40,256 nucleotides of DNA, taken from positions 1 through 40,256 of the forward strand of contig PXSQ01000009.1 in assembly GCA_003022725.1 (NCBI GenBank), written 5' to 3'. This stretch comes from Halobacteriales archaeon SW_7_65_23 (GTDB taxonomy: Archaea; Halobacteriota; Halobacteria; Halobacteriales; Haloarculaceae). Each line of letters begins with the position of its first letter. Position 1 is the stretch's first letter. This document shows, piece after piece, positions 1-40,256 of this stretch. The notes below the pieces were generated by a model. It was given only the letters and a program-made list of their open reading frames with translations, was not told the DNA's origin and did no database searches. A program made the translations under genes and the position numbers.

Positions 1-119
1 AGGAGACCGGCGAGGTTGTTCTCCTCGTTCGGGCGGTCGGTGACGCGCCCCACCGCGTTCCGGACCGCGGAGACGACACGCCCGATCGTGGAACTGATGG
101 AGTCGTCGAGCGTGCTCAC
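1..119 (-). CDS. 5' end of an unknown gene, cut by the window edge
   Basis: A GTG start at 119 opens a reading frame that runs off the left edge, giving about 39 residues beginning MSTLDDSISSTIGRVVSAVR. The segment is amphipathic with no recognisable motif. The start overlaps the stop of the neighbouring ABC-ATPase remnant as GTGA, the usual sign of translational coupling, so the two were probably in one operon. By that context it may be another component of the same sugar transporter, for example a permease with a cytoplasmic N-terminus, but the visible part does not show it. Confidence 0.45.
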   Translation of the reverse strand, partial: MSTLDDSISSTIGRVVSAVRNAVGRVTDRPNEENNLAGL

Positions 120-487
120 GACGATCCGCCCCCAACGCTGCCGACTCCCGACGACCGATCACCGGTTCCGTCGCTCGCGCCGGCCGTCCTGATCACGCCG
201 GGTGCGGTCTCCTCGGTCCGCGTCCGATTGAAAAGCGCTTCGCCGGTCTCGCCGTCGAAGGCGTGGACGTGATCGGCGGGGAGCGTTGCACGAACGGTAT
301 CGCCCTCCCTGACGAGCTGGCCGCCGCCGACGGTCGCGACGAGCTCGCCCATCCCGTGATCGAGGTGGAGGACGTTCTCGTTGCCCATCGGCTCGACGAC
401 CAGCGTCTCGAACTCGACGGTGCGACACCACCCCGAAAGCGATGATTCCGGGTTCCGGAACTGGACAGGGAGTTTGTTCCCCCGCAT
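116..487 (-). pseudogene. C-terminal (TOBE) stub of a MalK/UgpC-type sugar ABC transporter ATPase
   Basis: The 123-residue frame carries the typical tail of a carbohydrate ABC transporter ATPase. It has VVEPMGNEN at about residues 30-38, a GGGQLVREGDTV segment and HAFDGETGEALF, which is the TOBE domain that regulates MalK-like proteins. The whole nucleotide-binding domain (Walker A, signature, Walker B) is missing, where an intact protein would have about 360-380 residues. The first 25 residues do not look like family sequence, and the flank up to 611 matches nothing I recognise. This is most simply the 3' end of a gene whose front was lost in a rearrangement next to the MITE at 612-726. Whether the ATG at 487 is used is unknown. 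Confidence 0.7.
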
Positions 488-611
488 TTTCGTACAGAAT
501 CCACGAACAGGAGGCTTTTTTCGCTGGGGCGAGGATCTTCAAACGGTGGCAATGATGAGCAGTTACCCCCACCGAGCCCCTTCTGACGAGACTTCTTCCT
601 GAGCCACCACT
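488..611. other. unassigned stretch between ABC stub and MITE
   Basis: This stretch should hold the upstream part of the truncated ABC ATPase but does not encode family sequence in any frame. It may be the scar of the rearrangement or the remains of another mobile element. I see no promoter or RNA gene. Confidence 0.3.
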
Positions 612-726
612 TCATACGGTCGTGCGTAATTATTTTCAGCACTAGGGCCCAATATCGTTGGTTTCACGGGCTGAAACGCACAACACGCGATTCCATAGCG
701 GTACAAAGTCGCGCAGGACCGTATCA
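612..726. mobile_element. MITE family 1, copy a
   Basis: A 109-bp element (615-723) lies between TCA trinucleotides at 612-614 and 724-726, which look like a 3-bp target duplication. Its ends are inverted repeats: TACGGTCGTGCGT on the left and the near complement ending GGACCGTA on the right. The reverse complement of 9019-9133 is the same element with about ten mismatches and identical length. It has no coding capacity. The right-hand TCA supplies the TGA stop codon of the rhodanese gene on the minus strand. Confidence 0.85.
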
Positions 727-1089
727 GAACGGCGCGTCGGGTTGCTCGCCAGCCTCGTCCTCGCCCGCAGCGACATCGCTGTCGACGGGGCCGTCCCAGC
801 CCTCGATGCCGGGCGCCAGGCTCTCGACGCGGCCGTCGAACCCCTCGAAGGAGGTGATCAGCCGCGCGGCCTGGACGCTTGCCTTCCCGTGTGGGCAGAC
901 CGTCACGACGTGGTCGGCGTCGCTGACCCGGTCGACTTCCTGGGGAAGCCGGGAGAAGGGAACGTTCACACTCCCCGGGATGTGCTCGCGTTCGAACGCC
1001 CGCGGCTCCCTGATGTCGACGATCACCGGCTCGTCCTCGCTATCTTCGAGCGCCCCGGCGAGTTCCTCGCCCGAAATCTCACCGTCCAT
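724..1089 (-). CDS. rhodanese-like domain protein
   Basis: A single-domain rhodanese of 121 residues, close to the usual size. The active-site loop reads CPHGKAS with the sulfur-carrying cysteine at residue 65, fitting the CxxGxxS pattern. The conserved IVDIREPRAFEREHIPGSVNVP stretch at about 22-44 marks the N-terminal half of the fold, and the tail from about 103 is acidic. Such proteins move sulfane sulfur or act in thiol and persulfide handling in the cytoplasm; the donor and acceptor cannot be told here. The ATG at 1089 directly precedes the domain. The TGA stop coincides with the target-site trinucleotide of a MITE, so the protein may be complete or slightly altered at its end. Confidence 0.88.
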   Translation of the reverse strand: MDGEISGEELAGALEDSEDEPVIVDIREPRAFEREHIPGSVNVPFSRLPQEVDRVSDADHVVTVCPHGKASVQAARLITSFEGFDGRVESLAPGIEGWDGPVDSDVAAGEDEAGEQPDAPF

Positions 1090-1145
1090 ACTCCGTCGTT
1101 GGCCGGCGTCGAATATACCGCTGACGGACCGCAGGCGTCAGCGGC

Positions 1146-1259
1146 TCATACTATCGGACGTGAGTACGTGGAAATCCGCCCCGCTGAACCGCGCTGATAC
1201 GCGCGACTGCTTCGGTGTGAGTCGTGTGTGCTTCCACAGCGTCACGTCCGACAGTATCA
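1146..1259. mobile_element. MITE family 2, copy a (divergent)
   Basis: A 108-bp element (1149-1256) with inverted ends TACTATCGGACGTGA and TCACGTCCGACAGTA lies between TCA at 1146-1148 and TCA at 1257-1259. Ends and length match the copies at 13506-13619 and 32475-32588, but the interior has diverged strongly. The right-hand TCA is the TGA stop of the dockerin-like fragment on the minus strand. Confidence 0.8.
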
Positions 1260-1468
1260 GTAACACCACGTCAGCGTGGATCCACCGTCCTGATCCTCGG
1301 TCAAGTCCTGCAGGAGGACCTGCAGTTCGTAGGAGTCGATCACCAGCAGGACGCGGTCGAGCGAGAGGTCGCCGTTCTCGTAGTCGTCGATCGCATCCAG
1401 CGCGCCGTCGAGCGTGGCGATTCCGTCATCGTCGACGTAGCGATTGCATTCGGGCTCAGCTTCGACGG
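1257..1468 (-). pseudogene. dockerin-like gene fragment without a start
   Basis: Immediately after the NUDIX stop the minus strand keeps an open frame of about 70 codons with no in-frame start codon. It includes NRYVDDDGIATLDGALDAI followed by a DLSLDRVLLVIDSYE segment. The alternating Asp/Gly loop, the hydrophobic helix and the second helix with VLxVIDSY resemble the dockerin/EF-hand-like tail common on secreted haloarchaeal proteins. The main body of such a protein is absent, so this looks like a displaced 3' end. The frame stops at the TGA given by the adjoining MITE. Confidence 0.5.
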
Positions 1469-2017
1469 TCAGCGTTCCTGTTCCGTGGGCAGCAGTCCGT
1501 CGTGCTCGGCCAGCAACAGCCCCTCGATGGTCGCGTCGTTGGCTGGTTCCTCGCGGGCGCGCTTCAGCGCGTCCTCGACCCCCACCGTCGTGACCGACAG
1601 GAACTCGTTGGAGTCGTGCTCAACGCCGACGGGTTCCAACCCCTCCGCAAAGACGATGCCCCGGCGGTGCCGGAGCACGCCCGTGGCACACCAGAACTCC
1701 TCCAGCAGCGAGGCGCCGGCGGGATCGAAGCCCGTCTCCTCGCGCAGTTCGCGGGCGCCCGCGGTGGTGAACGACTCGCCGTCCTCGACGATACCCGCGG
1801 GAAGTTCCAGACAGTGCTCGCGGATGGCGGGGCGGTACTGCTCGACCATCAGCACCTCGTCGTCGGCGACAGCGACGATCACGACCGCCGGGGGGAGTTC
1901 CGCCCAGTAGTAGCGTTTGCGCGTGCCGTCGGGCTGTTCCATCAGATCGTAGCCGCCCTCGTACCAGCCGGTCTCGTACTCGGTGACGGACTTGATCAGC
2001 TCCCAACCCTCCGTCAT
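1469..2017 (-). CDS. NUDIX hydrolase (ADP-ribose pyrophosphatase-like)
   Basis: A 182-residue NUDIX protein. The complete Nudix box lies at residues 75-97: Gly75, Glu81, RE at 89-90, EE at 93-94, Gly96. It cleaves nucleoside diphosphates linked to another moiety using Mg2+. The layout, with a beta-rich N-terminus and YRPAIREHCLELPAG before the box, resembles ADP-ribose pyrophosphatases. The ATG at 2017 is chosen over a longer upstream start because it overlaps the stop of the DUF5809 gene as ATGA and the extension is arginine-rich shadow sequence. The two genes are therefore probably translationally coupled. The exact substrate is not visible. Confidence 0.9.
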   Translation of the reverse strand: MTEGWELIKSVTEYETGWYEGGYDLMEQPDGTRKRYYWAELPPAVVIVAVADDEVLMVEQYRPAIREHCLELPAGIVEDGESFTTAGARELREETGFDPAGASLLEEFWCATGVLRHRRGIVFAEGLEPVGVEHDSNEFLSVTTVGVEDALKRAREEPANDATIEGLLLAEHDGLLPTEQER

Positions 2018-2430
2018 TCGAGAGCCTCCCGGTAGATGCGGCCGAACGCCTGGCGCCGCAGCGTCCCGACGGCGGCCTCGCGCTGGTCCTGGAACGTTGC
2101 GGCGACGGCCCGGTCTGCGAACGCTGGGACGTGCCACACCACGTTGTCCACCTGTTCGTGGCCGACCTCAGTGACCTCGTAGTCGTGCTCGGCTTGCCAC
2201 GTCTCGAACTCCTCGCGCGTGCCGACGTGCACCTGGAGCAGCGAGGCGAACAATGATTCCTGGGCGGTCCGGATCACGTCGTCGGTGATGCGCTCGTCGA
2301 ACTCCGCGCTGTCGAACCCCATCTGCCGGGCGCTCTCTTTCACGACGGTCTCCGCCGCCGGCGTGAGCGAGGCGAAGCGCTCGCGTGCGCCCTCCCGGGT
2401 CTCCGGTGCGAACAGTCCCTCGGTCTCCAT
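2014..2430 (-). CDS. DUF5809 family protein
   Basis: A 138-residue acidic soluble protein starting METEGLFAPETREGARERF. It matches from memory the haloarchaeal DUF5809 family, which has a conserved start, AAETVVKESARQMGFD, a central LFASLLQVHVGTREEFETW and a final TLRRQAFGRIYRE. It is mostly helical, with no catalytic motif or membrane segment. The inner ATG at 2430 is preferred to 2460 because the preceding ten residues are not family-like. It overlaps the NUDIX gene by 4 bp. The function is unknown; linkage suggests a shared role with the NUDIX hydrolase. Confidence 0.8.
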   Translation of the reverse strand: METEGLFAPETREGARERFASLTPAAETVVKESARQMGFDSAEFDERITDDVIRTAQESLFASLLQVHVGTREEFETWQAEHDYEVTEVGHEQVDNVVWHVPAFADRAVAATFQDQREAAVGTLRRQAFGRIYREALE

Positions 2431-2550
2431 ACCCGGTCTCTCGGCCCCGACACCCAACACGGTTTCGGAGCCGGCTGGCGAACGGCGCCCAACACCGGGT
2501 TCCGACGCGTATGGGAAGCTTGACTACCCTCCCGTCCGTCGGCACAGCCA

Positions 2551-4158
2551 GTGAGCGACCAGCCCTCCCACGGCGATGACGATCCTCCGGAACCGGCCGA
2601 CGACTTCGGCGATGGAGGTGGTGACGACGATAACGGCGGCGACCCCCGCGAGTCGATCACCGAAGGGAGTCTGATCCGGCCGCTGTTCCACCTGGCCTGG
2701 CCGATCGTCATCATCCAGCTGCTGCAGGTGACGTACAACGTCGCCGACACCCTGTATCTGGGGCGGCTCTCGGCCGAGGCCGTCGGGGCCCTGAGCCTCG
2801 CGTTCCCCCTCGTGTTCCTGATGATTGCCGTCGCGGGCGGGTTTACTACGGCCGGTGCCATCCTTGTCGCCCAGTACACTGGCGCGGAGGGCGAGAAGTC
2901 CGCCGGGCTGGTCGTCGGCCAGACCGTCACGTTCGTCGGGTTCCTCTCGGTCGTGCTCGGCATCGCTGGGTACTTCTATACGCGGCCGGCGCTGGCGATC
3001 CTGCCAAGCGATCCGGACACCTCCGCCGAGGTGATCCCGCTTGCGGCCGACTACATGGAGCTCATCTTCCTCGGGATGCCGTTCCTGTTCGGGTTTTTCG
3101 TGTTCTCCGCGCTCATGCGAGGATACGGCGACACGCGGACGCCGATGTACGTGATGCTCGTCTCCGTTGTCGCGAACGTCCTGCTGGACCCGTTTTTCAT
3201 CTTCGGGTTCGACGGCAACCCGCTGTTCGACTGGACCGGCCTGATCGGGATGGAGGCGTCGCTGCTGTCGGCAACTGGCTTTACAGGATTCGGCATCGAG
3301 GGGGCGGCGTTGGCCACGATCATCGCGCGGGGCGGGGGCACGGCCATTGGGCTCTACCTGCTGTTTGCGACCGGCGTCGGGCCGGTAGTGCGGCTCTCGC
3401 ACCTCCGGCCCGATCTCCCGTTCATCGAGGACATCGTCCGGCTCGGGACGCCCAGCATGATCGAGCAGAGCACCAGCGCGCTGGCGATGGTCACGCTGAC
3501 GGCGATGGTCGTGACGTTCTCGCCACCAGTCGTCGCCGCCTACGGCCTCGGCAACCGCATCATCTCGCTGGTGTTCCTCCCTGCGATGGGACTCGGCAGA
3601 GCGATTGACACGATGGTCGGGCAGAACCTCGGGGCCGACCGCGCCGACAGGGCGGAACGGTCGGTGTGGCTCGCCGCCTCGACCGGTGCCGGCGTCATGT
3701 TGCTGGTCGCGGTGATTGCCGTGCTGTTCCAGGAGCCGATCGTCAGCGTGTTCCTCGGCGACGTGCCCAACGCGCCGGCGACGATCGAGAACGGGGTGAA
3801 CTACCTCCGGATCCGATCGATGGAGTTCGCGTTCATCGGCATCACGCAGGTCATGCTCGGCGCGTTCCGCGGCGCCGGCAACACGAAAATCGCGATGAGT
3901 ATCTCCATCGTCACACTCTGGGTGGGCCGCGTCGGCACGGTCGGGTTGCTTGTGTTCGGGCTGGGCTGGGGCGCGACGGGCGTCTGGATCGGGATGGCCG
4001 TCGGCAACATCGTCGGGGTGCTGATCAGCGTGCCGTGGTTCCTCCGTGGGACCTGGCGCGAGAAGTACATCGACGACGATGACGTCGAACGCGGCGAGGT
4101 CGAACCCGACGCAGAGGACCCCTCGTCCGTGACGCCAGAAGGGGCCAGCGAGGACTGA
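2551..4158 (+). CDS. MATE family efflux transporter
   Basis: A 535-residue integral membrane protein of the MATE (NorM/DinF) fold. After a 40-residue acidic cytoplasmic head, the sequence reads LIRPLFHLAWPIVIIQLLQ and TYNVADTLYLGRLS, the standard opening of helix 1 and the following loop. About twelve hydrophobic segments follow in two similar halves, the second starting near LGTPSMIEQS. The C-terminus is an acidic tail of about 35 residues. Members export drugs, metabolites or cations in exchange for Na+ or H+; the substrate here is unknown. The start is a GTG at 2551, about 120 bp from the divergently read DUF5809 gene. Confidence 0.93.
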   Translation: MSDQPSHGDDDPPEPADDFGDGGGDDDNGGDPRESITEGSLIRPLFHLAWPIVIIQLLQVTYNVADTLYLGRLSAEAVGALSLAFPLVFLMIAVAGGFTTAGAILVAQYTGAEGEKSAGLVVGQTVTFVGFLSVVLGIAGYFYTRPALAILPSDPDTSAEVIPLAADYMELIFLGMPFLFGFFVFSALMRGYGDTRTPMYVMLVSVVANVLLDPFFIFGFDGNPLFDWTGLIGMEASLLSATGFTGFGIEGAALATIIARGGGTAIGLYLLFATGVGPVVRLSHLRPDLPFIEDIVRLGTPSMIEQSTSALAMVTLTAMVVTFSPPVVAAYGLGNRIISLVFLPAMGLGRAIDTMVGQNLGADRADRAERSVWLAASTGAGVMLLVAVIAVLFQEPIVSVFLGDVPNAPATIENGVNYLRIRSMEFAFIGITQVMLGAFRGAGNTKIAMSISIVTLWVGRVGTVGLLVFGLGWGATGVWIGMAVGNIVGVLISVPWFLRGTWREKYIDDDDVERGEVEPDAEDPSSVTPEGASED

Positions 4159-4190
4159 CCGTTACACAACCCTGATTCGGTATCGGGAGC

Positions 4191-4303
4191 TCATACTGGC
4201 GGCTGTACGTACGTGAAAACTCGAATTGAAAATCCAGGCGGAACGGGTCTATCTCCGCAGTAGTGGAGACTGGTGAGTAAAAGAATTACAGCCACCAGTA
4301 TGA
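4191..4303. mobile_element. MITE family 3, full copy
   Basis: A 107-bp element (4194-4300) with ends TACTGGCGGCTGT and ACAGCCACCAGTA. It is flanked by TCA on the left and TGA on the right, so a target duplication is not exact. Its two ends recur as solo fragments at 20953-20995 (left half) and 27431-27473, 32623-32638 and 13732-13759 (right part). It lies between the convergent ends of the MATE and tgtA genes and fills most of that gap. Confidence 0.8.
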
Positions 4304-4385
4304 GCATCACCGGGGAAATCGGTCAAGTGTTCAGCACGACATCTACGACCCACTCGGCCGCTTCCGGCCGATAGCTCGGCTCTAG

Positions 4386-5855
4386 TCAGCGAGTACCGTC
4401 AGTCCTGCGGACCGTCACGTCCTCGGGCAGCGCCGACAGCGCCGTGGCCGGCCAGCCGTCGTGGAGCAGCGTCACCGACAGCTCCGGGTTCGCCTCGACC
4501 AGCGCCGCCACGCCGCGGGCGGCGGCTTCGTAGGCGGACGTATCGAGCCGCTCGGGTAGCTGCGCCGTGAGCGGGTAGACGTCCGAGAGCGCGGGCGGGA
4601 CCGGCCCGAACGGCGGCACGAGCCGCCAGTACCCGTCGAAGCTGCGCTCGACCTCGCCCCCGCCGACCAGCAGGTCCCCGGCGACGTCGAGCCGGGCCAG
4701 GCGCTCGTGGTGGCGCAGTACCTCCGGTCGGCGCGGGCTGTCCGCCGAGAGGTAAAAGAAGGCGTCTTTCGAGACGGGATCGGTGGCTTCGAGCTGCGCC
4801 GCGTGGTCGAGCAGCGCGCGGTAGCCGTCGAGCATTCGGGGGTGGCCCCGGGCCCGCGCCTCGACGAGTTCCAGCAGATTCCCGCGACGGATCGCGTCCC
4901 GGACCCGGCGCATCTCGCCGAAGGACACCGAGAGGTTGTGCTCGGCCAGCAGGCGGTGCCGGCGCGATTCCTCGGCCTCCCGGAGGTCGGCCGGGGTGTG
5001 GTCCTCGCAAACGGAACAGGCACAGGGGAGCTCGGTGAGATCCTCGAGGTGTTCGGTCCCGTGGACAGTCAGGCAGCGGTCGTCGCGGGCGTACAGCGCG
5101 TACGCAGCGGAGTCGAACAGGTCACAGCCCAGCGCGGCGGCGAGCGCGAACATCATGGGGTGGCCGGCGCCGAAGAGGTGCACGGGTGCGTCCTCGTCGA
5201 GTCCGCGCTTCGTCGCCGCCACGACCTCGACGAGCTCCGCGTAGCGGTACTCGTTCATCAGCGGGACGACGGCGCCAATGGGGTGGACGTCGAGATCCGT
5301 CTTCGCGGCTGCCCGCGCCGCTTCCTCACGCAAGTCAGGGTACGTCGAGCCCTGGATCGGCGCGCTGACGAGCATCTCGCCGGTGTCCATCGCCGCCGCG
5401 GTTTCGAGGCGCTCCTGGGTCGTTTCCTGCTCCTCGGCGGCTTGCCCGCGGGGAACGTCCGGCGGCGTCGGGATGTCGACCGGCGTGGCGATGTCCGTCC
5501 CGATCTCCTGCTGGAACTCGATGATCTCCCGGGTGGTCACGTCGATCTCGCCGTACTCGGCCAGCTGGAACGACCCCGAATCGGTCATGATCGCGCCGGG
5601 GAAGTCGAGTAACTCGTGGACTCCCTGCTCCAAGGCGGGTTCGCGGAGGTCGTCGCTGCCGTGGAGGATATAGCTGTTCGTGATGAGGATCTGCGCGCCG
5701 AACCGCTCGGCGAGGGCCGACGGCGGCACGCCCTGCACGTGGGGGTTGACCACCGGCAACAGCGCCGGCGTCTCGACGGTCAGGTCGGCGCGCGGGACGG
5801 TCAACTCGCCCACGCGCCCCGCTCCGTCGTAGGACCGCACCTCGAAGTGGCTCAT
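4386..5855 (-). CDS. tgtA: archaeosine tRNA-guanine transglycosylase
   Basis: This enzyme swaps guanine-15 in the D-loop of archaeal tRNAs for preQ0, the first tRNA-bound step of archaeosine synthesis. The 489 residues hold the TGT barrel. The nucleophile Asp92 sits in MTDSGSFQL and the second catalytic Asp248 in [14 protein letters not shown]. The structural zinc site is Cys278, Cys280, Cys283 and His306. No PUA domain follows; as is usual in haloarchaea, the RNA-binding part is expected on a separate partner (ArcS/TgtA2), which is not in this window. The ATG at 5855 gives the family start [19 protein letters not shown] weak TATA-like sequence lies about 30 nt upstream. Confidence 0.95.
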
Positions 5856-6279
5856 TGCCCGCTCTAACCACTGGCTGGCGGGTAAGGATTGCGTTCTCCC
5901 GCGTCTGTCGACCTGCCGTCCGCGGGATCTGTTGTTCGCACGCTGGACGATCGACCAGCGGAGTGCTCTGTTGATTCATCTATCGTCCGACGTGACTTTG
6001 TTACATGGCACGGAACAGTATCGAGGGGTTCAGCGTGTTTATCACCAGATATGTCACGCTCAGTCTTCAGTGAATCACGGCGGACTGAAAGGGCGTTGAC
6101 GGCTTCGCCGTCAGCTCGGGAAGCTTCGCTTCCCGGTGAGGCGCGGTCGCGGAGCCCCGACGACGCAAGCACTGCAGCGACCGAAGGGAGCGAAGCGCGC
6201 AGCGAGTCGCGGCCCGCGAGCGCGCCGAGGGCTTTCTACGAGACAGCAGATAAACACCCTTCTCCGGCAAATAACCGAC
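5856..6279. other. intergenic region with GC-rich hairpin element
   Basis: This 424-bp gap has no convincing gene. The right half, about 6085-6240, is a structured element. It has two adjacent perfect hairpins, 6098-6112 (6-bp stem) and 6117-6135 (8-bp stem), both closed by TTC. A GAAAG at 6087-6091 could pair with CTTTC at 6232-6236 to enclose the whole. The left half, 5985-6050, has a weak resemblance to the end of MITE family 2. The short frames here are arginine/serine-rich and not gene-like. Confidence 0.5.
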
Positions 6280-6819
6280 CTACTCCTCGAACAGTTCGTA
6301 GTAGCAGATCCCAAACGCGGAGCGGCCGTCGGGGAACTCGTCGTCGCGGATGTCCGCGAGCAGGTCCTCGTAGTCAGCAGTGGCCACTTCGATGGACTCG
6401 TTGTAATCGAGCGACTGGTCGCCAGCCGGTGCACAGCCTTCGGCTACGAAGTAGTGAAACACCGAATCGGAGTAGCCATTTGCGGGTTCGACGGTCGTCA
6501 GGTGTTCGACCTCGGCGGCCTTGTGACCGGTTTCCTCTTTCAGTTCCCGGTGGACAGCCTCGGCAGGGTCCTCGCCGGGTTCGAGGTTGCCGGCAGGGAG
6601 TCCGCGGTTCACGCGCTCGACGGCCTGGCGCCACTCTTCGATGACGACCACTTCGTCGTCGGTGTTGAACGGGAGGATCACCACGCTCTCGGTCTCCGAG
6701 AGGTAGTCAAACTCCGTCTCGGTGCCGTCCGGGAGCCGCACCTGCTGGTTGACAACGTCGAATCCCTCACAGCTGTACGCGACCTGTTCTGAGCGGATCT
6801 CCCACTGGAGCTCTGTCAT
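6280..6819 (-). CDS. NUDIX hydrolase
   Basis: A 179-residue NUDIX protein with a full Nudix box at residues 77-99: Gly77, Glu83, RE at 91-92, EE at 95-96, Gly98. The VVVIEEWRQAVERVNRGLPAG run before the box is typical of the ADP-ribose/sugar-nucleotide pyrophosphatase group. It is not closely similar to the NUDIX protein at 1469-2017. The ATG at 6819 is preferred over 6846, which would add nine unrelated residues. It is the last gene of the minus-strand photobiology block, 46 bp after the carotene dioxygenase. A role there is unproven, though clean-up of isoprenoid or nucleotide diphosphates is conceivable. Confidence 0.88.
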   Translation of the reverse strand: MTELQWEIRSEQVAYSCEGFDVVNQQVRLPDGTETEFDYLSETESVVILPFNTDDEVVVIEEWRQAVERVNRGLPAGNLEPGEDPAEAVHRELKEETGHKAAEVEHLTTVEPANGYSDSVFHYFVAEGCAPAGDQSLDYNESIEVATADYEDLLADIRDDEFPDGRSAFGICYYELFEE

Positions 6820-6865
6820 GATCCGGACTCGGTCTGCTCGCTGCAAAAGGGTGTGGACATCACTA

Positions 6866-7903
6866 TCAGAGCACGCCCTGCGCCCGATCCAGCCAGGTGA
6901 CGATAGCGACGTGGGGCAGCGTCAGAACGGCGATCAACACGAGATACAGCGCGACCAGGTCGGCCGTCCCGCGCGGCGTCTCCGGGACCAGCAGGTACAG
7001 CCCGCCGAGCAGGGCCAGTGCCCCGGCGGTCATCGGGGCTGCGTCGCGGGCGAATCGCCAGACTGCCGGCGCGATGCGACCCCGTTCGAGCGCGCGGACG
7101 GACTGCTCGTCGAGGAACACCGCCCGGCTGATGTGCCGCAGCGAGTGCCAGACACAGAAGTAGACGCCGATCGCGAGGATCGGCGGCACAAGCAGGAAGA
7201 AGGCGGTGAGCAGCCCCACTTCGCCGGCGTCGAGCAGCCACGGCCCGCGGTCGGCAGCCCGCAGATACCCGAGACCGAGCGTCGCGAGCGCTCCCAGCCC
7301 GTACAGGCCGGCTACGAGCAGCCGGGCCTCGGTCCTGAACAGCGGCGCCAGCGCGTCGGCGGCGGCGGGATTGAACAGCCCGACGAGGCTGGCGGCCACG
7401 AACTCGTACTCGCCGGGGAACGCCACGAGCGGGAGCAACATTGGCGCGGCCCCGCGGACGAGTACTGTCAGGGCCCGCTGACCGGCCGCCCGCAGGTACC
7501 CGGTGTCCGCGAACTTGAACATGGGGTACAGCTCACCCTGGCCCCAGTGAAACCAGGTCAGCAGGATGAAGAAGGCGAACGCGGCGACCGGCCACAGGAA
7601 CCAGACGACGCCGTAGGCAGCCCCCAGGACGAGGTAGACGCCGCCGACGACGCCCAGCCAGCGAGCCGACAGTCGCTCGCCGAGCTGGCGGGGCGCAACG
7701 AGGTGGTCGACCGCCCCGTGGGGCAACCCCAGCAGGAGGACGCTCACGAGCAGCGGCGCGAACTGGTAGCGCTGCGGGATGGGGCCGGCGGCCAGCGAGA
7801 CGGCCGTTACGCCCGCGAGCACGACCCAGCCGGTCCCGAGGACGTACGAAGATGCCAGGCCACGCGCTCGCCGGTCAGTGCCCGCGAGGACTGTTGATCT
7901 CAT
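6866..7903 (-). CDS. blh: Brp/Blh family beta-carotene 15,15'-dioxygenase
   Basis: A 345-residue polytopic membrane enzyme that cuts beta-carotene in the middle to give two retinals, the chromophore of rhodopsins. Conserved iron-binding histidine regions are visible: LPHGAVDHL (His62, His67), TWFHWGQGE (His119) and VWHSLRHIS (His253, His257), with a further His331 near the end. About eight to ten hydrophobic helices are present. Its ATG overlaps the stop of the lycopene cyclase gene as ATGA, so substrate synthesis and cleavage are coupled. It lies 4-5 kb from halorhodopsin on the same strand. Either brp or blh could be its name; the two paralogues are not separable by eye. Confidence 0.92.
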   Translation of the reverse strand: MRSTVLAGTDRRARGLASSYVLGTGWVVLAGVTAVSLAAGPIPQRYQFAPLLVSVLLLGLPHGAVDHLVAPRQLGERLSARWLGVVGGVYLVLGAAYGVVWFLWPVAAFAFFILLTWFHWGQGELYPMFKFADTGYLRAAGQRALTVLVRGAAPMLLPLVAFPGEYEFVAASLVGLFNPAAADALAPLFRTEARLLVAGLYGLGALATLGLGYLRAADRGPWLLDAGEVGLLTAFFLLVPPILAIGVYFCVWHSLRHISRAVFLDEQSVRALERGRIAPAVWRFARDAAPMTAGALALLGGLYLLVPETPRGTADLVALYLVLIAVLTLPHVAIVTWLDRAQGVL

Positions 7904-8688
7904 CCGTCGATTTCAGGTTCGGGGCCGGTGCCCAGCACCGTCGCTTTCCATTCGCTCAGCGCCCCGCTGCCCGCCCGGTCGAGCAGCCACATGTACAGGT
8001 ACAGACACTGGACGACAAAGAGGTTGGTCGTCAGGAAGAACAGCGCCTCCTCGACCGGGAGGCCGAGGAGTCCGATGCCGATCGTGTGCTGGCTCGAGAT
8101 CGTCCAGAGCCCGACGTCGATCGCGAGCCGGTCGATCAGCCAGTAGTAAAGCGTCGGCACGGCCAGCGCGACCAGGGCGGTCCGGCGGATCTCCCAGACG
8201 TACGGCCAGCCGAAGCTCCACTGGATCGCCAGGATCGGCCCGGCCCACAGCAGGATTGCCCCGAGGTAGAACGTCGCTGTGGTCCCCGTGAGGACGTAGC
8301 CGACGGCGGACACGGAGAGCCCGGCGACGGCGCCGACCACGCGGCGGCCCGCGCCGATCCGGAGCGACCGGTCGCGGATCGCCGGGAACTGGAACAGCCA
8401 CAGGGCGGTCAGCACCGGCTGGAGGAGGAAAAATAGGTACTCGCCGACCGGCGCGTGCCAGAGCTGGCCTGCCGTGGTGCCCTCGCCGTACCACCAGACC
8501 CCCTCCGCGATCAGCAGGTTGTCCCACGGTGTCGTGTAGACGAACGCCAGAAACAGTACGATGGCGACACCGCTGAGCGGCTGTGGTCCCCACCAGGCGT
8601 CCTTCCGGTAGATGGCGAGCACACCCAGGGCTACCATCGGTGGCAGCACGAACACAAGGTGGAACTCGAGGTAGGTGAGGGGAGCCAT
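7900..8688 (-). CDS. crtY: lycopene beta-cyclase (CrtYcd-type membrane protein)
   Basis: It cyclises lycopene to beta-carotene, the substrate of the neighbouring Blh enzyme. The 262-residue protein has about seven hydrophobic segments. It carries two repeats of the lycopene-cyclase domain, as in archaeal fused CrtYc-CrtYd enzymes. The first has PWDN at 54-57 followed by GVWWYG and VGEYLFFLLQP. The second has the matching LPVEEALFFLTTN. The ATG at 8688 (MAPLTYLEFH) is chosen because the domain starts at once. ATG 8766 would add 26 polar residues and lies just after a T-rich TATA-like stretch, so it remains possible. It overlaps blh by 4 bp. Confidence 0.9.
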   Translation of the reverse strand: MAPLTYLEFHLVFVLPPMVALGVLAIYRKDAWWGPQPLSGVAIVLFLAFVYTTPWDNLLIAEGVWWYGEGTTAGQLWHAPVGEYLFFLLQPVLTALWLFQFPAIRDRSLRIGAGRRVVGAVAGLSVSAVGYVLTGTTATFYLGAILLWAGPILAIQWSFGWPYVWEIRRTALVALAVPTLYYWLIDRLAIDVGLWTISSQHTIGIGLLGLPVEEALFFLTTNLFVVQCLYLYMWLLDRAGSGALSEWKATVLGTGPEPEIDG

Positions 8689-9018
8689 CTGTGTCGGTGG
8701 GGCGCTGTGCCGGTCCAGCCGTCCAGCCGGGGGTGGCCGGCCGCCAGCGGTGCCCAGTGTGTTCATATACGATAACCGGTGTAAAAATCCTGCAAGCATA
8801 CCTGTCAGGCACGTCCGGCCACCTCACCGCCTGGGGAGACAGCGTGGGCGCTCACGCCCGGTAGCCTGCCACTGGGCGCGCAGCGATCAAGCAGCTGTGG
8901 GCCCGCTCCGGCGGGGACCCGGATCACTGGGCGGATACAACCGCCGGGACTGTCACACCAGCGGCCCGGGCTGGCCAGTTTTCGCCATACCTGTAAGGTT
9001 GTGGACACGGACAGCGGC
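8689..9018. other. intergenic region upstream of crtY
   Basis: This stretch holds the crtY promoter. On the minus strand a T-rich run (GATTTTTACAC, about 8778-8788) could be a TATA box for a start at 8766, and a second AT-rich spot (GTATATGAAC) lies at about 8762-8770. The rest, 8800-9018, is GC-rich with no gene, repeat or RNA that I recognise. Confidence 0.4.
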
Positions 9019-9133
9019 TCATACGGTCGTGCGTGACTTTTTACCGCTATAGAATCGCGTGTTGGACGTTTCAACCCGTGAAACCAGCGATATTGGGCCC
9101 CAGTGCTGAAAATAATCACGCACGACCGTATCA
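9019..9133. mobile_element. MITE family 1, copy b
   Basis: A 109-bp element (9022-9130) in inverse orientation to copy a. TCA lies on both sides (9019-9021 and 9131-9133), with ends TACGGTCGTGCGT and ACGCACGACCGTA, a perfect 13-bp inverted repeat. The right TCA forms the TGA stop of the membrane-anchored protein gene on the minus strand, as copy a does for rhodanese. Confidence 0.88.
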
Positions 9134-9610
9134 GGGCGGACAGACGTCGAGCTGGGTCCGGGTGACGGTCGCCTCCTCGGAGACGCTGTCGATCCAGACG
9201 CGAACCGGCGACCGGTCGGGCAGTTCGACCACGACACGGTCCTCGTCTTCGAGCTGAGAGACGGGGAGTTCTGTTCCGTCTGGGCGGGCGGCTGATGCCC
9301 CGAGCACGCCGCCGTCGACCGCAAATTCGAGTCGTAGCCCGCCCTCTGAATCCGAGGCCTCGAAGGAGTCGATGACGGAGCCGCTCAGCAGCGTTCGGTC
9401 GACCCCGTAGGAGCTGTTGTGGGCCACCTCGGGGTCAGCGCCGAACTCCTCGCAGTCGTACTCCCCGAGGACGTCGACGGTCACCGAGCCGTCGGTGGTG
9501 CCCCCGGTCAGCACCGTGTACAGGCCGTACGCGCCGAACACCGCCGCGGCCAGCGCACCGACTGCCAGCACCGCCAGGATCGCCCGATACGCCAGCGACC
9601 GCTCTGCCAT
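9131..9610 (-). CDS. membrane-anchored extracytoplasmic protein, unknown function
   Basis: A 159-residue protein I do not recognise. Residues about 8-36 form one hydrophobic helix (YRAILAVLAVGALAAAVFGA) after a short basic start. The remaining 120 residues are acidic and beta-rich, as expected for a domain outside the membrane held by an N-terminal anchor. Cys53 and Cys157 could form a disulfide. It follows the bat-like regulator by 65 bp on the same strand. Its TGA stop lies in a MITE target trinucleotide, so the natural end may have been preserved by the duplication. Confidence 0.7.
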   Translation of the reverse strand: MAERSLAYRAILAVLAVGALAAAVFGAYGLYTVLTGGTTDGSVTVDVLGEYDCEEFGADPEVAHNSSYGVDRTLLSGSVIDSFEASDSEGGLRLEFAVDGGVLGASAARPDGTELPVSQLEDEDRVVVELPDRSPVRVWIDSVSEEATVTRTQLDVCPP

Positions 9611-9675
9611 ATCCGGATCATCGGCCTGCGGCCTGTAAAAGCTGTCCGAGGCACCGTCGAACGGGCCAGCACCGC

Positions 9676-11682
9676 CTACCGGTCGGGTTCGAAGAACTCC
9701 TCGAGGAGTTTCCGCTGGGCAGCACGGAGATGCTGGTGGTACGTCTGGCGGGAGATGTCCATCGACTCGGCGAGCTCCTCGCCCGAGACTGGCCGGGGGA
9801 ACTCGAAGTAGTTGCTCAGGTACGCCGTCTCGAGGGCGGTGTACTGGCGGTCGGTGAGGCGTTCAGCGACTGTCGCGGTGAACTCGGCGGTGGGCCGCGG
9901 GTCCCGTTCGCGCTCGCGTTGGCGCACCAGGTTGACGCCGTCGTAGTTGGATTCTAGCACCGACACGACGGACCTGACGTCGCCCTCGACCGGCAGGTCG
10001 ACGTGGAGCTGTGCGGTGCCGGACTCCCCGGAGACGGACAGATCGCGGACCGTCGCACCGTACTCCGCCAGCTGCTGGAAGATGTTTGCGTCCGAGAGTT
10101 CGATCGAGGCGGCGATCGTGTCGTCCTGTTCGGCGATCACGAACCCGTCCCTGATCGTCTCGCACCGGTCGAGGCTTTCCTGGAATTCGGCGCCGCTGTC
10201 GGCCATCGTGACGAACATCCGCAGCGCGTTGCCGTCCGTGACTGTCGACCCGTTGTAGCTGACCGACCCCTTCGACACCGTTGCGAGTTCGATCAGCGGG
10301 AACGACTCGTCGGTGATTTCGAACCCGAGTTCGGTAACCCTGTCGGCGGTCAGCACGCGTTTGGTCTCCAGGGCGTTCATCCCGCTGGCGATCATCTGCC
10401 CGATCGCCTCGAACACCTTGCACTCCCGGCGGTCGAGCACGCCGGATCGTTCGGCGTAAACGGCCAGCACGCCGTAGCTCGTCCGCCGGTAGGTCAGCGG
10501 GACGACCGCCATCGACGTCGCGCCGAACGCGCCCGGCGCGATCGGGGCCGGGATGTCGTCGCCCGCGGAGTAGACGGTCACCTTCCCGTCCTCGATTACA
10601 CCGTCGAACAGGGTCCCGGACCACTCGCCGCCGCTCGCCCCCGTCCCGGTCTGTTGGGTATCACCAGCGTCGACACGGACTGACAGCTCCGTTCCGGCCG
10701 CCGTCGAGTCGCCGATCCAGGCGTGGCAGTAGCCGTCGATCGCCGTGATCTCGGCACAGACTTGCTGCTCGATCTCGGCGCGGCTCTCGGCGTTGACCAG
10801 CACGTGGCTGATGTCGTTGACGAGGCCGCTGGCCCGGCCCAGCACGCGCTCGAGCGCCTGGCGCTCCTCCCGCAGCGAGTCGGCGCGCTGTTTGGCCATG
10901 GCTTCGGCCTCCTTTCTGTCGGTGACGTCGTTCTGGAAGCCGACGTAGTGGATCACCTCGCCGTCGGCGTCGGAGATCGGCGCGATCGTCACCTGGTTCC
11001 AGAACGGTGTCCCGTCCTCGCGGTAGTTGATCAGTTCGACCGACACCGGCTCCTCGGCGTCGATCGCCTCCCGCATCTCCCGGACGGGCTCTTCGTCGGT
11101 GTCGGGCCCCTGCAGGAACCGGCAGTTCCGCCCGAGCACGTCCTCGGCAACGTAGCCGGTCAGCTCCTCGTAGGCGTCGTTGACGTACACCATCGGGTTG
11201 TCCGGCAACGACGGGTCCGAAATCGTGATGCCGACCGGCGCCTCGTCGACTGACCGGACGATCGTGTCGGCCGTCGGCGTCGGGAGGTCGTCGTTCGTGC
11301 CCGAGATGTGACTGACGGCGTGGGTCTCGATCGCCTCCCGGAGCCGTTCGTGGGCCTCCGCCCCGCCTTTCGGGATGTACGCTGACACCCCCGCCTCGAC
11401 TGCTTCGCTCGCGATCGCTTCGCTCCCGTGGGCCGTGTACAGCACAATCGGGAGCAGCTCGTAGGTCGACTGGACCTGCCGGAGCAGCTCGATCCCCGAA
11501 CCATCGGGCAGTTCGTACTCAGTCACCACCACGTCGGTCCGGCGGTCCCTGAGCGTCACCAGCGTCTCCGAGAGCGAGTCAGCGACCGTCACCTGACAAT
11601 CGGCGGATTCGAGCGTCGAAACGGTATCCCCGACCGCGTCGCTGTCGTCCACCACGAGTATGCGTGGTCGCGCCACAGCCAC
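9676..11682 (-). CDS. bat: Bat-like regulator: pseudo-receiver, LOV/PAS, GAF, HTH_10
   Basis: A 668-residue sensor-regulator resembling bacterio-opsin activators. Residues 6-118 form a response-receiver fold with Asp12, Asp13 and Lys105, but the phosphorylated Asp is replaced by Glu55. Residues about 138-258 are a PAS domain with the LOV signature GRNCRFLQ (Cys187 the flavin-adduct cysteine) and the matching NYREDGTPFWN and GFQNDVT (Gln250). A GAF domain follows at about 285-435, then the Bat-specific middle domain. The final 55 residues (LTDRQYTALETAYLSNYF onward) are an HTH_10 DNA-binding domain. The GTG at 11682 lies about 22 nt after a good TATA box. Its place between halorhodopsin and the retinal genes suggests it controls them. 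Confidence 0.85.
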   Translation of the reverse strand: MAVARPRILVVDDSDAVGDTVSTLESADCQVTVADSLSETLVTLRDRRTDVVVTEYELPDGSGIELLRQVQSTYELLPIVLYTAHGSEAIASEAVEAGVSAYIPKGGAEAHERLREAIETHAVSHISGTNDDLPTPTADTIVRSVDEAPVGITISDPSLPDNPMVYVNDAYEELTGYVAEDVLGRNCRFLQGPDTDEEPVREMREAIDAEEPVSVELINYREDGTPFWNQVTIAPISDADGEVIHYVGFQNDVTDRKEAEAMAKQRADSLREERQALERVLGRASGLVNDISHVLVNAESRAEIEQQVCAEITAIDGYCHAWIGDSTAAGTELSVRVDAGDTQQTGTGASGGEWSGTLFDGVIEDGKVTVYSAGDDIPAPIAPGAFGATSMAVVPLTYRRTSYGVLAVYAERSGVLDRRECKVFEAIGQMIASGMNALETKRVLTADRVTELGFEITDESFPLIELATVSKGSVSYNGSTVTDGNALRMFVTMADSGAEFQESLDRCETIRDGFVIAEQDDTIAASIELSDANIFQQLAEYGATVRDLSVSGESGTAQLHVDLPVEGDVRSVVSVLESNYDGVNLVRQRERERDPRPTAEFTATVAERLTDRQYTALETAYLSNYFEFPRPVSGEELAESMDISRQTYHQHLRAAQRKLLEEFFEPDR

Positions 11683-11698
11683 TATCGGGGCCAGAGCA

Positions 11699-11710
11699 CA
11701 TTTATATCTT
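11699..11710 (-). promoter_or_regulatory. TATA box of the bat-like gene
   Basis: The minus strand reads AAGATATAAATG here, close to the haloarchaeal TATA consensus. It ends 17 nt before the GTG at 11682, fitting a leaderless or nearly leaderless transcript. This gives the regulator its own promoter, apart from halorhodopsin. Confidence 0.65.
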
Positions 11711-11729
11711 GGTGAACGTTCCCCCGGAT

Positions 11730-11960
11730 TTACGAGCTGTCCAGCCGGTCAGCGGCGTGGTACGTCGGATGGGTCGCGAGCATCACGACGACGACGCCGA
11801 ATAGCCCGAACACGACGTTCGTGGAGCTGTAGTCGCCACCGACGACCAGCGGGACGACGAGGTTGAGGACCACGATCGCCAGACCGACCAGTAGCGCTCC
11901 GGAACCCGCGACGACGATCCGCTTGAGCTGGCCCGTATCCTCCGTTTCTAGCTCGAACAC
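11730..11960 (-). CDS. small two-helix membrane protein next to halorhodopsin
   Basis: A 76-residue protein starting MFELETEDTGQLKRIVVAGSG. Two hydrophobic helices lie at about 15-40 and 46-66, with a short loop holding Gly-Asp and Ser-Thr residues, an acidic head and a short tail. It starts 8 bp after the halorhodopsin stop, so the two are probably on one transcript. No family is recognised. Position and size would suit an accessory or assembly subunit of the pump, but that is inference. Confidence 0.7.
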   Translation of the reverse strand: MFELETEDTGQLKRIVVAGSGALLVGLAIVVLNLVVPLVVGGDYSSTNVVFGLFGVVVVMLATHPTYHAADRLDSS

Positions 11961-11968
11961 GGGCGTGG

Positions 11969-12838
11969 TCAGTCGTCAGCCGGGATCGCGTCGGACGTCG
12001 CACCGTACTCGGCACCGCCACTGACCGTGTCGACGTTGTTGATCGTGTAGTTGATCACCAGGAACGAGAAGCCGTACTTGGCGACGACGTCGAAGGCGCT
12101 GTAGCCCCACGACGTGATGCCGGCGTCCGCGATGAGTGCGAGCCCTTCGTTCCCGACGGCCCACCAGATCGTGTACCCGAACCACAGCACGACCGTCAGC
12201 AGCTTCAGCGTGTTGAAGATGTCAGCCGTTCCTGCTGCCTTGGCGTCCTCGGGCCACTCGACCAGCAGGATGTACACGACCACCAGGAAGAACGTGCAGC
12301 TGATCGCGTACCAGAACCACCGCATGAGGTGTGCCGAGGTCGTCAGTGCGGCCGCGAGCCCGGTGATCATGATGCCGACGTCGAAGATGATCGCGGTGAA
12401 GATCTTCGTGATGTTCGATCCTGCGATCAGCCCGAGTGCCAGCAGGATGAACGGTGTCGAGAACGCCCAGGTGAGGTAGCGTCCCCACAGGCTGATCGTG
12501 CCCTCGACTTCCTCACCGCTGTGGGCCAGCTCCGTCGTCTCGCCGGCCATCGCGTGTCCCTCAGGCATCTCAAGGATGCTTATGGTCAGCCCCGATGCCA
12601 GTCCGCTGTAGCTCGCGACCGACACCGCCGAGACTGCCATCGCCGAGACGATGATCAGCTGCGAACGGGGATCGTCGACGTTCCGTGCCAGGAACGCAAA
12701 AAACAGCAGTGACAGGCCTGCTAGCGCAATGTTCACGTAGATCGAACTGCCGAGCACGGCGTCGTTGAGCACGTGCTCGAACATGTCCGACTGGCTGACT
12801 TGCAGTACCACCGATTCGACCGTGCTTGCCTGAACCAT
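11969..12838 (-). CDS. hop: halorhodopsin, light-driven chloride pump
   Basis: A seven-helix retinal protein that moves chloride into the cell in light. The 289 residues include helix C RYLTWAFSTPFILLALG with the chloride-pump triad Thr123, Ser127, Ala134 in place of the proton-pump Asp/Thr/Asp. The retinal-binding lysine is Lys254, in FDVVAKYGFSF, with Asp250 one turn before. The long B-C loop with ILEMPEGHAM is typical of halorhodopsins. Helix F reads GYTIWWAVG, with Thr223 where the family normally has proline. The ATG at 12838 is chosen because family sequence begins there; the longer frame upstream crosses the promoter. The retinal-synthesis genes lie downstream on the same strand. Confidence 0.95.
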   Translation of the reverse strand: MVQASTVESVVLQVSQSDMFEHVLNDAVLGSSIYVNIALAGLSLLFFAFLARNVDDPRSQLIIVSAMAVSAVSVASYSGLASGLTISILEMPEGHAMAGETTELAHSGEEVEGTISLWGRYLTWAFSTPFILLALGLIAGSNITKIFTAIIFDVGIMITGLAAALTTSAHLMRWFWYAISCTFFLVVVYILLVEWPEDAKAAGTADIFNTLKLLTVVLWFGYTIWWAVGNEGLALIADAGITSWGYSAFDVVAKYGFSFLVINYTINNVDTVSGGAEYGATSDAIPADD

Positions 12839-12882
12839 GGGTCGACACCCCAACCTTGGGTGCTTTTCACAAAGAATTCGAT

Positions 12883-12897
12883 TCCATACTAGTAAGG
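12883..12897 (-). promoter_or_regulatory. Bat-type upstream activating sequence of hop
   Basis: The 15-mer TCCATACTAGTAAGG closely fits the published bacterio-opsin regulon box ACCcnACTAGTTnGG, keeping the ACTAGT core and both outer arms. Its centre is 52 nt upstream of the hop ATG, about the distance the box has from the leaderless bop gene. An AT-rich TATA-like stretch (TTCTTTGTGAAAA, 12865-12877) lies between box and start. A stronger TATA-like motif (TTTATAT, about 12919-12926) lies further upstream and may belong to a second start site. Confidence 0.7.
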
Positions 12898-12966
12898 ACC
12901 ACCCGGCGACCTGAAGATATAAATCATTTATGCCGAACCGAATACTCAGTCGGTCGACGAGCAGTG

Positions 12967-13449
12967 TCAACTGGCCGAAAAAGACAGCATGTGCAACAGG
13001 AATAGCGCCTGGGACATAAAGGCGCCGAGCGCGGAGACGAACCGGATGTCGACCCCGAGCGCGGTGGTCGGCGCGTAGACCCTGATGACGAACCACATGA
13101 GCAGGTCCTCGATCCGGAGGAGTTTGCGGGCGCGCTCTGCGCTGAGTGAACCGCCGAGTAGGACGTGCCGCTGGCGAATCAGCAACAGCCCGGCGAGAAA
13201 CACCGTCGCCATCCCGAGCAGCGCCAGCCGTCCGAGGACCAGTTCCAGGGTGTCGGTCCCCTCGTAGGCGACGATCAGGGTGCGCCGCAGTACGATCGCC
13301 GGCGCGACTGGGAGGGTCACGAGCAGCCCGGCGATGGCTATGGCGATCTTGGTCCGGATCGGCATCGCGAACGTGCGGTTGACCGTCGCCTTTGCCCGCT
13401 CGTACTCGCCGCCCTCGAGCACTCGCTCGATGATGTCCTCCTGGGGCAT
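12967..13449 (-). CDS. membrane protein of unknown function upstream of hop
   Basis: A 160-residue protein beginning MPQEDIIERVLEGGEYERAK, with a cytoplasmic head and three or four hydrophobic segments at about 32-58, 70-92, 115-130 and 137-156. The loop between the second and third is basic (RQRHVLLGGSLSAERARKLLR). I do not recognise a family. It lies on the same strand, 128 bp upstream of hop, but hop has its own promoter in that gap. A MITE pair begins 57 bp upstream of its start. Confidence 0.65.
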   Translation of the reverse strand: MPQEDIIERVLEGGEYERAKATVNRTFAMPIRTKIAIAIAGLLVTLPVAPAIVLRRTLIVAYEGTDTLELVLGRLALLGMATVFLAGLLLIRQRHVLLGGSLSAERARKLLRIEDLLMWFVIRVYAPTTALGVDIRFVSALGAFMSQALFLLHMLSFSAS

Positions 13450-13505
13450 ACCGCTCTCCTCGTGTTGTCCAGATGTGGCTCCAGTGAGGTCAACCTTTTT
13501 GCAAC

Positions 13506-13619
13506 TGATACTGTCGGACGTAACTCTGTGTCACATCGTGACACTCTCCTGGCTGTATTCGCACGGTTGAACGGCTGAACACGACGCGTGACTCCACGAA
13601 ATTACGTCCGACAGTATCA
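13506..13619. mobile_element. MITE family 2, copy b
   Basis: A 108-bp element (13509-13616) with perfect inverted ends TACTGTCGGACGTAA / TTACGTCCGACAGTA, flanked by TGA and TCA. It differs from the copy at 32475-32588 at only about four positions over the full length, so both are recent. Confidence 0.88.
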
Positions 13620-13621
13620 GA

Positions 13622-13734
13622 TATACGGCCAGACGTGACTCCGTCCAGTGCCAGGACAGTCCATCGGCTGTGTCATGGCCCGACCAACGGGAGTTGGGAC
13701 GGCATGGCGTAACTGAATCACGTCTGGCTGTATA
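13622..13734. mobile_element. MITE family 4
   Basis: A 109-bp element (13624-13732) with inverted ends TACGGCCAGACGTGACT and AATCACGTCTGGCTGTA, one mismatch in the TIR core apart from transitions. The dinucleotide TA flanks both ends. It starts three bases after the end of MITE family 2 copy b. Only this copy is in the window. Confidence 0.7.
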
Positions 13735-13759
13735 GCAGAGACTGGTGAGTAAAAGAATT
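13732..13759. mobile_element. MITE family 3 remnant
   Basis: The string ATAGCAGAGACTGGTGAGTA and the following AAAGAATT match the subterminal part of family 3 (4261-4287) and the fragment at 27431. The terminal ACAGCCACCAGTA is missing. It directly joins the end of the family 4 element, so this is a stack of three families. Confidence 0.6.
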
Positions 13760-13835
13760 GGCCGGGCCTGGAACGGCCACTCGCATCGCGGTTCGATGTA
13801 GAAATCGATTTGTGGGTCGAGGGAGTCGTTCAGGT

Positions 13836-15173
13836 ATGCGGGTTGTCATCATCGGTGCGGGCGAAGTCGGGACGTCGATCGCCGCCAACCTGGCCAGCGA
13901 ACACGACGTCGTCGTCATCGACATCGACGAGCGACGCGCGGAGCAGCTGAAGTACGACCTGGACGTCCTGACGCTCACGGGGGACGGCACCTCCATGGAG
14001 ACGCTGGAAACCGCCGAGATCACCAGCGCGGACATGCTGATCGCGTGCACCGACGACGACCGGACGAACATTGTGGCGTGTGCAACGGCGAAGGCGCTTT
14101 CCAACCCGTTCACGATCGTCCGCACGAAAAACGTCGAGTATCTCCAGACGTGGGAGCGTAACAACGACGCGTTCGGCGCCGACTTCGTCGTCTGCTCGGA
14201 CCTGCTGACTGCACAGAACATCGTCCGGATCGTCGGGCTGCCGGCGGCGATCGACGTCGACCCGTTCGTCGGCGGCCTCGTCCAGATGGCGGAGTTCGAG
14301 ATCACCGAGTCGAGCCCGGTGACGGGCCAGACGGTCGTTGAGGCCGACCGCTACGAGTCGCTGACGTTCGCCGGCCTGTTCCGGGACGACGAGCTGTTGC
14401 TCCCCAGCGGCGACACACGGATCGAGCCCGGCGACCGGGCCGTCGTGATCGGTAGTCCCGAGAGCGTCCAGCTGTTCGCCAACGACATCGCTCCCGAGAC
14501 CACCCCGGACCGCGCCGACGAAATCGTCATCATCGGCGGCAGCGACATCGGCTACCACACGGCGCGGCTACTGGAGCAGCGCCAGTTCTCCCCGCGGCTG
14601 GTCGAGCAGGACGAGCAGCGGGCCCGATACCTCGCGGAGGAGCTGCCCGGAACGACCGTCATGCAGCACGACCCGACGGACACGGAGTTTCTCCAGCGCG
14701 AGCACATCGACGAGGCGGAGATCCTGGCCGTGGCACATGAGTCCGACGAAAAGAGCCTGCTGATCTCCGTGCTGGCGAGCCGACTGGGGGTCGACCGGGT
14801 GATCGCGGTCGTCGACACCGCGGAGTACGTGACGATCTTCGAGGAGATCGGAATCGACGTGGCGATCAACCCCAGGGGGGCGACCGCCGAGGAGATCACC
14901 CGGTTCAGCTTCGAGAGCGTCGCCGAGAACCTCGCCGTCCTGGAGAACGACCAGGCCGAGGTGCTGGAACTCCAGCTGGGCAAAGACTCCGGGCTGGTCC
15001 GCAAACCGATCAGGGACCTCGACCAGGAGATCGACGGCCAGTTCGTGATCGGCGCGATCGCACGGGGCCAGTCGCTGATCACCCCACGGGGGAACACCGA
15101 GTTGCGGCCGGGGGACCATATCGTCGTGTTCGTCGAGACGGACGCCATCGCCGAGATCACTGCGATGACCTGA
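13836..15173 (+). CDS. trkA: Trk potassium uptake regulatory protein TrkA
   Basis: A peripheral cytoplasmic subunit that binds nucleotides and gates the TrkH potassium channel. The 445 residues hold two RCK units. The first opens MRVVIIGAGEVGTSIA with an acidic VVVIDID strand end for NAD(H). A TrkA_C domain follows at about 140-220. The second nucleotide-binding fold opens VIIGGSDIGYHTARLL at about 230, and a second TrkA_C domain ends the protein. The ATG at 13836 starts exactly at the first beta strand; the longer frame is rejected because it enters MITE sequence. trkH follows after 1 bp. Confidence 0.94.
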   Translation: MRVVIIGAGEVGTSIAANLASEHDVVVIDIDERRAEQLKYDLDVLTLTGDGTSMETLETAEITSADMLIACTDDDRTNIVACATAKALSNPFTIVRTKNVEYLQTWERNNDAFGADFVVCSDLLTAQNIVRIVGLPAAIDVDPFVGGLVQMAEFEITESSPVTGQTVVEADRYESLTFAGLFRDDELLLPSGDTRIEPGDRAVVIGSPESVQLFANDIAPETTPDRADEIVIIGGSDIGYHTARLLEQRQFSPRLVEQDEQRARYLAEELPGTTVMQHDPTDTEFLQREHIDEAEILAVAHESDEKSLLISVLASRLGVDRVIAVVDTAEYVTIFEEIGIDVAINPRGATAEEITRFSFESVAENLAVLENDQAEVLELQLGKDSGLVRKPIRDLDQEIDGQFVIGAIARGQSLITPRGNTELRPGDHIVVFVETDAIAEITAMT

Positions 15174-15174
15174 G

Positions 15175-16683
15175 ATGGTTCGATCGAGGGTGCGCGTCAG
15201 GTGGCGGGCGAGCCTCGCACTGACGGGGCTGGTGTTGGTCGCACTCGCGGTACCGCTGGCGTTTCCGGCGGTCGTGGCGCTGTACTACGGCGAGTCGCTT
15301 CTCCCGTTCGGAGTCGCGATCGGGGTTACGGTCGCGCTGGGCGGAGCGATGCGGCGGCTGGCGGACCCCTCGGAGAACCTGGGGCCGCGGGAGGCGTTTC
15401 TCGCCGTCTCGCTGATCTGGTTTCTCGTCGCCGCGGTCGGGGCGATCCCGTTTCTCGTTGCTGGCGCCGGGACGATCGGCGGGCCCGTTACCGCACTGTT
15501 CGAGGCGATGAGCGGCCTGACGACGACCGGGGCGACCGCGATCCGGGACTTCTCTGCTCACTCGCAGTCGATTCTGATGTGGCGGCAGGTGATCCAGTGG
15601 CTGGGTGGCCTGGGCATTCTCATCCTGGCGACCGCCGTGCTCTCGTCGCTGAACGTCGCGGGCGCACAGCTCATGGAAACCGAGACCCAGACCCGGACCG
15701 TCGACAAGCTCACCCCGCGGATCTCCGAGACTGCACGGCTGATCTGGGGGCTGTACGTCGGACTCACGCTGCTGGCGATGGGGGCCTACTGGGCGCTCGG
15801 ACTGCTGGGGGTCGCCCCGAACATGGACCTGTACAACGCCGTCGCCCACGGGTTCACGACGGTCGCGACCGCCGGGTTCTCGCCCGAACCCGAGAGCATG
15901 GGCGCGTTCGCGCCAGCGGTCCAGTGGATCGCCATCCCGTTCATGGTGACAGCGTCGACGAGTTTCGTCCTGCTGTACTTCGCGATCAAGGTCGACCCGA
16001 TGCGCCTGTTGCGAAACGAGGAGTTCCACTTCTACCTCGGCACCATCACGTTCTTTACTGCTATCGTTGCAGGGGTGCTGACGCTGAGTGCCAATCCGGC
16101 GTTCGACCCCGAAGAGATCCTGCGACACGCGCTGTTCAACGTCGCTTCGATCGTCACGACGACCGGGTACGCGAGTACGGATTTCGACGTCTGGGGCCCG
16201 GCGGCCAAGCACATGCTATTTCTCTGCATGTTCTTCGGCGGGATGGTCGGGTCGACGACCTGCTCGATCAAGTCGCTGCGCTGGCTGGTCGCGTTCAAAT
16301 CGCTGTACCGCGGCCTGTACACGAGCATCCACCCCGAGGCGATCCGGCCGGTCCGCGTCTCGGGCGACCCCGTCGACGAGGAGACGATCCGGGACATCTA
16401 CGCCTACCTGCTGCTCAGCCTGATCATCTTCTTCCTGCTGACCGTGCTGGTCGTCGTGGACGCCGCACGCGCGGGGGCAGACGTCTCCCAGTTTGACGCG
16501 ATGGGGGCGGCCGCCTCGACGTTTCTCAACATCGGCCCGGCGTTCGGCGAGGCGGGGCCCTACGGCACGTACAACGTGTTCCCGACGTCAACGAAGGTGG
16601 TGATGGTGATCCTGATGTGGATCGGGCGCATCGAGATCATCCCGGTGCTGGTGCTGTTCACGAAGTCGTTCTGGACCTCCTAA
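15175..16683 (+). CDS. trkH: Trk potassium uptake protein TrkH
   Basis: The pore-forming membrane subunit of the Trk system, 502 residues. It has the four pore-loop repeats expected: SGLTTTGATAI near 113, HGFTTVATAGFSP near 226, SIVTTTGYAS near 325 and ASTFLNIGPAFG near 445. About ten to twelve hydrophobic helices surround them. Conserved QLMETE and LTPRISETARLIW segments connect the first and second units. It starts 1 bp after the trkA stop, so both are one operon and one complex. The gene appears intact, unlike the paralogue downstream. Confidence 0.94.
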   Translation: MVRSRVRVRWRASLALTGLVLVALAVPLAFPAVVALYYGESLLPFGVAIGVTVALGGAMRRLADPSENLGPREAFLAVSLIWFLVAAVGAIPFLVAGAGTIGGPVTALFEAMSGLTTTGATAIRDFSAHSQSILMWRQVIQWLGGLGILILATAVLSSLNVAGAQLMETETQTRTVDKLTPRISETARLIWGLYVGLTLLAMGAYWALGLLGVAPNMDLYNAVAHGFTTVATAGFSPEPESMGAFAPAVQWIAIPFMVTASTSFVLLYFAIKVDPMRLLRNEEFHFYLGTITFFTAIVAGVLTLSANPAFDPEEILRHALFNVASIVTTTGYASTDFDVWGPAAKHMLFLCMFFGGMVGSTTCSIKSLRWLVAFKSLYRGLYTSIHPEAIRPVRVSGDPVDEETIRDIYAYLLLSLIIFFLLTVLVVVDAARAGADVSQFDAMGAAASTFLNIGPAFGEAGPYGTYNVFPTSTKVVMVILMWIGRIEIIPVLVLFTKSFWTS

Positions 16684-16786
16684 CGGCGCTCGGGGGTCCG
16701 AGCGTCTCCGGCCGCGCCCGCTCGGCCAACCGAAGCGTTCAAACCCGGGCCGGCCACACCCCCCAACACACGATCCAGTGTCGGGT

Positions 16787-18279
16787 ATGACATGGCGCAT
16801 CGACTGGCAGGCGAGTGTCAGCCTCCTCGGCACGATTCTGAAGTACCTGGCGGTGACAATGCTCGTCCCGCTCGTGGTGGCGGTCGTCTACATGGAGGAC
16901 ATCTGGGTGTTCGTGGTCACGATCGCGCTCACTGTGTTGATCGGATTGGCCCTCGAACGGCTGGACCCGAAGCCGGATCTCGGCGCGCTGGAGGCGCTGT
17001 TGCTGGTGTCGCTGTCGTGGATCGCAGTGTCCGTCATCGGGACGATCCCGTACCTGCTGGGTGGGTTGGGGACCGACTCGACGGTCGGCCTCCAGACAGG
17101 CTCGGCGGGTGCGATGGTCGACTCGATCGTCAACGCGCTGTTCGAGTCGACCAGTGGCCCGGCGGGATGGGAATCATCGTGCTGATGATCGCGATCCTCC
17201 CGGAAGTCGCGGTCAACGGCGCCCAGCTGATGGAGTCGGAGGCGCCGGGGCCGGATCTCCAGAAGCTCACGCCCCGTATCGCCGAGACTGCGCGTGCGCT
17301 CTGGATCATCTACTTCGGGTTCACGGTCCTGCTGATGACCGTTCTGTTCGTGCTCGGACAGACCGGCCTCGCCGAGGAGATGGACCTGTACAACGCTGTA
17401 GCTCACGGGTTCTCGACGCTCCCGACCGGCGGGTTTTCGCCGCAGGCCGACAGCATCGCTGCGTTCTCGGCGGTCGTGCAGTGGGTGATCATCCCGTTCA
17501 TGATCGTCGCCGGCGTCAACTTCGCGCTGTTCTGGCATCTTCTCCGGGGAAACCCCCGGCGAATGCTCAACAACGTCGAGTTCCGGACCTACGCCGGGAT
17601 GCTCGCCGTCCTGTTCGCGGTACTGGCGGCGATGCTGTACAACGGGGCGGTTCCCGCGACCGAGCCCGGCGGCGTAACCGACGGCGCAACAGAGAACGCC
17701 CTACGGCAGGCGGCGTTCCAGATCGGCTCGCTGATGAACTCCACCGGGTTCGCAACGGCGGACTTCGCCGAATGGGCCGACGGCGGGACCAGCGCACAGA
17801 TGCTGCTTTTGTTCGCGATGTTCGTCGGCGGCTCCGCGGGCTCGACTGGCGGCGGAATCAAGGTGATCCGGTGGCTGGTCGTGGTGAAGTCGATCAAGCG
17901 GGAGCTGTTCAACACGGCACACCCCGACGTCGTCGAGCCGGTTCGCCTCGGCGGGAACGTGATCGACGAGGACGCGGTCAGGGGAATCATGGTCTTCACG
18001 CTCCTGTACCTGATCCTGCTCGGTGTCGCTGCCGTGTTTATCATGCTCGACCCGTACCACGCCATCGAGGGCGATCTGTCCGTGTTCGAAGGGCTCAGCG
18101 CCTCGCTTGCCACCATCGGGAACATCGGTCCGGGCTTTGGCCGGCTGGGCCCGTTCGGAAGCTACCTGTTCTTCTCGAACCCCTCGAAACTCCTGATGGT
18201 CGTTCTGATGTGGCTCGGCCGCCTCGAGATCGTCCCCGTGCTCGCGCTGCTGGTCTCCGGGATCGATCGCTCGGGTTGA
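16787..18279 (+). pseudogene. trkH: second trkH, frameshifted and lacking pore loop 1
   Basis: The first frame, from ATG 16787, encodes TWRIDWQASVSLLG and onwards to NALFESTSG. It then runs into a stop at 17183-17185. The next frame resumes family sequence at GGMGIIVLMIAILPEVAVNG and continues to 18279 with loops 2-4 intact (HGFSTLPTGGFSP, NSTGFATADF, TIGNIGPGFG). The missing part corresponds to the first pore loop and helix up to QW in the intact neighbour, where the spacing is 85 nt. Deleting 85 nt changes the frame in exactly the observed direction. CAGTGG at the junction could be the microhomology used. Remaining codons are otherwise undamaged, so the loss is recent. Confidence 0.85.
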
Positions 18280-18363
18280 TCCGCCCCGACCGAGACACCG
18301 ATACTGGTCGCGGGAACCACGTGGATCGGGACACCTAAAGCGGTGGCGGGCAAGGACACGGCT

Positions 18364-20041
18364 ATGAACGGGGTCAAAAAGCGGGCAGCTTACTACATCC
18401 TCTTCATTTCGGTGCTGATCCTCATCGCCTCCGTTGCGTATGACCTCGCGATGAAAGCGGTGGAGCCGCGACCCTATCCCCCCGACGGCGTCGAAGTCTC
18501 GCTGTTTCGAGACGTTCACCGCGACCGGCTACGGCTCGGACTCGCCGTGGCTGAGTCCGGAGCTGAACCTGCTAGTCATCCTGCTCGATCTGACGGGCGT
18601 GGCGCTGTTCTTCCTCGCGCTGCCAGCTGTCCTGATCCCGCTGTTTCAGGACGCGCTGTCGCGCTCGCCATCCACCGAGATCGAGGACGGGCTCGCGGAT
18701 CACGTGGTCGTCTGCACCTACTCGGCGCGCGCGGAGATCCTCATCGACGAACTCACCGCAAGCGATATCGAGTACGTGCTGGTCGAGCCTGACCCCGAGG
18801 AGGCGCTCGAACTGGACGAGGGTGGGTACTCGGTCGTTCACGGCGACCCTGAGTCGGTGACGGCCCTGCAGCGGGCAAACGTCTCCGACGCCCGGACCCT
18901 GGTCGCTGACGTCTCCGACCGCGTGGACGCGAGTATCGTCCTCGCCGCCAAGGAGGCCGCCGAGGACACTCGGGTCATCAGCATCATCGAGGACCCCGAC
19001 AAGGAGCCGTACCACCGGCTCGCCGGCGCCGACGACGTGCTGACGCCGCGGAATCTCCTGGGGAGCGGGCTCGCCCAGAAAGTGACCGCCGGGCTCAGCA
19101 CTGACCTCGGTGACGCCATCGAGATCGGCGAGGAGTTCGACGTCATGGAGATCCCGATCCGGCAGGGCAGCGACCTGGCGGGGACGTCGCTCGCTGATTC
19201 GAGCATCCGCGAGCAGTTCGGCGTCAACGTGGTTGGCGTGTGGCACCGCGGCGAGTTCGAGACCCCGCCCTCGACGGGACGCGAACTCGAGAGCGGGACC
19301 GTCCTGCTCGCGGCCGGCAGCCCGGACCAGCTCGAGGCGCTCGCTTCGGCGACCCGGGCCTCCGCGCGGCGCTTCCGCCGTGGCGAAACCGTCGTCGTGG
19401 GCCACGGCGAGGTCGGCCGGACAGTCACCGACGCGCTGGCGGCGGCGAACCTGCCGTACACCGTCGTCGACAGGGAAGAGCGGCCGGCTGTCGACGTCGT
19501 CGGCGACGCCACCGACGCGGAGACGCTCGGGCAGGCCGGCGTTCCTGACGCCCGCTCGGTCGTCCTGGCGATCCCGGACGACACGACGACGGAGTTCGCC
19601 ACGCTCGTCGTGCGCGACCTCAACGACTCGGCCGAGGTGATCGCGCGGGCCGACGACGTGGGAGCCATCGGGAAAGGGTTCCGGGGGGGCGTCGACGAGG
19701 TCGGGTCGATCAGGAAGATGTACCGCGCCGGGGCGGACTACGTGCTCTCGCTGGCGACTGTCAGCGGGCGCTCGATCGCTTCGGAGATCATCGAGAGCGA
19801 GGAGTTCCTGACCGTCGGCACGAAGGTAAACGTCGTCCGCACGCCCGCCCCCGGCCTGGCCGGGAAGACCATCGCCCAGGCGGGGGTCCGCGAACGTACC
19901 GGCTGTACCGTCGTCGCAATCGAGCGCAACGGCCAGCTCCGGACCGCCGTCAACCCCCAGTTCCGGATCCAGGAGGGTGACGAACTCGTCGTCGCCGGCA
20001 CCGCCGCCGGCACCAGCCGGTTCGTCAGCGAGTTCTGCTGA
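18364..20041 (+). pseudogene. RCK-type potassium channel, frameshifted before the selectivity filter
   Basis: From ATG 18364 the protein MNGVKKRAAYYILFISVLIL runs to VEVSLF, about residue 52. It then changes frame near 18510. The second frame gives FETFTATGYGSDSPW, the potassium filter, then helix 2 (NLLVILLDLTGVALFFLALP). Two cytoplasmic RCK units follow, starting DHVVVCTYSARAEIL and ETVVVGHGEVGRTV, each with a C-terminal ligand domain. Related channels have roughly seven more residues of pore helix at the junction; a loss of about 20 nt accounts for the frame change. From ATG 18599 a 480-residue protein with helix 2 and both RCK units could still be made, but without a pore. Confidence 0.8.
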
Positions 20042-20133
20042 ACGGGCGGTGTCCGCTACGATGGGAGATGCAAGTGAAAGGCTTCCAGCACGCAAGCTAT
20101 ATTCCGGTCGGGCCGATAGCTCAACCAACCAGC

Positions 20134-20583
20134 ATGGTCGAGATCGAGGACCTCGATACCTACCGGGTGCACAACGACATCGGCCCGGACGACCCCGCGC
20201 CGCGGGCGCCCCAGGGGCCGCCGGACGCCGAGAACGAGCAGTTCCGGGTCTGGCTGTTCGACGCCGAGGAGTCCGAAACGGTGCCGGACATCTACATCGT
20301 CGCCCAGGATCCGTCGCCACTTGACTTCCGGATGTGGGTGTTCGTCGGCCGCGGGGAGACGTCGCAGTTCTCGATGCGTGCCTCCCACAAGTACAGCGAG
20401 GACGAGGTCGTCGAGAGCGGCCGCGAGGACTGCTGTGAGGTGCTGTTCGCGGGCGAGTCACTGCGTGCCGAGCACTGCCCGCCGGCGGTCGAACAGCTAG
20501 CTCGCGACCTTTCGGGAGCGGAGGTGCTGTTGCCGCCGGAACGCGATACCGGTGACGGCCACGGCGGACCGATCAACTACTGA
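20134..20583 (+). CDS. acidic protein of unknown function
   Basis: A 149-residue soluble protein starting MVEIEDLDTYRVHNDIGP that I do not recognise. It is rich in acidic residues and beta strands (FRVWLFDAEE, DFRMWVFVGRGET), with a Cys-Cys pair in REDCCEVLF and one further cysteine. The ATG at 20134 follows a TATA box (AGCTATATT, about 20096-20104) by 30 nt, so a leaderless message is likely; the longer frame from 20068 would start before that promoter. Its end overlaps the end of the convergent zinc-finger gene by 7 bp. Confidence 0.7.
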   Translation: MVEIEDLDTYRVHNDIGPDDPAPRAPQGPPDAENEQFRVWLFDAEESETVPDIYIVAQDPSPLDFRMWVFVGRGETSQFSMRASHKYSEDEVVESGREDCCEVLFAGESLRAEHCPPAVEQLARDLSGAEVLLPPERDTGDGHGGPINY

Positions 20584-20768
20584 GAAAGCGAGGCTACCGG
20601 CGACCAGCCACAGACGCTACATTCCGATCGGGCTGTCTCGTGGAGAGCGCCACAGTCCGGACACTGCTTTTTGTTGTAGCTCTCTTCCCACTCGACGTCG
20701 TCAGTCTCGTACCCGCGCTCGGAGAGGAACTCGTCGAAAAGTTCGTCGTCGGGTGGTGCGGACACCAT
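20577..20768 (-). CDS. HVO_0416-type small zinc-finger protein
   Basis: A 63-residue protein with a helical front (DDELFDEFLSERGYETDDVEW) and a four-cysteine zinc site CPDCGALHETARSECSVCGW at about 45-59. This matches from memory the haloarchaeal HVO_0416 family of one-finger proteins, many of which act in regulation. The ATG at 20768 is preferred to 20795 because a TATA box (ACTATATGC, about 20793-20801 on this strand) ends about 25 nt before it. The tail SLSQ overlaps the convergent upstream gene. Confidence 0.85.
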   Translation of the reverse strand: MVSAPPDDELFDEFLSERGYETDDVEWEESYNKKQCPDCGALHETARSECSVCGWSPVASLSQ

Positions 20769-20952
20769 ACGTGGTATGCTTTGGCACACCAGCATATAGT
20801 TCTATTGGTGATGGTGTTTGTTGCCAGTTGGCACACTGTGTCCGTACGTTCAGGTACGAAGCGGGTTAGGGGTGATTGTTCGGGGAATCAGCGCTGCGAG
20901 GTACAGATCCTGAAAAAATCTCCTGGCAGTCCGGCTTAGCGACTGCTCGAGT

Positions 20953-20995
20953 AATCTCAATTCGGGTTTTCACGTACGTACAGCCACCAGTATGA
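20953..20995. mobile_element. MITE family 3, solo left half
   Basis: The reverse complement begins TCATACTGGTGGCTGTACGT and matches 4191-4233 through ACGTGAAAACYCGAATTGA with few differences. The other end is absent, so the element was truncated here. Confidence 0.7.
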
Positions 20996-21009
20996 GAACG
21001 TAGGATGGT

Positions 21010-21038
21010 GGGTAAGGGGTGGGGGTAAGGGGTGGGGG
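21010..21038 (+). repeat. G-rich tandem repeat, G-quadruplex motif
   Basis: Five runs of three to five G lie in 29 bp, separated by TAA, T, TAA and T. The 13-bp unit GTAAGGGGTGGGG occurs twice in tandem. This fits the standard quadruplex-forming pattern, with loops of 1-3 nt. It lies about 112 bp upstream of the nikR-like start. Confidence 0.7.
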
Positions 21039-21150
21039 TGTTGGCACCGGTATGATGCCAGCAACAGGTTCTCAGCCGTGATGGGTATTAAAACTGATGG
21101 CCGTATTATCGCATTTGATACTGGTCCGGGCCGTGATCAGGAGTTAATAT

Positions 21151-21378
21151 ATGACAGTTGTCAGCGTCTCGATGCCGGAGGAGTTGCTGGAGCGCCTGGA
21201 CACATTCACAGAGGAGCACAGGTACACCGGGCGCAGCGAGGTCGTCCGGGAGGCATCGCGGAACCTGCTCAACGAGTTCGAGGACAAACAGCTCGAAGAC
21301 CGGGAGCTGATGGGCGTCGTCATCGTCCTGTTCGACTACTCGGTGATGCCCGTCGACCGGATCGACGCGGTCGTTTAG
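21151..21378 (+). CDS. NikR/CopG-like ribbon-helix-helix protein lacking its metal domain
   Basis: The 75 residues start [19 protein letters not shown] and contain a complete ribbon-helix-helix DNA-binding domain to about residue 50. NikR-type regulators continue ELMGVVTVLFDY into an 80-residue ACT-like nickel-binding domain and end near DYSVMPVD. Here LFDY joins SVMPVD directly, so the whole ligand domain is missing in frame. Short repeats around GACTAC at both edges would explain the loss. The remaining protein could still bind DNA as a dimer but cannot sense metal or form the usual tetramer. The last residues RIDAVV are not family-like, and their codons recur downstream as a 17-bp direct repeat. 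Confidence 0.75.
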
Positions 21379-21425
21379 TCGACCAGAGCAATACGGTCGT
21401 CTGAGCGGCCGGATCGACGCGGTCG
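21357..21425 (+). repeat. 17-bp direct repeat at the nikR-like 3' end
   Basis: CCGGATCGACGCGGTCG occurs at 21357-21373 and again at 21409-21425, 52 bp apart. The first copy includes the last codons of the nikR-like gene. This looks like a local duplication or slippage scar next to the in-frame deletion. Confidence 0.6.
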
Positions 21426-21431
21426 CGTCTC

Positions 21432-22211
21432 TTACTCCGCCAACCAGGCGTCATCGATCCGCAGCTGTCCACGTGTGCCGTCCCATTCGGTCTCGGAGTC
21501 GAGTTCGATCCGCCGGGACATGTGGGGGCCGTCCCGGACCAGCGTTTCGAACTCCCCGCCTTCCCCGAGCACGTGGACGCCGTAGCTGTCGTTGAGCTCC
21601 TGCAACTCCGCTAGCGTGTCGGCGTCGAGGGTCCGCCCGAGCCAGGATTCGTCCAGCCCGCCGGCCGCGACGCGGATGATCGTGATCTCGAACCCCGCCG
21701 CGAGCATCTCCTCGGCCAGCGCTACCGGGTCGCGCTGCCACAGCGGCGCGAACACGTCGATCCCCAGGCGATCTGCCATCGCCCCGACCCGGGAGTTCTG
21801 GTACTCGCTTCCGACGGCGCCGACCGTCACACCCGCGATTCCCTCCGGTAGCTTCTCGTCAAGCTCGCCGAGCGCCGCTTCCAGGGGTTCCAGCTCTGCG
21901 TCCCCCTGCTCGGCGGCGTCCGTGGCCGCCGCCGCGTCGAAGTCGTCGGGATGGACGTCGACGAGGTCGATCCCGATGCTCTCGGCGGCCAGCCCCGCCA
22001 GCTCCGTCGCCGGGACGTGGTACATGTAGGAGTCGCCCTCGGGGTGGACGGTCAGCAGCCGGTCGACCGGCAGGCCCCGCTTTAGGGCCTGATACAGCGC
22101 CCACGAGGAGTCCTTGCCGCCCGAGAACAGGCTGACCCAGGAGCCCGACCGGGACTCGGGGTCGGAGCTGGCCTGGTCGCCCGTGTCGGACCTGGAGCCG
22201 CCCGGGCTCAT
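21432..22211 (-). CDS. dph6: diphthine-ammonia ligase-like ATP pyrophosphatase (Dph6)
   Basis: Members activate diphthine on elongation factor 2 with ATP and add ammonia, the last step of diphthamide synthesis. The 259-residue protein has the PP-loop SGGKDSS at residues 30-36 after an acidic serine-rich head. The family-typical GAVGSEYQNSRVGAMADRLG, PLWQRDP and LGEGGEFETLV segments follow. The ATG at 22211 overlaps the SDR gene stop as ATGA, so the genes are coupled; the longer frame is a shadow of the SDR gene. The assignment is good, although some members of this family have no proven role. Confidence 0.88.
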   Translation of the reverse strand: MSPGGSRSDTGDQASSDPESRSGSWVSLFSGGKDSSWALYQALKRGLPVDRLLTVHPEGDSYMYHVPATELAGLAAESIGIDLVDVHPDDFDAAAATDAAEQGDAELEPLEAALGELDEKLPEGIAGVTVGAVGSEYQNSRVGAMADRLGIDVFAPLWQRDPVALAEEMLAAGFEITIIRVAAGGLDESWLGRTLDADTLAELQELNDSYGVHVLGEGGEFETLVRDGPHMSRRIELDSETEWDGTRGQLRIDDAWLAE

Positions 22212-22993
22212 GACTGCGGCGACTCCTCGATCTGCGGGACGCCAGCCGCGCGAACGGTCTCGCCGACGACGTAGGAGGACGCAGGGCTGGCGAGGAACCG
22301 CGTCAGGTCGGCGATCTCCTCGCTGAGGCCGATCGTGCGGTCGACGGAATCGCGGTCGATATCGCCGGCGGTCACGCCCATCTGGGAAGCGACGCCCGGC
22401 GTCGCGACGAACCCCGGCGCGATGCAGTTCACCCGGACGTCCTCGCTCGCCCACTCGTAGGCGAGCGTACTCGTGAGGTTGATGACGGCCGCCTTGGCGG
22501 CGCCGTAGTGGCTCATGTACGGGGCACCCTGCTGGCCGGCGACGCTGGCCATGTTGACGACGCTGCCGCCACCGTCCGAGAGGTGCTCGCCGGCCGCCTG
22601 CGTGCAGTGGTAGGTGCCGTGAAGGTTGATGTCGACGATCGTTTCCCAGCCGTTCGGGCTGATGTCGTCGAAGTTCGCCATGAAGCTCGCGCCGGCGTTG
22701 TTGACGAGCGTGTCGATCCCGCCGAACGCCTCGACAGTCGCCTCGACGAGCGCGTCGACGGCCTCGCGGTCGGTGACGTCACACTCGACGGCCAGCGCTT
22801 CGCCCGGCCGGTCGCTGTCTTCGATCCCGTCGGCGACCGGCTCGACGTTCTCCTGCTCGCGCGAGCAGATCACGACGTCGGCGCCCCCGGCCGCGAACTG
22901 CTCGGCGATCGCTTTCCCGATGCCGCTGGAGGCGCCTGTGACGATCGCGACCTGTCCCTCGACGCTGAACCTGTCGTGGCTGTCGGCTGTCAT
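22208..22993 (-). CDS. short-chain dehydrogenase/reductase (SDR)
   Basis: A classical SDR of 261 residues. The cofactor loop TGASSGIG is at 19-26, NNAG at 98-101, and the catalytic Ser150, Tyr163 and Lys167 are in NMAS and SHYGAAK. ICSRE after beta-2 suggests NADP(H) preference, since Arg45 sits where it can contact the phosphate. The substrate is unknown. The ATG at 22993 gives the normal SDR length; the long upstream frame crosses the moxR gene. A TATA-like ACTTTTGACC lies about 20-25 nt upstream. It overlaps the dph6-like gene by 4 bp. Confidence 0.9.
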   Translation of the reverse strand: MTADSHDRFSVEGQVAIVTGASSGIGKAIAEQFAAGGADVVICSREQENVEPVADGIEDSDRPGEALAVECDVTDREAVDALVEATVEAFGGIDTLVNNAGASFMANFDDISPNGWETIVDINLHGTYHCTQAAGEHLSDGGGSVVNMASVAGQQGAPYMSHYGAAKAAVINLTSTLAYEWASEDVRVNCIAPGFVATPGVASQMGVTAGDIDRDSVDRTIGLSEEIADLTRFLASPASSYVVGETVRAAGVPQIEESPQS

Positions 22994-23087
22994 ACCGCCA
23001 CAGAGGGGTGGATCGGTCAAAAGTGCACCCATCTTGGCACATCGCCGGCACCCGAATTTAAGTAATAAAAACCGTCGCTTGAGCAAA

Positions 23088-23102
23088 GCGAAAATTTTTC
23101 GC
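23088..23102 (+). promoter_or_regulatory. palindrome over the moxR promoter
   Basis: GCGAAAATTTTTCGC is a perfect 7+7 inverted repeat around one base, centred 29 nt upstream of the moxR start. This is where the TATA box of a leaderless gene should be. It may be the TATA element and an operator at once. A second AT-rich stretch (AATTTAAGTAATAAAAA) lies at 23055-23071 between the divergent SDR and moxR genes. Confidence 0.5.
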
Positions 23103-23123
23103 CGGGGGATCCCTCGAACCAGT

Positions 23124-24098
23124 ATGGACCACGAGACGGCAGGCGAGCTCTCCGGGCGGATCGTCGACGCCATCGGGGAAGCGGTGATCGCCAACCGGCA
23201 GTTTCTGGAGACGACGCTGACGGGTATCCTCGGACGGGGCCACGTGCTGCTCGAGGACGTCCCCGGGACGGGGAAGACCCTGACTGCGCGGAGTTTCGCG
23301 CGGGCGTTGGGGCTGTCCTTCCAGCGCATCCAGTTCACGCCCGACCTGCTGCCCGCCGACATCACGGGGTCGAACGTCTACAGCGAGAAAACAGGCGAGT
23401 TCGAGTTCTCCCGCGGGCCGGTGTTCGCAAACGTCGTCCTCGCGGACGAGATCAACCGCTCGCCGCCCAAAACGCAGGCCGCCCTCCTGGAGGCGATGGG
23501 CGAAAAGCAGGTGACCGTCGACGGCGAGACCCACGACCTCCCGGATCCCTTCTTCGTGATTGCGACCCAGAACCCCGTCGAGCAGGAGGGGACGTTCGGG
23601 CTGCCCGAAGCCCAGCGCGACCGCTTCATGATCAAGACGACGATGGGCTACCCCAGCGCGGACGGCGAGCGCCTCCTGCTGGACCGGCGCGCGAACCGGA
23701 CCGCCCAGACCCCGACCGTCGAGCAGGTCGTCGACGCCGACCAGGTGCGACAGCTCCAGCAGGTCCCCGAGGGCGTCGACGTCGACCCGCGGCTGCGCGA
23801 TTACATGGTGACCCTCGCCCGACGAACGCGCCGCGACGACCGCGTCCACGTCGGCGTCTCGCCGCGGGGCATCCAGAAGCTGTTCGAGGCCTCCCGGGCG
23901 GCGGCGACCATCGCCGGCCGGGGGTACGTCGTCCCCGACGACGTCAAGCGGGTCGTCGGCCCAGTGTTCACCCACCGGATCGTCCTGACCGCAGACGCGA
24001 GCGTCCGCGGCGTCGGGCGCTACGACGTCGTCCACGACGTCGTCGACAGCGTCGAAGTGCCCGCCGTCGGGCAACAGCAGGGCGCAGCCAGCCGGTAA
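23124..24098 (+). CDS. MoxR family AAA+ ATPase
   Basis: A 324-residue chaperone-like ATPase of the MoxR group. Walker A is VPGTGKT (Gly48-Thr52) and Walker B is VVLADEINRSPPKTQAALLE at about 109-128. The sensor and arginine-finger region ATQNPVEQEGTFGLPEAQRD and a C-terminal lid domain follow. MoxR proteins usually act with DUF58 and von Willebrand-type partners in maturing protein complexes or envelope components. Here the DUF58, DUF7269, transglutaminase and DUF7519 genes lie directly beyond on the opposite strand, ending 12 bp away tail to tail. The ATG at 23124 starts the family sequence. Confidence 0.93.
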   Translation: MDHETAGELSGRIVDAIGEAVIANRQFLETTLTGILGRGHVLLEDVPGTGKTLTARSFARALGLSFQRIQFTPDLLPADITGSNVYSEKTGEFEFSRGPVFANVVLADEINRSPPKTQAALLEAMGEKQVTVDGETHDLPDPFFVIATQNPVEQEGTFGLPEAQRDRFMIKTTMGYPSADGERLLLDRRANRTAQTPTVEQVVDADQVRQLQQVPEGVDVDPRLRDYMVTLARRTRRDDRVHVGVSPRGIQKLFEASRAAATIAGRGYVVPDDVKRVVGPVFTHRIVLTADASVRGVGRYDVVHDVVDSVEVPAVGQQQGAASR

Positions 24099-24110
24099 GC
24101 GCGCACGCTC

Positions 24111-25742
24111 CTACCGCAGGGCGGCGGCGAACGCGAGTACGCCGATCACGACGAACAACAGCGCAACCGTCGCGAGCGGCGACTCCGCGACCAGTCCACC
24201 CTGGAGCCGGGAGGCGACGAGGGCAGCCACGGCGGCCCCTGCGAGTCCGACGAGCGCGGTGCCGCCGGCGTGGACGAGTTCGATGCTGCGCGTGTCCGAG
24301 CCGTCGCCGATCTCCCGGCCCAGCACCGTGCCGAAGCGGCCGGCGTCCCAGACGAGCAGGCTGGCGACGATGCCGCCGAGCACGAGCCAGGTGGGTACCT
24401 CGAGGGTGGCCGCGAACACGACGCCGACGAACAAGCCGCCGCTTGCAAGCGAGTAGCCCGTCGTCTCCGTCGAGAGGTAGCCGACTCCGGTTGCGACCCG
24501 GAGCAGCTGTGCGAGGCCGACGACGGCCCCGATCAGCGCCACCGCCAGTAGCACCACGAACGTCGGTTCGCCGTAGACGATCGCTGCGTCCCCGGCCGTC
24601 TCCCGGAGGTCGCTGGCCATCACCGCCGGTAGCTGGTCGGCGACCCCGTTGACGATCCCGTCGTAGGCGTCGTCGGCGACGGCAATCGCGATGACGGTCA
24701 CGAGAACGCCGGCCCCCACAGGGCCGCTCCGGTCTGGCAGTGCCGACTCCTGGCCGGGACCCGCCGTCCACCGCCCGTCGCGGCTGAGCGTCCGTGCGAC
24801 GGCGCCCACGACGATGCCGACCGCGGCCAGCGCCGTCACGCCGACCAGCGGCACGCGCAACAGCCCGAAGGTGGCGATCGCCCGGACGAACTCGAACAGC
24901 CCCCCGCCGAGCAGCGTCCGGAGTTCCTCGGTCGAGAGTGTGAGCTCGATCGGCAGCGCGACCAGGCCGAGGAACGCGGCGACGGCCCCGCCGCCGAGCA
25001 GCCCGTAGTACGCCTTCCTGACCCGCCTATCGCTCGTCTGTCCACGGCCCGTGTCGGCGAGCAGTTCCGCGACCGGCAGCACCCGCAGCGCTGCCGCGAC
25101 CGTGCCGGCAGCGACGCCCACCAACAGCAGAAAGTCAGCGAGATGCAGGCTCTCGCCCGACGGAGCGAGCAGCACCGAGAGGTGGAAATCCGGCAGGCTT
25201 GCGCCCTCGGCATCGGTCCCGGTGAGGACTGCGCTCGCCAACAGCAGCGTCGCGGTCGCGACCGGGGCGACGCCGGTGTGCAGGCCGACGCTGACGAAAT
25301 CCTCGAGCGTCTCGTCGTCGAGCACGTTCCTGCTGCCCAGCGCCAGCCCGAGGAGTGCGAGCACGCAGCCGAGGAACACGCCGACGTTGCCGGCGATGAT
25401 GAGGAAGCTGACCGACACCTGTTCGCCGGACGGAACCGGGAACAGCCGGCTCGTCACCAGGAGTGCCGCGACGCCGGCGCCGCCGATCAGCCCCGCCGCC
25501 GCCGGCACGGTCAGCGTGCCCGCGACAAACGCCGTCTCCGACTCGCGGGCGCCGGTCCGCACCAGCCAGAGGCTCGCCGTCAGACAGCCGGCACCGACGA
25601 GCCCGATCAGCGTCGGCTCGATCACCGCCGGCACGGCCCACAGAAGCAGCGCGACCAGCAACAGCGTCACCCCGGCGACGATGCCGGTGCTGGTGCCGGT
25701 CGGCTTCCAGTCCTCGGCAGCGTCCTGCGTGCTCACGGCCAC
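24111..25742 (-). CDS. polytopic membrane protein of the MoxR cluster (DUF7519-type)
   Basis: A 543-residue protein with about fourteen hydrophobic helices and short polar loops. From position and style it matches the haloarchaeal membrane proteins annotated DUF7519, but this is from memory. No catalytic motif is visible. The GTG at 25742 is used here; the GTG at 25736 is equally good. It is the last gene of the four-gene minus-strand cluster, 64 bp after the DUF58 stop, and may anchor or transport what the cluster processes. Confidence 0.75.
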   Translation of the reverse strand: MAVSTQDAAEDWKPTGTSTGIVAGVTLLLVALLLWAVPAVIEPTLIGLVGAGCLTASLWLVRTGARESETAFVAGTLTVPAAAGLIGGAGVAALLVTSRLFPVPSGEQVSVSFLIIAGNVGVFLGCVLALLGLALGSRNVLDDETLEDFVSVGLHTGVAPVATATLLLASAVLTGTDAEGASLPDFHLSVLLAPSGESLHLADFLLLVGVAAGTVAAALRVLPVAELLADTGRGQTSDRRVRKAYYGLLGGGAVAAFLGLVALPIELTLSTEELRTLLGGGLFEFVRAIATFGLLRVPLVGVTALAAVGIVVGAVARTLSRDGRWTAGPGQESALPDRSGPVGAGVLVTVIAIAVADDAYDGIVNGVADQLPAVMASDLRETAGDAAIVYGEPTFVVLLAVALIGAVVGLAQLLRVATGVGYLSTETTGYSLASGGLFVGVVFAATLEVPTWLVLGGIVASLLVWDAGRFGTVLGREIGDGSDTRSIELVHAGGTALVGLAGAAVAALVASRLQGGLVAESPLATVALLFVVIGVLAFAAALR

Positions 25743-25806
25743 TCACCTCGGACGCGGGTGGTGCCGGAATCGCTGAGGGCTGTCGTCGTGCGCCTGGATC
25801 GGTCGA

Positions 25807-27312
25807 TCATTGCTGTGCGAGCAGATGTGGGAGCGAGAGCCGGACGGCGTCGTCGATCGGTGTGTCGGTTCCCCAGTCGACGGTTTCGACGCCCAGGCGG
25901 TCGAACGCGCGGAGGCGCGAGCGCCGCGCGGCGGCCGCGAGCCGCTGGCCTGGCGTGGCGGCGTCGATGACGTCCGGGCTGATCACGACTGTCGGGTACT
26001 CCCGCATCGACAGTGCGCCGCCCAGCGTCACCGGCCAGCTGTCAAGCAGCGGGCTGCACAGCACCACCTGTGCGTCGGCGGGGAGCCGCGCGAGCAGCCG
26101 CCGGATCCGGTCGTCGACCTCGCCGTCGCCGAACAGCCGGCGTCCCCAGCTGTCGGCGCCCTCACCGCCGTCTGCACGGGCCCCAGGAGCGCCGCTTCCT
26201 CCAGGCCTGCCCGGCGAGGAGACGTCGCGTGGCCCGTCTGCGGGCCGGGCGCCCGCCCGGTCGACCGTTCCCCAGCCGTCGCCGGTGCCGGCCGCGAACA
26301 TCGTCGTCGGGAACTCCAGGGAAAGCGGCCCGATCTCCCGTCCGGTGTCGGTCTGGAGCCGGTGAAAGAGCAGCGACGCCTGGCCGTGCTGGCCACCCTC
26401 CCCCTGTGGGTCGATCCAGGGGAGGCCGTCGGGGCCGACGAGCCCGTCGAGTTCGCCGGGGTCGACGCCGAGGGCTGTAACGCTCGTCTGGACGCCAGCC
26501 TCGGTGAGCGCGTCGAACAACCGTTCGGCGGCGTACGCCGACAGCTGCGTCCCGGTCGGATAGCCAGCCGCCGCGGTGACCCGGTTGAGCGGCCGCGCGT
26601 CGACGATCAACACCGTCCGGGCCGCCTGCTCCTTGCGGTACTGGACGGTGACGAACTCGCCGGTCTTGGCGACGTGGTGCCAGTCGATCCGGTTGACGGG
26701 GTCGCCGCGCTGGTACTGCCGTGTCGCGTAGAACTCCTGGCCGGGGCCGCCACTGTCGACCGACAGCGCGCCCCGACGGTTCATCGTCGTCTCCTGCAGC
26801 GGAGCCTCGCCGGGGACGTTCGTACACGCCAGCACGCTGTCCCCCGTCGCCTCGACGGTGCGGGTCTCCCGGCGGCCGCCAGCCAGCGACCGGATCCGGA
26901 CGGCCGGGTCGTCGAACCCGAACTCGCCGCGCTTCGCTACCACGGTGTAGCTGCACTGCTCGCTTTCTCCCGGCGACAGCGGCACCGCCAGCCGCGCGGC
27001 CCCCTCGCTGACGGCGAGTTCCTCCGGCACCCCGTCGATCACGCGGACGTCCGGCAGCACCGCCCCGCCCTCGTTGCGGACGGTCAGCGTCACCCTGACC
27101 GGCTCGCCGGGCTCCGGGGTCGCCGGCTCCATCGACCGGTTGACCGACAGCGACGTGTCCGCGGGGACACCGGAGAGCGTGCCGTACAGCACGTACCCCA
27201 GCGGGATCAGCGTCGCCGCCAGCAACAGGCTGTCGGCGTACAGCAGCCCCATCGCGAGCAACGCGAGCGCCGCGAGCAGCCCGACGCTCCAGCGCCTGAC
27301 GTGTCGCCTCAC
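25807..27312 (-). CDS. DUF58 domain membrane protein
   Basis: A 501-residue protein. Two hydrophobic helices lie at about 8-45. A beta-rich extracellular or cytoplasmic domain with SLSVNRSMEPATPEPGEP follows, and then the DUF58 core YQRGDPVNRIDWHHVAKTGEF. A von Willebrand-like fold with TVLIVDARPLNRV comes next. A Gly/Ala/Asp-rich low-complexity stretch sits at about 325-380 before the final domain. DUF58 proteins work with MoxR ATPases. The GTG at 27312 overlaps the preceding gene's stop as GTGA, so it is preferred to the upstream start at 27390, which would add 26 unrelated residues. Confidence 0.88.
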   Translation of the reverse strand: MRRHVRRWSVGLLAALALLAMGLLYADSLLLAATLIPLGYVLYGTLSGVPADTSLSVNRSMEPATPEPGEPVRVTLTVRNEGGAVLPDVRVIDGVPEELAVSEGAARLAVPLSPGESEQCSYTVVAKRGEFGFDDPAVRIRSLAGGRRETRTVEATGDSVLACTNVPGEAPLQETTMNRRGALSVDSGGPGQEFYATRQYQRGDPVNRIDWHHVAKTGEFVTVQYRKEQAARTVLIVDARPLNRVTAAAGYPTGTQLSAYAAERLFDALTEAGVQTSVTALGVDPGELDGLVGPDGLPWIDPQGEGGQHGQASLLFHRLQTDTGREIGPLSLEFPTTMFAAGTGDGWGTVDRAGARPADGPRDVSSPGRPGGSGAPGARADGGEGADSWGRRLFGDGEVDDRIRRLLARLPADAQVVLCSPLLDSWPVTLGGALSMREYPTVVISPDVIDAATPGQRLAAAARRSRLRAFDRLGVETVDWGTDTPIDDAVRLSLPHLLAQQ

Positions 27313-27986
27313 GCTGTCCCCTCCAGCCGTTCGATCGCCGCGACGGTCGCCTCGATCCGGCGGCGACGCTCCCGGCGGGGCGTCAGCCACAGCCGCAGGC
27401 GTGCGCCCAGCGGCGGGGACGGCTCCTCAGATAGCAGAGACTGGCGAGTAAAAGAATTACAGCCACCAGTATCACCAACCATGAGAAACAGCGCTGCCAC
27501 CGGATCGTCCGTCCAGGTTCCCCGCGCGACGGCGTCGCGCGCCGCCTCGCGCGACTGGCCGGTCGCCACTGCGTAGGCGCCGACCGCCGCCGTCGTCAGC
27601 TGTGCGCGCGCATCGTGCAGCGCCGCGCCGCCGTGCTCGACGGCTGCTTCGAAACTCCCGTCGACCGTGGACGCCGAGACGGCGCGCGGCTCCGCTGTCA
27701 CCGCCTCCGGCGGGTTCGCGCCCGCCCGCTCGAACCGCCGCTGGGCCGCCGATCGCGTCCCCGCCGTCTCCGGCGCTGGCCGCGAGCGCGCAACCAGCAC
27801 CACGTAGGCCGTGACCCCCAGGCCGGCCAGCAGCACCAGAATCTTCCCGTCGAACGCGTCGACAGCCTCGATGACTAGCCCGATCGGCCCGAGCGTTCCG
27901 ATCAGGCCCGGCACGAGGAGCAGCGCTAGCCCCAGACCCGTTGTGACAACGCCGATCGCCCCGAGGAGCTTCTCACGCCCCGCCAT
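27309..27986 (-). CDS. DUF7269-like membrane protein with a MITE-derived insert
   Basis: A 225-residue protein with two hydrophobic helices at about 7-35 and 47-66. A long helical cytoplasmic part follows, with HDARAQLTTAAVGAYAVATG and an arginine-rich tail. It is a regular member between transglutaminase and DUF58 genes in haloarchaeal MoxR clusters; the family name is from memory. Near residue 170 the protein reads VAALFL, then about 15 residues including GDTGGCNSFTRQSL, then SEEP. The DNA of this insert (27431-27473) is the right end of MITE family 3, so the insertion kept the frame. The ATG overlaps the transglutaminase stop by 1 bp (TGATG). Confidence 0.78.
   Translation of the reverse strand: MAGREKLLGAIGVVTTGLGLALLLVPGLIGTLGPIGLVIEAVDAFDGKILVLLAGLGVTAYVVLVARSRPAPETAGTRSAAQRRFERAGANPPEAVTAEPRAVSASTVDGSFEAAVEHGGAALHDARAQLTTAAVGAYAVATGQSREAARDAVARGTWTDDPVAALFLMVGDTGGCNSFTRQSLLSEEPSPPLGARLRLWLTPRRERRRRIEATVAAIERLEGTA
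27431..27473. mobile_element. MITE family 3 fragment inside a coding sequence
   Basis: ATAGCAGAGACTGGCGAGTA followed by AAAGAATTACAGCCACCAGT matches 4261-4300 and 13732-13759. It contains the complete right terminus but no left one. It is read through in frame on the minus strand and adds about 15 residues with no stop codon. Confidence 0.75.
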
Positions 27987-30739
27987 CAGTCTGCACCTCC
28001 CGGCGTCCCGCCACCCCGCTCGCCGTCGCGGGGCACGGGCTCATCTGCTCGTTCGACGTCCGGATTCTCGCCGCCCCCTTGTTCGGCCGCGGCCCGCTCG
28101 ATCGCCTCGATCGCCGCGAGCAGCGCTTCGTCGCTGTCCGCTGGCGACCGGTCGCCGTACTCGACCTCGCGGAACGCGTCGCGGAGCGTCTCCACGGGCC
28201 CGCGGGGCAGTTCAGCCGCCTCGATCGCGTGGGTCGCGAGTTCGCCCGGGGTCCACGTCCCTGCGTCCTCGACGTCGAGCACCGCGAGGAACCGATCCCA
28301 CGCCTCGCGGACCGTCGGTACGTCGACCGGCGTCCCCTCCGCTGCGTCCAGGGCCCCAGTCCGGGTCGCGTCCCTGTGGGGGAGCAGCCCGGCGAGCCAC
28401 GCCCACTTTTCACGGAACCAGCGGCCGAGCGCGAGCTGCAGGCTGGCGATCGATTCCCCGCCGCTGGCGAACTCGGCGAGGTAGACGAGCGTCCGCGAGA
28501 TTCTGCCGAACGCGGCGGCCAGTGCCCGCCGCCCGCCGACGACGCTGCCGACCAGCGCCCGCCGGCCCCAGCCGACCAGGCTCAGGACGCCGGCGCCGAG
28601 GTCGCGGGGCCGGTAGCCGCGACGGTACGCGACGCCGACCGGCAGTCCGATCGCCAGTCCCGAGCCGAGCAGCACCAGCAGGGCGTTGCGCAACAGCCCC
28701 TCGACGGTCGTCTCCTGGCGCAGCCCCTCGCGAGCCGTGCTGATCGTCGCCGACGATGACAGCGGCAGCCGGACGGTCGCCGTTCCGTCAGGCCCCGTTC
28801 TGGCCACTGTTGTGCCGTCGACCGAGATCGGTTTGTCGGCCATCCCCTCACCGTCGGCTGTCACCTCGACGGTCGCGCCCGTCAGCGGGAGCACCACGAG
28901 CCCGGTCTCCACGTCGAGTTCGACTGCATTGACGCGGACGTCGGTCTCGCCGAAGATCGGCCCGCGCTCGACGACGAGGCTGCTGTTGCCGGGGTCCTCA
29001 GGGAGCTGCAGCGTCGTCTGGCCGTCCCCGTCGGTCCGGCCCACCTGCTCGCCGTCGAGGTATACCGCGGCGTCAGGGATGACGATGTCGTCGACTGTTG
29101 CGATCACTGTCACCTCGTTCCCCGGGAGGGTCTCGCCGCTGACTGACACTGTCGCCTCCGTCTCGACGTCGACCACGGTGACGTTTTCGTCGTCCTCCTG
29201 GGCCGTCGTCTCATCGGTGCCGACGCCCGCGAGTGACGCGAGCGGCCCACTCCCGCCTGCCGGCCTGGCGAGGCTGTCGGGCGCACTGAACCCGCCCGTC
29301 TGCTCGACCACCTCGGGCGGCCCGATCCCGATCCGGAGTTCCTCCGTGGCCGGGACGGTCGCGACGACGGTCCCCTCGCTGTCGGTCACGCCGACGCGCT
29401 CCCCGTTGAACAGGACCGCGATCCCGCTCACCGGCTCGTCGTCGTGGGTGACGGTCACCTCGACGGCGACGCCGGGAACGGCCGTCCGGTTGAGCGAAAC
29501 GTTGTAGTAGCCCCCGCCTTCGGTCCCGTTCTCGCCGTCCTTGGGGTTGTCGTCCACCGGGTTGCGGATCTCGCCCGGCTCGAACACTTCGCCGGGGCTC
29601 CCCTCCTCGCTACTTTCGTAGTCGAGATCGGGGTTGCTCTGCTCGAGTGCGTCCTGCTGGGCAGCCAGGCGATCACCGCCGGGCGTCGGGTCGAACCGGA
29701 CCCACCCGACGTCGGGGAAGTACACTTCGACCCAGGCGTGGGCGTTCATTCCTCGGACCTCGTAGCGGTTCTCGCTGACCTCCTGTCCCGTCGTGTAGCC
29801 GACCGTGTACCGCGCCGGGATGCCCTGGGTCCGGAGCATCGTCGTCATCGCCGTCGCGAAGTACTCGCAGTAGCCCTCCTCCATCTCGAAGATGAACGTG
29901 TCGGCCATGTGCTCGCTCTGCTGGGAGGCCTGCAGCGAGTAGCCTTTCTCAGTCCGAAGCCAGTTCTGGATGCTCTTTGCCGCGTCGTAGGCCGACTCGT
30001 CGTCGGCGGTCAGTTCGTCCGTGAGACTCCCGACCCGTTCGGGCGTGTCCTCGGGGAGTTGCGTGTAGCGGTCGACGACTTCCGCAGGGTACTCCTGGCC
30101 GGCGGCTCGCAGGACGTCGACGTCCCGGACTGGCTGGCGGCTAACTGCACTGTAGCTCTCCCCCGGTTCGACGTAGTCCTGGGCGAGGAACGTCCCGGTT
30201 TCGGTCACCTGGAGGTCGGAGAGGCCGCTGACGGAGGTCGGCCGCCAGGCGGTCGGCAGCGCCGTCGCGGGGCGGTCGAACTCGACTTCGTAGACGATCT
30301 GCTCGCCCTCGAGCCCCTCGTAGTCGATCGGGCCGTCGTAGGGCGTCCGGTCGACGTCGTGTTCCCAGCCGGTACCGGTGTAGGTACCGTACGTGCCGGT
30401 CCGCCAGTAGGCCGACGCGGAGCTTTCGACTTCGAAGTGGACCTCGGTGTCGTTGTTGCCGAACGTGTCCTTGTCGAACCCGGTTTCGCCGCCGACGCCG
30501 GTGCTATCGCCGGGGTCGAGCGCGCCGAACCCCTGGCTGTCGCCGGGCCCCTCGACCCCCTCGCCGTCGTCGAACCGTTCGCCGGGGAGCACGCTGTCGA
30601 TGGGGCTGCCGGCGATGCTGTCCGTCGCCAGCGTCGGCAGCAGGAGGGCGGCAGTCAGTGCGGCCAGGCCGCATCCCGCGATCAGCGCGATCCGCGTCCA
30701 GTCCCGGGCGGCGTCGTCTCGTGGTGCTTTCTCGTCCAT
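27986..30739 (-). CDS. transglutaminase-like membrane protein with DUF4129 tail (TgpA-type)
   Basis: A 917-residue protein. Residues about 16-40 form one hydrophobic helix. The extracellular part holds the transglutaminase fold with the papain-like triad Cys291 (EGYCEYFATAM), His334 (MNAHAWVEV) and Asp350 (VRFDPTPGG). Several beta-sandwich repeats of carboxypeptidase-regulatory or Ig-like type follow at about 400-640. A membrane helix at about 685-710 (LVLLGSGLAIGLPVGVAY) comes next, and then a cytoplasmic DUF4129 domain. The acidic spacer at 55-100 suits high salt. It likely crosslinks or cleaves envelope proteins with the other cluster members. It is the first gene of the minus-strand operon. 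Confidence 0.9.
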   Translation of the reverse strand: MDEKAPRDDAARDWTRIALIAGCGLAALTAALLLPTLATDSIAGSPIDSVLPGERFDDGEGVEGPGDSQGFGALDPGDSTGVGGETGFDKDTFGNNDTEVHFEVESSASAYWRTGTYGTYTGTGWEHDVDRTPYDGPIDYEGLEGEQIVYEVEFDRPATALPTAWRPTSVSGLSDLQVTETGTFLAQDYVEPGESYSAVSRQPVRDVDVLRAAGQEYPAEVVDRYTQLPEDTPERVGSLTDELTADDESAYDAAKSIQNWLRTEKGYSLQASQQSEHMADTFIFEMEEGYCEYFATAMTTMLRTQGIPARYTVGYTTGQEVSENRYEVRGMNAHAWVEVYFPDVGWVRFDPTPGGDRLAAQQDALEQSNPDLDYESSEEGSPGEVFEPGEIRNPVDDNPKDGENGTEGGGYYNVSLNRTAVPGVAVEVTVTHDDEPVSGIAVLFNGERVGVTDSEGTVVATVPATEELRIGIGPPEVVEQTGGFSAPDSLARPAGGSGPLASLAGVGTDETTAQEDDENVTVVDVETEATVSVSGETLPGNEVTVIATVDDIVIPDAAVYLDGEQVGRTDGDGQTTLQLPEDPGNSSLVVERGPIFGETDVRVNAVELDVETGLVVLPLTGATVEVTADGEGMADKPISVDGTTVARTGPDGTATVRLPLSSSATISTAREGLRQETTVEGLLRNALLVLLGSGLAIGLPVGVAYRRGYRPRDLGAGVLSLVGWGRRALVGSVVGGRRALAAAFGRISRTLVYLAEFASGGESIASLQLALGRWFREKWAWLAGLLPHRDATRTGALDAAEGTPVDVPTVREAWDRFLAVLDVEDAGTWTPGELATHAIEAAELPRGPVETLRDAFREVEYGDRSPADSDEALLAAIEAIERAAAEQGGGENPDVERADEPVPRDGERGGGTPGGAD

Positions 30740-30926
30740 GGCTCAGTCTCGTCCCGGGTCCCCGACCGCTACGACCAGCTACGAGGCGTGGGTGTGCGGT
30801 TGCGGGGCGGCCCGTCGTGACTCGTTGCCCCTACTTGTCCCGTCAATGGGTTAACGGTAACGCTCGCTACGACGGCTGTTTGAGCGTTCGAAATCCCCTC
30901 CACACTGCCCTCGCGTGGCAGTCAAA

Positions 30927-30935
30927 CGTATAATT
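30927..30935 (+). promoter_or_regulatory. TATA box of the DUF309 gene
   Basis: CGTATAATT lies 24-32 nt before the ATG at 30959, indicating a leaderless transcript. The 220-bp gap to the divergent transglutaminase gene contains no other clear signal. Confidence 0.6.
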
Positions 30936-30958
30936 GGCCGGAGCGCAAATGGGCGGGT

Positions 30959-31585
30959 ATGGAGGCGCATCTGCGGGCCGGGATCGCGATCTACAACGCC
31001 GGGCGGTACCACGCCGCCCACGACGCCTGGGAGGACCACTGGCTCGGCCTCGAGTCGGGGACCGACGACGAGCGGTTCCTCCACGGTCTGATCCAGTTCA
31101 CCGCGGCCGTCTACCACGCCCAGAACGGCAACTGGTCCGGCGCGACGGGCCTCGCCGCAAGTGGCCGGGAGTACCTCGCTGTTGTTCCGCCCACCTATCG
31201 GGGCGTCGACGTGGCAGCGGTCCGGAGGTATCTCGCTGCGCTCGAATCGGATCCGGAACTGATCGAGCGGGGACCGCCGCTGGCGTTGACCCACCACGGC
31301 CAACAGCCCGTCCCGGAGGATCTGGCGTTCGAGGCGACCGCCGTGGCAGCTGAGGTCCTTGCGGAGGAGGACGGATACGACGAAGCAGTGCTGGAACAGG
31401 CGGCGACCTTCGGCGGCGCCGACTTGGAGGACGGCGTGACAGCGAGCCCGTTCGTGACGCTCCTCTTTGATTTCGTTCGCGAGCCCGCGAACCGCGGGAT
31501 CGTGTTCCAGCGCCTCTCGGAACACGTCGACCGCCGCGCGCAGCGGGAGGCCGATGTCGACAGGCTGTTCGACGCCCGCAAGTGA
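30959..31585 (+). CDS. DUF309 family protein
   Basis: A 208-residue helical protein. The family motif is at the start: YNAGRYHAAHDAWEDHWLG at residues 12-30, then FLHGLIQFTAAVYHAQNGNW. The conserved His and Glu residues in these helices suggest a metal or ligand site, but the function is not established. It is probably leaderless and monocistronic. Its end faces the end of the Azf-like gene, with 77 bp between. Confidence 0.85.
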   Translation: MEAHLRAGIAIYNAGRYHAAHDAWEDHWLGLESGTDDERFLHGLIQFTAAVYHAQNGNWSGATGLAASGREYLAVVPPTYRGVDVAAVRRYLAALESDPELIERGPPLALTHHGQQPVPEDLAFEATAVAAEVLAEEDGYDEAVLEQAATFGGADLEDGVTASPFVTLLFDFVREPANRGIVFQRLSEHVDRRAQREADVDRLFDARK

Positions 31586-31662
31586 CTGGTGGTGATGGCC
31601 AGCAGCGGCTACTGGAGCACAGCAGCCACCCGCTTCACCGGCCGAAAAATGAGGGCGGTCAG

Positions 31663-32427
31663 TCACTCGCTCAGTTTCTCGGTGCCGTCCCACTCGGCTG
31701 CGTTGTCCTGCGGTTCGTACCCGAGCACCTCCCTCGCGCGCTCGATGGAGTAGTATTTCGAGTCGTTATCGGAGATGCCGTAGACGATCTCGAACCCGTA
31801 GTCGGCACGGAGCGCACGGTCGTGGATCTGTGCACAGTCGCGGGGGGAGAGCCACATCGCCTGCCCGCGGTCGTAGTCGACCGGCGGGTACTCCTCGTTG
31901 AGGTTGCCGATCCGGATGTTGCAGACCGAGATGCCGTACGTGTCGTGGTAGTAGCGGCCGATGATCTCGCCCGTCGCCTTGCTGATGCCGTACTTGTTGC
32001 CCGGGCGGGGGTACTCGGTGCCGTCGAGGCGGAAGTCGTCTTCCGACCGGTAGATGTCGGGCGTCCGCTTGTCGGTCTCGGCGGCGCCGACCGCGTGGTT
32101 CGAGGAGGCAAAAACCACCCGGTCGACGCCTTCCTGGACAGCGAGATCGTAGATGGTGTGGGTGCCGTCGATGTTGTTCGGGAGGACGCTGTCCCAGGGT
32201 GCTTCCGGGCGGGGATCGCCCGCAAGGTGGACAACGGCGCCGGCGCCCTCCATCGCCGGTCGTACGTCTGCCGGGTCCTGGACCTCCCCCGTCACGTAGG
32301 GGTGGTTCGGCTCCTCGGCCGGCTGGCTGTGGTACAGCAGCCGCCAGTCGTACTTGTCGCCGAGTCGCTCGAGGATCACCTGCCCCACGTGTCCCCCAGC
32401 CCCCGTGAGTAGTACCGGCTCGTCCAT
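31663..32427 (-). CDS. azf: NAD-dependent glucose-6-phosphate dehydrogenase, Azf-like
   Basis: A 254-residue extended short-chain dehydrogenase. The nucleotide loop is TGAGGHVG (8-15), then HLAGDPRPEAPWDSVLPNNI at 67-86, the catalytic serine stretch ASSNHAVGA, and Tyr146 with Lys150 in YGISK. These segments, with GQAMWLSPRDC and the end VLGYEPQDN, agree with my memory of Haloferax volcanii Azf. That enzyme oxidises glucose-6-phosphate with NAD+ in the haloarchaeal oxidative pentose phosphate pathway. Close relatives with other sugar substrates exist, so substrate and name are tentative. A TATA-like CTACTTTACC lies about 25-30 nt upstream. A MITE inserted 48 bp upstream of the start. Confidence 0.8.
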   Translation of the reverse strand: MDEPVLLTGAGGHVGQVILERLGDKYDWRLLYHSQPAEEPNHPYVTGEVQDPADVRPAMEGAGAVVHLAGDPRPEAPWDSVLPNNIDGTHTIYDLAVQEGVDRVVFASSNHAVGAAETDKRTPDIYRSEDDFRLDGTEYPRPGNKYGISKATGEIIGRYYHDTYGISVCNIRIGNLNEEYPPVDYDRGQAMWLSPRDCAQIHDRALRADYGFEIVYGISDNDSKYYSIERAREVLGYEPQDNAAEWDGTEKLSE

Positions 32428-32474
32428 TCAGTTGATACAAGCGCAGGCGTGGTAAAGTAGCATACGATTCGGGG

Positions 32475-32588
32475 TAATACTGTCGGACGTAACTCTGTGT
32501 CACATCGTGACACTCTCTTGGCTGTATTCGCACGGGTGAACGGCTGAACGTGACGCGTGACTCCACGAAATTACGTCCGACAGTATAA
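32475..32588. mobile_element. MITE family 2, copy c
   Basis: A 108-bp element (32478-32585) between direct TAA trinucleotides (32475-32477, 32586-32588). Its ends are perfect inverted repeats and the interior is almost identical to copy b at 13506-13619. The TAA duplication shows that the target is TNA, not only TCA. Confidence 0.9.
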
Positions 32589-32622
32589 GCACTGCAGCCT
32601 GCGACCCAGAGCCACGGAGTGG

Positions 32623-32638
32623 ACAGCCACCAGTATGA
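32623..32638. mobile_element. MITE family 3 terminus, solo
   Basis: ACAGCCACCAGTATGA is the exact right end of family 3 (4288-4303). The preceding bases do not match the element. It lies 34 bp beyond MITE family 2 copy c and 70 bp before the aldolase start. Confidence 0.6.
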
Positions 32639-32707
32639 CTCACGGTTGTGCGATCCGTCGGTTGCCGGAACCGACGGTTCATTGGGTCAGTGCCCGCTTG
32701 CACCGGT

Positions 32708-33088
32708 ATGGAGGACGACAGTTCGTCCGCGGCCGGCGGGCCAACGGCGGCGGAGCAGGCCTGTTTCGAAGCAGGGATCAAATTCGGGTCGCTGTACCAC
32801 CAGTTCGCGGGGACGCCCATCAGCCCGGACAGCGCCGACTCGCTGGCCGCTGCGATGGCCGAAGCAATCGAGAACCAGCCACACTGCGAGCAGGTCGTCG
32901 TCTCGATCGACACCGATGCGCTGTCCGAGGCCATCGCGTCCAGCAGCGCTTCCTACACGGAACTGACCGGCCGCTTGCTGGACGTCGAGATCCACGTCGA
33001 GTACGAGGGTTGCCAGGCGGTCGCCGAACTCGTGATGGAGGAGGGGTATCCGCTGATGTCGATCACCTCGATCGACCGACCGGGCTAG
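32708..33088 (+). CDS. mptD: archaeal dihydroneopterin aldolase (MptD family)
   Basis: A 126-residue protein of the archaea-specific aldolase family that converts 7,8-dihydroneopterin to 6-hydroxymethyl-dihydropterin and glycolaldehyde, a step to folate-type cofactors. Family features are AEQACFEAGIKFGSLYHQFAGTPISP at about 17-42 and the end AVAELVMEEGYPLMSI. It is unrelated to bacterial FolB. The ATG at 32708 follows a MITE fragment; the longer frame from 32648 is not family-like. The promoter is not obvious and may have been disturbed by the MITEs at 32475-32638. Confidence 0.87.
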   Translation: MEDDSSSAAGGPTAAEQACFEAGIKFGSLYHQFAGTPISPDSADSLAAAMAEAIENQPHCEQVVVSIDTDALSEAIASSSASYTELTGRLLDVEIHVEYEGCQAVAELVMEEGYPLMSITSIDRPG

Positions 33089-33185
33089 TACCGTCGCCGA
33101 CCCACAGCCGTATCGAGGGGACTATGGCGGGGGCTGCCCAACACAGTAATCGCATGATGGGTGAGCCAGCAGCGAGGTGGTGGCC

Positions 33186-34172
33186 GTGACGACACACAGC
33201 GAGCCGCTGTCGTCAGTGCTGGAGACGATCGGCGAGACGCCGCTCGTGGAGGTCCAGGCGAGTCCGCTCGACGTCCCCGTGTACGCGAAGTTAGAGTCGT
33301 TCAATCCGGGCGCGAGCATCAAGGACCGCATCGGGAAGTACATGATCGAGGGGCTGCTCGAGCAGGGGGAGATCGAGCCGGGCGGGACGGTGATCGAGCC
33401 GACGGCCGGCAACACCGGGATCGGGATGGCGATGGCGGCGACACAGCTTCCGGTAGAGGCGACGTTCGTCGTGCCCGAGCGGTTCAGCGTCGAGAAGCAG
33501 ATCCTGATGCGCTCGCTCGGCGCCGAGGTGATCAACACGCCCACCGAGGACGGGATGAAGCGGGCGATCGAGCACGCCCGCGAGCTGGCAGCGGAGATGG
33601 ACAACGCGGTCGTCCCACAGCAGTTCGCCTCGCCGCTGAACGTCGCGGCCCACCGCGAGACGACTGGCCCGGAGATCTACGAGGCGCTCGGCGGCGAGGT
33701 CGGCGCGGTCGTCGCCGGCTGTGGCACCGCTGGCACCCTGATGGGGATCACGAAGTACGCGCTCGATCAGCACCCCGATACCCACATCACGGCGGTCGAG
33801 CCCGAGGGGTCGCTGCTCGCGACGACGAAAGGCGAGGACATCGAGGAGGGGGAGTACCACATCGAGGGGATCGGTTCCCACGACGTCTCGACGAACGAGC
33901 TGTTCGAGCCGGAGCTGGTCGAGGAAGTGATGCAGATCAGCGACCGCACCGCCCAGGAGGAACTCAAACGCCTCGCCCGCGAGGAGGGCCAGCTCGTCGC
34001 CTCCAGCGCCGGCGCCGCCAGCGTCGCCGCCCTGGACATCGCCGAGCGCATCGACCGCGGGGAGATCGACGCGCCCTACGACTCGGTCGTGACGGTGTTC
34101 CCCGACTCCAGCGAGCGCTACCTCTCGAAGGGCATCTACGACTCCTACGAGGAGTGGATCGCCGAGGACTGA
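33186..34172 (+). CDS. cysteine synthase / cystathionine beta-synthase-like enzyme
   Basis: A PLP enzyme of 328 residues that joins sulfide or homocysteine with an activated serine. The PLP lysine is Lys46 in NPGASIKDRIG. The phosphate-binding PTAGNTGIGMAMA and GCGTAGTLMG loops are present and the length is normal for the family. The GTG at 33186 is chosen because a Shine-Dalgarno-like GAGGTGG ends 4 nt before it; GTGs at 33177 and 33180 lie on that sequence. The cystathionine synthase/lyase gene follows after 21 bp, so the pair probably carries out transsulfuration between homocysteine and cysteine. CBS and CysK cannot be separated by eye. Confidence 0.9.
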   Translation: MTTHSEPLSSVLETIGETPLVEVQASPLDVPVYAKLESFNPGASIKDRIGKYMIEGLLEQGEIEPGGTVIEPTAGNTGIGMAMAATQLPVEATFVVPERFSVEKQILMRSLGAEVINTPTEDGMKRAIEHARELAAEMDNAVVPQQFASPLNVAAHRETTGPEIYEALGGEVGAVVAGCGTAGTLMGITKYALDQHPDTHITAVEPEGSLLATTKGEDIEEGEYHIEGIGSHDVSTNELFEPELVEEVMQISDRTAQEELKRLAREEGQLVASSAGAASVAALDIAERIDRGEIDAPYDSVVTVFPDSSERYLSKGIYDSYEEWIAED

Positions 34173-34193
34173 CGACGCGGACAACCGACAGCC

Positions 34194-35405
34194 ATGACAG
34201 AACACATCGATCTCGAGGACGGAGCAGAGACTGAGGGACGGGAACAGACAGGCCAGGGACAGTTCGAGACGCGATCGATCCACGCCGGGCAGGAACCGGA
34301 CGAGGAGACGGGCGCGGTGATGCCGCCGATCTACGCCACCTCGACGTACGTCCAGGACGGCCCCGGCGAGGACCGCGGCTACGAGTACTCCAGGACAGGC
34401 AACCCGACGCGGACGGCCCTGGAGGAGAACCTTGCCGCCCTGGAGGACGCCGAGTACGGCCGGGCGTTCGCCAGCGGCATGGCCTCGATAAACACGGTCC
34501 TGAACCTGCTGGAGGCGGGCGATCACGTGGTCGCGGGCGACGACGTCTACGGCGGCACCCACCGCCTGTTCCGGCAGGTGTACGAGCAGTACGACCTTTC
34601 CTTCTCGTTCGTCGATACCACCGACCATGACGCGGTGCTTTCCGCGATGAGGCCGGACACGGAACTGGTCTGGGTCGAGACTCCGACCAACCCCCTCATG
34701 AGGGTCAACGACATCGCGGCGCTGTCCGAGATCGCCCACGACCACGACGCGCTGTGTGCGGTCGACAACACGTTCGCAACGCCGTACCTCCAGCAGCCGC
34801 TGGACCACGGCGCCGACATCGTCTCGCACTCGCTGACGAAATATCTCGGCGGGCACTCCGACGTGGTCAGCGGCGCCCTGGTGACGAACGACGAGCACCT
34901 CGACGAACGCTTCGGCTTCTACCAGAACAGCGTCGGTGCGACGCCCGACCCCTTTGCCTGTTTCCTCGTTCTCCGCGGCACAAAAACGCTCGCGCTGCGG
35001 ATGGATCGCCACTGCGAGAACGCCCGGACGATCGCCGACCGGCTCGATGCCCATCCGGACGTAAGCCACGTCTACTACCCGGGCCTCGAATCGCACCCTC
35101 AGCACGACCTCGCGGCCGAGCAGATGCGGGACTTCGGCGGCATGGTGAGCTTCGAACTCGACGCCACGCTGGACGAGACGGCCGACTTCGTCTCCGCGAC
35201 GGAGGTGTTCGCGCTCGCCGAGAGTCTGGGCGGGGTCGAAAGCCTGATCGAGCAGCCGGCGACGATGACCCACGCGTCGATCCCACGCGAGGAGCGGATC
35301 GAGGCGGGCCTGACCGACGGACTCGTCCGGATCAGCGTCGGCGTCGAGCACGTCGACGACCTCTGGTCGGACCTCGAGTCGGCGATCGAGCTTGCGCTGT
35401 CGTAG
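34194..35405 (+). CDS. cystathionine gamma-synthase / gamma-lyase
   Basis: A PLP-dependent Cys/Met metabolism enzyme of 403 residues. The PLP lysine is Lys216 in SHSLTKYLGGHSD. Tyr-containing YEYSRTGNPTR at about 63-73 and VETPTNPLMR at 161-170 bind the cofactor and substrate. An acidic, poorly conserved head of about 22 residues precedes the family start QFETRSIHAGQEPD. It lies in one operon with the cysteine synthase-like gene. The two directions (synthase or lyase) share these motifs; pairing with a CBS-like enzyme favours reverse transsulfuration. Confidence 0.92.
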   Translation: MTEHIDLEDGAETEGREQTGQGQFETRSIHAGQEPDEETGAVMPPIYATSTYVQDGPGEDRGYEYSRTGNPTRTALEENLAALEDAEYGRAFASGMASINTVLNLLEAGDHVVAGDDVYGGTHRLFRQVYEQYDLSFSFVDTTDHDAVLSAMRPDTELVWVETPTNPLMRVNDIAALSEIAHDHDALCAVDNTFATPYLQQPLDHGADIVSHSLTKYLGGHSDVVSGALVTNDEHLDERFGFYQNSVGATPDPFACFLVLRGTKTLALRMDRHCENARTIADRLDAHPDVSHVYYPGLESHPQHDLAAEQMRDFGGMVSFELDATLDETADFVSATEVFALAESLGGVESLIEQPATMTHASIPREERIEAGLTDGLVRISVGVEHVDDLWSDLESAIELALS

Positions 35406-35453
35406 CTGGCAGGCCTCCAAGCGTTTTTACCCACCCGCGAGAGAGAAGAGTAT

Positions 35454-36239
35454 ATGAAAGGCGTCGTGATCGCCGCTGGTGAAGGTACCCGCCTGCGGCC
35501 GCTGACAGAGGACAAGCCGAAAGGGATGGTCGAAGTCGCGGACAAGCCGATCCTGACACACTGTTTCGAGCAGCTCGTCGACCTCGGCGCCGAGGAGCTG
35601 CTGGTCGTGGTCGGCTACAAGAAAGAGCAGATCATCGAACACTACGACGACGAGTTCGAGGGAACGCCGATCACGTACACCCACCAGCGCGAGCCGCTGG
35701 GGATCGCCCACGCGCTGCTGACGGCTGAGGAGCACATCGACGACGACTTCATGCTGATGCTCGGGGACAACATCTTCCAGGCGAACCTGGAGGACGTGAT
35801 CAACCGTCAGGCGGAGGATCGCGCCGACGCCGCCTTCCTCGTCGAAGAAGTCCCCTGGGAGGAAGCCGGCCGCTACGGCGTCTGTGACACCAACAAGTAC
35901 GGCGAGATCGTCGAGGTGATCGAGAAGCCCGACGACCCGCCGACGAACCTCGTGATGACCGGCTTCTACACGTTTACGCCGGCGATCTTCCACGCCTGTC
36001 ATCTCGTCCAGCCCTCCGACCGCGACGAGTACGAACTCAGCGACGCGGTCGACCTGCTGATCCAGTCCGGCCGGACGATCGACGCGATCCGCATGGACGG
36101 CTGGCGGATCGACGTCGGCTACCCCGAGGACCGCGACGAGGCCGAACGGCGGATCGAAGCCGACGGGGGCGACGGCGGCGATCCCGCTGCCGACGCAGGT
36201 GACGCGGAGCAACAGGCCGAGGCCGACGCCGGCGAGTGA
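35454..36239 (+). CDS. sugar-phosphate nucleotidyltransferase (AglF-like)
   Basis: A 261-residue enzyme that makes a nucleotide sugar from a sugar 1-phosphate. The signature AAGEGTRLRPLTEDKPKGM is at residues 7-25, and MLMLGDNIF holds the metal-binding Asp. TGFYTFTP and the final GWRIDVGYPED complete the fold. It is close to UTP-glucose-1-phosphate uridylyltransferases such as Haloferax AglF, which feeds protein glycosylation, but the sugar is not certain. The last 35 residues are Ala/Asp/Gly-rich. A TATA box GTTTTTACC at 35423-35431 lies about 25 nt before the ATG, so it is a separate unit. Confidence 0.88.
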   Translation: MKGVVIAAGEGTRLRPLTEDKPKGMVEVADKPILTHCFEQLVDLGAEELLVVVGYKKEQIIEHYDDEFEGTPITYTHQREPLGIAHALLTAEEHIDDDFMLMLGDNIFQANLEDVINRQAEDRADAAFLVEEVPWEEAGRYGVCDTNKYGEIVEVIEKPDDPPTNLVMTGFYTFTPAIFHACHLVQPSDRDEYELSDAVDLLIQSGRTIDAIRMDGWRIDVGYPEDRDEAERRIEADGGDGGDPAADAGDAEQQAEADAGE

Positions 36240-36339
36240 GTGCTCCGTTCATCCGGCCACCAGCTTACTTTTCGAAACCGGCGGCGACGGCCGATTTCGC
36301 AAGGAACTCGATCGAGGCACTGATAGTGACCGCGACATG

Positions 36340-37395
36340 CTATTCGCCGATCGGGACAGCCCCAGTGCCGCGCTCCACTCCGGAGAGGTCGATCTGACCG
36401 TCGGGCATCGGAACGCCCTCGTACACGTCCTCGGCGAGCAACAGCGCGCCGTCGAGGTCCGCGTACTCGACCAGCGGCGCGAGCGCGCAGGAGCCCGCGA
36501 TCGAGGCGTTGCTCTCCAGCATACAGCCCAATATTACGTCCAGCCCGTGCGATTGGGCGGTGAGAATCTGTTGCATTGCGGGGCGGAGTCCACCGCACTT
36601 CATCAACTTTACCACGACGACGTCGACAGCGTCGGCCACCGCGGGCACGTCGCCCGCCGTCACACAGGACTCGTCGGCCGCGACAGGAACCTCGCCCTCG
36701 ACGTGCACTCGGCGCAGTCCCTGGATGTCGTCGGCCAGGACCGGCTGTTCGAGGAACTCGACACCCACGTCGGCGAGCCAGGCAGTGTTCGCGACGGCCT
36801 GCTCGGCGGTCCAGTCGCAGTTGGCGTCGACTCTGATTCGTGCGTCCGGGGCGGCCTCCCGCACCGCTTCCAGGCGCTCGCGATCCCTGCCGGTGCCGAG
36901 CTTCACCTTCAGCACGCTGTACCCCTCGGCGACCGCCTCGCGGGCGCGTTCGGCCATGCTCTCCGGCGAGTCGATGGCCACGGTGTAGGACGTCTCCGGG
37001 GCGGCGTCGGGATCGAGCCCGAACCGCTGGAACAGCGGCTCGTCCGCTTGCCTGGCGGCCAGGTCGTCTACCGCGATCGAGACGGCGGCCCGCGCGGCAG
37101 CCTCCTCGGCCGCAGCGTCGGCCAGCCGTCGCTCGATCGGCTGTTGCCGGTGAGGGTTGCCCACCTCCTCGACGACTGACAGTAGCGGCGGCAGGGCGGC
37201 TTCGACGCTATCGGCGCTCTCGCCGTAGTACGACGACGGGCCGGCAGCGCCGACGCCGACGCGGCCGGCCTCGTCGGTCAGTTCGACCGTCACGACCTCC
37301 GTTTCCGCCGCCGTGCCCCGCGAGATGGTGAACTCCCCGTCGACGGGGAGAGTGACGCGCTCGAACTCGGTCGACGCGATCTGTGTGACCGCCAT
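36340..37395 (-). CDS. dipeptide epimerase (enolase superfamily)
   Basis: A 351-residue enolase-superfamily enzyme of the muconate-lactonising subgroup. The catalytic residues are visible: Lys163 and Lys165 in LKVKLG, metal ligands Asp190 (VDANCDW), Glu216 (FLEQP) and Asp241 (AADES), and the opposite Lys263 (VVKLMKCGG). The KxK/K pair with this spacing is typical of L-Ala-D/L-Glu and related dipeptide epimerases. A haloarchaeon lacks murein, so the natural dipeptide is open. It starts 3 bp after the aldo/keto reductase stop, so they share an operon. Confidence 0.88.
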   Translation of the reverse strand: MAVTQIASTEFERVTLPVDGEFTISRGTAAETEVVTVELTDEAGRVGVGAAGPSSYYGESADSVEAALPPLLSVVEEVGNPHRQQPIERRLADAAAEEAAARAAVSIAVDDLAARQADEPLFQRFGLDPDAAPETSYTVAIDSPESMAERAREAVAEGYSVLKVKLGTGRDRERLEAVREAAPDARIRVDANCDWTAEQAVANTAWLADVGVEFLEQPVLADDIQGLRRVHVEGEVPVAADESCVTAGDVPAVADAVDVVVVKLMKCGGLRPAMQQILTAQSHGLDVILGCMLESNASIAGSCALAPLVEYADLDGALLLAEDVYEGVPMPDGQIDLSGVERGTGAVPIGE

Positions 37396-37398
37396 CGC

Positions 37399-38400
37399 TC
37401 ACCCGAGATGGTCGAACGGGCCCGCCTTCGCGGCGTCGAGTCGTTCGAACTGCTCCTCGGTGAGCGACACTGTCGCAGCACCCAGATTCTCCTCGAGTTG
37501 CTCGACGGTCCGAGCCCCGACGATCGGCGCGGTGATCGTAGGATGGTGCATCTGCCAGGCCAGCGAGACCTGGGCGGGCGTGGCGTCCACTTCGTCGGCG
37601 ACTGACCGCACCACGTCCAGCGCGTCGAAGTTCTCCTCGGTCAGGTACCGCTCCTCCCACCCTTCGGAGTCGGAGGCCGTCGAGTCGCCCGGCGGCACTT
37701 CGTCGCGCTCGTACTTCCCGGTGAGAAAGCCCTGCGCGAGCGGGCTCCAGGGGACGATCCCCAGGCCGCGCTCCTCACAGAACGCCATGTACTCGCCCTC
37801 GATTTCGCGGTTGACGAGGTTGTGCCGCGGCTGCGCGACTGAAAAGGGCTCCCAGCCCTGCTTTCGGGCGATCTCGTTGGCGCGGGCGACCTTCCAGGCG
37901 TTCGGGCGGAACGTCGAGGCGCCGAGGTACTGGACGAGGCCGTCGTCGACGAGACCGTCGAGGGTACGCATCAGTTCGCGTGCGGGGGTCGCGTCGTCCC
38001 AGCGGTGGATGTACAGCACGTCGAGGTAGTCGGTGCCGAGGCGGTCGAGGCTGCGCTCGACCCCGCGGCGGACGTGCTTGCGGTTCAGCCCCTTCGCGTT
38101 GGGGTCGCCCTCGCGGGTCTGCCAGTAGATTTTCGAGGCGATCACGTAGCGGTCGCGCTCGTGGTCCGCGAGCCACTCGCCGATCCAGCGCTCGCTTTTG
38201 CCCCGGCCGTACACGTCGGCCGTGTCGATGAACCGCCCGCCGGCGGACTCGTAGGCGTCGAGCAGTTCGTGGCCGCGCTCGCGGTCGATCTCCAGGTTGC
38301 CCGCCGCGGTCTCGCGGCCGAACCGCCAGGTCCCGAACGCGATTTCGCTCACTTCGAGTCCCGTCTGTCCCATCGGCACCGTCTCCAGTGAGTGGTCCAT
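37399..38400 (-). CDS. aldo/keto reductase
   Basis: A 333-residue NADPH-dependent oxidoreductase of the YajO/Tas-like group. The catalytic tetrad is Asp59 and Tyr64 (FIDTADVYGRG), Lys90 (ASKIYW) and His132 (YIHRWD). The C-terminal cofactor part contains APIVGARTVEQLEENL. The acceptor is not known. The ATG at 38400 is used; an ATG nine residues later would also give a complete enzyme. It is read together with the dipeptide epimerase. Confidence 0.92.
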   Translation of the reverse strand: MDHSLETVPMGQTGLEVSEIAFGTWRFGRETAAGNLEIDRERGHELLDAYESAGGRFIDTADVYGRGKSERWIGEWLADHERDRYVIASKIYWQTREGDPNAKGLNRKHVRRGVERSLDRLGTDYLDVLYIHRWDDATPARELMRTLDGLVDDGLVQYLGASTFRPNAWKVARANEIARKQGWEPFSVAQPRHNLVNREIEGEYMAFCEERGLGIVPWSPLAQGFLTGKYERDEVPPGDSTASDSEGWEERYLTEENFDALDVVRSVADEVDATPAQVSLAWQMHHPTITAPIVGARTVEQLEENLGAATVSLTEEQFERLDAAKAGPFDHLG

Positions 38401-38477
38401 GCAGGAACGCTCGGGCGGGGCGGTGAGAAAAGTTGTGTATCAGCAGCTGACACGACGCCGTCCGAGGGTGCCTGCGC

Positions 38478-40256
38478 TTACTGGAAGGTTCGGCTGACCT
38501 GGGACTCGTCGTCGGCCGTGGTGCGCTCGATGCGCTCCTCGATCTCGTCGTAGCGCTCGCGGGTCTCCTGGTCGACGCTGGGCATGACCTCCGAAAGCGC
38601 CTGGTCGAAGTGGTCGGCGGTCACGCGGACGTTGCCGACGGAGTCGCCGATCTCCTCGGGGTCGACGCTGGTGATGAACTCCCGGGTGGCGATCATCGAG
38701 GCCTCGCGGCAGACCGCCTCGATGTCCGCGCCCACGTAGCCGTCGGTCCGGGCCGCGAGGTCGTCGAGGTCGACGCCGTCGGCCAGCGGCTTGTCGCGGG
38801 TGTGGACCTCGAAGATCTTCCGGCGGGCGTCCCCGTCGGGGATCGGCACGTTGATGTGCCGGTCCAGCCGGCCGGGGCGCAACAGCGCCTGGTCGATGAG
38901 GTCCGGGCGGTTGGTGGTCGCGATGACCACGACATCCTCCAGCGTCTCGAGCCCGTCGAGCTCGGTCAGCAGCTGGGAGACGACGCGCTCGCCGACGCCG
39001 GAGTCGCCGGTCGTCCGGCCGCGTTCGCCCGCGATGGAGTCGATCTCGTCGAAGAACACCACGGTCGGGGCGTTCGAGCGTGCCTTCTCGAACACCTCGC
39101 GGACGCCCTTCTCGGACTCGCCGACGTACTTGTTGAGCAGCTCCGGCCCCTTGATGGAGATGAAGTTGCTCTGGGCCTCGTTGGCGATGGCCTTCGCCAG
39201 CAGCGTCTTGCCGGTGCCCGGCGGGCCGTACAGCAGGACGCCCTTCGCCGCCTCGATGTCCATCTGGTCGAACACCTCGGGGTACTCCAGCGGCCACTGG
39301 ATCGTCTCGCGCAGGCGGTCCTTGGTGTCCCCGAGGCCGCCAACCTGCTCCCAGGTGACGTCGGGCACCTCGACGAACACCTCCCGTAGCGCCGAGGGCT
39401 CGATGCCTTTCAGCGCCGACGTGAAGTCGTCGGCGACGACCTCCAGCCGTTCGAGCGTCTTGGCGTCGATCTCTTCCTCTTCGAGATCGAGTTCGGGCCG
39501 GACGCGCCGCAGGGCGTTCATCGCGGCCTCCTTGGCGAGCTGCTCGATGTCGGCGCCGACGAAGCCGTGGGTGTTCTCGGCGTACTCGTCGAGGTCGATG
39601 CCCTCGGCGAGTGGCATCCCGCGGGTGTGGACCTGCAGGATCTCCTTGCGGCCCTCCTTGTCCGGGACGCCGACCTCGATCTCGCGGTCAAAGCGGCCGC
39701 CCCGCCGGAGAGCGGGGTCGAGCGCGTCGACGCGGTTGGTCGCGCCGATCACGATCACCTGGCCGCGCTCCTCGAGGCCGTCCATCAGCGAGAGGAGCTG
39801 CGCGACGACCCGGCGTTCGACGTCGCCGCTCGTCTCGCCGCGCTTGGGCGCGATGGAGTCGATCTCGTCGATGAACACGACGGCGGGCGAGTTCTCCTCG
39901 GCCTCCTCGAACACCTCGCGGAGCTGCTCCTCGCTCTCGCCGTAGTACTTCGACATGATCTCCGGGCCGGAGATGTCGGTGAAGTAGGCGTCGATCTCGT
40001 TGGCGACCGCGCGGGCCATCAGCGTCTTGCCGGTGCCCGGCGGGCCCTGCAGCAGGACGCCCTTCGGCGGCTCGATGCCGAGCTGCTGGAACAGCTCGGG
40101 GTGGCGCATCGGCAGCTCGATCATCTCCCGGACCTGTTCGAGCTCCTCGTCGAGGCCGCCGATGTCCTCGTAGGTGACGCTCGGGGTCTCGCGCTCGCCC
40201 TCGTCCCGGGTGGCGAACTGCTCGGCGGGCTGTTCGCTGATCTCGATCTCCGTCGA
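38478..40256 (-). CDS. cdc48: CDC48/VCP-like AAA ATPase, 5' end outside the window
   Basis: The frame is open to the right edge, giving 592 residues of a double-AAA unfoldase. D1 has Walker [10 protein letters not shown] and Walker [16 protein letters not shown]2 has YGPPGTGKT and [14 protein letters not shown]. The linker [18 protein letters not shown] separates them and a short tail ends SQVSRTFQ. The N-terminal substrate-binding domain lies outside. The internal ATG at 40124 is not the start, since family sequence ([19 protein letters not shown]) continues upstream in frame. It extracts and unfolds proteins for degradation or remodelling. Confidence 0.96.

Follow-up and report, generated by a model that had tools for sequence, protein, structure and literature searches.

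Short haloarchaeal repeats at TGA stop codons: enrichment probably explained by a TSA target and selection

IS5-type elements of the IS1031 and IS427 groups use TNA targets and are accompanied by MITEs, which are short, non-coding, have inverted ends and are flanked by a 3-bp TNA duplication. The haloarchaeal repeats described here resemble these MITEs in all of those respects but differ in that a full-length element with the same ends was not found in the three incomplete genomes searched. A second point of comparison is provided by the A-type small mobile repeats of Haloquadratum walsbyi (SMR-A: HqIRS42, HqIRS43 and HqIRS55). As described in their source (PMC3119063), these are, like our elements, about 110 bp long with prominent inverted ends, occur in tens of copies and in several families of differing sequence and similar length, insert into other elements, and are mobilized by an enzyme that is enigmatic; their preferred targets are given as IS605-type transposons and PATEs. 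The same text reports 80-bp SMR-B in Haloquadratum, and one of our loci (L380) contains an element of that length at positions 3691-3770, with TAG...CTA ends. However, SMRs are said there to make no target duplication, whereas a TNA duplication is clear in the present elements. We therefore have not filed them as SMR-A, and the likeness drawn here is one of description. QMITE2 of Coxiella is unlike our elements, having 7-9 bp direct repeats and a variable length of about 190 bp (PMC10969869). A limited literature search of titles and abstract openings yielded no report that we recognized of MITE insertion at stop codons.

The elements are 107-109 bp long (mostly about 108-109 bp) and have inverted TAC...GTA ends, which our search filter required to agree at no fewer than 12 of 16 positions. 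They show the general features of MITEs, being short, multicopy and without a transposase gene, with terminal inverted repeats and a target-site duplication. Matched TNA flanks were found in 186 of the 240 complete elements in the loci examined at that stage (a total that includes family E, which duplicates TA), and 175 of these 186 duplications were TCA or TGA. In 14 other assemblies the flanks matched in all 43 elements among the matches listed, using a search pattern that allowed a C/G mismatch. The 3-bp duplication is also evident in nested copies, by comparison with the uninterrupted host element. A C before and a G after the target are preferred (CTSAG, where S is C or G). The duplications and flank counts uphold the proposal, made in a preliminary description of this DNA, that insertion is at TNA, for which TGA stops are natural targets. 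In genome G000, the family C pattern was counted 47 times forward and 47 times reverse and the D-type pattern 50 and 51 times, every place appearing on both strands. Most full-length family D copies there are 95-100% alike, which points to a probable recent spread over long retention.

Seven such elements, listed here without strand, are present in the window, that is, the whole 40,256-nt stretch analyzed (contig PXSQ01000009.1 of Halobacteriales archaeon SW_7_65_23). Three have TCA on either side, and in each case the right-hand TCA is an in-frame TGA of the adjacent minus-strand frame, as had been noted previously; two of these frames are called genes and one is a remnant. The family A element at 615-723 (109 bp; terminal inverted repeat TACGGTCGTGCGT) has its duplication at 612-614 and 724-726, the latter being the stop of a minus-strand gene (724-1089) for a 121-residue rhodanese-domain protein (PF00581, E 5e-16). 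A second family A element at 9022-9130 (109 bp) has its right TCA copy at 9131-9133, the stop of a minus-strand gene for a 159-residue protein (9131-9610) that was called from codon usage and has no Pfam family; its label "membrane-anchored" is that of the preliminary description. The family D element (variant B) at 1149-1256 (108 bp) is followed by a TGA at 1257-1259 that closes a minus-strand frame with coding-like codon usage (a mean of 0.42 bits per codon, versus 0.43 for the rhodanese gene). We take this frame, which had no Pfam match over the cut-off and no called gene, as a probable gene remnant; its "dockerin-like" label is based on the look of its residues only. In sister genome G007 only the right part of this element remains, at the same place. 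At the rhodanese stop, the TCA occupied by family A in the window carries another 108-bp element, of family F, in G007; this can be read as a replacement or as two insertions into a single favored site.

The other four elements are a family C element at 4194-4300 (107 bp; unmatched TCA and TGA flanks), family D elements at 13509-13616 (unmatched TGA and TCA flanks) and 32478-32585 (TAA duplication, away from any stop), and a family E element at 13624-13732 (109 bp), which has a 2-bp TA duplication and is outside the TNA group. Based on that TA duplication, the three coincidences first reported among seven elements are more properly three among six TNA-type copies. Twenty-five of the 38 called genes in the window have a TGA stop. 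If each element has a background chance of 0.12 to 0.17, the probability of three or more coincidences in six is 0.026 to 0.066, and the window by itself is therefore insufficient to settle the matter.

We consequently rely on a larger table, in which genes are our own uncurated codon-usage calls. Family E, unmatched flanks, 11 TAA/TTA sites and elements inside called genes (7 + 1) were left out, and orthologous insertions were merged (186 rows to 167 clusters); the merging is imperfect, as L337 (G006) and L356 (G000) look like one insertion counted twice. The second sample derives from at least 85 matched stretches; of the 80 loci listed, the 40 on contigs attributed by their lengths to G006 and G007 were excluded. 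Halostella pelagica DL-M4 and Halovenus rubra R28 are among the carriers of such elements. One assembly supplied 22 of its 43 elements, and 13 of its 14 assemblies among the matches listed are labeled haloarchaeal, the other being only "Euryarchaeota archaeon". BLAST of the flanks found no insertion common to both samples.

About three in ten insertions in this table (59/191) lie exactly at a stop, compared with 32.2 expected from nearby non-coding TSA sites, a 1.8-fold excess that becomes 1.5-fold when the target consensus is weighted (39.5 expected). The excess was seen in the three sister genomes (40/149 versus 22.7) and in the other assemblies among the matches listed (19/42 versus 9.5). 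When insertions were merged by BLAST of flanks the values were 40/150 versus 23.1 and 19/41 versus 9.4, with a joint expectation of 32.5 (40.1 consensus-weighted), and at most 4 of 20,000 uniform-choice simulations reached the observed counts. Stops are thus enriched over random local non-coding TSA sites, whichever merging method is used, in agreement with the earlier expectation that the coincidences exceed chance.

The stop codon itself, however, has no special target status and gets only the share set by available sites, which does not support the idea of a distinct target. Of 88 insertions no more than 25 bp from a gene 3' end, 59 are on the stop versus 59.9 expected from availability (59/90 versus 60.9 after BLAST merging; by sample, 40/69 versus 42.1 and, among the matches listed, 19/21 versus 18.8). 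In the three sister genomes, the excess at positions 1-25 bp past the stop is of much the same size as that at stops (27 versus 13.4). On visual inspection, at least four of these 27 resemble later insertions into the end of an element that already occupied the stop, and scoring them as stop events would shift the balance towards the stop. Insertions are biased towards gene 3' ends: only 17 lie within 60 bp upstream of starts (41.1 expected) and 8 of 199 within called genes, while genes hold 9026 of 12,169 TSA sites in one set of loci. The balance between the stop and the bases beyond it varies, with G006 over-using the latter (16 versus 6.6) and the stop mildly (12 versus 8.4), and the stop being favored in G000 (24 versus 11.2, and 7 versus 5.2 just past) and in the second sample (19 versus 9.5, and 2 versus 2.7 just past, among the matches listed). 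For family A, 7 of the 15 copies in G000 and none of the 8 in G006 coincide with a stop. These differences between genomes count against the account by target and selection given below.

Empty sites indicate what an insertion does to the stop. In all six usable comparisons (three TGA, three TAG) the homologous gene already ends at that codon, and none extends beyond it; the G010 rhodanese homolog, for example, lacks the element and has TAG there. The element therefore duplicates an existing stop and restores nothing, as opposed to the previous suggestion that the duplication puts a stop back: the original TGA remains on the gene's side of the insertion and the second copy lies beyond the element. 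Landing on a stop consequently leaves the protein unchanged, in line with the earlier suggestion of a nearly harmless site. Neither of the two outcomes named in advance as refuting that suggestion, genes running on beyond the TGA at empty sites and a lack of enrichment, was observed.

We consider it probable (about 0.8) that a TSA target, together with selection against coding and promoter sites, accounts for the stop pattern. Non-autonomous elements of about 108-109 bp insert at TNA, strongly favoring TCA/TGA in CTSAG, and duplicate it. TNA reads as TNA on the opposite strand as well, so a TCA on one strand is always a TGA on the other, and a TGA is always a legal target. An insertion at a TGA stop keeps the gene's own TGA. 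Copies within coding regions or shortly before gene starts would mostly be lost to selection, so that survivors would gather at 3' ends, the commonest TSA site there being the stop. The 3' bias would thus reflect selection, not target choice, and a DDE-type transposase, as yet unseen, would do the work.

A different possibility is that gene ends or stops actively attract the transposition machinery, for example via a host factor at termination sites. The over-use of stops that persists after consensus weighting (59 versus 39.5) is consistent with such a draw, as is the second sample, which among the matches listed over-uses the stop only and not the next 25 bp. Nevertheless, insertions near 3' ends hit the stop only as often as its share of sites predicts, also per sample, and the G006 excess lies past it, which makes an active draw unlikely; a general draw to gene 3' ends, rather than to the stop codon, may operate. 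Still less probable is the retention of elements at 3' ends as useful transcription terminators or RNA-stability hairpins. While this would fit the 3' excess, and each of the seven elements in the window, as single-stranded DNA, folds better than its shuffled versions (z -2.2 to -5.7), inverted ends alone give that folding. Orientation is lopsided for the few copies of family A near gene ends (9 versus 2 including near sites, P 0.065), but family C is present in both orientations (19 versus 12 at stops, P 0.28, and reversed, 8 versus 12, just past; these family tallies, like the in-gene counts below, pool loci of all genomes), and the likely recent spread of family D in G000 also argues against long retention.

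It is very improbable that the elements create stops by shortening longer genes at the duplication. One copy of another MITE, MITEAba12, made a premature stop according to PMC6382973, but no supporting case was found among the exact stop sites. An in-frame TNA duplication that reads as TGA or TAA requires a stop already there, the six empty sites end at the same codon, and a called gene ends inside the element in only 2 of 125 elements, as read from the overlap list. Equally, chance alone can hardly be the explanation: it could be entertained for the window (3/6), but not readily for 40/149 plus a separate 19/42 among the matches listed, given how seldom the simulations reach such counts.

No transposase-bearing full-length relative was recognized in 457 loci, the short gene of L139 lying outside the protein search. 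In these loci, five matching end pairs at greater spacing, with identical flanks, were found and rejected as autonomous parents: L234 (LysX/LysW), L380 (MFS transporter) and L412 (thymidylate kinase and an unmatched protein) hold host genes, L054 has no called gene, and L139 has one short gene. In the three genomes, all incomplete, PF13586 and PF13358 had no hits (0/3 each), and none of the five PF01609 hits lay between TAC-type ends having identical TNA flanks. Candidate excision footprints of the form TSD-TAC-TSD, TGATACTGA (20) and TGATAGTGA (30), recur often in non-coding DNA, and we claim none; most of the TAC contexts inspected belong to the ends of a different family (TACTGATT...), and the TAG contexts were judged indirectly, from TAGTGATTATTGTGA ends elsewhere. 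Plasmids searched with family C and phages searched with family D gave no matches.

Copies inside genes are a second outcome of insertion. Seven of 110 unique family C copies lie within called frames, where in-frame readthrough lengthens the product by about 37 residues; the other 103 lie outside. In one ThrRS-family gene this occurred twice independently, and a G006 protein has exactly 37 residues more than its G007 counterpart without the insert. For the 108-bp families, element plus duplication amounts to 111 nt, or 37 codons, and an in-gene copy can therefore be read as a peptide insert. Rickettsia palindromic elements, as described in PMC10969869, are similar in that in-gene copies are read in frame and add a similar peptide, but they are bacterial and about 150 bp long, whereas family C has a 111-nt unit and is mostly outside called frames. 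As a tentative and rather doubtful extension, these fixed-length haloarchaeal repeats without a recognized transposase could make their landings harmless in two ways, through an opal-stop target and through 37-codon readthrough, with length and open frame under selection.

These results give a plain quantitative account of the coincidence between a mobile element and stop codons, in which a 3-bp target can spell TGA and selection acts as a filter, and they correct the easily drawn conclusion that stops are singled out as targets or restored. They also describe haloarchaeal repeats of about 108 bp that are outwardly SMR-A-like yet leave a target duplication, which suggests a DDE-type enzyme. 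The inserts of about 37 residues made by family C would be a route to new protein segments, as described for Rickettsia (PMC10969869).

The genome that contains the window (2.63 Mb in 115 contigs, 79% complete; the window is its contig C9) has seven complete short elements in this stretch, with inverted ends that start with TAC. Two belong to family A (615-723 and 9022-9130), three to family D or its variant B (1149-1256, 13509-13616, and 32478-32585), one to family C (4194-4300) and one to family E (13624-13732; about 109 bp, TAC ends and a 2-bp TA duplication). The three coincidences with stop codons named in the preliminary description are real: the TCA at 724-726, 1257-1259, and 9131-9133 is both the right flank of an element and an in-frame TGA of the neighboring minus-strand frame. 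The first is the stop of a rhodanese gene (PF00581), the second lies in a coding-like frame in which codon-usage gene calling placed no gene, and the third ends a 159-aa gene without a Pfam match (9131-9610). The last gene had no alignment in the intervals between its neighbors in the sister genomes G006 and G007, where the alignment was poor. The window also has partial matches to family C (20957-20996, 27432-27477, and 13733-13778) and a 105-bp stretch (5981-6085) with 99% identity to places in both sister genomes, which is probably another short repeat.

An initial set of complete elements included 151 that belong to families A, C, D, F, or H, 125 of them with matched TNA flanks (nearly all TCA/TCA or TGA/TGA), and 12 of family E, 11 of which had TA on both sides. 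In the larger locus set, with family E counted in the total, the flanks were matched TNA in 186 of 240 cases (97 TCA, 78 TGA, 9 TAA, and 2 TTA). In nested copies the uninterrupted host element differs by exactly the 3-bp duplication (2 bp for family E); one family E copy (locus L189) is inserted in the TA that ends a family D element. The target preference reaches beyond TSA (TCA or TGA), with C before and G after it. TNA reads as TNA on either strand, and a TCA target is therefore TGA when the opposite strand is read. At its stop, an MFS gene has a different element of 80 bp, with TAG...CTA ends and TCA flanks (L380, 3691-3770).

Where the duplication reads in frame as TGA or TAA, the stop must have preceded the insertion, and the proposal that these elements duplicate rather than create stops held when homologous genes without an element at that place were compared. 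Six such comparisons were usable among the gene-side matches in other genomes, and the gene ran on in none. The same TGA is present in G007 for a family H insertion (L183, 97.9% identity) and in the genome of the window for a family I insertion of G006 (L328). TAG stands at the same codon in genome G010 for the window rhodanese, in G006 for a family C insertion at TAA (L122) and in the genome of the window for a family C insertion of G006 (L062); three further relatives of the L062 gene stop one codon earlier, as read by eye from the context. The sixth comparison, of a family D insertion (L058) with a remote relative, is weak (67% identity, the alignment ending 19 bases short, with TGA at the extrapolated codon). 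One pair (L306 and L355) was ambiguous, a family E copy following the TGA, and one match (L344) was set aside since it looks like a paralog. The remaining gene-side matches have an element at the stop in both genomes. At the rhodanese stop, the same TCA holds family A in the window (614-724) and family F in the sister species G007 (L091/L061), recalling a description in the Haloquadratum paper PMC3119063 of two strains with unrelated sequences at exactly the same positions.

With genes called by a codon-usage model, and the expectation for each insertion taken from non-coding TSA sites within about 1.5 kb, 40 of 149 insertions in the three sister genomes lay exactly at a stop, vs. 22.7 expected. 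An exact scan of named genomes for a 108-bp pattern supplied a second sample: among the matches listed, 42 elements were taken from 14 other assemblies, and 19 of these lay at a stop vs. 9.5 expected. The suspicion that stops are hit more often than at random was thus borne out on the pooled data (59 of 191 vs. 32.2 expected), and merging shared insertions differently changed little (59 of 191 vs. 32.5 expected, or 40.1 weighted). Active targeting of stops or gene ends, including a general draw to gene 3′ ends, would be one explanation. Weighting the sites by a target consensus derived from insertions that lie elsewhere than at stops raised the expectation to 39.5 and lowered the excess to 1.49-fold, which about 1 in 10000 simulations still matched. 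On the pooled data the stop itself is not preferred: sites 1-25 bp past it are over-used too (29 vs. 16.1 expected), and it accounts for 59 of 88 insertions 0-25 bp from a gene 3′ end, vs. 59.9 expected (59 of 90 vs. 60.9 with the second merging). The genomes are uneven, G006 favoring sites just past the stop, and the genome of the window and the second sample favoring the stop. In at least four of the cases just past a stop, the element looks as if it had entered the end of an earlier one at that stop. Only 8 of 199 insertions are inside called genes, and the 60 bp before gene starts hold fewer than expected (17 vs. 41.1, pooled). We consider active targeting unlikely. The pattern itself is real and common, and we assign a probability of roughly 0.8 to an ordinary cause for it, namely that the three letters of the target also spell a stop codon and that selection shapes what is seen.

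On the simplest account, an enzyme making a 3-bp TNA duplication would insert the elements, and selection would then clear insertions from coding and promoter sequence. In the three genomes, which are 64 to 88% complete so that absence is weak evidence, PF13586 and PF13358 (taken as markers of IS5-type and IS630-type enzymes, respectively) had no match, and none of five PF01609 matches was flanked by matching ends. PMC3119063 also describes three families of small mobile repeats (SMR-A) in Haloquadratum walsbyi. They are about 110 bp long, differ in sequence and have prominent inverted ends, and their mobilization is called enigmatic. The present elements resemble them in size, in copy number and in how the families are structured; however, SMR-A is said there to make no target duplication, and we therefore do not file them as SMR-A, a comparison made by description rather than by sequence. 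Coxiella QMITE2, according to the corresponding passage of a review (PMC10969869), occurs mainly in 3′ untranslated regions, and Rickettsia palindromic elements are described there as inserting in frame.

A family C element with its duplication measures 111 nt, or 37 codons, and 7 of 110 unique copies (all genomes pooled) are inside called reading frames and read through as inserts of about 37 residues (L123, 277-2208, minus strand; L311, 1457-3112, plus strand; L109, L240/L268, L314, L006, and L449). Six share one frame and the seventh uses the other commonly open one. Uniformity of frame alone is not proof of selection, since, outside genes as well, two frames out of six are open in the majority of family C copies (87 and 93 of 103) and detection of read-through requires an open frame. 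A 109-bp family A copy in a called frame (L230) was not counted, its 112-nt step breaking the frame. In G006, one gene that encodes a threonyl-tRNA synthetase editing domain has an insert near the N terminus, exactly 37 residues long; in the genome of the window this gene has another insert further on. The two are independent, and the G007 protein has neither. As G006 and G007 have further synthetase-like matches (32-33% identity), the insert-bearing gene may be an additional copy and not the essential gene. In-frame reading is an unexpected second harmless mode, beside stop sites, and the surprises that are left are the element group itself and its in-frame inserts.
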